A stretch of DNA of 41,482 nt from Dehalococcoidia bacterium (lineage in GTDB: Bacteria > Chloroflexota > Dehalococcoidia > GIF9 > AB-539-J10): contig JAUVZB010000017.1 in assembly GCA_030602785.1 (NCBI GenBank), forward strand, positions 1 through 41,482. The letters are read 5' to 3'. This document shows positions 1 to 41,482 of the stretch, one piece after another. Position 1 is the stretch's first letter. Each line of letters opens with the position of its first letter. Made by a program: the position numbers and the translations under genes. The notes beneath the pieces are model-generated. The model had not been told where the DNA came from and searched no databases. It saw nothing but the letters and a program-made list of their open reading frames with translations.

Positions 1-5
1 GTCTT

Positions 6-404
6 TTAGGCGCTTTGGGCCAGCGATTTTGACCCCCTTACCCTCACACTCTCTCGCATCGTCTTCGCACTATGACAACGATGGCACAAGGCCTGCAGGT
101 TCCCCCACTCGTTCGTCCCCCCCTGCGCCACAGGCACAACGTGATCCACGTCAGTCGCCGCATCTCCGAACCTCGCATGAAAGCGCAACGCCGCTTCATC
201 GGTGGCCTGGCATAGCGGATGGTGCCGCAGATACTGAGCCCGGATCCGCCGCCACTTCGGGTCATACCCACGCTGAGCTGCACTGGGCCTATCGTTGTCA
301 TACTCTCGCCTGAGCGCCCGAGCGTGTTCTCGACAGCGGCTGCCGATCGTAGCCGGCTTGGGACACCCTGGCACCCGGCACGGCCGTAGAGGCTTCCTTG
401 GCAT
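6..404 (-). CDS. HNH endonuclease
   Basis: A 132-residue phage HNH nuclease. The N-terminus carries a possible zinc knuckle (C9, C14, C24, H27). The HNH core is near residues 87-111: VDHVVP with D87-H88, then the N of GNLQ at 102, and CHRCH with C107/C110 as a second zinc pair and H111 as the last catalytic His. Proteins of this type sit beside terminase genes in many HK97-like phages and assist DNA packaging or cos cleavage. Its ATG overlaps the holin stop as TAATG, so the two are translationally coupled. If the window is circular, it lies 52 bases before the ParB-methyltransferase genes and then the terminase. Family assignment is firm; a packaging role is inferred from context. Confidence 0.9.
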   Translation of the reverse strand: MPRKPLRPCRVPGCPKPATIGSRCREHARALRREYDNDRPSAAQRGYDPKWRRIRAQYLRHHPLCQATDEAALRFHARFGDAATDVDHVVPVAQGGTNEWGNLQALCHRCHSAKTMRESVRVRGSKSLAQSA

Positions 405-847
405 TACGTCTCGTCCTCGTCAATGAACTTCTTGGGGTTCAATTGCTTCAAGACATCCCTCAGAAATGCGGGGATATCAGTCACGGCACCGACGTTCTCC
501 AGTGTACTCAGAGCTTCGTTGATGCAGTAGAAGACGACGGTCGCATCGCGGAGGGTTGGGGTAGAGCCAAGCAAGACATCCATCTGGGCGGCCAGGACCA
601 CGATCAGGAAGATGAGAACCTTCTTGGCCATGCCTGGCCAGGATACCCTGCTATCCAACTCCTTTTGGCAGAAGGCTCGAATGATACCGCTCGCGATGTC
701 CAGGAAGATCAAGATCACCAACGTGGTCATGGCCAGGCTCCAATTGCCGATGAGTAGGTTCCCGGCCACCGCCAACAGCGGGATGATCGCATGGAGCACC
801 TTCTGTTTGAGCCACACCCCTATTGCCTCGATCCAGTCTTTCACCAT
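404..847 (-). CDS. Phage holin (phage_holin_4 / toxin-secretion holin type)
   Basis: A 147-residue membrane protein with four hydrophobic stretches, at about residues 18-34, 40-59, 77-94 and 101-118. The cytoplasmic-looking C-terminus ends in acidic residues. The pattern 'NEALSTLENVGA..DIPAFLRDVLKQL' near the end is typical of the phage_holin_4_1 family, which forms the membrane lesion that triggers lysis. It starts at ATG 847 behind GGGAGGTGA; a GTG directly after the ATG is an alternative start. It is the first gene after a strong promoter at 963-992 and a leader hairpin, and is coupled to the HNH gene below it. No endolysin is adjacent, which is unusual. Confidence 0.85.
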   Translation of the reverse strand: MVKDWIEAIGVWLKQKVLHAIIPLLAVAGNLLIGNWSLAMTTLVILIFLDIASGIIRAFCQKELDSRVSWPGMAKKVLIFLIVVLAAQMDVLLGSTPTLRDATVVFYCINEALSTLENVGAVTDIPAFLRDVLKQLNPKKFIDEDET

Positions 848-871
848 TCACCTCCCTGTTAAACACAACAC

Positions 872-906
872 GGCACCGGGGGGAGTGATCAGTTCCCCAA
901 AGTGCC
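872..906 (-). promoter_or_regulatory. Hairpin in the holin leader
   Basis: An interrupted inverted repeat: a 5-bp outer stem (872-876 with 902-906) and a 5-bp inner stem (880-884 with 894-898) around a 9-base loop. It lies in the roughly 110-base untranslated leader between the promoter at 963-992 and the holin start at 847. It could tune holin translation or mRNA stability. This is inferred from position only. Confidence 0.45.
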
Positions 907-962
907 ACACACGTGTAGGGCTAGGCTAGTCCGCTGGCTTTCGTCAGCTCGCCCACATCCAC

Positions 963-992
963 ATTATAGTACACCAGCCTGATTGCCGTCAA
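963..992 (-). promoter_or_regulatory. Sigma-70/A promoter for holin-HNH
   Basis: Minus-strand -35 box TTGACG (992-987), an 18-base spacer and a perfect -10 TATAAT (968-963). The predicted start of transcription is near 956. It lies in the 253-base gene-free stretch 848-1100, whose upstream part also holds a small hairpin (arms 1038-1043 and 1047-1052) and a 10-base palindrome at 1053-1062 without a U-tract. This is the best consensus promoter in the window. It should drive holin and HNH and, across the joined ends, perhaps the methyltransferases and late genes. Confidence 0.8.
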
Positions 993-1100
993 GCGCCAAG
1001 AGAGCTACAGCATCCTCAAGTGAGCGGATGGGCGCAACTTGGCCTCGCCAAGCAGGGCCCTGGCCTTGGCCCGACATCCCACCCGAGACGGAGCGACAAG

Positions 1101-1316
1101 TCACCCCACCAACTCATATGTGATATCGCCCCATTTATCATCAACGCCCACTTGGTGAATCAGCCCTTGCTCTTCTAGCAGCTTCAGGACCATATTCACC
1201 ACATGCCCAATCCATTGCGTTCCTTCCTCGATGTCTGCCGCACTACTTCCTGGATGCGCTTTGAGATAGTTATACACATCCAGGGATTGGTTTACTTCCC
1301 GATCTGATTGCATCAT
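1101..1316 (-). CDS. Small winged-helix-like protein
   Basis: About 71 residues from ATG 1316, chosen because CGAGGCAAGG precedes it at good spacing. The upstream ATG at 1352 has its purine run touching the start codon. The middle reads as a helix-turn-helix (HPGSSAADIEEGTQWIGHVVNMVLKLLEEQGLI), followed by a short beta-wing-like end (DDKWGDITYEL). This resembles MarR/DprA-type winged helices that bind DNA. It lies directly after the replication initiator and an unknown protein and before the lysis promoter. It could be a regulator or a replication accessory factor. The fold is likely; the role is unknown. Confidence 0.65.
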   Translation of the reverse strand: MMQSDREVNQSLDVYNYLKAHPGSSAADIEEGTQWIGHVVNMVLKLLEEQGLIHQVGVDDKWGDITYELVG

Positions 1317-1358
1317 CCTTGCCTCGTATCGAAGCCACCGCCCCTGGAGCATCCCCTT

Positions 1359-1664
1359 TCACGTCGGCCTACGCGCATAGGACAGTTGCTTCAGGAATGC
1401 GCCGATGTCTGCGAGACAGCTTTCACTGTAGACCACCTGGCCAGCTATTGGCGGACCGGTCGGCGAGTAGCAATACTGACGCCAAGGGCCGTACCACTCG
1501 ACTATCCCGAGTTGCCGGCCGGTACGGTTGTTGCGGCAACTCCATACCGACGTTCTCGGCTTATCCTCTACTTTGACAAAGTGGATGTACCGGTATGTCA
1601 ACCTCATTGCCTCACCCCTGCAGCACTCGTCCTGCTCGCACTCGAGATGGCTCGGCGTGGTCAT
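1359..1664 (-). CDS. Conserved hypothetical phage protein
   Basis: 101 residues; the start overlaps the end of the replication initiator as ATGA (1661-1664). An internal ATG at 1607 is possible. The central segment LGIVEWYGPWRQYCYSP, followed by S.SCLADIGAFLKQL, matches a pattern I recognise from small hypothetical proteins of phages and Chloroflexota genomes, but I know no function for it. Two Cys in the first 15 residues (CEQDECC) could bind metal only if the upstream start is used. Coupling to the initiator suggests a place in the replication module. Confidence 0.7.
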   Translation of the reverse strand: MTTPSHLECEQDECCRGEAMRLTYRYIHFVKVEDKPRTSVWSCRNNRTGRQLGIVEWYGPWRQYCYSPTGPPIAGQVVYSESCLADIGAFLKQLSYARRPT

Positions 1665-2455
1665 GGAGGCCCCCGGATTGCGTTGGCCTCGTTGGCCCCA
1701 TCGCTCTGGCGCTCACGTTCAGCCTCTGCTACGGTTGCCACATAGGCCCAAGTGCGGCCTCCACATTCTAGTGCCTCATTGAGAGCATATCGGGCAATCT
1801 TGGCGCCATAATCGGCCGTGAGTTTGCGCCAGCGTGTTCGGTCTGATCTGGTGATGGGACGTTGCAGTATGTCGGCAACTAGCTGTTCCGGGATTTCCGT
1901 CTCAGCGCCTGCTGCTGCTGCTGCTTGTTCTTTCAACTCTACGCTGCCCAACCCTTCCCTACTCTGCCCATCCCTACTCAACCCTATGCTGCCCAAAGGG
2001 GGTTTTGTAACTGTAGGTCCGCAAGTTTCCGTAACTTGCGGAAAATTACCGCAAGTTTCCGCAGCACTGCGGGAAGTTTCGGGAATAGAGGTGTCTGGGG
2101 CTTGCTCGGTCCACCAGGGCGGGGGTGGTAAGTGGGTCTTTCTCTTGTAGCGGATTTTCTGCTCTTTGGGGAAGTTGATGAGGTCGATGTATTCCTGCTC
2201 ATCGACGGTATAGAGCTTCACATTCTTGCATTTGTCGAGAATGGAGTTGCGCCACGTTTCTACCTCGGACACCGTGCACTCATCATAACCAAACGCGTGC
2301 TTCCTCAGAACAGCCGGATGAGCGGGCAACCAGCCATAGTCGTTGGAGAGCGATTCGTCGGTTATCATGCAGATGAGCAACACGCGTTCGGGATAGCCCA
2401 ATTTTGCAACGTCGAGGTCATCCCAGAAGGCGGTGTGGAGAATACGTCTTGCCAT
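1661..2455 (-). CDS. Phage replication initiator / DnaD-like replisome organizer
   Basis: 264 residues. The N-terminus (ARRILHTAFWDDLDVAKLGYPERVLLICMITDESLSNDYG) is the winged-helix opening typical of phage O-like or replisome-organizer proteins that bind the phage origin. The middle (residues about 110-185) is a Pro/Thr/Ala-rich linker. The C-terminus has a DnaD/DnaB_2-like helical end with GRTWAYVATVAEAERER, which in the family contacts the helicase loader. No phage helicase, primase or loader is visible nearby, so host machinery is presumably recruited. The repetitive linker DNA (1990-2090) may hold the origin, as in lambda O, but I see no clear iterons. Confidence 0.75.
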   Translation of the reverse strand: MARRILHTAFWDDLDVAKLGYPERVLLICMITDESLSNDYGWLPAHPAVLRKHAFGYDECTVSEVETWRNSILDKCKNVKLYTVDEQEYIDLINFPKEQKIRYKRKTHLPPPPWWTEQAPDTSIPETSRSAAETCGNFPQVTETCGPTVTKPPLGSIGLSRDGQSREGLGSVELKEQAAAAAGAETEIPEQLVADILQRPITRSDRTRWRKLTADYGAKIARYALNEALECGGRTWAYVATVAEAERERQSDGANEANAIRGPP

Positions 2456-2509
2456 TGGGATTCTATTCCTTGTGGTTGTCGTTCAGGAACTGGGGGAGAA
2501 CTAAGGCAA

Positions 2510-3247
2510 CTATCCCCCTACTGGAACATACCTGATCGGATTCCTGGCTCCTCTTTTCCTCTCTGGTACCCGCCTACCTACATAGAATGCCTGGGTTTCA
2601 GGTGACGCCTCATGCCCAACGAAACCATGGCGTCCTGGTACAGCCTCATGACCCGGGAAGTTGTCTGGTGTCGCGGGAAGCCATTTCTCTGCGACAAATG
2701 CACCAACGATAATCCCCCCGATAACTGGTAGAACCAGTTCGACCTGCTCTGCCCTGGCCCGGTCGACCTTCCAACAGAACCGAGTGCCCTCGTATAACGA
2801 GACCTCAACAGTTGACCTGCCGACGCTGATCAGGAGAACGTCGTGATAGAAGACCGCAGGCTCAGCGGCATACCTGGCAATGACCTCCTTTGCATGCATC
2901 GCTCCTCGATCAGATGCGGTACCTCCGACGACGTTGGTGAGGCCGGGATAGGCATCGATGAGGGCGGCCTCCACCTCGAAGGCGGTATTCTCGTCCATGC
3001 CATGACGGTGTATGACGTGGGCCACTTCAAAGCCTGCGAGTCGTATCTGCCGAATCCGCTTCAGGCGGTTGTCTAGGGCATCACCTTCGAGATCTTCCTC
3101 TGCATGACTGTGGGCAAAGACTCTGTTGCCTTTCCCCTTTCCGACATAGAACGTCTCACCGTTTCGGGGATCAATGAGCCTATAGACGTAGGTTTTCAGG
3201 TGTTGGACTACCTCTGCTGGAAACGATTCGTTGTCTGAACTGTTCAT
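2510..3247 (-). CDS. GIY-YIG (LEM-3-like) nuclease family protein
   Basis: 245 residues, ATG 3247 behind AAGGAGGAGG. The N-terminal domain carries the variant GIY-YIG signature: TYVYRLID at 19-26, YVGKGKGNRVFAH at 34-46 (Arg in GNR) and FEVEAALID near residue 90, whose Glu is the expected metal ligand. This is the LEM-3/UPF-like branch of the superfamily, which cuts one DNA strand. After about residue 125 there is a second, beta-rich half that I do not recognise, ending in a basic tail. It sits directly upstream of the replication initiator. It may be a homing-type, repair or host-DNA-degrading nuclease. Confidence 0.75.
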   Translation of the reverse strand: MNSSDNESFPAEVVQHLKTYVYRLIDPRNGETFYVGKGKGNRVFAHSHAEEDLEGDALDNRLKRIRQIRLAGFEVAHVIHRHGMDENTAFEVEAALIDAYPGLTNVVGGTASDRGAMHAKEVIARYAAEPAVFYHDVLLISVGRSTVEVSLYEGTRFCWKVDRARAEQVELVLPVIGGIIVGAFVAEKWLPATPDNFPGHEAVPGRHGFVGHEASPETQAFYVGRRVPERKRGARNPIRYVPVGG

Positions 3248-3338
3248 TGTTCCTCCTCCTTTTCAATCGTCATGGCAAAGGAAAACCCCAAAGACCTCCT
3301 AGCTGTCAAGCAGGCTCTGGCAAATCCCGGTGTCTACC

Positions 3339-3536
3339 TTACGCCACTGGGCCATGGCCGTCCCCCTTGCCATCCAGCTTTGGTTCCGGCCACAGCCCCC
3401 GCGCCTTGGCCTCATCGCGGATAAGCCGTCGCAAGATGACCGACAGCCCTTCTCCATCAGCACTGGCTATCGCTTCCAAAGCTTGCCTGTGTATTGGCAA
3501 CATGTTGAACGCTATCCTTACATCCTTCTTGGCCAT
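3339..3536 (-). CDS. Ribbon-helix-helix (Arc/CopG-like) small regulator
   Basis: 65 residues. The opening KKDVRIAFNMLPIHRQALEAIASADGEGLSVILRRLIRDEAKARG has the beta-strand, helix, turn, helix layout of ribbon-helix-helix DNA-binding proteins, which act as dimers. The C-terminal 20 residues are basic and Gly-rich. It starts at ATG 3536 behind an AAGGAG sequence, 30 bases downstream of a long hairpin (3566-3596), so it may be transcribed separately. It precedes the GIY-YIG gene. Its target is unknown; early-gene control is plausible. Confidence 0.65.
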   Translation of the reverse strand: MAKKDVRIAFNMLPIHRQALEAIASADGEGLSVILRRLIRDEAKARGLWPEPKLDGKGDGHGPVA

Positions 3537-3565
3537 TCTAGCTCCTTGTATCGAGTTGTAGGCAT

Positions 3566-3596
3566 GGCCGGCCAGCCCCTGTTCACCTGGCCGGCC
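3566..3596 (-). terminator. Terminator-like hairpin
   Basis: Perfect 10-bp inverted repeat (arms 3566-3575 and 3587-3596, starting GGCCGG) around an 11-base loop. It lies 24 bases after the stop of the small membrane protein gene. No U-tract follows on the minus strand, so it may be a stability hairpin or a weak or Rho-assisted terminator. Confidence 0.45.
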
Positions 3597-3619
3597 GTAT
3601 CCGTGTCATGGGTCCATAC

Positions 3620-3817
3620 TCACCTCCTTTCATCGCCACAGCAACAGGCCCAGGGGCGTCGGCTCGAGCGGCGGATGGTCAGTAGACGATGCTCCGCCAC
3701 GGGCAGCGGCCCCAGGTGGGTGATCACCAGCGCCAGGGCCAGGCAGCCGGCGATCCCCGCCAGGCGCAGCGTGAGCTCGCGCGGCCGGCCGCTCTCATTC
3801 CGAGTCTGTCTGTTCAC
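3620..3817 (-). CDS. Small single-span membrane protein
   Basis: 65 residues; its ATG overlaps the stop of the secreted protein gene as ATGA (3814-3817). Residues about 17-37 (LRLAGIAGCLALALVITHLG) form one hydrophobic span flanked by Arg-rich ends, and the C-terminus has CCCGDERR. I recognise no family. Coupling to the secreted Thr-Pro protein suggests a joint job at the cell envelope, for example superinfection exclusion or spanin-like help in lysis. Neither is shown by motif. The frame is also compatible with a chance ORF in GC-rich DNA. Confidence 0.45.
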   Translation of the reverse strand: MNRQTRNESGRPRELTLRLAGIAGCLALALVITHLGPLPVAEHRLLTIRRSSRRPWACCCGDERR

Positions 3818-4740
3818 TTACTGACAGTCCCTTCGGGATGCTCTTGCTCCAGCAGCGACCAGTAGGAGCCTCCAGAGGGAACGGCGAACGCAGCACAGCC
3901 GACCGGCTCGATACTGGCGTCCCAGTCCCAACTGCCAAAGGTGTCCGTCACCACCACCGTATCTCCAGGAGCAAGCGGCCCGGGAAGCTCCCAGGGGTGA
4001 TCGTAGCCGACAACCTCACCAGTCGGGCCATAGAGCACCATGCCAACTGCCAACGTCTGAACTCGCACGGGCAACTGGTTGCGCACCGTGGCGACCACCT
4101 GCCAGCGGCCATACTCGGACCTGGTGAGCACCGCGCTCTCCACGGCCAGACGTTCTGCCGGATCCCAGTGGACGGTGACCACGTAGGAATCCCAGGCTGG
4201 CAGAGGGTCGTACCAGTACACCCGGAAGGGCGTTCGCTCGCCTGGCAGCAGGATCGGGGCCATAGAGCGACCCGTCTCATTCCCCACGGGCAGCCCGTCG
4301 GCGCCCAACAGATACACGGTCACTCCCGACGCGCTCACCGCGCAGGCCGTGTAGTTGACCAACTCCCCGTAGAACTCCCCTTCCGAGGCGTAATAGTGGA
4401 CGTTCTCCACTCGGACCGTGCCCGGGGGCGGGGGTGTGCCGGTCGGTGTGCCCGTGGCCGTTGCGGTCGCCGTGGCGGTGGCAGTCGCCGTGGGCGTGGG
4501 CGTCGGCGTGGCCGTGGCCGTTGCAGTCGGCGTGGCCGTGTTGGTCGGCGTGGTCGTGCCCGTCGGTGTGGCCGTGGCCGTGTTGGTCGGCGTGGCCGTG
4601 CTGGTCGGCGTCTCCTCTCCTGTGCTCGCGCTCGCCACCAGGGGCAGGAATATGCTGTCAGCCTGTACCTGCGCCACGATCACCCCCAGGCTGAAGGTAG
4701 CCACCAACAGCAGCGGCCAAAGCACTCTCTTGCGATTCAT
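3814..4740 (-). CDS. Secreted protein with Thr-Pro linker and paired Ig-like domains
   Basis: 308 residues with a Sec signal peptide (MNRKRVLWPLLLVATFSLGV, likely cleaved after AQVQA near residue 27). A low-complexity Thr/Pro/Ala linker covers about residues 42-105 and then ends in PPPPG. The rest is two beta-rich units: residues about 108-205 (VENVHYYASEGEFYGELVNYT) and 205-300 (WQVVATVRNQLPVRVQTLAVG), resembling FxLYD/Ig-like extracellular domains. Such linkers are common in Chloroflexota surface proteins. It has a strong AAGGAGAG site and its own upstream hairpin region. In a prophage this looks like a lysogenic-conversion gene that alters the host surface. The target is unknown. Confidence 0.75.
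   Translation of the reverse strand: MNRKRVLWPLLLVATFSLGVIVAQVQADSIFLPLVASASTGEETPTSTATPTNTATATPTGTTTPTNTATPTATATATPTPTPTATATATATATATGTPTGTPPPPGTVRVENVHYYASEGEFYGELVNYTACAVSASGVTVYLLGADGLPVGNETGRSMAPILLPGERTPFRVYWYDPLPAWDSYVVTVHWDPAERLAVESAVLTRSEYGRWQVVATVRNQLPVRVQTLAVGMVLYGPTGEVVGYDHPWELPGPLAPGDTVVVTDTFGSWDWDASIEPVGCAAFAVPSGGSYWSLLEQEHPEGTVSK
4430..4620 (-). repeat. Low-complexity Thr-Pro-Ala coding repeat
   Basis: Degenerate six-base units of the GTGGCC/GTCGGC kind on the plus strand encode the T-P/T-A linker of the secreted protein. The block is prone to slippage and expansion, and it creates long spurious ORFs on the opposite strand. Confidence 0.85.
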
Positions 4741-4828
4741 CTGTCCTCTCTCCTTCCTGTTCTCAGGTTAGGCTTTCGTCTTTCCCTTCGGGGATCCTTC
4801 GGACATTGCTCCTCGGCCCAGGCCCGCC

Positions 4829-4886
4829 GGCGAGCGGCCCTGGGCCGCTCGCCTCTCATCTCGCATGATGCGGCCGAGTGCGAGAT
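4829..4886 (-). terminator. Two adjacent hairpins in the 4741-4938 spacer
   Basis: A perfect 11-bp stem with a 3-base loop (arms 4829-4839 and 4843-4853), followed by an 8-bp stem with a 13-base loop (arms 4858-4865 and 4879-4886). They lie between the 99-residue hypothetical protein and the secreted protein gene, where a transcript from above would end. No U-tract is present. The rest of the 198-base spacer holds only the ribosome site of the secreted protein. Confidence 0.5.
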
Positions 4887-4938
4887 CCTCTGTAGGCCTT
4901 CTCAGCCCGCGCTTTCTGCGTCGGTTAGCCATGCAGCA

Positions 4939-5238
4939 TTACTCCCCCAAGGCAGGGGGCTCAACGAATAGCTGGGCCTGCTCGCCCTCGCCCCGCTCTA
5001 CTCGTTCGGCCTCTGTATAGGCGGTGGCTATAATGCAGTCGGCGGCCAGCGCATCCACCAGGTAGTGCATCTTCTCGTGCATCTCTGCATCGAACGTTCC
5101 TGCCCATGAGCTAGGCCATTCCGCAGCGTAGGCGAGGGTTGTAAGCGTCATGCGATTGGCACTCATACGCTTGTGGAGCTCGGTCTTCCCAATGCCATAC
5201 TCCTTTCTGACGCGGTTCTGTGCCTTTGTTGGCGACAT
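4939..5238 (-). CDS. Hypothetical protein
   Basis: 99 residues from ATG 5238, preceded by AAAGGAGGGAC, one of the strongest ribosome sites in the region. The N-terminal 30 residues are basic and helical (MSPTKAQNRVRKEYGIGKTELHKRM), then comes a mostly helical body (AEMHEKMHYLVDALAADCIIATAYTEAERVE) and a short acidic tail. I recognise no family. It could be a small DNA- or protein-binding early gene product. It lies in a run of short early-type genes between the PhoB-like regulator and the secreted protein. Confidence 0.6.
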   Translation of the reverse strand: MSPTKAQNRVRKEYGIGKTELHKRMSANRMTLTTLAYAAEWPSSWAGTFDAEMHEKMHYLVDALAADCIIATAYTEAERVERGEGEQAQLFVEPPALGE

Positions 5239-5405
5239 GGTCCCTCCTTTCTCGTGATAGTTGCCGGCCCGCTTGATAGCTGCATCCGCTGGCTTATTCG
5301 ATTCTCGGCAGGTTTTCTAGAGCGGCCCGGGCGCCTGCCTATCCGTAGGACTATCAGTTTGTTGGCGCGGGCGTGGTGAGGCCAGTACACCTGCCTTGCG
5401 GTCAT
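5163..5405 (-). CDS. Possible small basic protein (weak call)
   Basis: About 80 residues from ATG 5405, which overlaps the stop of the gene above as ATGA and has CGGAGAA at a suitable distance. The sequence is very basic (ARANKLIVLRIGRRPGRSRKP) with no recognised domain. The last 76 bases overlap the start of the next, better supported gene, which argues against the full length being real. It would fill the 160-base gap that otherwise remains between its two neighbours. Treat as a candidate only. Confidence 0.3.
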   Translation of the reverse strand: MTARQVYWPHHARANKLIVLRIGRRPGRSRKPAENRISQRMQLSSGPATITRKEGPCRQQRHRTASERSMALGRPSSTSV

Positions 5406-5680
5406 TGCTTTCTCCGCTGCTTCCCGAGCCTTGGGAAGATGCGCAGAAAACGTCTTCGAGTATCGCCACTCCGTCTTGCCCGCTTTTCCCTTTTCCTGTA
5501 CTTCACATACCATCGATGGGCCACCAACCAAGGACAATCGGGCTTATGCGCAGCTCTTTGGTAGCCCGCGCCATGGCAATATGCACATCGGATCCTGCCC
5601 TCCCACTTCGAATAGGCCGGCACTCTCACCAACAATGCCTCTAGTAATTCCAGTAACTTGGATTCTATCTCAGTACTCAT
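5402..5680 (-). CDS. Small Cys/His-containing hypothetical protein
   Basis: About 92 residues from ATG 5680, chosen because AAGGAGAAGACC precedes it. ATG 5716 would instead overlap the previous stop as ATGA. The start opens with a helix (STEIESKLLELLEALLVRV), then RCAYCHGAGY and HKPDCPWLVAHR form a C-x2-C ... H-x3-C pattern suited to one zinc ion. The C-terminus is very basic (KYRKREKRARRSGDTRRRF), suggesting nucleic-acid binding. Many phages carry such small zinc-finger early proteins. I know no specific function for this one. Confidence 0.6.
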   Translation of the reverse strand: MSTEIESKLLELLEALLVRVPAYSKWEGRIRCAYCHGAGYQRAAHKPDCPWLVAHRWYVKYRKREKRARRSGDTRRRFLRIFPRLGKQRRKQ

Positions 5681-5712
5681 TCCGGTCTTCTCCTTGACGA
5701 TCTTGCTGGGTA

Positions 5713-6195
5713 TCATGTCGCTAGAGCCGATGGCCCCCTGGGGGGGATGCCCTCTGGGCACGGTAACGCGCCTGGGCATTGTGGCCTCTCCAATCTGAGT
5801 TCCAGTCTTGGTACGCGTTCCCAATCATACTGTTGGCTCTCCCGCCAGAACTCGAGCACCCTAAGCTCATTGCAGTTCATGGTGTTGCCAACGCATCCCT
5901 GTCCCGTGGAGGCCTCGTGTATCGGTGGATCCCCATAGTGAAGCGCGTCGTCCGTCACTTCTTCGGACAGGCTGGGCAAGTTGGGGTTAATCACCTGCTG
6001 CATAGGCCCGTAGCTGAAGGCCACGTCGAAGCGCTTGAGACAGCGTTGGCACTGAATCTCCACCAGCGCGATTTCGTGCGCGTAGATGTCAGCCACCAGC
6101 TTCCAGTCGAATGGGTCGTACCTCGGGACGCCATGCTCATCCCACCAGAGGGCTTTACCGAGCCGCCTGGTTATGTCCTCATAGCTTGCCCACAT
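5713..6195 (-). CDS. Conserved hypothetical protein with paired cysteines
   Basis: 160 residues, starting immediately after the stop of the PhoB-like gene (6196). The pattern 'HGVPRYDPFDWKLVADIYAHEIALVEIQCQRCLKRFDVAFS' followed by 'HYGDPPIH....GQGCVGNTMNCNELRVLEFW' recalls a hypothetical family I have met in phage and bacterial genomes. C49/C52 and the later Cys pair could form a zinc site. No enzyme motif is visible. The C-terminus after about residue 135 is Pro-rich and probably disordered. It lies in one operon with the radical-SAM, DUF5131 and PhoB-like genes, so it could share their job. Confidence 0.65.
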   Translation of the reverse strand: MWASYEDITRRLGKALWWDEHGVPRYDPFDWKLVADIYAHEIALVEIQCQRCLKRFDVAFSYGPMQQVINPNLPSLSEEVTDDALHYGDPPIHEASTGQGCVGNTMNCNELRVLEFWRESQQYDWERVPRLELRLERPQCPGALPCPEGIPPRGPSALAT

Positions 6196-6813
6196 CTAGA
6201 TGATCCTTTCCACCCCGGAGATGCTTTCGTTATAGCCCAGGTCGTCTCGCTTGGCTATGTCCTGTGCTTCCTCGTCAGTCCATGCCTCGATCATCACGGA
6301 CCGCTCGCGCTCTTCCTCGATAAAGACCTCAAACCTGCCTATCTTGCCCGTGCGCTTGGCTTCCTCTATCCTTGCCTCCTTCGCAGCTTCCTCGCGCAAA
6401 GGTCGATCCTTCTTCAGAATCGCCAAAGCCTCGGGAGACCCCAATACTATCTGGGCCATTCCTTCACCCCTCTCCTTTCCCTCAAGTGCCACGACCCGAT
6501 AGCCAAATCCGTAGATGTTCACAAGCCGCTTGGGATCGGCGGGGTCGTCCTCAATCTTGTGACGGACACGCTGGACATGGGTCCTTACTGTAGACGACGT
6601 TCCTATCGATGCCCAGACTTCGTGCCACAATTCCAATGCACTACAGACTCGCGGACTGTGGCTCATCAGGAACCAGAGTATGTGACTCTCGGTCGGCGTA
6701 AGCTGGGCGGTCCTGATCCCGGCATGGACCTCGCCACTGTTCACGTCCAGGACCAAGTCGCCTACGCAAACGACGTACTCGTCCACTGTCATAAGTGCGG
6801 CGCGCTCACTCAC
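6196..6813 (-). CDS. OmpR/PhoB-type winged-helix protein lacking a receiver
   Basis: About 205 residues from GTG 6813, which overlaps the DUF5131 stop as GTGA and has a GGGAAGGGAAGG site. A longer frame to 7044 only overlaps that gene in an unconvincing sequence. Residues about 8-105 form a Trans_reg_C winged helix: LTPTESHILWFLMSH, then VRTHVQRVRHKIEDDP as recognition helix, and LVNIYGFGYRVV as wing. There is no phospho-receiver domain. The last 100 residues are charged and helical (REEAAKEARIEEAKRTGKIG) with a small unknown end. The whole is a DNA-binding regulator fused to an unknown domain. It probably controls phage or host genes without a partner kinase. Confidence 0.75.
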   Translation of the reverse strand: MSERAALMTVDEYVVCVGDLVLDVNSGEVHAGIRTAQLTPTESHILWFLMSHSPRVCSALELWHEVWASIGTSSTVRTHVQRVRHKIEDDPADPKRLVNIYGFGYRVVALEGKERGEGMAQIVLGSPEALAILKKDRPLREEAAKEARIEEAKRTGKIGRFEVFIEEERERSVMIEAWTDEEAQDIAKRDDLGYNESISGVERII

Positions 6814-7655
6814 GACGCCTTCCCTTCCCTGTCTCGAAATCGCCATGCTTGATACGGGGGAAACTCTTTCACTTCTTGGCCTTCCCTGTCCAGCAAGGGC
6901 ACGCCTGGATGCGGCCCCGAATCCTGTTTCAGGAAGACAGGCACCCCCTCCCTTCGGCCCACCTCGAGCACGTCCCAAGCCCAATCCCACCTGAGCGGAC
7001 GCCGCTTGCGGTCGGGACCAGACTCGGCGCCGATCACCAGCCAATCCAGGCCAGCCCTCCAGTAATCCCAGTTGTTCCGAGGCCGCACCCCTAGGGAATC
7101 GACATGCACTGGACCGAGATACGGTTCCATGTCAATCGGCCCCAGCATCGGCTCCATGCTCACCCATCTCAGGGCGGCGGGTGTCTTCAGCAGCTCATCG
7201 ATGCGCCACAGGTTGTCCTCGTTCTCGACGGTGACGCCGAGCCACAGATTGGGTAGGGGTGGAGTTGTTGCGCACCACCGTAGGAGTTCTTCTCGCATCC
7301 TCTTGGGTCGCTTCGTCAAAACCAGCCAGTCCACGTCTGGTCTGTCCCATACGAGGACCAGAAAGCGTCGAATGATATTGGTGGCCACATCCTTATGGAA
7401 CAGATCCCCCATATCCACCACAAAGGCCAGCGGTCGGCTCCCTGCTCCCCGCTTGTACGGCGGCTTGGGCCGCCACTTAAGCAGTCGCGCCAATTTCTCG
7501 GGATAGACGGTCACTTTGGAGAAGTCCTTACCGAAGCGCTCATAGATGCGGCGAGCGTAGCAGTTGGCGCAGCCCGCTGACACGGCCGTGCATCCCAGCA
7601 CGAAATTCAGGTCCCCGCCCGAATAGTCGCAGTAGCCGATGTTGCTTGTGCGCAC
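6810..7655 (-). CDS. DUF5131 (phage Gp37/Gp68 family) protein, Cys-cluster
   Basis: About 281 residues from GTG 7655, chosen because AGGGGAG precedes it and it follows the upstream stop directly. ATG 7721 would overlap that gene by 64 bases. The family hallmark GC-x6-GCANCYA is present (C22, C29, C32), then VVDMGDLFHKDV, WLVLTKRPKRM, LWLGVTVEN and RWVSMEPMLGPID, ending near WLVIGAESGP. The family resembles a radical-SAM-like TIM barrel with a Cys cluster. It is widespread in phages and mobile elements, and its chemistry is unproven. Here it is preceded by a canonical radical-SAM gene in the same operon, suggesting a joint pathway. Confidence 0.85.
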   Translation of the reverse strand: MRTSNIGYCDYSGGDLNFVLGCTAVSAGCANCYARRIYERFGKDFSKVTVYPEKLARLLKWRPKPPYKRGAGSRPLAFVVDMGDLFHKDVATNIIRRFLVLVWDRPDVDWLVLTKRPKRMREELLRWCATTPPLPNLWLGVTVENEDNLWRIDELLKTPAALRWVSMEPMLGPIDMEPYLGPVHVDSLGVRPRNNWDYWRAGLDWLVIGAESGPDRKRRPLRWDWAWDVLEVGRREGVPVFLKQDSGPHPGVPLLDREGQEVKEFPPYQAWRFRDREGKAS

Positions 7656-7657
7656 GT

Positions 7658-8485
7658 CTACTCTCCCCTGGTGGCGATCATCGCTGCTGGGCGTGACCAA
7701 GTTCGCGCTAGCGCGCGCCACTCAGTGCTGTAAGCGATCTTGTGTCTAGAGTCTCTATACAGTTGCGCGAACGGCATGAATCCCATGTCCCACACAGCTT
7801 CCAAGCGCTTCAAGGCTGTCTCGCAAGATTCCCCACCGAAAGCAAGGAGGACGTAGCAGCGCAGCTCATGCCGTGACAGGAATGGGAGTTGTGGCGCCAC
7901 GCCTCTCAGATTCTCAAGGCCCACTTCAGAATCAGCCGAAAAGAATACCTGGCCTATCTTCACTCTTCGCAACTGTTCCACAGTCCACTCAGTCAGCAAC
8001 CGCGAGTCCAGCCCACCAGGGAAGCTGACCGCTCGCTTTTGAGCTCGCAACATCTCGAAGACCTTTTCCTGATGGGAGCGCGACGTGGCCAGCAGGTTGT
8101 TGTCCTGGATGATCCAGCCAGGCTTGATCTCTAGCTCCCGAAGTGGCCCCTCTCGTTTCGGCACAACACACCAGGGACATCTGTGCGGGCAGCCCCGGCT
8201 GGTGATGGTGACGCCGCTCTTGACATAAAGTCCTACGGTAAACTCCCCTGGTGGGCCAGTGTCTATTGCTGGGCCATCTATCTTGACGATGGGATAATAC
8301 TGTGCCCACGCATCCCTCAAGCGACGGCCCGTCTCCACATCCCAAGTGAACGTCACCGAGACATGCACCTCATCGACAGCGGCGCCTTCTGGCCGAAACA
8401 GGGGCGGCTCTCCAACAAAGGCCAGGGCATCTACCGGGGTCATCGATGTTCGGCGCGGAAACACCCTCAGTATTCTTTTGCCCAT
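7658..8485 (-). CDS. Radical SAM protein (phage type)
   Basis: 275 residues. The radical-SAM cluster motif is TSRGCPHRCPWC (C99-x3-C103-x2-C106), which should bind a 4Fe-4S cluster that cleaves S-adenosylmethionine. Next come the barrel segments IQDNNLLA, VSFPGGLDSRLL and VFFSADSEVGLENL, the last of which has the layout of a SAM-binding strand. The opening RILRVFPRRTSMTP...FVGEPPLF, followed by EVHVSVTFTWD, is a phage-specific N-terminal domain. The substrate is unknown. It is separated by two bases from the gene upstream and by two from the DUF5131 start, so all three are probably one transcript. Confidence 0.85.
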   Translation of the reverse strand: MGKRILRVFPRRTSMTPVDALAFVGEPPLFRPEGAAVDEVHVSVTFTWDVETGRRLRDAWAQYYPIVKIDGPAIDTGPPGEFTVGLYVKSGVTITSRGCPHRCPWCVVPKREGPLRELEIKPGWIIQDNNLLATSRSHQEKVFEMLRAQKRAVSFPGGLDSRLLTEWTVEQLRRVKIGQVFFSADSEVGLENLRGVAPQLPFLSRHELRCYVLLAFGGESCETALKRLEAVWDMGFMPFAQLYRDSRHKIAYSTEWRALARTWSRPAAMIATRGE

Positions 8486-8487
8486 GC

Positions 8488-8949
8488 CTATTCCTCGTTC
8501 CCAGTGATCGCCCGAGGCCCACCCAGGAATGTTGGCAGCACCTGGACCAGGTCGGGTGCGCCCAGCTCCGAGACCGTTTGCCCACCGGGCAGCATGAGGT
8601 AGCTGAAAAAGGCCGGCCGCGCCCCGAGCACCTTGGCAGAGATGCAGCGGCTTTTGACATCATGATGTAGCATGGTTGCTGCCTGACGCCTTGCGGCCTG
8701 GTCGTCGCCAGTCTTTGTGGGCAGGATTGGCCAGACAATCTTGAAACGGTCGCCGCCCAACTCGAAGGCAATCATTACCAGCCCGCGTCCGGTCTGCGGT
8801 TCGCTGCCATATCCTTCGGCCCGTACGTTCCCGCCGGCCTTCGCGATCAGTACTCGGGTGCGAGCCAGCCAGACATCTGGTGATGACTTGCTGGTCTTCC
8901 AATAGTTGACCTGCTCGGCGTAGAGACGCTGATCATTCGCTGCAGCCAT
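8488..8949 (-). CDS. Conserved hypothetical phage protein
   Basis: 153 residues. The sequence YAEQVNYWKTSKSSPDVWLARTRVLIAKAGG, then FELGGDRFKIVWPILPTK, ARRQAATMLHHDVKSRCISAKVLGARPAFFSYLMLPGGQTV, matches a conserved small protein that I associate with phages and phage-like regions of Chloroflexota and related genomes. No catalytic motif is visible. The repeated finding of this family next to small zinc proteins and integrases suggests an early-phase role. It directly precedes the radical-SAM gene, with a two-base gap. Confidence 0.75.
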   Translation of the reverse strand: MAAANDQRLYAEQVNYWKTSKSSPDVWLARTRVLIAKAGGNVRAEGYGSEPQTGRGLVMIAFELGGDRFKIVWPILPTKTGDDQAARRQAATMLHHDVKSRCISAKVLGARPAFFSYLMLPGGQTVSELGAPDLVQVLPTFLGGPRAITGNEE

Positions 8950-8964
8950 CGGCGCCCTCCTTGG

Positions 8965-9510
8965 CTATTCAGGCATCCTTTGTAGCATCCAGGCTTCGAC
9001 CACAGGATAGGCGATCACGGACCCTTCTCTTGGGGCGCTGGCAATGAACGCGACTTTGAAAGGCTGGTGCAACCGGTAGGCCAGAGAGAAGCAACTGCCC
9101 TCGAAACAGCTGGTCCGATCGCCGTGGTATCCGAATCGATTCAGCATCGCCTCTACTATGTTCAGTGCCAGGTCGGACGGCCCGCTGCCGGCGTATCCGA
9201 ACTCAAAGCCAGTGGGACTGTGGTGCACCACCAGATGCGGCACGTTGGTCTTGATGATCCATTGTCCCTCGCGCTTGAGCACGATCCCCTTCCCGAAGGG
9301 GATGGGCAAGAAGACGTCTGCCTCCGGATCCATCTGTTGACGCTTGTGCCCGGCCTCTTGGACCTTCTCGGCACACGAATCCCCCATGCCTCTCTCGATA
9401 CTCTCGGGCGCCGTCAATGGGCGGCCGCAGACGCAACAGCATGGCCGAAGGCCATTTTCACGCCTTCGGGCGTGCTTTGGACTTTGTGTTACTCCAGGTA
9501 GCTGGCTCAT
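8965..9510 (-). CDS. DUF6011-DUF6166 fusion protein
   Basis: 181 residues, coupled to the gene above by ATGA (9507-9510). Residues about 24-50 hold a zinc ribbon, CCCVCGRPLTAPESIERGMGDSCAEK, the DUF6011 signature. Residues about 100-123, FEFGYAGSGPSDLALNIVEAML, are the DUF6166 signature; the C-terminus continues beta-rich (FKVAFIASAPREGSVIAYPVVEAW). Both domains are known from phages without assigned function. The first 22 residues are encoded largely by the palindromic repeat at 9441-9486, so this end is probably a recent extension that does not belong to the domain. Confidence 0.75.
   Translation of the reverse strand: MSQLPGVTQSPKHARRRENGLRPCCCVCGRPLTAPESIERGMGDSCAEKVQEAGHKRQQMDPEADVFLPIPFGKGIVLKREGQWIIKTNVPHLVVHHSPTGFEFGYAGSGPSDLALNIVEAMLNRFGYHGDRTSCFEGSCFSLAYRLHQPFKVAFIASAPREGSVIAYPVVEAWMLQRMPE
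9441..9486 (-). repeat. Palindromic repeat copy A (46 bp)
   Basis: Matches copy B (10282-10327) at 43 of 46 bases. It contains two small hairpins: TGGCCTTCGGCCA with one mismatch, and ACGCCCGAAGGCGT. It lies inside the start of the DUF6011-DUF6166 gene, where it is read in a different frame from copy B. Confidence 0.75.
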
Positions 9511-9704
9511 GTCGTTCTCTCCTGCTTTCTCTCGGCGGCCATCCGTTCTGCCGCCGCTTGATCGTCCGTCGGAAAGGCGGAGTGATCATCCCGCACTTTC
9601 CCGTCGGCGCCTATGTAGGTCACCACTAGCTGGCCGTTCGGATGCAGCCAGCCCTTGCCATAGACGAATTTCACTGGCTCAGCGCACCACAAACACCATA
9701 CCAT
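9507..9704 (-). CDS. Small Cys-containing hypothetical protein
   Basis: 65 residues, ATG 9704 behind AGGAGGCAAGGAG. The beginning MVWCLWCAEPVKFVYGKGWLHPNGQLV has C-x2-C, then a beta-hairpin-like run and H-x3 near GWLHPNG, suggestive of a half zinc ribbon. The C-terminal half is acidic then basic and helical (DDQAAAERMAAERKQER). There is no known family. It is coupled to the DUF6011 protein by a 4-base overlap and probably belongs to the same set of early small proteins. Confidence 0.6.
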   Translation of the reverse strand: MVWCLWCAEPVKFVYGKGWLHPNGQLVVTYIGADGKVRDDHSAFPTDDQAAAERMAAERKQERTT

Positions 9705-9715
9705 CTCCTTGCCTC

Positions 9716-9946
9716 CTAGTTCCAGTGGGGATTAGACTTTGGCATGAGAAGCACCATATGGGTCCTGCCAATTAAGCGGGCCACATTTCGTCGTCGGAGC
9801 TTGGTGCTCTTCAGGCCCATGATAATCTGTAGTATGTTGGAGCGAAGGAAAACCACGGTTACGAAGCCGAATCTGCAATGCACCAGCCCAGGTCCGCGCT
9901 CCCAACCGACCTTCGTCCATCGATGGAGAATCAGCATCAAACTCAC
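9716..9946 (-). CDS. Small basic hypothetical protein
   Basis: 76 residues, its ATG overlapping the previous stop as ATGA (9943-9946) with CGAGGG upstream, and ending 11 bases before the next start. It would otherwise leave a 238-base hole in a tightly packed operon. The sequence is basic with a central hydrophobic stretch (FGFVTVVFLRSNILQIIMGLK) and an Arg-rich patch (KLRRRNVARLIGR). No family is recognised. The position favours a real gene; the composition is compatible with a chance ORF. Confidence 0.5.
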   Translation of the reverse strand: MSLMLILHRWTKVGWERGPGLVHCRFGFVTVVFLRSNILQIIMGLKSTKLRRRNVARLIGRTHMVLLMPKSNPHWN

Positions 9947-10350
9947 TCTGTGACGCCCTCGAGGATCCGCTGCGCCATCGCGTCCTCGGCTTCATCCAGA
10001 GCCTCAAACTCACCGAGCACGAGCCAGCGCGTCAGGCTACGGTCGCCGCCCTCATGATGGATGAGCCAATAGATGCAAGGCAGCGGATCTGCCATGCCGA
10101 CCCAGACTACCTCGAGATCCCCATCCCTGTGCATGGTGTGGAGCCGCTGAATTCCGGTGGCATGGGCCTCGGTCCGGAGCGCGTGCAGCGCCTGCTCCAT
10201 CTCTGCAATAGCCTTGAGGACGCAGGCGTCGTGGATGTCGTGCACCTCAAGGGCAGTTGCTAGGCCGGTCCGTAGCTGTTCATGGCCGAAGGCCACTTTC
10301 ACGCCTTCGGGCGTCCTCTGGACTTTGCCGTTTGTTCTGTTGTCACTCAC
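9943..10350 (-). CDS. Hypothetical protein, helical
   Basis: About 135 residues from GTG 10350, preferred because AGAAGGGGGTG lies just before it; a TTG at 10407 is the longer option. The middle is helical (HDIHDACVLKAIAEMEQALHALRTEAHA), followed by a beta-rich part, DLEVVWVGMADPLPCIYWLIHHEGG, then an acidic helix at the end (EFEALDEAEDAMAQRIL). No family is recognised. The stretch KVQRTPEGVKVAFGHEQ near the start comes from the palindromic repeat copy B. It lies between the integrase and the small zinc-protein operon. Confidence 0.55.
   Translation of the reverse strand: MSDNRTNGKVQRTPEGVKVAFGHEQLRTGLATALEVHDIHDACVLKAIAEMEQALHALRTEAHATGIQRLHTMHRDGDLEVVWVGMADPLPCIYWLIHHEGGDRSLTRWLVLGEFEALDEAEDAMAQRILEGVTE
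10282..10327 (-). repeat. Palindromic repeat copy B (46 bp)
   Basis: Differs from copy A at three bases only. On the minus strand it reads as two hairpins, ACGCCCGAAGGCGT then TGGCCTTCGGCCA, separated by GAAAG. It lies in frame inside the 9943-10350 gene, encoding PEGVKVAFGHE. Confidence 0.75.
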
Positions 10351-10442
10351 AAAACACCCCCTTCTGCTCTTGGTGCCAGCAAGGGGTTTGGGGTACAATG
10401 GCTGCAACTGTGGCGTCCTCTTGTGGCGCTGCGGTCAGGATC

Positions 10443-10465
10443 GGCCAGGGGGAGTGACCCTGGCC
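10443..10465 (-). terminator. Terminator-like hairpin after the integrase
   Basis: Perfect 8-bp inverted repeat (arms 10443-10450 and 10458-10465) with a 7-base loop, 22 bases after the integrase stop. No U-tract follows. It may end or stabilise the integrase message. Confidence 0.5.
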
Positions 10466-10487
10466 GTGTCCGTATCAGTGGATCATG

Positions 10488-11465
10488 TCATAGGGTACCC
10501 TCTGGCCGAAGGCCACTTTCACTTTGCAAGTCCACCACCAAACCCAGCCTATCACACGCCGCATCGGACAAATCCAACGCCAGCCCCAGGTATCGCTGGG
10601 TGGTCAGCAGGCTGGCATGGCCGAGGGCGAGTTGTACCTGATCGAGCCCGGCACCGCCCCCGTAGCTCAACTTGGCGAACGTCCGTCGCAAATCATGGGG
10701 CGCGACGTCGCCAAGCCCCAAGGTGGCCACGTATTTGGCCACCGTGTTGTAGATTGCCTGCCCTGAGATGCTGGAGCCGTGCATCCGGTCTGCCTTGTTG
10801 ATCGGACGGAATAGCCGCGCCTCGCGCTGGCCCGCCAGTCCCGCCGCTTCGAGCCACCGGTCGAGGAGAGTCTTTGCCCACGACGGCATCGGCGCCGTGC
10901 GCACCTTATTGCGCTTCCCCAGCAGGTCAACGATCGCCCACCGACCATCGCGTTGCTGGATGTGCCGAACCTTCAAAGAGGCCACCTCTTGGCGCCTCAG
11001 GCCGCACCCGAGTAGGATCGCGAGCATGGCCCGGTCGCGCTTGCCCTTGAGGGTATTCGCATCGGGGGCCCTGAGTAGGGCCTCTGCCTGGCGCTTGCTC
11101 AGCCAATTGCCCGTCCGCTGGCCGCCCTGTGTCACGCTCTCTACTCGCGCGATTCCGCTGGCGACCAGGTCGGTCAGGAGCCCATTGTCGGCCGATTCCC
11201 TGGCCATCCTGCGCAGCGCACACAGCCGCTGGTTGACGCTAGAGATCCCCATGCCGCCATCCAGGAGGGTCTTCTTGTAGCGGGCCACCGTCGCCTTGCC
11301 GAGTCTGGTCTGGCCCGTGTCCTTGTACCAGGCCATAAAGTCCCTCAGAGCCCGCCTATAGGCCCGGCGGCTGTGTGGGCTATTCAGGCCGGCTACCGCC
11401 ATCTCGATTATGGCCTCGCTCTCGTCGTCTGCCCGCATGAGCGCGTGGCCGCTCTTCACCGCCAC
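10488..11465 (-). CDS. int: Tyrosine recombinase / phage integrase
   Basis: About 325 residues. GTG 11465 has GGAGG six bases upstream; GTG 11471 touches that site. Residues numbered from the longer start: a core-binding helical domain (about 25-105, SRRAYRRALRDFMAWYKDTG) followed by the catalytic domain with R159 (CGLRRQE), the Lys of LLGKRNK, H259-x2-R262 (PHDLRR), H285 (LGHAS) and Y294 (QRYLG). All are in place, so the enzyme should be active. It would insert the phage at an attachment site, and marks the element as temperate. Its C-terminal tail is encoded by a partial copy of the palindromic repeat. Its own promoter is at 11526-11554. The size and compact N-terminus resemble XerC/D-like integrases. 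Confidence 0.93.
   Translation of the reverse strand: MAVKSGHALMRADDESEAIIEMAVAGLNSPHSRRAYRRALRDFMAWYKDTGQTRLGKATVARYKKTLLDGGMGISSVNQRLCALRRMARESADNGLLTDLVASGIARVESVTQGGQRTGNWLSKRQAEALLRAPDANTLKGKRDRAMLAILLGCGLRRQEVASLKVRHIQQRDGRWAIVDLLGKRNKVRTAPMPSWAKTLLDRWLEAAGLAGQREARLFRPINKADRMHGSSISGQAIYNTVAKYVATLGLGDVAPHDLRRTFAKLSYGGGAGLDQVQLALGHASLLTTQRYLGLALDLSDAACDRLGLVVDLQSESGLRPEGTL
10503..10522 (-). repeat. Palindromic repeat copy C (20 bp, partial)
   Basis: Twenty bases identical to part of copy B, covering the TGGCCTTCGGCCA hairpin and the preceding GTGAAAG. It lies within the last codons of the integrase. Confidence 0.65.
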
Positions 11466-11507
11466 GATCACCCTCCCCCTGCACCCCTGGGAGTCCTTCG
11501 GAGATTA

Positions 11508-11531
11508 CTTATCATAGCCCCTCTTATCATA
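11508..11531 (-). promoter_or_regulatory. Direct repeat TATGATAAG x2 at the integrase promoter
   Basis: Two identical 9-base units (11508-11516 and 11523-11531 on the plus strand as CTTATCATA), 15 bases apart. The upstream unit contains the -10 box; the second covers the expected transcription start. Candidate operator for autoregulation or accessory binding site for the integrase. Confidence 0.55.
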
Positions 11532-11554
11532 ATCATTCTGCAGCCCTTTGGCAA
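11526..11554 (-). promoter_or_regulatory. Sigma-70/A promoter of the integrase
   Basis: Minus-strand -35 TTGCCA (11554-11549), a 17-base spacer and -10 TATGAT (11531-11526); each box matches consensus at five of six positions. The predicted start near 11519 gives a leader of about 55 bases before the GTG start. Confidence 0.75.
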
Positions 11555-11585
11555 CTATCCCGCCACGCGAAGCGCTCTCAGTCTG

Positions 11586-11765
11586 TCAGTCGAGCCGCCA
11601 CCATCTGGTTTGTATGCGCCCGTTCCGCTTTCGTTGGGCACGCTCGTACCATTCCTCGTCCTCATCGTAGAAGCTGGTGACTTCCCAGCCCTCGACCATG
11701 ATCGGGGCCTCGGTGCTGCGATGGAGCTTGCCTGGCGGCTTGCGTGCGAGTCGGGTCAGTCCCAT
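11586..11765 (-). CDS. Small hypothetical protein (59 residues)
   Basis: A short ORF filling most of the 311-base gap between lipoprotein and integrase. It begins with a basic segment (MGLTRLARKPPGKLHR), then an acidic beta-helix-like part (MVEGWEVTSFYDEDEEWYERA) and ends Trp/Arg-rich (TRWWRLD). AGGGAG precedes the ATG at a rather long distance of about 13 bases. The mixture of acidic and aromatic residues looks like real protein. No function is recognised. The remaining 120 bases of the gap hold the integrase promoter. Confidence 0.5.
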   Translation of the reverse strand: MGLTRLARKPPGKLHRSTEAPIMVEGWEVTSFYDEDEEWYERAQRKRNGRIQTRWWRLD

Positions 11766-11782
11766 GTCTATCTGCTCTCTCC

Positions 11783-13150
11783 CTAGGACGGCCGAAGCCG
11801 TGCCAGTTGCGATGCCACCGGCGGGGCTATCAGGTCCTTGGCAAGTAAGCGCTGCCCGTCCTCGCGCTCAAAGTAGTCGCCGAACTGGGAGCCTGGCGGG
11901 AGCCGGACGAGGGTGCCCACCCGGCCGTCAACCAGCTCGCCTGTAGCCCCTGGAGTTAGCTCAACCGACTCGACGATTTGATCCGCCTCGGCCTGCAAGG
12001 CTTCCGGGATAGCAATATCCTCGTACGGAGCACGGCTTTCGTCAAGGAGGCTGATGAGAAACACCAGGTCACCCGGCTCGTTGCCGTAGAGCACCGCCTT
12101 GTCCTTGCCCTCGTACACCAGCACTACTCTGGGTCGTTCCTGCCCCAGGAGTGTCACCGTGCCCCTATGTTCCGTGTTGCCCGCCCCAAGACCCATGCGT
12201 AGGATCTCAGGATCCTCCGTGGCCCGCCTGTACCCAACGACCAGGGCCCACGTTTGCAGTCTGAGTTTCACAAAGTGCGGCTCTTCCTCAAGCGCCCAGA
12301 TGAACGGGTAGCGGAAGGAAAAACCATAGTCGGTGTTGGTGTACCTGGCCCAGCCTGGGTACTCATCGGCCCGAACCTCTTCGCGCGCCTCTACGACGAT
12401 GTCCAGAGCAGAACATACCCGGTCGTAAAGCTCTCTGTTGGCTGGCTCATCCACATCAAGGAATATGATCTCGAGAAGCTGGCCATCCTTGACGAAGAAG
12501 ATAACTTCCCAAGAGGGAGCCATGGATGATCGAGGCGTGTACAACCTTACCGCTGGGATTCCACCCACCGTCGCGTTCGGTTCATCCGGGATCTCCCCGT
12601 AGGAGGAGAACTTCTCCTTGATGAATTCAATCAGATCTACCCCTGGCGGAGGGTCGAATGCCAGCCGACCAATCCCAAACCATGCCCCTTTGAGATCGTC
12701 CTTCTCGCCGGTAAAGGCCTCCAGGCGCACCTCGTCTGGATCTTCGGCGTTCAGGAAGCATAGGCATTCCGGAGGCCTTTCTTCCGGTGGTTCTTGTTTG
12801 CAGTGCCCCGGCACGGGGCCAAAGGTACAATCTGGCGGATACCTCAACGAATACCCATACCGATCGTTGGTATAGGTGTTCCAGTCAGCGATCTCGGCCT
12901 CGATCGCTTTTTCGGGCTCCACGGCAACCTCTGCCGGAACAACCGTCGGGGGCTCAGTGGGCCGCACCGTGCTGGTCGGTTCCACGGTTGGAGGCTTGGT
13001 GGGCGTGGGCGTGGTGGTGGGTGCGAGGACGACCTTGGTGGCAGGGGTCGCGGCGGGTTCGGTGGGCGTGGCTGCGTCTGGGGGGGGCCAGGAGATGGTA
13101 CAGGCGCACAGAAGGAGCATCAGCCCTAAACTTGACAGTTTCCTTTTCAC
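11783..13150 (-). CDS. Lipoprotein with two repeated domains behind a Thr-Pro linker
   Basis: 455 residues. The signal MKRKLSSLGLMLLLCAC has lipobox LCAC with C17 as the lipidated residue. Residues about 22-75 are a Thr/Pro/Val linker. Two homologous domains follow: the first begins NTYTNDRYGYSLRYPPDC (91-108), the second ARYTNTDYGFSFRYPFIW (268-285), each with the Y-x-N-x-x-Y-G-[YF]-S-x-R-Y-P opening of PsbP-like/DUF-type extracellular proteins. The second ends near residue 405 (ADQIVESVEL) before a further C-terminal unit containing WxxG-like LVRLPPGSQFGDYF. The first domain has five Cys, able to make disulfides. In a prophage this looks like a surface-altering cargo gene. Start overlaps the gene above by ATGA. 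Confidence 0.8.
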   Translation of the reverse strand: MKRKLSSLGLMLLLCACTISWPPPDAATPTEPAATPATKVVLAPTTTPTPTKPPTVEPTSTVRPTEPPTVVPAEVAVEPEKAIEAEIADWNTYTNDRYGYSLRYPPDCTFGPVPGHCKQEPPEERPPECLCFLNAEDPDEVRLEAFTGEKDDLKGAWFGIGRLAFDPPPGVDLIEFIKEKFSSYGEIPDEPNATVGGIPAVRLYTPRSSMAPSWEVIFFVKDGQLLEIIFLDVDEPANRELYDRVCSALDIVVEAREEVRADEYPGWARYTNTDYGFSFRYPFIWALEEEPHFVKLRLQTWALVVGYRRATEDPEILRMGLGAGNTEHRGTVTLLGQERPRVVLVYEGKDKAVLYGNEPGDLVFLISLLDESRAPYEDIAIPEALQAEADQIVESVELTPGATGELVDGRVGTLVRLPPGSQFGDYFEREDGQRLLAKDLIAPPVASQLARLRPS

Positions 13151-13374
13151 TTCTCGCTCCTATTCTTGTTCCTGGATTCACTCAGCTTGGCGTTACCAGA
13201 TTCCGGCCGGATTGTGTCGGCGACATCCTCGAGGGCGTCCAGTTGTTCTTCGATGCAATCCACGAGCCGATCCATGCCGGTCTTGCGCCGGGAACCTTTG
13301 CGGTCCGTCGGCTGCCGGGGTGGATGTTCCTTGCGGAACTCTCGGAGGATCCTGTCGAGCTCGTCTGCGTTCAT
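13147..13374 (-). CDS. Small charged hypothetical protein
   Basis: About 75 residues from ATG 13374, chosen because AGGAGAAAC precedes it; the longer frame to 13434 has no such site. The sequence is highly charged: NADELDRILREFRKEHPPRQP, a Lys/Arg run, then MDRLVDCIEEQLDALEDVADTI, likely an amphipathic helix. No family is recognised. Its stop overlaps the lipoprotein start as ATGA, so the two are coupled. Confidence 0.6.
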   Translation of the reverse strand: MNADELDRILREFRKEHPPRQPTDRKGSRRKTGMDRLVDCIEEQLDALEDVADTIRPESGNAKLSESRNKNRSEK

Positions 13375-13381
13375 GTTTCTC

Positions 13382-13501
13382 CTAGTAGGATCTCCTCCTA
13401 ACATGACACAAAGGAGTCCATCGGCCTGCGACATAGACGCGCCTCCAAAGCCAACGCCGCGTCCCCTTGTGAGCCCACCTAGAAAAGTTTAGTACGAACA
13501 T
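13382..13501 (-). CDS. Candidate 39-residue ORF
   Basis: A short frame starting at ATG 13501 with a near-perfect ribosome site (CAGGAGG five bases upstream). It ends just before the ribosome site of the next gene. The peptide is Arg/Trp-rich (HKGTRRWLWRRVYVAGRW) and of unknown role. The strong site is the main support. Without it, the 180-base stretch 13375-13554 holds only the hairpin at 13525-13544. Confidence 0.35.
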   Translation of the reverse strand: MFVLNFSRWAHKGTRRWLWRRVYVAGRWTPLCHVRRRSY

Positions 13502-13524
13502 TGGACCTCCTGCTTTGTGGCCAA

Positions 13525-13544
13525 CCCCGGTGGCAGCACCGGGG
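13525..13544 (-). repeat. Duplicated hairpin copy 1
   Basis: CCCCGGTG-GCAG-CACCGGGG, a perfect 8-bp stem with a 4-base loop, ten bases after the stop of the gene at 13555-13908. The same 20 bases recur at 14207-14226 in the same relative position, with similar flanks. Confidence 0.7.
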
Positions 13545-13554
13545 GTTGCACCTG

Positions 13555-13908
13555 CTATAGGGCTTCGAGTTCCGCGACCTTTGCCTGGGCTTGGGTTGCA
13601 TCGGCTGCATATCCGGTGATGTTGTCCAGCCCAAGATTGGCCAGGGTCCAGATGACTGTGTGTTGAATCCGCTGGGCTACCTTGATCGCACTGTCGCCTT
13701 CACCCCTGCAGTCGGGGCCTGCATCCCGAACGATGCCGTCAATCCCACTAGCCAACTCGTGGAGCCGCATCTGGAGCTGGCCGATGGCCTTCTCCAAGAT
13801 CTGGGTATGGGTGTGGGCATTCAGCAAAACCATCGCCAACGTCGTGTCGGGGCTTTCGGTCTGCCCCAGCTCTCGATATCGCTCCAGATAGTCTGCTGCC
13901 TTCCTCAC
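13555..13908 (-). CDS. Hypothetical helical protein
   Basis: About 117 residues from GTG 13908, with AAGGAGGG six bases upstream; the frame reaching 13935 is not needed. It is almost entirely helical (RKAADYLERYRELGQ, HTQILEKAIGQLQMRLHELASGID, IKVAQRIQHTVIWTLANLG, ATQAQAKVAELEAL), probably a small helical bundle or coiled coil that forms oligomers. No enzyme motif is visible. An inverted repeat at 13921-13936 lies directly before its ribosome site. A stable hairpin follows its stop. Confidence 0.65.
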   Translation of the reverse strand: MRKAADYLERYRELGQTESPDTTLAMVLLNAHTHTQILEKAIGQLQMRLHELASGIDGIVRDAGPDCRGEGDSAIKVAQRIQHTVIWTLANLGLDNITGYAADATQAQAKVAELEAL

Positions 13909-13920
13909 GTCATTCCCTCC

Positions 13921-13936
13921 TTTGAGTGTCCTCAAA
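13921..13936 (-). promoter_or_regulatory. 16-base inverted repeat before the ribosome site
   Basis: TTTGAG-TGTC-CTCAAA, a perfect 6-bp stem. The hairpin would end one to two bases from the AAGGAGGG site of the following gene and could mask it or bind a repressor. Confidence 0.4.
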
Positions 13937-13959
13937 ATCTACGAACGCTGGGCTCAGAC

Positions 13960-14151
13960 TTAGGCCGCGCCTTCCTGGACCGGGCAGTCGATGTCCACCA
14001 GCATCCAGATCAATTCAGCCTTCGTCTTTCCCCTCAGCGTCGCCGTTCGCACTTTGCGTTTCTTGGCCACCTCTCTGACTACCTGTCTTGGCGTCAGCCC
14101 CATGTCGTACTCCTCAAACCACTCTTGCCGCTCTGCCTGGTTGCTCGCCAC
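13960..14151 (-). CDS. Small basic hypothetical protein
   Basis: 63 residues, ATG 14151 behind AAGGAGGCAAAGACG, an excellent site. The sequence EWFEEYDMGLTPRQVVREVAKKRKVRTATLRGKTKAELIWMLVDID has a helix-turn-helix-like layout followed by a SAP-like helix (LRGKTKAELIWMLV), so DNA binding is possible. No specific family is recognised. It lies in the tandem of short early genes below the XRE regulator. Confidence 0.65.
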   Translation of the reverse strand: MASNQAERQEWFEEYDMGLTPRQVVREVAKKRKVRTATLRGKTKAELIWMLVDIDCPVQEGAA

Positions 14152-14206
14152 GTCTTTGCCTCCTTGTCGCTGTCTCGCTCATCAGCCCAGCCCGCTTTCC
14201 TGGCAA

Positions 14207-14226
14207 CCCCGGTGGCAGCACCGGGG
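14207..14226 (-). repeat. Duplicated hairpin copy 2
   Basis: Same 20-base hairpin as at 13525-13544, here 10 bases after the stop of the zinc-ribbon protein gene. The two flanks (GTGC before, GTTG after) are also shared. Confidence 0.7.
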
Positions 14227-14235
14227 TCGCACGTG

Positions 14236-14478
14236 CTAGGTTCTGTCGCTCGGATTGTAGATCGTGCCGCAAGTGGCGCATCTGACGTTCTCGCCATCAT
14301 CTTCCCACATGAGACGATCCATGTCGCGCTCGCCACAGCTCGGACACGCATTGTAGGGTGTAACCAAGTCCCTTGGCCCTTCCGTAGGACCCCCCAAGGG
14401 GTCGGGGACTGGCGGGCCAGTTCGGACTGGGCCACTGGCGGTCCGCTCGCATCCCGTGTTCAATGTCAGCCTCATCAT
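14236..14478 (-). CDS. Zinc-ribbon protein
   Basis: 80 residues, starting ATGATG at 14478 behind AAGGAGAACACG. The C-terminal 40 residues are a zinc ribbon: ACPSCGERDMDRLMWEDDGENVRCATCGTIYN, two C-x2-C pairs 17 residues apart. The N-terminal 40 residues are Gly/Pro-rich and probably flexible. Such small ribbons bind nucleic acid or other proteins in phage early modules. No more specific role is visible. Confidence 0.7.
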   Translation of the reverse strand: MMRLTLNTGCERTASGPVRTGPPVPDPLGGPTEGPRDLVTPYNACPSCGERDMDRLMWEDDGENVRCATCGTIYNPSDRT

Positions 14479-14540
14479 TTCGTGTTCTCCTTCATTCCAT
14501 TACAAACCGATAGTCCTACGGACAAAGTGGGTGGCTCATC

Positions 14541-14774
14541 CTACCTTGGACGGTCTATCCCAGCTACGGCAAGAACCAACTCCTGGCCCCTCCCGAGACC
14601 GAGTCCTATCCCGTGCCGGACGAAACACCTCCCACACATATTCGCCCAGGGCCCGAACTTGGTTTTGCCATCATACTTCGCCGGCGCATCACAGAAGTCG
14701 CACTCTGGAATGCGGCTGACCGTCACCTTCACGTGTTTCGTCATCCCAACCCCTTTTCGCATCATCGTGTTCAT
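14541..14774 (-). CDS. Small Cys-rich conserved protein
   Basis: 77 residues, its ATG overlapping the previous stop as ATGA; an internal ATG at 14744 also fits the family opening. The pattern VTVSRIPECDFCDAPAKYDGKTKFGPWANMCGRCFVRHGIGLGLGRGQELVL has four Cys in two C-x2-C pairs (a treble-clef-like zinc site) and a GLGLGRGQ end. It resembles a family of small phage and bacterial zinc proteins with no known function. Probably metal-binding and structural or regulatory. Confidence 0.7.
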   Translation of the reverse strand: MNTMMRKGVGMTKHVKVTVSRIPECDFCDAPAKYDGKTKFGPWANMCGRCFVRHGIGLGLGRGQELVLAVAGIDRPR

Positions 14775-15106
14775 GTCAATCGCTTCCGCAGCCAGTCGAT
14801 CTCTTCGCTGCCGACCAGATCCGGCAGCTCGTCGGTCTCAAGGATCTCGATCTCCAGGTAAGCCATCAGCTCGTCGAACGGATTGGCAAGGTCGATGATG
14901 GCCCCATCCTGGACTATCACGTAGTGGGGAAACTCCTCGCCATCTGTGAGCCTGACGGTGCAAGCGGCGATCTCGCCCCAGCCCTGGTTTCTTCTGAGCG
15001 CGGCATAAGCCCCGCAGGGACCGAAGCCGAAGGTGTCGGCGAAGTCGTCGTATGCGTCCTCTAGCTGGTGGTCGAGCCCTTGGGCCAGAACGTCAGTCGT
15101 CCTCAT
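14771..15106 (-). CDS. Conserved hypothetical protein
   Basis: 111 residues, coupled to the XRE regulator by ATGA (15103-15106). It is acidic: AYDDFADTFGFGPCGAYAALRRNQGWGEIAACTVRLTDGEEFPHYVIVQDGAIIDLANPFDE. This short alpha-beta layout, with a Cys (FGPCG) and a His (FPHYV) followed by D (DLANPF), recalls the Cys-His-Asp order of papain-like or transglutaminase-like folds. That is only a guess from residue order. I do not recognise a named family. Confidence 0.6.
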   Translation of the reverse strand: MRTTDVLAQGLDHQLEDAYDDFADTFGFGPCGAYAALRRNQGWGEIAACTVRLTDGEEFPHYVIVQDGAIIDLANPFDELMAYLEIEILETDELPDLVGSEEIDWLRKRLT

Positions 15107-15321
15107 GCTGGCTCCTTCGCCAGAATCTTGAACGCCTGATCTTCCAGTTCCGTCCAGTTGAGCGCGTCGCGCAGCCGCTTCTCCAGATCGGGGGTAGGCA
15201 GCAGCAGGCCCGTTTCCAGGTAACTGATAAAGACACGGGACGTTAGCGCCTTCGCCGCCAGTTGAGCCTGTGTCAGGTTGCGCGTTCCTCGTAGCGTTCG
15301 CAGCGCTTCTCCAAACTTCAT
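15103..15321 (-). CDS. XRE-family helix-turn-helix regulator
   Basis: 72 residues from ATG 15321, with GAGGAGG at good spacing; the longer frame to 15402 would run over the promoter. Residues about 3-56 are a Cro/C1-type helix-turn-helix (FGEALRTLRGTRNLTQAQLAAKALTSRVFISYLETGLLLPT). The protein is a single domain with no peptidase or ligand domain, so it would act as a dimer. It is the first gene of the early/lysogeny operon, directly behind a consensus promoter with a palindrome upstream. That is the expected place for the lysis-lysogeny repressor or a Cro-like switch. Confidence 0.85.
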   Translation of the reverse strand: MKFGEALRTLRGTRNLTQAQLAAKALTSRVFISYLETGLLLPTPDLEKRLRDALNWTELEDQAFKILAKEPA

Positions 15322-15349
15322 AGGACCCTCCTCACTCTTGTCTACGCCG

Positions 15350-15378
15350 AGTATACACCTAATGTCGGCAAAAGTCAA
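15350..15378 (-). promoter_or_regulatory. Sigma-70/A promoter of the XRE operon
   Basis: Minus-strand -35 TTGACT (15378-15373), 17-base spacer, -10 TATACT (15355-15350); start expected near 15343, about 22 bases before the ATG. The spacer contains GACATT, shared with the palindrome at 15416-15426. Confidence 0.8.
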
Positions 15379-15415
15379 TCGGCTCTTGAGGCAATTTGGC
15401 AAGTTACCAGATATT

Positions 15416-15426
15416 GGACAATGTCC
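15416..15426 (-). promoter_or_regulatory. Candidate operator palindrome GGACAATGTCC
   Basis: Perfect 5-bp arms around one base, 38 bases upstream of the -35 box of the XRE promoter. Its half-site GGACATT resembles CGACATT in the promoter spacer. It may be bound by the XRE protein itself. Confidence 0.45.
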
Positions 15427-15447
15427 TTAGTTCAGAGCACACGCTGA

Positions 15448-15474
15448 CCCTGGGGCCGCCCACAAACCCCAGGG
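15448..15474 (-). terminator. Terminator-like hairpin after the structural genes
   Basis: Perfect 8-bp inverted repeat (CCCTGGGG arms, 15448-15455 and 15467-15474) with an 11-base loop, 81 bases after the glycosidase stop and before the XRE promoter. No U-tract follows. It lies at the border between the late and lysogeny regions. Confidence 0.5.
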
Positions 15475-15555
15475 CCAGACGTGCCAGAAAGGAGAGACTG
15501 CACCCGTGGGACGCCGACCACGGGGCAGACGATGATGGCTAGTGCTCTACCAAAC

Positions 15556-16716
15556 TCATAGTCCTCCGGACATTGATTCAATCTCCCGCGTCTTGACCGC
15601 CTGCTCGAGCCGGTACATGAGATCGACCAGACTGTAGCCAATCGCTCGCGCCCGAGCGTCGTGGCCCTGCTCTACCTGCCGCATAAGCTCCTCAAGCCAC
15701 CATCGGGTTTTCTCGGCCAAGGTCGCGGCGTCGGTAGCCGTCTCGTCGTTCGGCAGCAGCTCCGGTACAATCGGGTCCGGATCCGGCCGTCGTGCAGCCC
15801 ACTGATAGCCGTGGGCCTGAGCCAGCTCGAGATCATCGAACACGCCGCTCTTGCCCTTGATGTGCCAGTGATCGTATTCCTCCCAACGATAGAGAGTGAG
15901 GCATCGAATCGGTTGCTCTCCCCCTGCCCTATTCCATCGATCGATCTCTGCGTAAGCTGCCTGAACCCATCCGGTGTTTCGGTTCTCCCAGGGCCCGTTC
16001 TGATTGGTCTCGGTGATGTAGACCGGCAAATGCCGTGCCCAGTGGGGGATGACCTCCATGAACTCCATGTAGGTCCTGAATCCGTAGCGCCAGTGTTCGT
16101 GCGGCGGGTCCATGTAGCTGTTGGCCGTTACGCCGGCCGGCTCGCAGCCGATCGCATATGTGTGAAGGGCAATGCCCTCAAGCTGCATCCCATACTCAGT
16201 GTTGGGGTTCAGTTCGTGGAGCACGCTGACGAAGTATTGCATCCAGTGCCCGGTCTCCACGTTCCATGGACCGACGGCGGCCACGATCACCTGGTCGGTC
16301 TCATGCCCAGGCCGGCGCCGGATCTCCCGTCGGCAGAGGCGGTAACAGTTGGCATACATCGTGGCCCGGATCGGCTGCCATTGTGGACGCTCGCAACCCA
16401 GGTTCGGTTCGTTGCCAATGATCCAGATGTGGCAACCATCCGACTTCTCGACCCAGTTGCCGCATCGCACGGCAAAGTCCTCGTAGAACTCGACCACAGG
16501 AATTGTACCGTTGGGCCCGTAGCCGTGGTTCAGCCGCACGATGATGCCGAGTCCCTGGTCGGCGAGCTCGGCGTAGGATGCCGATCCCCAGTCGTTCGGG
16601 TCGCGGCCCAGCTCCTCGGTCTGCACAACCCAGCCCTTACCCTCGAGCACATGCGCCCCGCCCCGGTCGTGAACCCCATAGATGTACTCTGACTCGCCCC
16701 TTCTCAGTGTGGGCAT
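15556..16716 (-). CDS. Glycoside hydrolase-like protein, tail-associated (clan GH-A fold)
   Basis: 386 residues without a signal peptide. A TIM-barrel glycosidase is suggested by IWIIGNEPN (98-105, acid/base E103 of the N-E-P motif) and PVYITETNQN (231-240, candidate nucleophile E236), the pair expected for clan GH-A retaining enzymes. The opening YGVHDRGGAHVLEGKGWVVQTEELG and the GNEPN core resemble a glycosidase-like family I know from Chloroflexota. The C-terminal 70 residues form a helical, probably coiled end (AATLAEKTRWWLEELMRQVEQ). It is the last gene of the tail cluster, right after the tail-tip protein, so it may act as a capsule/sheath depolymerase or a wall-degrading lysin. The substrate is unknown. 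Confidence 0.75.
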   Translation of the reverse strand: MPTLRRGESEYIYGVHDRGGAHVLEGKGWVVQTEELGRDPNDWGSASYAELADQGLGIIVRLNHGYGPNGTIPVVEFYEDFAVRCGNWVEKSDGCHIWIIGNEPNLGCERPQWQPIRATMYANCYRLCRREIRRRPGHETDQVIVAAVGPWNVETGHWMQYFVSVLHELNPNTEYGMQLEGIALHTYAIGCEPAGVTANSYMDPPHEHWRYGFRTYMEFMEVIPHWARHLPVYITETNQNGPWENRNTGWVQAAYAEIDRWNRAGGEQPIRCLTLYRWEEYDHWHIKGKSGVFDDLELAQAHGYQWAARRPDPDPIVPELLPNDETATDAATLAEKTRWWLEELMRQVEQGHDARARAIGYSLVDLMYRLEQAVKTREIESMSGGL

Positions 16717-16719
16717 CGC

Positions 16720-18981
16720 CTACCCTTCCCGCCAGAATTCGGCGACAGTATAAACTTCGTCGCCGTAACCAGCATGACTTCCAAAGCTGTCACCATAGCC
16801 AGTCGTTTCGCACCGATGCTGTATCTCCAAAGCCTGGTCAGCAGCAACAGTGAACCGACCTACGATAAAGGCTCGACTCCCTGCATTCGCAGTCGATGAG
16901 GTGTACTGGCTTGTGCCAACAAGGAGAGTGGTTGCACCAGTGACGTTGTATAACCTGGCCTGGTGGCGGTTGACCTCGTAGACAGGGCAAGCAATGAGGC
17001 AACGATAGGTCCCGGCTGCAAGAGTGATTTGGTTCGCGTCGATAGAGCAAATGCCAGCCGCGTCCGCTTGCTCGTCGTTGATGTCCCTTGTCCGCCAGGC
17101 ACCGCTCGTAAAAACTCCCCCATCTAGATTCTGCTCTTTCACATCCCGAACGCAAACGTAGGCATCATAAAATCCAGCGCCAGGAGGGGGTGGCGGCGGC
17201 ACCTCTATGCGTGATATAGCACCACGAAGAGACCGCGTCTCGCCCCAGATAGCCTTGATGGTGCCAGAGCGCTGCTGTCTAGCAATCAGGTCGGCTATTA
17301 TCGATGCGTCGGTCATAGCTCGACGCCCGCCGATGGTGGTCACCTCCAGCTTTGCGGACAAAAACCCCGCCCGGTCAAACGTGGAGCGTACCGATACCAC
17401 GTTGACCGTGGTATCTATATCGATCGTCTTATGGCCCTGGACCGTGGCTTCTGAGTCTAGGCCAATCGTGTATCCCGGCCTGAATACTTGCCAAAACTCA
17501 GTAGCCGAGACTTCATAGAAATCCGCAACCGTGTCATGTTGTTTGAGCCATCTAAGGGCCATATCACACAAAGCATTCGCCGTCAAGACGGGGTGATAGA
17601 AGAAGGAATCATCCGGGGCTGCCGAGCTAATCTCGAACTCCACCATACGCTCGCGACGCCCGTAGGTCGTCTCCGCATCTGTGTTGCGAATGAAACCATC
17701 ATCTAGGTCCAGCTCATACGGCGCTGACATTTCTCGTGAGGTATCGGCCAGGACCGCATTCTCCGTTCTGGGATACACTCTAGTGACAAACTCGGTAAGA
17801 TCCGTCTTAGGCACCAATTGAGTCAACCGCACGTAGGTTTCGTCGGGTTCTTCCAAACCAGAGGCAATGATGCCGGAAGGAGAGAAGCTGGTGAACCACT
17901 GCACCTCCATCATTCCGTAATTCAGCTCTGCTCGGAAATGTCCACTTATCTGCTCTTGCAACCGCTTCAAAGCCGCCAGCACGGTCAAGCCTGAGATTAG
18001 ATCGTAAGCAGGCTCATCCGTCGCTGCATACCCACTCTGTTTCCAGGTGGCGGGTGCATAAGCCATGATCAGGTTCAAAGCATCCGCCGTGGGCACATCG
18101 GTATAGATCCGCGCATCGCGGATCTCGATCTCATCCGTGGCGGTAACACCCAGCTTGTAAAAGCGTATCCAGAACCAGTTTCCCGCCGCTTCTGTTGGCG
18201 TGACGCGCTCCCAATCTTCGGGCATGGTCCAGGTGATCTCGCCACTCTGGGCGAAGGTGTAGCTCCCGACCTGTGTTCCATCCACCAGATCTGCAAGGCC
18301 CGTCCAACCCCCCTCCTCAGCGAAATACTGTCCCTGTAGCGCGCCGGTTTCGCTCGTGTTTGGCGTTTCAACGTCCAAGTAAGCACGGCCGAAACGGGTA
18401 TCGAATCCCACATAGAGATACTCGTATAAGAGACATTGGCAAGGATCACTCCATTGCGGCTGTCTCAACTTGCACGACTCGAAAGTAGTTAGGTCGGGGA
18501 GCGTAGGATCGCCAGCCGCGTTGTCATACATCCCTGGTCGGTCCCGATCGTAGTCTGAGCAGTCTGACTCCATGCTCAACCAACGCACCCGCCCCCGCAC
18601 GACGGTATCCGGAGCCACCATGCGTGCCCATCCCCGCTCCGAGATATTCAGTTCGGGAATAATCCGCGTAGCCAATTCGGAAAGGCGATCCTGACCCGTA
18701 ACGTAAAACGTCGAGCCGCCCAGATTCATGGTCGGCTCGATGCCTGAGATCGGTCCCGAACTCAACGCTTGTTCGATCTCCTCCAGCGTACCATACAGAT
18801 CCAGTCGCCGCCCTTCAGCCAACAACGTATCGTTCGCCAGCGTCGCCCAGCACTCCATGTGCCACTCGCCGGCGCCATCGACCACCTCGGTATAGTTCCA
18901 GTCCCAGATCTCGTCAACGATACCTAACTCGGCACCGGCTGCGCTGAAGATGTGCGCGTGTAGATTGTCCACTCGTTCCAT
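16720..18981 (-). CDS. Tail-tip / tail-associated protein with C1q-like C-terminus
   Basis: 753 residues. The first 110 residues (IVDEIWDWNYTEVVDGAGEWHMECWA) follow the start of Gp37-like siphovirus baseplate proteins. Residues about 215-300 contain a discoidin/galactose-binding-like insert (GSYTFAQSGEITWTMPEDWERVT...NWFWIRFY). A beta-rich middle (about 330-600) resembles tail hub domains. After the linker PPPPPPG near 625, the C-terminus, with GSRAFIVGRFTVAADQALEIQH near 710 and a Gly-Tyr-rich end, resembles a C1q/TNF-like jelly roll used for receptor binding. The start base is shared with the stop of the tape-measure gene. It probably forms the tail tip and host-recognition element. Confidence 0.8.
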   Translation of the reverse strand: MERVDNLHAHIFSAAGAELGIVDEIWDWNYTEVVDGAGEWHMECWATLANDTLLAEGRRLDLYGTLEEIEQALSSGPISGIEPTMNLGGSTFYVTGQDRLSELATRIIPELNISERGWARMVAPDTVVRGRVRWLSMESDCSDYDRDRPGMYDNAAGDPTLPDLTTFESCKLRQPQWSDPCQCLLYEYLYVGFDTRFGRAYLDVETPNTSETGALQGQYFAEEGGWTGLADLVDGTQVGSYTFAQSGEITWTMPEDWERVTPTEAAGNWFWIRFYKLGVTATDEIEIRDARIYTDVPTADALNLIMAYAPATWKQSGYAATDEPAYDLISGLTVLAALKRLQEQISGHFRAELNYGMMEVQWFTSFSPSGIIASGLEEPDETYVRLTQLVPKTDLTEFVTRVYPRTENAVLADTSREMSAPYELDLDDGFIRNTDAETTYGRRERMVEFEISSAAPDDSFFYHPVLTANALCDMALRWLKQHDTVADFYEVSATEFWQVFRPGYTIGLDSEATVQGHKTIDIDTTVNVVSVRSTFDRAGFLSAKLEVTTIGGRRAMTDASIIADLIARQQRSGTIKAIWGETRSLRGAISRIEVPPPPPPGAGFYDAYVCVRDVKEQNLDGGVFTSGAWRTRDINDEQADAAGICSIDANQITLAAGTYRCLIACPVYEVNRHQARLYNVTGATTLLVGTSQYTSSTANAGSRAFIVGRFTVAADQALEIQHRCETTGYGDSFGSHAGYGDEVYTVAEFWREG

Positions 18982-21731
18982 CAGGATAGATAGCCTCTAT
19001 GTTTCAGCTCGCGGATCACGTCCTCCCCAGCCCGATCGGGATCAGGCGAAACAACGACGATATCCCGAAAAGTGACCGTCGTGGTCGGGCCCTCAACAAC
19101 AGCGGGCATCCCTTCTGCTGGGGCCATCCCCCCTCCTCCTCTGAACGAAGGTGGTGATCTACCCAGCCCAAGATCCTGCCAATTCTGCGGAAGGAGCTTT
19201 CTCCATTCCTCTTTCCATGTCCAGGGCCGTGTTATGACCGCAATATCTTGCGCCAACAACTCCAAAGCTCCTGCGACCGCTGCCGTCCACCCACCCCGCG
19301 TCTCTTCACTGGCCAACTCATCGATGACTCCTTGCGCCAATCCCTTTGCTAGGCCCTTGCCAATGGCTATCATCATGAGGTTGATATTGACCGCAGCAGC
19401 CCCCAAACTCGTGGCAAGAGTCTCCATCATGGCGCTGGCCTCCGTCTCGCTGCCAAGCAATTCGCGGACGCCTTCTATGATACCCGAGGCGAGTGTGTGG
19501 CCGATCGTTTCCAGCGTGGCTTGGGTATCCGCGCTCTCGGCCCACTCACGGCCCCGCGCGGTGATGGGAATCAACCATTCAGCAGCAGCCAGTAGGCCTT
19601 CTTTCAGCCATTCGGGAATCTGTGCGCCGATAGCAATGATAGCAGCCCTCAGACCCCCTATACGCTCCATCACAGGCAAGAATTCACCAGCAACTTCGAT
19701 CTTCTCGCCAGTCTTTTCCCATGTGCCCAGCCACATCTTTTCCAAAGCTCCGGAAATCTTGTCCCTGAGTCCGGTGAGATCAACCACCACTCCAGCGAAG
19801 AGAAGTGCGGTCTCCACAGCCTCGATCAAACCCTTCTCCTCGAAGATTGTCCTTACTGTGTTCCATTTGCGCTGTATGCTCGCAAAGAGCTCGCTGAAAT
19901 CCACTTCCACCCCAAGAATATCCAGGGCTGCCTCGAGGGCCCCAACGAAACCCTCGGCAGCAAACACGTCCCTGAACTCCCGAAACGCTTCGGGCAGCTT
20001 TCCCAGGAACTCTTTCGTCCTCTCGATCGCAATCGGAATCTTGGTCTGTAGCCATTCCTGCATCGATCGAAGGGCGGGCTGCAATTTCCCCTCCCAAAAC
20101 GTCCTGACCCACGCGCGGATGCCCCCCCAATCTTTGGCCCAGGCAACGGCCAGTAATCCCACGGCCGCGATGATCAATCCCATCGGGCTTATCAGAGCGC
20201 CAAGGCCTGAGACCAGGGGCCCCAGAACCATGAGCACCGGCCCCAGAGCCGCTGCTATGGCCAGGAATCCCAGGATGTTCGTCTGCACCGACTCGTCCAG
20301 ATTGTCGAACCAATCCACGGCCTTCTGTAGCGTGGCGATGAGAGGAGGTATGTACCGATCCATGAGCATGCGCAGTTTGGGTATCACCATCTTGCCCACG
20401 CTGATAGCGATGTCCCGAAACCGGTTTCGCACGATCTTCAACTGCTCCGTGAACGTCGCATAGCGCTTCTCGGCTTCCTCTGTCAGCGCAGTGTTCTCTC
20501 CCCAGGCATCTGACGAGAGATTTATCGCTCGCCGGAACAGATCCCCCGCACCCGAGGCCCGCAGTAGGGCATCCCGGACTCGAACTTCGGCCATCCCCAG
20601 CTCATCCAACACGCCGAAGACGTCCTCGCCCTCGTCCCGCATTTTGCCCAATCCCTCGACGAAGGCGACGATGGCCGCCGCCGCATCCATCTCGAACAGA
20701 TCCCGAAACTCGCCCACGTGCATCCCGGCCACCTGGGCGAACTTCTTCAGCTTCTTCGGATCCAGCGCCTGGCCTTGGCTCGCCTCCAGTTGGGCCAGCA
20801 TTTCCTGCGTGGCGGCGATCTCATCCCTGTATTTGTCTATCCTCAACTGGTTGGCCATTCGGGTAGATTCTTTGGTCTTCTCGGTGAATTCGCTCTGTCT
20901 CTGCTCCGCTATGTCCAGCTGACTGTTCAACAAGCCCAGCATGGCCTGCTGTTTGGCCATCGCCTCGGTATTGTCCACCGCCCCGGTCGTGGCCGATCCG
21001 ACCGCGCTGGCCATGTCGATCATCACCCGAGAGAAGGCCGAGCCACCCGCCTGGGCCTCGATTCCGACGCTGGACAGGCCCCCCGCCAGACCCAAGATCT
21101 GCGCGTTGCTCATCCCTATGATCGAGCCAGCCCCAGCCAAGCGCAGACCCATCGCCACGATCTCCGATTCTGTGGTCGCCAGGTTGTTCCCCAGCGCCAC
21201 TACGGTGCTGCCCAATTCATCGAATTGGTCTTGTGGCATCTGGGTGATGTTCGCCAGTCGCGCCAGCTGAACCGCCGCATCAGTCGAGGACATATTCGTC
21301 GCCACGCCCAGGTTGATCATCGTCTCGGTAAAATCCAGCAGATATTCCTTAGCGATGCCCAACTGCCCGGCCGCTTCCATCACCGCCGCGATCTCTTCCG
21401 GGGTCGCAGAGATGCGCTTCGACATCGCTCGGATGCCCGTCTCCAGTGCGGCGTACTCCTCCTCGGTGGCATCCACCGTCTTGCGCACGCCGGCGAAGGC
21501 GGTCTCAAAGTCGGCGGCCGCCTTGACCACCAGTGTCCCGAGCCCCAGGATCGGCGCGGTGACCTTCATGGACAACTGCTTGCCCACAGCGGCCATCTTC
21601 TTGCCCACGCTCTTGAGGGCGCCGGAGAGCTTCGCCTCGATGCTCTTGTGCGCCCTCTTGAGGTCTTCGTTTAAGCCGCTCAGGTCGGCCGTTATCGGGA
21701 CCTTGGCCCTGCCCAGGATCGATTCAGTCAC
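18981..21731 (-). CDS. Tape measure protein (TP901-1 family)
   Basis: 916 residues. The start (ITADLSGLNEDLKRAHKSIEAKLSGALKSVGKKMAAVGKQ) is a helical coiled region. Residues about 70-250 form the TP901 tape-measure core (AADFETAFAGVRKTVDATEEEYAALETGIRAMSK, then AGSIIGMSNAQILGLAGGLSSVGIEAQ). Residues about 480-550 are hydrophobic (NILGFLAIAAALGPVLMVLGPLVSGLGALI), as is usual for the membrane-inserting part. At the family's rough 0.15 nm per residue, the tail would be near 135-140 nm. It overlaps the tail chaperone ORF by eight bases. It sets tail length and is ejected ahead of the DNA. Confidence 0.92.
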   Translation of the reverse strand: MTESILGRAKVPITADLSGLNEDLKRAHKSIEAKLSGALKSVGKKMAAVGKQLSMKVTAPILGLGTLVVKAAADFETAFAGVRKTVDATEEEYAALETGIRAMSKRISATPEEIAAVMEAAGQLGIAKEYLLDFTETMINLGVATNMSSTDAAVQLARLANITQMPQDQFDELGSTVVALGNNLATTESEIVAMGLRLAGAGSIIGMSNAQILGLAGGLSSVGIEAQAGGSAFSRVMIDMASAVGSATTGAVDNTEAMAKQQAMLGLLNSQLDIAEQRQSEFTEKTKESTRMANQLRIDKYRDEIAATQEMLAQLEASQGQALDPKKLKKFAQVAGMHVGEFRDLFEMDAAAAIVAFVEGLGKMRDEGEDVFGVLDELGMAEVRVRDALLRASGAGDLFRRAINLSSDAWGENTALTEEAEKRYATFTEQLKIVRNRFRDIAISVGKMVIPKLRMLMDRYIPPLIATLQKAVDWFDNLDESVQTNILGFLAIAAALGPVLMVLGPLVSGLGALISPMGLIIAAVGLLAVAWAKDWGGIRAWVRTFWEGKLQPALRSMQEWLQTKIPIAIERTKEFLGKLPEAFREFRDVFAAEGFVGALEAALDILGVEVDFSELFASIQRKWNTVRTIFEEKGLIEAVETALLFAGVVVDLTGLRDKISGALEKMWLGTWEKTGEKIEVAGEFLPVMERIGGLRAAIIAIGAQIPEWLKEGLLAAAEWLIPITARGREWAESADTQATLETIGHTLASGIIEGVRELLGSETEASAMMETLATSLGAAAVNINLMMIAIGKGLAKGLAQGVIDELASEETRGGWTAAVAGALELLAQDIAVITRPWTWKEEWRKLLPQNWQDLGLGRSPPSFRGGGGMAPAEGMPAVVEGPTTTVTFRDIVVVSPDPDRAGEDVIRELKHRGYLS

Positions 21732-22008
21732 CGCTTTGCTTCCTTCCCTGTTGTTGGCGCTTAGCGGCCATGCGCTTCACTATCTCTGCGTGGTCATGGC
21801 CACGCTTGGCAGCCTCATCCCCACTCAACTTCTTCGCTGCCGGCATGCGCATAAGCCTCCTCAGCGACGGGAGTCGCTTGGCTCGCCCCAATGCCGCGAT
21901 ATGCCACGCCAGCCATGCCGCCCGCTGGCGTTCGCGGTCGTAGCGCCATGCCGCTGCCTCGAATGCCAGCGCCGTCTCTCGGGGCGTCATTCGCCAGAAC
22001 TCGCCCAC
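21724..22008 (-). CDS. Tail assembly chaperone, downstream (T-like) ORF made by -1 frameshift
   Basis: This frame is open well upstream of its own GTG at 22008: it continues without a stop to the C7 run at 22075-22081 in the -1 frame of the upstream chaperone gene. It is therefore probably made mainly as the C-terminal part of a 266-residue fusion. The text LSVGEFWRMTPRETALAFEAAAWRYDRERQRAAWLAWHIAALGRAKRLPSL matches the T-like domain of tail chaperones, which recruits the tape measure and tail tube during assembly. The end is basic (KRQQQGRKQ). It has no clear ribosome site of its own. Confidence 0.8.
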   Translation of the reverse strand: MGEFWRMTPRETALAFEAAAWRYDRERQRAAWLAWHIAALGRAKRLPSLRRLMRMPAAKKLSGDEAAKRGHDHAEIVKRMAAKRQQQGRKQSGD

Positions 22009-22064
22009 CGACAGGCCAACCTTCAGCGCGTCAGCCAGGAGCGTCGGCCAATGCCACCCCTGGC

Positions 22065-22523
22065 TCAGTCCCCTGGGGGGGATTCATCGACCTCCAGATC
22101 GTTCGGCAGATCGAACTCGAGCGGGGAATAGCTGAGTACCTCCGCCAGGGCGTCAAAGACGGCCACCAGCGCTGCCCGGAATCCTGCAGTATCGAGAATA
22201 TCCCAGGCGTCGTTGAGCGCGTAGGGCCGGCTGCCATCGCGGGCATCGCGCCGGCCCCCCTCCAACCCCACGAGCAACAGCTGTACCAGATCGCCCATGC
22301 TCAGAGTCATCTCAGAGATTGTGCTGGCGATCTGCAGTATTGGCTTGCCGGTCACTCGCTCTGCCCGGAATATGGCCCGGTTGGTGAATAGGATCGGATA
22401 GCTCTGATCTCCTGCTTGCAGGAAAGCCTCGCCCCGCGCCCCGGCGCCACGGGATTCTCGCTGCCTTTTCGGCCGACGGGCGCTTTCCCTTTGTGGCCGA
22501 CGGCCACTTTCCCTTTGGGCCAT
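22065..22523 (-). CDS. Tail assembly chaperone, upstream (G-like) ORF
   Basis: 152 residues. The domain starts near residue 30 (RGEAFLQAGDQSYPILFTNRAIFRAERVTGKPILQIAS), the usual opening of G-like tail chaperones, followed by a helical part (DAWDILDTAGFRAALVAVFDALAEVL) and an acidic end. The first 25 residues are an odd Arg-rich repeat (RESGRRPQRESARRPKR) encoded by a 24-base tandem repeat. About 3% to 4% slippage is usual for lambda; the rate here is unknown. It chaperones the tape measure and tail tube and leaves before the virion is complete. It lies between tail tube and tape measure genes, as in other siphoviruses. Confidence 0.82.
   Translation of the reverse strand: MAQRESGRRPQRESARRPKRQRESRGAGARGEAFLQAGDQSYPILFTNRAIFRAERVTGKPILQIASTISEMTLSMGDLVQLLLVGLEGGRRDARDGSRPYALNDAWDILDTAGFRAALVAVFDALAEVLSYSPLEFDLPNDLEVDESPPGD
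22075..22081 (-). promoter_or_regulatory. Programmed -1 ribosomal frameshift site (C7 run)
   Basis: The minus strand has seven C, read in the zero frame as TCC-CCC-CCA three codons before the TGA of the G-like ORF. A -1 slip (C-CCC-CCA to CCC-CCC) moves ribosomes into the T-like ORF, and no stop intervenes. Frames were checked by position: codon starts are 2 mod 3 upstream and 0 mod 3 downstream on the minus strand. Confidence 0.75.
22471..22518 (-). repeat. 24-bp tandem repeat, related to the palindromic repeat (copy D)
   Basis: Two direct units (22471-22494 and 22495-22518) with 21 of 24 bases equal. The second holds TGGCCGACGGCCACTTT, which differs at one base from the TGGCCGAAGGCCACTTT of copies B and C. 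It encodes the repeated RESGRRPQ/RESARRPK start of the tail chaperone. Confidence 0.7.
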
Positions 22524-22524
22524 G

Positions 22525-22932
22525 TTAGCTCCAATACTCCGACCACTCGCCGTCGATGGTCAAATCAGCGGAAACGGTCGCCTCCCCCTGATCCGGCATC
22601 CCACTGCTCAGCCCAGTCACCACCGCATAGGCATACTCCAAGGCTGCCTCAGACTCCTGGCGCTGGACCTGGATCAACTCGCCAAGCCGCATCGCATCCC
22701 GCAAGGCCGCATAGGCTAGACAATCGGGCACATACAGCGCATCCAGCGATACGGTAGCGCCATACCGCCCAGGGATCACCCTCCGAGCTCGGCCGTCCTT
22801 GGAGGAAACGTCGATCTCCTCGGTGCTTTCGTCAAAGGTGACGTCGCGCTGGCTGCCGACGATGGCCCAAGTGGGAGAGTCTTCCGTTCCCAGATTGACC
22901 AACAGCAATACATCTGCCCCGTTCATTCTCAT
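22525..22932 (-). CDS. Major tail (tube) protein
   Basis: 135 residues, the usual size of the TP901-1-like tail tube subunit. The opening MNGADVLLLVNLGTEDSPTWAIVGSQRDVTFDESTEEIDVSSKDGRARRVIPGRYGATVSLDALYV has the layout of phage tail tube proteins. It is followed by a helix (CLAYAALRDAMRLGELIQVQ) and a final beta part (GEATVSADLTIDGEW). It polymerises into the tube around the tape measure. It overlaps the tail terminator gene by ATGA and is followed by the two chaperone ORFs, the normal order. Confidence 0.85.
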   Translation of the reverse strand: MRMNGADVLLLVNLGTEDSPTWAIVGSQRDVTFDESTEEIDVSSKDGRARRVIPGRYGATVSLDALYVPDCLAYAALRDAMRLGELIQVQRQESEAALEYAYAVVTGLSSGMPDQGEATVSADLTIDGEWSEYWS

Positions 22933-23342
22933 TCCTCCATGATCATCATGCGAACGCTGACGATGCGCCCTTGCACATCAGGTTCGCTCACCGCCACCGG
23001 TCCCGAACACTCCATCAACCACACTCCGAATCCCTCGATCATCAGCGGTTGCCTATGCAAAAGCTCCCGGACCCGCTCGGCAATCCCCTCCACCAGGGTG
23101 GCCGATCCGTCCGCCTCGGCATAGCAGCGCACGTCACGACTCAGCTCGCGGCCTCGCGTGGTCTTGGTATCGAACGCCCTTGCCCACACTTGGCCGGCCG
23201 TCAGCACATAGGGCAATACAGCATCGCCGGGCACCGGATCCACCGTGAACACCGCCGGCGCCCCCCCGTAGCTAGACAGCAACAGCCCCAGATCATAGTC
23301 GCCTACCAATCGATCATAGATCGCCTCCGTCACCAACCCCAT
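22929..23342 (-). CDS. Tail terminator / DUF3168-like protein
   Basis: 137 residues: VTEAIYDRLVGDYDLGLLLSSYGGAPAVFTVDPVPGDAVLPYVLTAGQV begins like DUF3168 tail terminators, with the expected P-V-P...PYV turn. It continues with RELSRDVRCYAEADGSATLVEGIAERVRELLH, and a last strand, GRIVSVRMMIME. These proteins cap the tail tube and form the joint to the head. It lies between the gp10-like protein and the tail tube gene. Confidence 0.8.
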   Translation of the reverse strand: MGLVTEAIYDRLVGDYDLGLLLSSYGGAPAVFTVDPVPGDAVLPYVLTAGQVWARAFDTKTTRGRELSRDVRCYAEADGSATLVEGIAERVRELLHRQPLMIEGFGVWLMECSGPVAVSEPDVQGRIVSVRMMIMEE

Positions 23343-23343
23343 C

Positions 23344-23685
23344 TCAGCCCCCCGTCAGCCTCCGCACGATCTGTCTGGCGTTGTTGAATATCGCTGGCCG
23401 CAGGAAGGGCTGGGCCTTCATCCGGGAGGTCCCTAGCTCCACAAAGTAGGCATAGAATCGTTTCACGAGCACCCCTACCCAGCCCGTAACAACCAGTCCC
23501 ACTACCACGATCTCATAGGTGATGTCCGCTCGCATTATCCCCGATCGTACGGGAGCTCGGTCCTGCGCCTGCTCCACCGCGTACTGGCAGGCACTGTCCA
23601 TGTTGCTCACCACTTTACCCGAGATTTCGGCCAGGAATTCCTTCTGTCGCCATTCCGTGATGATCTTGGCAGAAGGACGCCTCAT
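23344..23685 (-). CDS. HK97 gp10-like head-tail connector/minor tail protein
   Basis: 113 residues. The family pattern is present: helix (QYAVEQAQDRAPVRSGIMRADITYEIVV), G-W-V-G-V strand, YAYFVELGTSRMKAQPFLRPAI. The last part, with E-x-G-T, M-x-A-x-P-F-L-R-P-A, is the most typical signature. These proteins join the head to the tail. It overlaps the head-tail adaptor gene by ATGA (23682-23685), with gene order as in HK97. Confidence 0.88.
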   Translation of the reverse strand: MRRPSAKIITEWRQKEFLAEISGKVVSNMDSACQYAVEQAQDRAPVRSGIMRADITYEIVVVGLVVTGWVGVLVKRFYAYFVELGTSRMKAQPFLRPAIFNNARQIVRRLTGG

Positions 23686-24044
23686 GATCCGAGCTCCGCC
23701 GTGGCCTCGTACTGCCGTTCCACGCAGTCGATCTCCAGATGGTGTCCGGCCCTCGATGGCTCTCGCACGCCCACAACCTCCACGGTCACCCCGTCACCCT
23801 CTACCTGATCGCCACGCTGGACATCGCTATCCGCCGTGACATAGAGCACATGTCTGATCTCTCTCTCCTCTCGCGCCCCCGGACTCTGCTCTCCGCCCCG
23901 TTCGCCTCCACCGATTGGCCGCAACCGCCCCTCTACGGTACCCACTTCATTGTAGGCTATGGCCCAGCCCCCCTGGCCATCACTCGCCCGCTCTCGGCGG
24001 CGCACGGTGAAGGTGTGATTGAGTAGTGCCTCGAAAAGTGTCAT
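23682..24044 (-). CDS. Head-tail adaptor (SPP1 gp16/H-T joining type)
   Basis: 120 residues, with the layout of a head-closure protein: LLNHTFTVRRRERASDGQGGWAIAYNEVGTVEGRLRPI, then REIRHVLYVTADSDVQRGDQVEGDGVTVEVVGVREPSRAGHHLEIDCVE. The Gly-Gly-W and D-V-Q-R-G-D-Q-V patterns recur in the H-T joining family. It closes the connector after DNA packaging. It overlaps both neighbours by ATGA. Confidence 0.85.
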   Translation of the reverse strand: MTLFEALLNHTFTVRRRERASDGQGGWAIAYNEVGTVEGRLRPIGGGERGGEQSPGAREEREIRHVLYVTADSDVQRGDQVEGDGVTVEVVGVREPSRAGHHLEIDCVERQYEATAELGS

Positions 24045-24640
24045 ATTCGGTACCTGTTCAAGAGTTCCATCTCGCTACGCAGTAGTATCGGCGCAGCGCT
24101 GGCCCCTAGCACTCCCCCGCTCCCTCCGCCTCCCTCTGCCCCGAAGGACACCGAATAGTCGCCCAGGCCCATTGCCGTCACCCCTGGCACCGCATCTGTC
24201 TCCGCTGCCTTCAACCCCGCTTGATAGGCCCTGGCTGCCGCTCGGGTGCATATGGCCAGTACATCCTCAGGGATCGGCTCGTAGCCGTGCGTGTAGGTGA
24301 TGGTGACGATCTGAACGCCCTTGGCCCAGTCCTGGTCTACTCGATGCAGGATCCCATGCTGGGCGAGCTTATAGTCGTCGCCTTCAACCAATAGCTTGCC
24401 ATCCTCAATCACACTCGATACCTCGACAGCCGGCAGCTGGGGCAAGAACAACCGCCTGCCCCCGGCCGAATCCAGGGTGATCTCGTCGTTCTCCTCCTGC
24501 TCGATCTGCTGGCGGCAATAATTCTGGATGGCCACCGAGGCCTCCAAGATCGCCCGATCCGCTGAATCGATAGATGCGGCGGCCGTGATCTCGATCTGCA
24601 GGAACTGTTCCAGATCCACGAGGCTGCAGAAATTGACCAT
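24041..24640 (-). CDS. Head-tail connector (gp6/gp15-like)
   Basis: 199 residues. The N-terminal helices (LVDLEQFLQIEITAAASIDSADRAILEASVAIQNYCRQ) and the segment VTITYTHGYEPIPEDVLAICTRAAARAYQ with Y-T-H-G-Y-x-x-I-P-x-D-V are the family signature of the ring that sits under the portal. The C-terminus is Gly-rich with a short last helix (LLRSEMELLNRYR). It is the first gene after the glycosylation island, so normally it would follow the major capsid gene. Confidence 0.88.
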   Translation of the reverse strand: MVNFCSLVDLEQFLQIEITAAASIDSADRAILEASVAIQNYCRQQIEQEENDEITLDSAGGRRLFLPQLPAVEVSSVIEDGKLLVEGDDYKLAQHGILHRVDQDWAKGVQIVTITYTHGYEPIPEDVLAICTRAAARAYQAGLKAAETDAVPGVTAMGLGDYSVSFGAEGGGGSGGVLGASAAPILLRSEMELLNRYRI

Positions 24641-24792
24641 CAGGTTTGGCCTTTATTCTTCGCCGGCCTTCGTGCCTTATCCAGCCTGTCCCGCCGGGCC
24701 TTGCGTCGTTCCTCGCGAGTCGCAGCCAGATCGTCCGCTCGCCGTTTCTTCGTCCGCTCCATGCGGGCGCTCATCCGATCGCTTGCTTTCAT
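24640..24792 (-). CDS. Small very basic protein
   Basis: About 50 residues from ATG 24792, overlapping the previous stop as ATGA and behind GGAGGGGGAGG. The sequence is almost only charged residues (RMERTKKRRADDLAATREERRKARRDRLDK), a long helix likely to bind nucleic acid or to be disordered. It lies at the end of the glycosylation island, before the connector gene. Its role is unknown; a structural or DNA-condensing role in the head is possible. Confidence 0.6.
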   Translation of the reverse strand: MKASDRMSARMERTKKRRADDLAATREERRKARRDRLDKARRPAKNKGQT

Positions 24793-25427
24793 CGCCGCCT
24801 CCCCCTCCTGAGTTGCCTCTCCCACTGCTTCTTGGTCTTTTCCTCTTCCCCTGGCTTACAGCGCACGTAGCGCCCAGGAGCTATCTCCACCCTCACCAGC
24901 TTACTCCGCTGGCTCTGGCGGGTCCGGCGGGCCGGCCGCTTCGTGCGCCTGCCCTCCACTTTGCTCGACCATGTGCGCGGCAGCGCCAGGAACAGCGGCT
25001 TCACCCGATATACCGCTCGCAGGAATGCCAATCGTGGCTCCCCACCGCCCGCCATTTCCTGCTCCCAGGTGGCCAGCAATGCACGACCATCGGGGCTATT
25101 CCGCACGAACAGCAGCTCCTGGGCATAGACTAACACCCTCAGATCTCGCGTGACCTTCTGCGTGCGTTTCTGCTCCCCTGGTGCACCCACATCGGCAGCC
25201 ACTTTGCCGTACCGCCACAGCGGTGCTGCCGCATCCCACCGCTGTAGGAAGTGAAAGCCATGCCTCACTAGATCCCATGGGATGACCGTGCCCGGCGCCA
25301 CGATCAGCACGCGGTCGAACTCTATCTCGGCCAGACTGCCATCGGCGATGACGACCTCCAGCCTATGCCTCTTGGCCCGCGCCTGGACCTGTTTGTCTGG
25401 CTCACGCAGGATCAGCACGTCCGTCAT
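24789..25427 (-). CDS. Unrecognised protein of the glycosylation island
   Basis: About 212 residues from ATG 25427, overlapping the methyltransferase stop as ATGA. The start MTDVLILREPDKQVQARAKRHRLEVVIADGSLAEIEFDRVLIVAPGTVIPWDLVRHGFHFLQRWDAAAPLWRYG contains beta-alpha segments like a Rossmann or GT-A-like fold, without a clear DxD. The last 80 residues are strongly basic (SSKVEGRRTKRPARRTRQSQRSKLVR) and may bind nucleic acid or virion parts. It could be an inactive or divergent sugar transferase, or a carrier for the others; neither can be shown from motifs. Confidence 0.6.
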   Translation of the reverse strand: MTDVLILREPDKQVQARAKRHRLEVVIADGSLAEIEFDRVLIVAPGTVIPWDLVRHGFHFLQRWDAAAPLWRYGKVAADVGAPGEQKRTQKVTRDLRVLVYAQELLFVRNSPDGRALLATWEQEMAGGGEPRLAFLRAVYRVKPLFLALPRTWSSKVEGRRTKRPARRTRQSQRSKLVRVEIAPGRYVRCKPGEEEKTKKQWERQLRRGRRR

Positions 25428-25888
25428 TTCCGCACCTGCAACGTCGCGAGGATAGACGACCTCTGGTCGTTCAGATAAGGCGGCTTCACAAATGCCCACT
25501 TGCGTTGAGTATAGAAGCTAAGCTCCTTCCCCAGCCTAGTCTCGGGAATGAAGACATTGAAACAGCGCAGACTGTACCGATACCTATGCGTCGGATCGGC
25601 ATAGGAATTATCATGCTGCCAATGAGGTAATTTCACTCGCAATGTTCCCTCTGGGCGCAGAATCCGCCAGCATTCATCCAGGGCCATTACCAGGTTGATC
25701 GTCAAGTGCTCGAATACCGAGGAGGCTGCGATGTGATCAAAGCTCCCATCCTCCCAGGGCCAGGGAACATCATTCAGATCATGGGCCACGTCGATCTCCG
25801 GGCGATGCCTGCGCAGGTCGTGGTTCACCGCCCCTTTCCAGAGATGGTTGCCTGCACCTAGGTTCAGAACCCTCAGCCCCGTTGCCAA
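25424..25888 (-). CDS. Class I SAM-dependent methyltransferase
   Basis: About 154 residues from TTG 25888, chosen because GGGGAGGCGCAG precedes it and it overlaps the previous stop by 16 bases; the longer frame to 26044 runs through the glycosyltransferase gene. Motif I is VLNLGAGNHLW, followed by an acidic end of strand 2 (INHDL), then WPWEDGSFDHIAASSVFEHL (motifs II-IV) and LRPEGTLRVKLPHW. This is a compact small-molecule or sugar methyltransferase. Next to glycosyltransferases it probably caps or marks a glycan, for example by O-methylation. Confidence 0.8.
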   Translation of the reverse strand: MATGLRVLNLGAGNHLWKGAVNHDLRRHRPEIDVAHDLNDVPWPWEDGSFDHIAASSVFEHLTINLVMALDECWRILRPEGTLRVKLPHWQHDNSYADPTHRYRYSLRCFNVFIPETRLGKELSFYTQRKWAFVKPPYLNDQRSSILATLQVRK

Positions 25889-26481
25889 CTGCGCCTCCCC
25901 TCGCCGATGTGCTCGGCCAGCGGCAAGGCGCACAACCATCGACCCTGAGCATTCAGATGCGCACAGATCCGGTGGTCGTACTTGTGTGAGTTCTCCGGTA
26001 CCATAGGCCCTATCTCCCGCCAGAGCTCCGGCCGAAACGACCAATTGGCCCCGGGCACCGTGCGCCGTACCAGGACCACCTGCCCCCCGATGACCTTGGT
26101 CCTGATCACCGGCGACCAGTGATAGGCCGGCTCGATGCTGAGCGTGCAGATCGCCACCTTTGGCGATGCTGCCCCCCAGAACGCCACCAGGCGCTCGAGC
26201 CAGCGATCGTGATACTCATAATCGTCACCGGTGAGAAGGAGCAGATCTGGCCGACGCTTGAGAGCCAGAGCCATCGCCGCCCGAACGCCGTGCCCGATCG
26301 TATGATTGCCCGTCTTGTTACAGACCCCGCCACGCTGGGCCACCAGTTCTTCGGTCCCATCCGACGATCCATTGTCATAGAACACGAGCTCCAAGGGCAA
26401 AGTTGAGAGATCCAGGCTCTTGACGGTGCGCTTCCACAGAGCACGTCGGTTGTAGCTCAGCACTGCCGCCACCACTTTCAT
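25873..26481 (-). CDS. GT2 glycosyltransferase
   Basis: 202 residues. The fold begins VVAAVLSYNRR (residues 3-13), YDNGSSDGTEEL (35-46) marks the nucleotide-binding region, and LLLTGDDYEY (81-90) with D86-D87 serves as the metal site. Later VVLVRRTVPGANWSFRPELWREIG looks like the acceptor region. This is a single-domain GT-A (family 2) enzyme without a membrane span, suggesting a soluble acceptor such as protein. It overlaps both neighbours by a few bases. Confidence 0.85.
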   Translation of the reverse strand: MKVVAAVLSYNRRALWKRTVKSLDLSTLPLELVFYDNGSSDGTEELVAQRGGVCNKTGNHTIGHGVRAAMALALKRRPDLLLLTGDDYEYHDRWLERLVAFWGAASPKVAICTLSIEPAYHWSPVIRTKVIGGQVVLVRRTVPGANWSFRPELWREIGPMVPENSHKYDHRICAHLNAQGRWLCALPLAEHIGEGRRSWQRG

Positions 26482-27158
26482 CGCTTATACACCTGCAAAT
26501 GATGAAGGATGAGAAGCCAGACAGTCATCAGCTCGAGTACGCCAGCCAGTCTCAGAGATGATCGCCCGGCACGATAGGTGATGGGAACCTCTCGCACTCT
26601 CATTCCAAGCTCTCGCACCCGGGCCAGCACTTCGATCTGCCAGGCGTGCATCTTCGCCCGATAAGTCACCTTCAGCAGTTCCTTCACCACGTGAGCGGAG
26701 TAGACCCGGTATCCGCTGGACCAATCCCGTATCCAGGGCCCGCGCTGGGCCAGATTGCACAGTATCCCAGCCAAACGGGTGCCCAACCGTCTCTGCCAGG
26801 ATCCGCCGAGATAGAGGCCCCCCGACACAAAGCGAGATCCGATCACCAGATCGGCTTCTTCTCGCAGTAGCCTCCGTATGTGCCCTGGACGGTGCGAGCC
26901 ACCCGCATCCATCACCAGGATGCGCTCTGCTCCGCACTTGAGCGCCGCACGCCAGCCGTCTATGATTGAGCTGCCAATGCCCTCAGGGGTCGCGTGACGG
27001 ATAACCTCCGCACCCGCAGCCCAGGCCAGCTTCCCTGTTCCGTCTCCCGAGCCATCGTCTACTACGATCACTGGCCCGAATTGCTTGGCTACTGCGACCA
27101 ACATGCCGATCGTGGCCACTTCATTGAGAGCCGGAATCACTATCACGACATCACTCAC
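26478..27158 (-). CDS. GT2 glycosyltransferase, dolichyl-phosphate mannosyltransferase-like
   Basis: 226 residues. IPALNE (8-13), VVDDGSGDGT (32-41) and ILVMDAGGSH (80-89) follow the pattern of Dpm1-like enzymes; the last motif reads DAGGS instead of the usual DADLQ/DADGS, with only one acidic residue. A hydrophobic C-terminal segment (VLELMTVWLLILHHL, about 207-221) may touch the membrane. Enzymes like this transfer a sugar to a polyprenyl phosphate, or directly to the next carrier. It lies between two other glycosyltransferases with ATGA overlaps, so it belongs to their pathway. Confidence 0.85.
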   Translation of the reverse strand: MSDVVIVIPALNEVATIGMLVAVAKQFGPVIVVDDGSGDGTGKLAWAAGAEVIRHATPEGIGSSIIDGWRAALKCGAERILVMDAGGSHRPGHIRRLLREEADLVIGSRFVSGGLYLGGSWQRRLGTRLAGILCNLAQRGPWIRDWSSGYRVYSAHVVKELLKVTYRAKMHAWQIEVLARVRELGMRVREVPITYRAGRSSLRLAGVLELMTVWLLILHHLQVYKR

Positions 27159-28909
27159 CGAGTTCTCCTCCGCCGCGCTCCGCCAGGCCCCTGCCCCTCA
27201 AACCGCCGTACCATCCGCCACGCCTCCAGGCTGTCGATCCGCCCGGGGATCATGCCTTTCCATCGCCTAGCGTCGCCCGGATAGTGCATCAGGCCCGCTG
27301 TCGTGATTCCCTTCGTGTACTTGGGGAAGGTGTTCCATTCGTTCCCCAACACCAGCATCTTGAGCGGATCCGCGTATAGCGCCCGGATGAGAGCCCCCTG
27401 ATCTCTCTGCGCGTGGCGCTCCCATTCTTTCTGCCACCGGCTGAAAAAAGCCGCTATCCGCTTGCTCCGACCGAATGCCCATACACCCCCGTTCAACTGA
27501 AGGGTGTGCAGAGTGCTCACCAGCTTCTCCGTCTCGGCCAGCTCCTGCTTGTTGTAGCGGCGCTCGAATGAGTGCATGGTGTCCATCAGGTGCGGGTCTT
27601 TACAGATGACCAACTCCCAGCCGTCCTCGATCCATTCAAAGTAGCGGTAGATCGGAGCCACCACTTCGGTGTCTGCATCCAGATAGAGCACCGCCCCCCA
27701 CTCGGCAGGGCTCAACTCGTATGCCTTCAGCTTGGCCCGACGGCCGCCCACGTCGCTGTCGGGCTGCACGATCAGCAAGTCCTCTGGCCCGATCTTCCGG
27801 TCCGAGCAAAGCGCAACAGGCACGTCCGGCATGTGTTTCTTGATGCTGTTCAGCAAACGCAAGGCGCAGCTCCGCGCCGGATCGCCAAAGGCCACGCAGT
27901 AGATCCCACGCGTCTTCCCTGTCTCACGCTCCACAGGCGGCTCGACCGGCTCGGCTGGGATCTCGATAGCCTGTACCGTGGTAGCAGCCGCATCCTCCTC
28001 GAGGCCGCCGTTCACCCGTTCCTCGACTCGTTCAGCCATCAATCCCCTGAATGCGCTCACGTGATCCTCACACCAGGCTTCCATTGAGTACTTGGCCGTC
28101 ACCGCCCGCAGTGCCTCGCGGTCGATGTCCCCCCGCGCCTTGACCGCCTTGCCCAGCGCCTTGATCAGGCTCTTCACATCGCCACGTTCATAGCGATGGA
28201 TGCCAAGTCTCTGGGGCAATTCGTCCAGTATGCCCACTCCGCGCGGCACGACCACGCTCACCCCGCAAGCCAACGCCTCGAGGGGAGGCATCGGGATCCC
28301 CTCCACCCGCCCGGTGGCCACCAGCACATCCAGCCCCTGGTAGAACCAGGGCATGTCCGCCCAGGCGTATCGTATGGTCGGCACCGGCCAACCCCGCCCG
28401 CTTGCTTTCCATTCCACTCGATGCCCCACGGGAGACTTGAGCAGGGCGATCGCCAGGTCCTGGCCCTTCCGCTTGTTGACGTAGGTGTAGCCCGAAAGAC
28501 CCACCACGGGGCACTTGTGCCCCTTCTGCCGCCTGGCGATCACGAATCGATCTCGCTCCAACGGGGCCGCCACCTGGACCGTCGGCCCATACCGGCGCAA
28601 CGCATCGGCGTACATCCTGCATGTGGCCACTCGCAGCTGCACCCGCTCCGCCATCTGGTCGTAGAGCTTGGCCTTGGCGTTTCCGGGAGGCACCTCCTCG
28701 CGGTGGGTGAAGTAGGCCGCCACCGGCACGCGGGGCCAGCGCTGGACCTTCTGCCCCTCAAAGTAGGCCAGCAGATACAGCGCGTCGGCCCCTTCCGTGT
28801 TGGGCGCCGCAGTCAACGACCATCCCAGCCGATCTGCCAAGGCGCGAGCCATCCGAGGGATGACCCGATCCGCCTTATAGTTCCGGCAGACCACGTTTAC
28901 ATGCGGCAC
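27155..28909 (-). CDS. Two-domain glycosyltransferase (GT-B plus GT-A fusion)
   Basis: 584 residues. Residues about 1-295 are a GT-B enzyme of the GT4 kind: VVGLSGYTYVNKRKGQD, then E203-x7-E211 (EGIPMPPLE), ALACGVSVVVP. A linker (about 296-332) joins a GT-A domain: YCVAFGDPARSCALRLLNSI, LYLDADTEV with the DxD pair D411/D413, LQLNGGVWAF, and DQGALIRALYADPL near 500. It resembles GT8-like enzymes. Both active sites look complete, so it could add two sugars in order. It begins only 17 bases after the major capsid gene, which suggests expression with the virion proteins. Confidence 0.85.
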   Translation of the reverse strand: MPHVNVVCRNYKADRVIPRMARALADRLGWSLTAAPNTEGADALYLLAYFEGQKVQRWPRVPVAAYFTHREEVPPGNAKAKLYDQMAERVQLRVATCRMYADALRRYGPTVQVAAPLERDRFVIARRQKGHKCPVVGLSGYTYVNKRKGQDLAIALLKSPVGHRVEWKASGRGWPVPTIRYAWADMPWFYQGLDVLVATGRVEGIPMPPLEALACGVSVVVPRGVGILDELPQRLGIHRYERGDVKSLIKALGKAVKARGDIDREALRAVTAKYSMEAWCEDHVSAFRGLMAERVEERVNGGLEEDAAATTVQAIEIPAEPVEPPVERETGKTRGIYCVAFGDPARSCALRLLNSIKKHMPDVPVALCSDRKIGPEDLLIVQPDSDVGGRRAKLKAYELSPAEWGAVLYLDADTEVVAPIYRYFEWIEDGWELVICKDPHLMDTMHSFERRYNKQELAETEKLVSTLHTLQLNGGVWAFGRSKRIAAFFSRWQKEWERHAQRDQGALIRALYADPLKMLVLGNEWNTFPKYTKGITTAGLMHYPGDARRWKGMIPGRIDSLEAWRMVRRFEGQGPGGARRRRTR

Positions 28910-28926
28910 CTACTATTCCCTCTCGC

Positions 28927-30249
28927 TCAGCTGCCTGCCGTCAGGTCCACCAGGATGAAGCCCGACGGACGGATCACACCGAACGCGGCTCTCATCTCGG
29001 CCAGGATGGCCACCATGTTGCGGATAAAGAAGTCCGCGTGGCTATCCGACACCTGGATGTTCGCTCGCTCGCGGTCCCACACCACCGCCTTCCGCCAGTC
29101 GCCCAGAAGAGCGCTCCCCTCTGCCATCTGCACGTTCTGCACCACCGGGTAGCCCCAGTGCGTTCGCACCCCCTGCCGGATCGGCCCGCCATAGTAATAG
29201 CGCCCGTCCTCATCCTGCAACAGATCGATCGTCTCCCAGTCCGCCGGGTGCATCACCCATGCCGTCGGTATAGTTCGTCCGGTCACCAGCAGAGAGGTGA
29301 TCGCCTTCCTGGTCGTGGTCAACATGTCCGTATCCCATGCCTGGGCCAGTACTCCAGCGGTGTTGAGCAGCCCGGTAAAGTTCTCACCCACGCCGTTCCC
29401 GTTGAGGATCTGGCTCTCAAACTCCTCCGCCAGGTCGTCGCGCAGCTCGGAGTCGATGATGCCCCGAATCTGAGCGACGTCCGACAGCGCGCGCTTCGTC
29501 GCCGGGATCCAGACCGCGATGGTCTTGACCGGTTCGGTCACCTGCAGCCACTCGCTCACACCTTCTGGCTTCTCGCCCGAGACCTCGCCCGTGGCTCCCG
29601 AGTACTCGGTCACGTTGGCCTCTGGCACCGGCTCTGCCTGGGTCACCTGGGTCACCTGGCGCACATAGTGTACCAGGTCGCTCGTGGTCTGCCGGATGGT
29701 CACCAGGGTGCGCAGATTCAGCGGAGCCCGACCGATCGCTTCATAGATCCGCGTATAGTCGATCTCCACGAATGCGCCCGCCGAGGCATCATCGCTCCCG
29801 ACTATCAGCTCCTTCCGGCTCGGGCCCAGACCCAGAAGCGACTTGAACTCGATGGGGGGAGAGTTTAGTCCCCTGGCCCCGTCCGGTACGCGCCCGCCCG
29901 GAGCGACCTGCTTCATCCACGCCTTGAACGCTGGCGCATTCACGAACTGCGCGCCGACCGTTGCGCCCTTGAGCGCACCGGGCGCCCCGAGTGCCGGCTG
30001 GCCGCCGCCGTTCCCGCCCAGCTCCAAGCCTGCGCCCAGGTCCACCAGGGCCTTGCGCAATGCATCATCGCCCTCGGCCGTCTTGATCTTCTCTTTCCAC
30101 TGACCGGCTTCCGTCAGGTAGCCGGCCACCTTCTGCCGCTCCTCGTCGGTGAAGTCGCGCTTCGCTTCTTCCGCTACGTCGCAAAGGGCCCTTCCAGCCA
30201 GCAAAGCCGCCTGCAGTTTCTCTTTCAGTTCCTTGATGGTCATCGTCAT
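28927..30249 (-). CDS. Major capsid protein (HK97 fold)
   Basis: 440 residues, the typical size. The first 100 residues are helical and charged (IKELKEKLQAALLAGRALCDVAEEAKRDF), the delta/scaffold domain that the protease removes. The mature part begins near residue 110-120 after a Gly-rich stretch (GGNGGGQPALG). Sequences such as PLNLRTLVTIRQTTSDLVHYVRQ, ILNGNGVGENFTGLLNT, and DWETIDLLQDEDGRYY are the usual HK97 A/P-domain patterns, and the end has VRTHWGYPVVQN. It forms the icosahedral shell. It overlaps the protease by ATGA. Glycosyltransferases directly follow. Confidence 0.93.
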   Translation of the reverse strand: MTMTIKELKEKLQAALLAGRALCDVAEEAKRDFTDEERQKVAGYLTEAGQWKEKIKTAEGDDALRKALVDLGAGLELGGNGGGQPALGAPGALKGATVGAQFVNAPAFKAWMKQVAPGGRVPDGARGLNSPPIEFKSLLGLGPSRKELIVGSDDASAGAFVEIDYTRIYEAIGRAPLNLRTLVTIRQTTSDLVHYVRQVTQVTQAEPVPEANVTEYSGATGEVSGEKPEGVSEWLQVTEPVKTIAVWIPATKRALSDVAQIRGIIDSELRDDLAEEFESQILNGNGVGENFTGLLNTAGVLAQAWDTDMLTTTRKAITSLLVTGRTIPTAWVMHPADWETIDLLQDEDGRYYYGGPIRQGVRTHWGYPVVQNVQMAEGSALLGDWRKAVVWDRERANIQVSDSHADFFIRNMVAILAEMRAAFGVIRPSGFILVDLTAGS

Positions 30250-31421
30250 GCCCCCTCCTCAGAGGCTAGTATTCCATATTCCACCATATCGAATGCGATT
30301 CGAGTGGCCTCTATAGGCTTCCCTCTCGACTTACCGTCGCCGGCCTCGTCTTCGGTCTCGCCGTTGCCACCACCCAACTCGCCAAATGCCTCCAGATACG
30401 CGCGCAGCATGTCCAGGCCCTTCGCCGTCGCCGCCTTGACTCTGTGGAGAGGTTGCGCGGCTTTAGCGCCAGCCACAAAGATGTAGGCACCCCTGATCCA
30501 CTCTGGCCGTGGCGTGAACACATAGTTGCCGCCATCATCCAGACGATAATTCACTTGGTAAGCCTCGTGCTTCCAGTTGACCAACAGATGGTCGTCGTAG
30601 ACTTCCCTGACCCAGGCCCATTCCCCATAGTCCATGTCTGGTCCTTTGGGATTGAATTCTGTCTCGAAAGCGGTAATGATGCTTTCTATCAATCTGCTCA
30701 AATTCAGCGATTTCTCTGCCTCTGTGGCCGCCTCAAAAGTCCCATCATGAGATCGGCAATGCGTGCGCGCTTGCGCTGCCGTCCAGTTATCTTTCGGATA
30801 CCGATAGGCTTGCTCCGTCATCGTCGTCTCGTCCGTCAGCCTTCCCATGATAACACCATAGGTCTTGCCATCATGTTCTCGGCTAACGCGCCGAAAACTG
30901 TCCGACTGAAAGTCCCCAGGATCGCGCAGCCGGCAGGCATGCTCGTTCGGATACGGCTTCCTGCCCTTGATGTCCACCGTTCGCGTGTCGATGCCTGCCC
31001 CGCGCTGCACCGGTGCCACTCCCCATACGTCGAGTTTCCGCAGAAACTGCACCTCCTGATCCTCGAACTGGCCTCGGGCGCTGTCCTCGATGTTGAAGGT
31101 ATACGACCACTCCTGGAGCGGTCCGAGCGCCTTGACGACTTTATAATGCTCCAGACCGCCCTCAGTATCCAGGAAGAAGGCCCCTTCTATGATGGCTTTG
31201 TCGTCCTCCTCGCGGATGATGCCCTTGCCCACGGGCAGGACGCCATAGTTGTGGTTCCAGGCCTCGATGAGCGTCTCCTGCCCATCCTGGAACGCGCCCG
31301 GCTCGGTCACGTCCCGGTCATGATCGATGACGTTTAGGGTGGCAAACTCGGCCCGGAATGCGCCCGTCTTGTCCGCATCGGCCTTGAACTCTACTCGCGC
31401 ACGATAGGTTTTACGCTCCAT
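30246..31421 (-). CDS. Prohead protease (HK97 family) with C-terminal extension
   Basis: 391 residues, about twice the usual length. Residues about 10-150 form the protease: NVIDHDRDVTEPGAF, EAWNHNYG with H57 and EWSYTFNI with S106 are the catalytic His and Ser. Residues about 155-235 (EHACRLRDPGDFQSDSFRRVSREHDGKTYGVIMGRL and ARTHCRSHDGTFE) form an extra domain known in many phage head proteins. Residues about 260-320 (YGEWAWVREVYDDHLLVNWKHEAYQVNYRLDDGGNYVF) form a beta barrel-like unit. It matures the capsid by cutting the scaffold. Confidence 0.88.
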   Translation of the reverse strand: MERKTYRARVEFKADADKTGAFRAEFATLNVIDHDRDVTEPGAFQDGQETLIEAWNHNYGVLPVGKGIIREEDDKAIIEGAFFLDTEGGLEHYKVVKALGPLQEWSYTFNIEDSARGQFEDQEVQFLRKLDVWGVAPVQRGAGIDTRTVDIKGRKPYPNEHACRLRDPGDFQSDSFRRVSREHDGKTYGVIMGRLTDETTMTEQAYRYPKDNWTAAQARTHCRSHDGTFEAATEAEKSLNLSRLIESIITAFETEFNPKGPDMDYGEWAWVREVYDDHLLVNWKHEAYQVNYRLDDGGNYVFTPRPEWIRGAYIFVAGAKAAQPLHRVKAATAKGLDMLRAYLEAFGELGGGNGETEDEAGDGKSRGKPIEATRIAFDMVEYGILASEEGA

Positions 31422-31433
31422 CTCTCACCTCCC

Positions 31434-33017
31434 CTAACCGGATGTCGCCCTTGTGACATCCATAGCGATATTGCATCTGCTCTCCGTTCGGGTAGAGATA
31501 ACACCACTTATCAACACCTGTACATCGTAGTGCAGGTTCGCCCGCCGCAATTTCGCTGTCTCCACGGCCTTTAGTACGATGGTGATGTTCCCAAGAGCCT
31601 CATCATCGACCGTGAGCGAGCCATTGCCAGCAGTGCCGTCAGCACCATTCAGACGCTTCAGACCTTCTCCTTCAGTGATCTGTATGATCGCTGCTGTGTC
31701 AATATCGCTCTTGTCGCGCTTGACCGTGAACCAGAGATGCGTCCTGCTGGCGAGACTCCCCAAACCAGTGAGACTCACAGACAGATCGTCGCCGCGATGG
31801 ATCGCGATGCGGCTGCCCTCTAGCACCGCCTGAATCTCAGCCGCTGTTTGCGTCAGCGTTCTGGTGACATTGCTCCACATACTGGCGATGAGGTTGCCAA
31901 TGATGCTACCCGCCGTTCCCGCCCCATAAGCCCCCGGCAGAGCGGAAGCCCACGGATCTCCAGCCGCCTGTGCATCTGTCAGCGCTTTCCCGGTGGACCC
32001 GGCAGCTTGATGGTCAGCCGTCGCCTCATTCCAAACCTGGTCCACGACGCCAGACACATCGATCGTAGCCACCGCCTCCGAGATAGCTTCTGTGCTATCG
32101 GCAGCAGGCGTGAAGGTGCCCCCGATATCTGACGGCGTACTGGCCGACTTGTTGAGTAGAGCCTTGAAGAAACCAAGGATCGTGTTGACGCCAGCCCCCG
32201 TAATCGCTCCGATCCGGTTCAGAATCGTCGTCTGATTCGCTGCTGTCGCTAGGGCACTCACATCCGCCTTATACTGATCCGGGGCATCGAGGTCCGTTTG
32301 TGCCACAGCAAGGGCCGCCGCCGTCGCCAACCCACTGACATCGGCTTTGTACTGATCTGGGTTATTGAGATCCGCTTGTGCCGTGTCCAATTTGCCATCG
32401 TGAGTTGCAAGTGCCGCCGCTGTAGCTACCGCGTCAAGTAGGAGATCAAGCCTACCATCGTTGATCCAGTCCGTCAGGATCGCGGCGCGCGCTGCCGTGA
32501 GTCTCATTGCCGCCGTGTTCAAGGCATCAAGGTCAAGCTCACCACCATCACTGATCGGCAGCCCGCCCGCTGCATCCGCTGCCGCATCGGGAAGCGCCGT
32601 TCCACCAAGCCCGCGCGTTGCAGAATGCGCTGAATCAATCAACGCGTTGTTGAGGCCAGCGGCCCGAAAGCCGATGATCGGTCCACGCCAAGGGAGAACG
32701 CCTGTGCAGAAGCCGGTGAACCAGCCAAACCCCTCAGTGTCGTTGTCGATGGTCCCGCCAGAGCTTGGTATCTCTATCGTGTACATGCCATCGCCCTGAT
32801 GTGCCCAGTCGTGGACGCCGCTCGTCGTTGGCGTGACGGCTATCTGAGTGAAGGCTCCCGCCGTGGTGACAAAGTTCCACACCAGGTCCATGCCCGCCTG
32901 GTTATAGACGATACCAGTCTCCCTGCTCTTGAAATCGGTATCGTCAATCAGGGGGAGTATGTTGACTGGCACCTCACCCAGCGCTACGTTCACGTCCATC
33001 CAAAGGCTAGGCATCAT
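31434..33017 (-). CDS. Structural protein, fibre- or decoration-like, with repeats
   Basis: 527 residues, Ala-rich. N-terminal 110 residues are a beta domain (VPVNILPLIDDTDFKSRETGIVYNQAGMDLVWNFV..FTQIAVTPT) of the kind seen at the head of fibre proteins. The middle has repeats (NNPDQYKADVSGLATAAAL and DAPDQYKADVSALATAANQ about 30 residues apart), pointing to a coiled or trimeric shaft. The C-terminus (about 400-527) is a beta domain (IAIHRGDDLSVSLTGLGSLASRTHLWFTVKRDKSDIDTAAIIQIT), like baseplate wedge and BppU-type domains. Its place between portal and protease is unusual and suggests a head decoration or head fibre. Confidence 0.7.
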   Translation of the reverse strand: MMPSLWMDVNVALGEVPVNILPLIDDTDFKSRETGIVYNQAGMDLVWNFVTTAGAFTQIAVTPTTSGVHDWAHQGDGMYTIEIPSSGGTIDNDTEGFGWFTGFCTGVLPWRGPIIGFRAAGLNNALIDSAHSATRGLGGTALPDAAADAAGGLPISDGGELDLDALNTAAMRLTAARAAILTDWINDGRLDLLLDAVATAAALATHDGKLDTAQADLNNPDQYKADVSGLATAAALAVAQTDLDAPDQYKADVSALATAANQTTILNRIGAITGAGVNTILGFFKALLNKSASTPSDIGGTFTPAADSTEAISEAVATIDVSGVVDQVWNEATADHQAAGSTGKALTDAQAAGDPWASALPGAYGAGTAGSIIGNLIASMWSNVTRTLTQTAAEIQAVLEGSRIAIHRGDDLSVSLTGLGSLASRTHLWFTVKRDKSDIDTAAIIQITEGEGLKRLNGADGTAGNGSLTVDDEALGNITIVLKAVETAKLRRANLHYDVQVLISGVISTRTESRCNIAMDVTRATSG

Positions 33018-33023
33018 TCACCT

Positions 33024-34184
33024 TCACTGTTGCTGCGCGTAGGAATACCAGGGATTGCCCTCTACTGGTGGAGGCTCTTCTTCTTCGATTCCCCAGTCCA
33101 ATAAGTCGTCGCGCCCGCTCTCATACGTAGCCTTGGCCCAGGCTGCAGTCCTAGCTACGTCAACAGAAATGCGGATTTCATCAAGGATGCCGTCATAGTA
33201 TTGATGATAGGCAGAGACCGCACCTTGAAAATAGCGACACCCGATGCTTAGAAGGTCTGAGGTCGTAGACCATTCGGTGCTTAGGTCAACATCGTCTGCC
33301 TCTTCTTCTCCGTCAACGTATAGATAGACCTTACCTCCACCAACCACCGCTACGACATGATGTGGGTTCGAATCTGGAAACGCGGCACTGGACGAAGTGT
33401 GTATGGTTCCCGAAGCATCACCAAAGGTCACCACTATCTTATTCAGAGTGGAGTGCGCGAGACGCCACAAATCTCGACCTGGAAGACCCTGATCGATTCC
33501 CATCATGGTTCGATGGGTGTCGGGGCTGTCAGACTTGATCCAGGCTTCTAGGGTCCAGCTATCGCCAGTCCCGAATAAGAAATCCGTCTGCGGAACGAGG
33601 AGCCAGTCTTCTTCACCTGCTTGATCGAAATCCTGAGCCTCACCTATCTGTCCGCTAAGGGTCAGTGGTGGTTTGTTAGCGGCGTTCTTGGTCCCATCGT
33701 TGTTGTTCTCGGTGCTATCTCTGACAAGCGAGGTCGTTGCATCCCGCATGTGGAGGACCATCTTGAAATACTCGTTGACCCCGTCCTCATCCCAAACATG
33801 ATGAGTGGCAGCACTGCCATCTGCACAGTCGCCGACATAGGCATCATTGTCGGCGTGATCCACGTCGTAGTAGAGATAAAGGTCTGTGTCAGCATCACTG
33901 GCTATGGCCGGGACCTTGACCCAAAGCCAAGCCTCCTCACCAGCGTCATTCCATTTCTCTATCTCAACATAACACTCCGTCTCACCGTCCGAGGTGGTGA
34001 CCGCGATCTTTTTCCTGTTGTCGTTGCTAATGAGTTCGTCAAAAATAAAGGAGATGTCGTCGGGTCCTCGTCCTGAGGACGCGCTGAGATACAGCAGGAT
34101 GGGAAAATTCGCCAACCCTGCCGTGATGTCACCCTGGTCGATGGTGAGCTTCACCCTCTGATCCCAACCAGAAAGCCAAGCCAT
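33024..34184 (-). CDS. DUF2341-LamG (concanavalin-like) structural protein
   Basis: 386 residues. Residues about 4-125 form a DUF2341 domain (WDQRVKLTIDQGDITAGLANFPILLYL, AWLWVKVPAI, TDLYLYYD). Residues about 140-355 form a LamG jelly roll (MVLHMRDATTSLVRDSTENNNDGT, SWTLEAWIKS, HHVVAVVGGGKVYLYVDGEE, YDGILDEIRIS). Both occur in surface proteins that bind carbohydrates. No signal peptide is present, so it likely is part of the virion. With the preceding gene it forms an insertion between portal and protease. It may decorate the head and bind sugars, such as host surface or the phage's own glycans. Confidence 0.85.
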   Translation of the reverse strand: MAWLSGWDQRVKLTIDQGDITAGLANFPILLYLSASSGRGPDDISFIFDELISNDNRKKIAVTTSDGETECYVEIEKWNDAGEEAWLWVKVPAIASDADTDLYLYYDVDHADNDAYVGDCADGSAATHHVWDEDGVNEYFKMVLHMRDATTSLVRDSTENNNDGTKNAANKPPLTLSGQIGEAQDFDQAGEEDWLLVPQTDFLFGTGDSWTLEAWIKSDSPDTHRTMMGIDQGLPGRDLWRLAHSTLNKIVVTFGDASGTIHTSSSAAFPDSNPHHVVAVVGGGKVYLYVDGEEEADDVDLSTEWSTTSDLLSIGCRYFQGAVSAYHQYYDGILDEIRISVDVARTAAWAKATYESGRDDLLDWGIEEEEPPPVEGNPWYSYAQQQ

Positions 34185-34187
34185 CGA

Positions 34188-36113
34188 CTACCTCCCAAAG
34201 CTCACTGAGCACTGGCAATTCGCCACCTGTTCCGCTCCGCCACTCGGATCCCCCGGCCAGCGCATTCCATTCGGAAACAGCTCGCCGATGGCCACCGTCG
34301 TTCCGTCCAGGGCAGCGTGGTCCTCGCGTGGATTCCCCGAATTCACCTGCCAGGTCTTGCTCTTGAGCCCGCCCTGCTTGGCGGCCTCCTGCGACCCAAA
34401 GTTGGCCGCCGTGGTGACTTTGCTGCGGGCGATCTCCACCGCCCGGACGCCCAGGGCCAGCTCGAACAGATGCTGTATCGCGCTGCGAGGCTCCTCCTCG
34501 GTCAGCGCATTGGCCACTCCATCGCGCGTCGTTGCATTGATCTCCTCCGCCGCGATTCGGGCATTCTCGGCCAGCCAGGGCAGCATCAGATCCTCGTCCA
34601 TTTCGGTCTCGAGGTCCGCCGCCAGCCTCTGTGCCCAGGCTCCCGCTGTCAACACATTCAATCGTAGAAGATCGGCCCCTAGCTCGCCGTTCCACCGGTC
34701 CGCATCGTGCCAGATCTCCCCGATGAATTGCTTGGCTTTTATCCTGCTGACGATCGCCGCGCCCTGTCGACGAAAGTGCCCCGATAGCACCTCCAGCCAT
34801 TTCGCCTCGTGCCGTTCCCGCAGCGGCAGATAGGCGGTATCCACGGGGCCCGGCGCCGCCTTGGCCACATGCGCGTGGCCTATCGCCTTCGGCGCCGTAT
34901 CCCGTGGCGAACCCTGCTCTCCAACCAGCATATTGAGCGGCGTCCCCAACTCGGCTGCATCGCCCCCCATGCTCGGCAGGTTCATCCGCGCGCGTCCTTC
35001 GTCGGGCGTCATCCAGGGCCGCCCGACTGCACTCTGCAGCGCCTTGGTCTGTTCGTCGAATGATCCCTGAAGCTTCTCCTGGATGTTGAACTCCACGTAG
35101 ACGCCCTGCGTATCCGCAAACTCGGGCAGCAGCTGCAACTCGATATCCTGCTCGATCATTGCCAGCCAGGGGCCCAAGCTGTCCTGATACAGATTCTTGT
35201 GCTGTTCCCGGATGTTGGAGAACGTCGCGTGCTCGAGTATCCCCACCATGGGCAGGGGAATGTGATAGGCCCGCGCGCACTCCTCCCTGGTCAACCTCCG
35301 CCCCTGAAGGTACTCGCTCTCCTGTGCGTTGAAGGTCGTCTGCCGCCAGGTCATTCCCTCCTCGAGGATGGCCGTCTTGCCGCTGTTATCTGCCCCACTG
35401 TAGAGGGCCTCGAACTCCGCCTTGAACCGCTCCCGCGCTGTCTGAGACCACGCCGGCGAATCCACCGGCCGCTCGATGATGCCCCCCATCCTGGCTGCAT
35501 TGGCCCAGAACGATTCCCGATAGTCCCCGGCCGCATGTTCCTCGGCCAGCACCCGCCTCAGGGTCTCCAATGGCGACAATCCCGAGATGGCGCTTTCGGC
35601 ATTGTAGCCCCGAAAGTGCACCATCCCCTCCGGCGCCACCTTGAGCAACCTGCCCCCGATGGTCACTTCGTATCGCCTGGGCATGAGTCCGCCCTTGGTG
35701 ATCACGTATGGCGCCGGCACTCGCAGCAGACCCATCGGACCGTTCGCTGGCTTTACCTTGAGCCAGAAGGCATTGAAATAGACCCCCAGATCCCCCATCA
35801 GTGCCTGGATCAGATGATACCGCGTCACCTTGAACGATGGGGGGAGCGGCCGCCCTAGCAATTGGGCCAGTGGGTGTTCCCGGAGCCGCTTGCGGTCCGT
35901 CTCGCTCACCCGCCGGAATACGTGCAGCCCCAATTGGGCAATGTTCCGGGCCAGGAAATCCACGCAGGTCCTGACGTTTGGCTGCGTCCGGTAAAGCGTG
36001 GCGTAGTCATAGTAGTGCGTGTCGTAGAGACGAAGCCGCCCATATCGGACCGACGGCATCCATCCCGTCTCGAGATCTGCCAGCGCCCCCAGGCTCTGCA
36101 CCACTGCCGGCAT
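34188..36113 (-). CDS. Portal protein fused to MuF-like head morphogenesis domain
   Basis: 641 residues. Residues about 1-400 are the HK97-type portal: TQPNVRTCVDFLARNIAQLGLHVF, HPLAQLLGRPLP, VHFRGYNAESAISGLSPLETLRRVL, YHIPLPMVGILEHATFSNIREQ, and a Gln-rich end. After a linker (about 405-440) comes a MuF/SPP1 gp7-like domain: helical part (RIKAKQFIGEIWHDADRWNGELGADLLRLNV), and the final K-T-W..NPREDHAALDG (594-604) with NCQC (632-635). In many phages these two are separate genes. The portal drives DNA entry; the MuF unit works in head assembly or is ejected. Confidence 0.9.
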   Translation of the reverse strand: MPAVVQSLGALADLETGWMPSVRYGRLRLYDTHYYDYATLYRTQPNVRTCVDFLARNIAQLGLHVFRRVSETDRKRLREHPLAQLLGRPLPPSFKVTRYHLIQALMGDLGVYFNAFWLKVKPANGPMGLLRVPAPYVITKGGLMPRRYEVTIGGRLLKVAPEGMVHFRGYNAESAISGLSPLETLRRVLAEEHAAGDYRESFWANAARMGGIIERPVDSPAWSQTARERFKAEFEALYSGADNSGKTAILEEGMTWRQTTFNAQESEYLQGRRLTREECARAYHIPLPMVGILEHATFSNIREQHKNLYQDSLGPWLAMIEQDIELQLLPEFADTQGVYVEFNIQEKLQGSFDEQTKALQSAVGRPWMTPDEGRARMNLPSMGGDAAELGTPLNMLVGEQGSPRDTAPKAIGHAHVAKAAPGPVDTAYLPLRERHEAKWLEVLSGHFRRQGAAIVSRIKAKQFIGEIWHDADRWNGELGADLLRLNVLTAGAWAQRLAADLETEMDEDLMLPWLAENARIAAEEINATTRDGVANALTEEEPRSAIQHLFELALGVRAVEIARSKVTTAANFGSQEAAKQGGLKSKTWQVNSGNPREDHAALDGTTVAIGELFPNGMRWPGDPSGGAEQVANCQCSVSFGR

Positions 36114-36343
36114 CAGACTAGCACCTGCACGAAATCGACGTTATCGCTCCAGATCACTACCTCGCCATCCATCGGGACCACCTCGCCACGCGCTTTGAGC
36201 AACTGTGCCTTCCGCAGCACCAGATACCCTCTGCGGCGCCGCCACAGCAGCCCACGAAAGGACGTGCCCGTCTTCGTGCTCACGATCACCCGCCGCAGAA
36301 CTGGGTAGCGATCAAGGAACCCCATCAGGAATCCCTTCCCCAA
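36113..36343 (-). CDS. Small conserved phage protein between terminase and portal
   Basis: 76 residues or a few less (internal ATG near 36322). RYPVLRRVIVSTKTGTSFRGLLWRRRRGYLVLRKAQLLKARGEVVPMDGEVVIWSDNVDFVQVL matches a small family often found at this place in HK97-like phages, with a beta-barrel-like layout. No function is known to me. It shares one base with the start of the portal gene, so they are coupled. Confidence 0.75.
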   Translation of the reverse strand: MGKGFLMGFLDRYPVLRRVIVSTKTGTSFRGLLWRRRRGYLVLRKAQLLKARGEVVPMDGEVVIWSDNVDFVQVLV

Positions 36344-36639
36344 ACATATGATTTAACCTTCATCCATTGAACATTGGTGCACCGTGACAATCAACTAGAC
36401 GTAACTCGTGTCGTCGCTTGCAGTGTGTTGCTACCCTTTCATCGCCAGAATGGCGATCGCTCCAAAACGCCTCCCAGTGCCTTTCTCCGCATTCACAAGA
36501 CAGATGTTCACGACGGATACACCCTCATAGACTGCAGCCAAAGGCAATCCCAGAAAATAAGACAACCTGTGATACCTTCACTACCGCTATTCGTCGCCCG
36601 AGCCCCCTTTTCACTAGGAGGACCTCTCGCCGTGACGAT
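36344..36639. other. Gene-free spacer between terminase and portal genes
   Basis: A 296-base stretch without a convincing gene on either strand. A plus-strand frame (36374-36643) spans it but has no ribosome site and reads unlike a protein. On the minus strand I find no promoter close to consensus. A small palindrome (TCGCCA-GAA-TGGCGA, 36439-36453) is the only structure seen. It could hold a packaging (pac/cos) or regulatory element, or the remains of a lost gene. Confidence 0.5.
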
Positions 36640-38313
36640 CTAGACCACCTCCAGCCCCCGATCCTCATAGATGCTCCGCTTCGCCGGCCCGTGCCGTATG
36701 GACCGATCCAGCGCCATCACCAGCGCCACCACGCCATCGACCTTCCCCTGGCTCGTTGCTTTGTCGATCTTCAGGTTCGCCGCCGGATCCATCCTGACCG
36801 CGACATTGTCCACCATGAACCTCAGCACCGGATTGCCCCCGTGGTGCAGCTTCTTCTCGAGCAGCCGCCGCTCGAACTCTCGCATCGGCACGGCCATGGA
36901 ATAGAACCCCTGCCCCATGCCGAACACGGTCAGCCCCTCATCCGTCAGCTCCTGAGAGAGCTGGTAGCCCTGGAACAGCCGGTCCACGTTCAGGTCTCGC
37001 AGATTGAATTGCGCCGCATCCTCCAGCACGCAGTGCCTCACAAAGCCATAATCCACGGCGTCCCCGGGCGTCACTTGCAAGAACCCCTCCTTGGCCCAGG
37101 CCCGGTATTGATCGCCGTACTTGTTGAGGGGATCGCCCAACTGCGCCCCTGGACACCAGAACCGCGCCAGTATGTCCACCTCATCCGGGTCCTCCGCTCT
37201 CGGGAAGACCATCACCCACGCGGTGATGTCGCTGACGCTCGATAGGTCCAGGCCCCCATAGCACTCACGCCCTTTCAGATCCTCCTCGATCACAGGATCG
37301 CCCGCGTTCTCGTCCCATAGGTCTAGGTCTATCCACCGGTCCGTCTGCTGCGTCCACTCGTTCAGATGTAGCCGCCTGAACGCATTCTGGGCCGCCGGCA
37401 GCCTCTTTGCCTTTTGCGCTGTGCGTCGCAGACTATCCAGCTTCACGCTCACTCCTAGATTGGGGTTGGCTTTAACCCAGGCCGCCTCGTCCAGCCAGTC
37501 GTCCTCCTGGTCCAGACAGGCGATATAGGCGAACCAGGTATCGTCCTCGATGGTCCCCTCCAGGATCTGCCGCGCATATTCGTGATGCTCGTAGCAAATG
37601 CTGGTCTGGTCGCTGCCCGCCGTGGTGATCTCACATATCAGCGGTTGCCTCCGCGCGCCTGTGGCCGTCTCCAGCACGTCCACCACTCGCCGATTGCGAT
37701 GCGCGTGCAACTCATCGATGATGGCGCCATGCACGTTGAGCCCGTCCATCGTGTTCGCATCCGCGCCCAGCGGCTCATACTTGCTCGCCGTCGCCAGAAT
37801 GTGCAGGTTATCCTTGACCACGCCCACCATGCGACTCAGAGCCCTCGAGCTTCTCACCATCCGCACTGCTTCGCCATGAGAGAGGCGCGCCTGCTCCCTC
37901 TTCGTCGCGGCTGAATAGACCTCGGCCCCCGGCTCGCCATCTGCTACCAGCAGATAGAGCCCCAGCCCCGCCCCCCACGTCGTCTTGCCGTTCTTGCGCG
38001 CCACCTCGATGTATGCTGTCCTGAACCGCCTCAACCCATCGGCCCGCTTCCAACCGAAGATCATCCACAGGAGCCACTGCTCCCAGGGCTCCAATAGGAA
38101 TGGCTGGCCGGCCCATTCCCCCTTGCTGTGTTTCAGAAAGCCGAAAAAATCGATCGCGTGCTGTGCAGCCTGTCGATCCCAGTGCAATCCTCGTTGTGGC
38201 CCCTCCACGAGATCTCGCACGTGGCGCTCCACCGCCAGCCTGACCAGTCGCCCTGCTGGTATCGAGCCATCCTCGACTCCGCGCATGTATGCAACCGCAG
38301 GGTGCTTACTCAT
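36640..38313 (-). CDS. terL: Terminase large subunit
   Basis: 557 residues. ATPase: the Walker A variant VARKNGKT (104-111), Walker B GAIIDELHAH (196-205, D200/E201), and motif III TTAGS (230-234). The nuclease domain starts near residue 340 with GLDLSSVSDITAWVMV, whose Asp residues bind metal, and contains DYGFVRHCVLEDAAQFN. This is the HK97-like (terminase_1) type with an intact motor and nuclease. It overlaps TerS by ATGA. It packages DNA into the prohead through the portal. Confidence 0.93.
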   Translation of the reverse strand: MSKHPAVAYMRGVEDGSIPAGRLVRLAVERHVRDLVEGPQRGLHWDRQAAQHAIDFFGFLKHSKGEWAGQPFLLEPWEQWLLWMIFGWKRADGLRRFRTAYIEVARKNGKTTWGAGLGLYLLVADGEPGAEVYSAATKREQARLSHGEAVRMVRSSRALSRMVGVVKDNLHILATASKYEPLGADANTMDGLNVHGAIIDELHAHRNRRVVDVLETATGARRQPLICEITTAGSDQTSICYEHHEYARQILEGTIEDDTWFAYIACLDQEDDWLDEAAWVKANPNLGVSVKLDSLRRTAQKAKRLPAAQNAFRRLHLNEWTQQTDRWIDLDLWDENAGDPVIEEDLKGRECYGGLDLSSVSDITAWVMVFPRAEDPDEVDILARFWCPGAQLGDPLNKYGDQYRAWAKEGFLQVTPGDAVDYGFVRHCVLEDAAQFNLRDLNVDRLFQGYQLSQELTDEGLTVFGMGQGFYSMAVPMREFERRLLEKKLHHGGNPVLRFMVDNVAVRMDPAANLKIDKATSQGKVDGVVALVMALDRSIRHGPAKRSIYEDRGLEVV

Positions 38314-38783
38314 TGCATCTGGCCCGTCTTGCGCAGATAGGTCTCAAACTCATCTTCCGGGATCTGCTCGGGAGCTTCCAGCCGGGAGCGCGACGCCGGA
38401 GTGAGACCGAACTCTTTGCCGAACTTCAACACCTGGGCCCAGGAGTGATTCGAGATCCCCACCAACGGGTTCTGGATCACATTGTCATTGGTCGTCTTGA
38501 TCAGAAGTCCGGTCTTCTCAATTGACCGGTCGGCCTTGACCGCTCGCGAGTAGTGTGTGCAATAGCCGGTCAGAGCCGCTCGGTCCAGGAGCGTCAGTAA
38601 GCCACATGCCCGATACCAGCGAACGATCCTCCGCCATTCTCGTCTCGCATCAGCATTCAGGTGGGATGGGCAACGCGGCGGACTCTTGCTCGCGATTCGT
38701 GGCTCCCGTCTGTTCAATGGGCGCCTGCCAGGATTGCCCGCCAATACCTTCAATGCCGTCGGTTTCGGTGGAGGACCACTCAT
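38310..38783 (-). CDS. terS: Terminase small subunit (P27 family)
   Basis: 157 residues. The opening SGPPPKPTALKVLAGNPGRRPLNRREP is the diagnostic start of P27-type small terminases, followed by PSHLNADARREWRRIVRWYRACGLLTLLDRAALTGYCTHYSRAVKA and IQNPLVGISNHSWAQVLKFGKEFGLTPASRSRL. It binds the packaging site and hands DNA to TerL. Its start overlaps the methyltransferase stop by four bases, so the two are coupled. Confidence 0.93.
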   Translation of the reverse strand: MSGPPPKPTALKVLAGNPGRRPLNRREPRIASKSPPRCPSHLNADARREWRRIVRWYRACGLLTLLDRAALTGYCTHYSRAVKADRSIEKTGLLIKTTNDNVIQNPLVGISNHSWAQVLKFGKEFGLTPASRSRLEAPEQIPEDEFETYLRKTGQMQ

Positions 38784-40093
38784 GATTCCATTAGCCTCGG
38801 CTCCAGGCCCATGTCGGCGACGCGCTCGAGGGTGACCGCGACGTACTTCGGTTCAATCTCCATGCCATAACAGAGGCGGCCTAATTGCTCAGCAGCGATG
38901 ATAGTCGTACCCGAACCAAGGAACGGATCGTATACATCGCCTTCGTGGTTGCGAATAGGCCTCGCCATGCATTCCAGGGGCTTCTGCGTCGAGTGGCCAC
39001 CGTCGACCGTCCTGTCTCCCCCGATTTCCCAAACCGTCGTACACGACGCTGGGAAGGTATAGATGGTCGACTCATCCACCCGCGCGGCATACAACACGTC
39101 ATCGCCACACCAGGTATCTATTATGTCTGCCCAAAGCGTGCTCTGCCTTCGCCCGCCCTTGAACCTCGCCGGCGCCCCCTTTCGTACAGCATACCAGCAC
39201 AACTCGTGCGCCCAATGATAGTTTCCACGGGAAAGAGCAAAGCGCTTCTTAGCCCAAACAATCTGTGCTCTCAGAGTAAAGCCAGCGGCCTGCAAACCCC
39301 TCGCCACATCCATTGCATAAATGGCCGCATGCCAGACATAGGCCACATCGCAACCCGACCGAATGTATGCAGCTGACCATTTTGCCCTGTCGTCGCTGGT
39401 CACCTTTCCCATCCGACCACCACTAGATACGCCGACGTCTTTTCTCCATTCTGGATTGTAGTTTACGCCATAAGGAGGATCGGTCACCATGAGTGTCGGC
39501 TGCGCCTTTGCCATGAGCCTTCGCCCATCCTCCGTGCTCGTGCTATCCCCGCACATCACCCGATGGCACTTCCCCACCACCGTGTTACTCGGAATCTCCC
39601 AAACCTGCGCTCGCTCGACGCCCCACCTCTCTCGCAACTCCTCGGCCCTGTCCATCTGTGGCTCCGGCGGCTCGCCATCATCGGGCCCCACATTCTTCAA
39701 CAGCTCGGACAATTCGTCTGCACTGAACATGCCATCCAGCAGACCTTCGTCCTCCGCCATTAGGCCCGCCAGGATCTCAGGGTCCCAGTCAGCCAGCTCT
39801 CCCACCCTATTGTCGTAAAGAGACAGCTTGCGCTTTTCCGTCTCGGTCAGGCCGCTGCGGCGCACCGCGATGATCTCGTTCCCATCCGCTTCGATCACCC
39901 GGAGCCGCTCAATCCCCGCCAGCCCTGCTGCCTCAACCACACCGTGGCCGGCCAGGATCGTGTCATCCTCGTCGATCACGATAGATCGTGCCGCCCCCAC
40001 CTCTTGAAGGGAGCCTACAAGCATGTCAATGTTGCGCCGGCTGTGTTTCCGCGCATTCTTCGGATCCGCTTTTAGCTCCGCGATACTCCCCAT
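38780..40093 (-). CDS. ParB-domain DNA methyltransferase (DPPY type)
   Basis: 437 residues. Residues about 1-100 are a ParB/Srx-like domain (PKNARKHSRRNIDMLVGSL, ILAGHGVVEAA, IIAVRRSG). The methyltransferase part has motif IV TDPPYGVNY (DPPY at 205-208) and motif I DPFLGSGTT (389-397), in the beta-class order IV then I. This suggests N6-adenine (or N4-cytosine) methylation of DNA. No restriction enzyme gene is next to it. It likely protects phage DNA from host nucleases or marks it for packaging. It shares the first 100 residues at 84% identity with its neighbour. Confidence 0.88.
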   Translation of the reverse strand: MGSIAELKADPKNARKHSRRNIDMLVGSLQEVGAARSIVIDEDDTILAGHGVVEAAGLAGIERLRVIEADGNEIIAVRRSGLTETEKRKLSLYDNRVGELADWDPEILAGLMAEDEGLLDGMFSADELSELLKNVGPDDGEPPEPQMDRAEELRERWGVERAQVWEIPSNTVVGKCHRVMCGDSTSTEDGRRLMAKAQPTLMVTDPPYGVNYNPEWRKDVGVSSGGRMGKVTSDDRAKWSAAYIRSGCDVAYVWHAAIYAMDVARGLQAAGFTLRAQIVWAKKRFALSRGNYHWAHELCWYAVRKGAPARFKGGRRQSTLWADIIDTWCGDDVLYAARVDESTIYTFPASCTTVWEIGGDRTVDGGHSTQKPLECMARPIRNHEGDVYDPFLGSGTTIIAAEQLGRLCYGMEIEPKYVAVTLERVADMGLEPRLMES

Positions 40094-40106
40094 TCAGATT
40101 GACTCC

Positions 40107-41435
40107 CTATGATTCCAATAGCCTCGGCTTCAGGCCCATGTCGGCGAGGCGTTGCAGGCTGACGGCGACATATTTCGGCTGGATCTCCATGCCATGGCCT
40201 ATTCGCCCCGTCACCTCCGCTGCGGTTATAGTCGTGCCAGAACCCAGAAAAGGATCGAGGACAATCTCCGTCTTCCCCGAATGCATCTTGATGGCCCGCG
40301 TCGGTAGCTCGATCGGAAACATCGCCGGATGCTCCTTGTTAGCCGGGACCGTATTCATGCGCCAGACACCAGCATATCCCCAATCTTTCCGCTCCCTCTT
40401 ACTCAGGCGCCTCACAAAGCGGTGTTTGCCGCCCGCAAATCCTATCATCCATTCAAAGTCGGACACATCCGGTACATCCTCTTGCAATATGACAAGAGCA
40501 TCGACGGCCTGGCCAAATGCTGCAGCATATTCATACTGCTGAACAGGCTTATTCGATGCCAAATGATAGGGCCCAACTCCAAAGTTTGCCCCTGGCTTCA
40601 ACCATATCCGAATCCATAGGGGCCGATAGCCCTGCTCCATGAACATCGAGATGCTATAGGCCATGGTCGGCTCGATGAATTGAGACCCAGTACAATACAG
40701 ATCCCCGATATTCCAGACAACGATCTTGGCGCTTTTGCACAAGAGCCTGATGGCAGGCCGTACCGTATCGAACCAAGGGCCTATTCCTTTCGTCTCATAG
40801 CTCTTGCCGACACCGTAAGGGGGGCTTGTAACAGCCAGGGCTGCCATACTGCCCTTCATCAGCTGTTCCACATCCTCTGCGACCGTGCTGTCGCCACACA
40901 TGACTCGATGGCATCCCCGAGCCGTCCTGCTCGGAATCTCCCAAACCTGCCCGCGCGCGGCGCCCCACGTTTCGCACAGCTCCTCGGCTTTGTCGATTTG
41001 AGCGTCCGGTGGTTCGCTTTGATTCTCCTCGAGATCCTTCAATATGTCGGACAATTCGTTTGCACTGAACATGCCAGCGAGTAGATGCTCATCCTCGTCG
41101 ATTAACTCCGCCAATTTCTCGGGCGCCCAATCCGCCAGCTCTGCCACCCTGTTGTCGTATAGGGAGAGCTTCCGCTTTTGTCTCTCGGTGAGGCCGCTAC
41201 GGCGCACGGCAATGATCTCATTCCCATCGGCTTCGATGACCCGCATTCGGTCGATCCCCGCGAGCCTCGCCGCCTCAATCACACCATGGCCAGCCAGAAT
41301 CATGTCCTCTTCATCGATCACGATAGATCGCGCCGCGCCCACCTGTCGCAGCGAGTCTGCCAGCATGTCGATGTTGCGCCGGCTGTGTTTGCGCGCATTT
41401 TTCGGATCCGGTTTCAACTCCGCGATAGTCTCCAT
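40107..41435 (-). CDS. ParB-domain DNA methyltransferase (SPPY type)
   Basis: 442 residues, paralogous to the next gene. The ParB-like start (residues 1-100) is 84 of 100 identical to it; the end from FLGSGTT on has 35 of 47 identical residues. In between the two differ strongly: motif IV here is TSPPYGVGKS (SPPY at 204-207), typical of N4-cytosine enzymes, followed by a different recognition part (GPYHLASNKPVQQYEYAAAFGQAVDALVILQ). It is the first gene of the packaging region and, on a circle, comes right after the HNH gene. No weak or broken motif is visible. Confidence 0.88.
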   Translation of the reverse strand: METIAELKPDPKNARKHSRRNIDMLADSLRQVGAARSIVIDEEDMILAGHGVIEAARLAGIDRMRVIEADGNEIIAVRRSGLTERQKRKLSLYDNRVAELADWAPEKLAELIDEDEHLLAGMFSANELSDILKDLEENQSEPPDAQIDKAEELCETWGAARGQVWEIPSRTARGCHRVMCGDSTVAEDVEQLMKGSMAALAVTSPPYGVGKSYETKGIGPWFDTVRPAIRLLCKSAKIVVWNIGDLYCTGSQFIEPTMAYSISMFMEQGYRPLWIRIWLKPGANFGVGPYHLASNKPVQQYEYAAAFGQAVDALVILQEDVPDVSDFEWMIGFAGGKHRFVRRLSKRERKDWGYAGVWRMNTVPANKEHPAMFPIELPTRAIKMHSGKTEIVLDPFLGSGTTITAAEVTGRIGHGMEIQPKYVAVSLQRLADMGLKPRLLES

Positions 41436-41482
41436 CCAGTCTCGACCCCCCTATCCCTAACCTGCGCCCGGAGAAGGCTGAC

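Follow-up and report, generated by a model that had tools for sequence, protein, structure and literature searches.

What is a run of glycosyltransferase genes doing between the major capsid gene and the head-tail connector gene of a phage, and on what might its products act? The window, by which we mean the whole 41,482-nucleotide stretch of Dehalococcoidia DNA analysed, corresponds to contig C45 in a metagenome-assembled genome of 2.57 Mb. It reads as most of a tailed phage encoded on the minus strand, in the order two DNA methylases, terminase, portal, LamG and fibre-like proteins, protease, capsid, island, connector, tail genes, integrase, and holin; comparison of the contig ends revealed no overlap. 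The two tandem ParB-like/N6-N4 DNA methyltransferases lie at 38780-41435, upstream of the terminase. Elsewhere in the window we noted a DUF5131 protein adjoining a radical-SAM-like protein (6810-8485), an OmpR-type winged-helix C-terminal domain (6196-7044; Trans_reg_C, 2.4e-17) that is a possible phage regulator, a LEM-3-like GIY-YIG nuclease domain (2510-3247; 6.3e-11), and a weak mucin-like match (3814-4740; 5e-4, under the Pfam cut-off), a possible type of glycan acceptor.

The island consists of five minus-strand genes spanning 28909-24789, each overlapping the next, and the first begins 17 nt past the capsid stop codon. Gene calls, this 17-nt gap, and the overlaps confirm an earlier note, made from the window alone, that the genes are co-oriented and translationally coupled between capsid and connector. 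The junctions are 4-nt overlaps, except at the methyltransferase, which has a likely TTG start (25888) within the GT2 gene ahead of it. The features are as follows.

28927..30249, minus strand: HK97-type major capsid protein (Phage_capsid, 9.8e-46; PHROG major head protein, 1.6e-60); the upstream anchor.
27155-28909, minus strand: double glycosyltransferase (GT), whole gene.
28034..28909, minus strand: N-terminal GT-B (GT4-type) domain of the double GT, residues ~1-292 (Pfam Glyco_trans_1_4, above cut-off).
27155..27925, minus strand: C-terminal GT8-like, predicted GT-A domain of the double GT, residues ~329-584.
26478..27158, minus strand: GT2 with a GtrB/DPM-synthase-like catalytic domain (Glycos_transf_2, 1.6e-10; phrog_841, 1.8e-12); accessory cassette.
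25873..26481, minus strand: second GT2 (Glycos_transf_2, 2.6e-9); accessory cassette.
25424..25888, minus strand: class I methyltransferase, a frequent core gene, likely TTG start (Methyltransf_11, 1.9e-8).
24789..25427, minus strand: 212-aa putative pseudo-GT at the conserved 3' end of the island; a DxD-less candidate paralogue of the GT8-like domain.
24640..24825, minus strand: small basic ORF at the position that an ordinary head gene (gp7/gp8) takes in isolated actinophages; the border.
24041..24640, minus strand: head-tail connector (phrog_442 head-tail adaptor, 6.9e-34); the downstream anchor.

With the start at 25888 the methyltransferase is 154 aa long, and its relatives are 150 to 154 aa; an ORF previously called at 236 aa likely starts at 25427, at the ATG of an ATGA overlap, to give 212 aa. 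Pfam and PHROG bore out the identities first proposed for the double GT, the two GT2s, and the methyltransferase. Hydropathy analysis found no membrane segments in the island enzymes, as expected of soluble glycan enzymes of a cytoplasmic type, and Pfam and PHROG recognised neither a flippase nor a ligase nor a polymerase among the island or cassette genes. The island was considered as recently acquired alien DNA, and this was rejected, as the double GT (0.640) matches the capsid gene (0.644) in GC content; the methyltransferase is lower, at 0.548.

The N-terminal half of the double GT has a confidently predicted GT-B fold (Foldseek, 6.5e-11 to GT-B enzymes), and the EX7E motif is intact in 67 of its 69 relatives; this combination of fold and motif places it in the GT4 kind. 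The C-terminal half can be called GT8-like, an assignment that is remote: its profile matches glycogenin-2 at 1.2e-4, Glyco_transf_8 matches the equivalent half in relative L126 at 0.0012 (below the Pfam cut-off), and the AlphaFold model, good for the N-terminal half, has low confidence here. Its DxD motif is present in 80 of 80 relatives. In some relatives the double GT is split into two genes (L118:1896-3819, L121:2160-4092, and L116:2340-4353), with a small ORF of 90 to 152 aa and without a Pfam match lying between them.

The 212-aa protein had been described as unrecognised, and it indeed has no database match. When profiles were built from 53 sequences, however, its alignment to the double GT's GT8-like half was significant (hhalign, 94.8%, E = 4.8e-8); with 8 sequences only, it was not (3%). 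It also shows weak fold matches to GT-A enzymes. We identify it as a putative divergent, degenerate paralogue of the GT8-like domain, again by remote similarity. The family has no DxD at the aligned position, and for that reason we call it a pseudo-GT and infer that catalysis has been lost. In L057 and L126 the pseudo-GT is fused to a Methyltransf_24 domain.

The downstream limit of the island was drawn differently in the earlier note, which counted the small basic ORF as part of it and supposed that capsid and connector genes are usually joined directly. Relatives instead have the capsid gene, one small gene, and the connector; this is the arrangement of the empty site in the isolated actinophages Raymond7 and LittleTokyo, and the basic ORF fills that ordinary slot. 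Members of the small head gene family lie downstream of many islands, and L137 has one at its empty site; the family therefore marks the outer border. The match of the basic ORF itself to this family is marginal (0.0015, in a 5-sequence search), and it probably lies outside the island.

No match to the double GT was found in 50,697 phage records; IMG/VR yielded 96 relatives, and contigs from genomes and metagenome-assembled genomes gave ten hits, four of which are labelled Chloroflexi, Anaerolineae, or Anaerolineales. To avoid bias, the search was run from the capsid protein instead of the double GT. It gave 216 loci, sampled as the best 80 of each search: 120 with an island, 76 with an empty site, 14 too short, and 6 other. 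ORFs in these loci were called by a simple longest-ORF rule, on metagenomic contigs that are often short. In a FastTree phylogeny of 164 distinct capsid proteins, drawn from the same best 80 loci per search, the island state changes twice, by one gain and one loss. The gain lies at the base of a 101-member capsid clade (support 94), and 99 of the 101 members carry the island, so that the glycosyltransferases are neither absent nor scattered among close relatives. One exception is a natural loss, in L137, and the island is therefore not essential; the other, L129, has an HNH endonuclease gene (L129:7369-8388) directly 3' of the capsid gene, at the island entry site, after which the contig ends. 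In L018, the closest IMG/VR relative of the window, the portal gene is a single ORF of 1050 aa, interrupted in frame by a portal intein with Intein_splicing and LAGLIDADG domains (L018:337-3489). The island also sits among structural genes in unrelated phages (L009, L051, L122, L125, and L126). The same gene order, which the earlier note proposed to seek in related phages, recurs in ∼100 distinct phages, far beyond chance. A single insertion placed the island between the capsid gene and the small head gene, and nearly all members of the clade have kept it.

Variation was examined in 74 distinct loci that are complete as far as the pseudo-GT or the connector. They hold 29 recognised gene orders with conserved ends, and a further seven of the 74 have no recognised cassette gene; the capsid gene is immediately upstream of the island in 61. 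The pseudo-GT is present in 67 loci and, by Pfam identity, a Methyltransf_11 enzyme in 53, a sulfotransferase in 23, a GT2 in 21, Methyltransf_24 in 21, UDP-sugar dehydrogenase in 4, and epimerases in 1. Double GT, methyltransferase, and pseudo-GT form the commonest order and the common core; the two GT2s are accessory, and the particular set in the window is not the special feature that it was taken to be. Even its nearest relatives differ, L015 by an added sulfotransferase and L054 by an extra methyltransferase.

Cassettes are swapped between related backbones, as judged from sequence comparison of L194 and L195. Their capsid proteins share 93.5%, and DNA homology that covers the capsid gene and enters the double GT is almost gone over the GT8-like half and the cassette, and returns in the pseudo-GT. 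Between the window and L054, synonymous divergence is 0.20 to 0.66 in island genes, compared with 0.06 and 0.02 for the two genes that follow; dN/dS values of 0.08 to 0.40 show purifying selection on all island genes. Co-variation was measured by permuting identity matrices, a procedure that does not fully remove shared descent. The GT8-like half and the pseudo-GT gave a rho of 0.67 (0.55 within the main type), compared with 0.08 for pseudo-GT and methyltransferase, 0.31 for capsid and connector, and 0.17 for capsid and GT8-like half. The co-variation may stem in part from shared descent or joint transfer. Since the pseudo-GT tracks the GT8-like half across a methyltransferase that does not, these values suggest that the two may form a working pair.

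From these gene contents and positions we consider it probable that the island is a modular, serotype-like locus for virion glycosylation, with a virion protein as acceptor. Several observations favour a virion protein: the enzymes are soluble, export genes are absent, and translation is coupled to the capsid gene; the island has been retained with the capsid in one clade, and lies among structural genes even in unrelated phages; and the closest match of the GT8 domain is glycogenin, an enzyme that glucosylates protein. Coupling and copy number make the capsid protein the leading candidate. The LamG/DUF2341 and fibre-like proteins, once suggested as carriers, are not supported in that role, as LamG is beside the island in no other locus and a fibre-like protein is near it in few. 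Since these enzymes are also found alongside unrelated capsids, a fixed capsid-sequence acceptor is not required. A few columns differ between capsids of the island and empty clades (e.g., Y169 and N212), a comparison confounded by shared descent; for this reason we make no claim for such columns as the acceptor site. The soluble enzymes would work in the cytoplasm, late in infection. The double GT would place the first one or two sugars onto a structural protein, and the pseudo-GT would be a subunit for specificity or acceptor docking that pairs with the GT8-like domain; the GT2s of the cassette would extend the glycan, and other cassette enzymes would decorate it, with methyl in the window and with sulfate, uronic acid, or epimerised sugars in relatives. 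Exchange of cassettes would then give related phages different surface glycans, much as bacteria vary theirs through O-antigen loci.

A virion protein is a likelier target than the host surface or DNA. Phage genes of the gtr type could alter lipid-linked envelope-glycan precursors, leading to superinfection exclusion or receptor masking, and the GtrB-like PHROG match of one GT2 (phrog_841), an integrase with which the phage could act as a prophage, and exchangeable glycan genes that fit surface diversity would all suit this. We nevertheless regard it as unlikely: neither a GtrA flippase nor GtrC nor a membrane segment was found in island or cassette proteins, the island lies in the late structural block and not near the integrase, and most relatives lack the GT2 but retain the double GT and pseudo-GT. 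Phage glycosyltransferases can also act on DNA, as those of T4 glucosylate it, and here two DNA methylases share the operon. Glycosylation of a modified base for protection from restriction is still very improbable for this island, given that a scan that covered the main window proteins found no base-hydroxymethylating, thymidylate-synthase-like, or other base-preparing enzyme, that the place behind the capsid gene differs from known DNA-modification loci, and that DNA glycosylation is not known to involve sulfotransferase or UDP-sugar dehydrogenase variants.

The island might instead be a site that tolerates insertions, filled with genes of varied use to phage or host and having no common virion function. 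However, the ends are conserved in nearly all loci, every island gene is under purifying selection, the DxD is intact in 80 of 80, retention is vertical, and the contents are functionally coherent (sugar transfer, methyl, sulfate, and sugar-nucleotide enzymes). These features make such an accessory-gene hot spot quite unlikely, even though cassette content varies and homing-type elements occur nearby in relatives (the L129 HNH gene and the L018 intein). The gene set is reshuffled among phages in the way that bacteria exchange their surface-sugar genes, which suggests a distinct sugar coat for each phage.

Phage virion glycosylation is already known; what is new is the island architecture behind the capsid gene. 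A literature search whose coverage left out most subscription papers found no description of the arrangement. Phage-encoded virion glycosylation has been described for the mycobacteriophages Che8 (gp108-110), Corndog (gp38), and Myrna, whose glycosyltransferases reportedly act on capsid and tail-tube proteins (Freeman et al. 2023, as cited in PMC12363180). Che8 resembles the island in having several overlapping glycosyltransferase genes in a row, but these lie near the right end of its genome (56171-58673 of 59472) rather than behind the capsid gene. Membership of the Che8 enzyme family was rejected, with no significant BLASTP match to the Che8 glycosyltransferases; a GT2b profile matched gp108 weakly (3.2e-5, in a 3-sequence search), at the level of the GT2 superfamily, and beyond this the double GT and pseudo-GT show no homology to Che8. 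Cassette swapping and sulfotransferase variants are features of the island, and neither was seen here for the Che8 genes.

The gtrABC serotype-conversion cassettes of temperate phages share with the island a GtrB-like GT2, and are phage genes that change a surface glycan, as the island would. The island lies inside a structural operon and has no flippase or membrane-bound GtrC-type protein, no GtrA-type flippase or membrane-bound glycosyltransferase being matched by Pfam or PHROG in the island beside the GtrB-like GT2. Bacterial O-antigen and capsule loci have conserved ends, a variable middle of sugar enzymes, and allele replacement by recombination, all of which the island resembles; unlike them it is phage-borne, in a capsid operon, and without genes for export, polymerisation, or ligation. 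In Chlorovirus PBCV-1, virus-encoded glycosyltransferases act in the cytoplasm on the capsid protein; this is a eukaryotic giant virus with an unrelated capsid, and is likened to the island phages by description. The remote likeness to glycogenin and other GT8 enzymes covers the C-terminal half of the double GT, which differs from them in its fusion to a GT4 domain and in having a DxD-less paralogue alongside.

Virion glycosylation was previously shown in a few isolates, whereas here ∼100 environmental phages apparently have it built into the capsid operon, at a locus that is near-fixed in its clade and recombines like a surface-antigen locus. We tentatively propose that the island may be a phage serotype locus, an exchangeable block that sets the identity of a methylated, sulfated, or uronic-acid glycan on the capsid surface throughout a large clade of uncultured phages, with a catalytically dead GT8-like paralogue co-evolving with the active domain for acceptor docking and diversification driven by extracellular encounters. 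If so, phage capsids would have serotypes that do not necessarily answer animal immunity, and the ecological reason for sugar-coating a phage would become testable. In that case the pseudo-GT and sulfotransferase variants would also offer new enzymes for glycosylating proteins in the cytoplasm.
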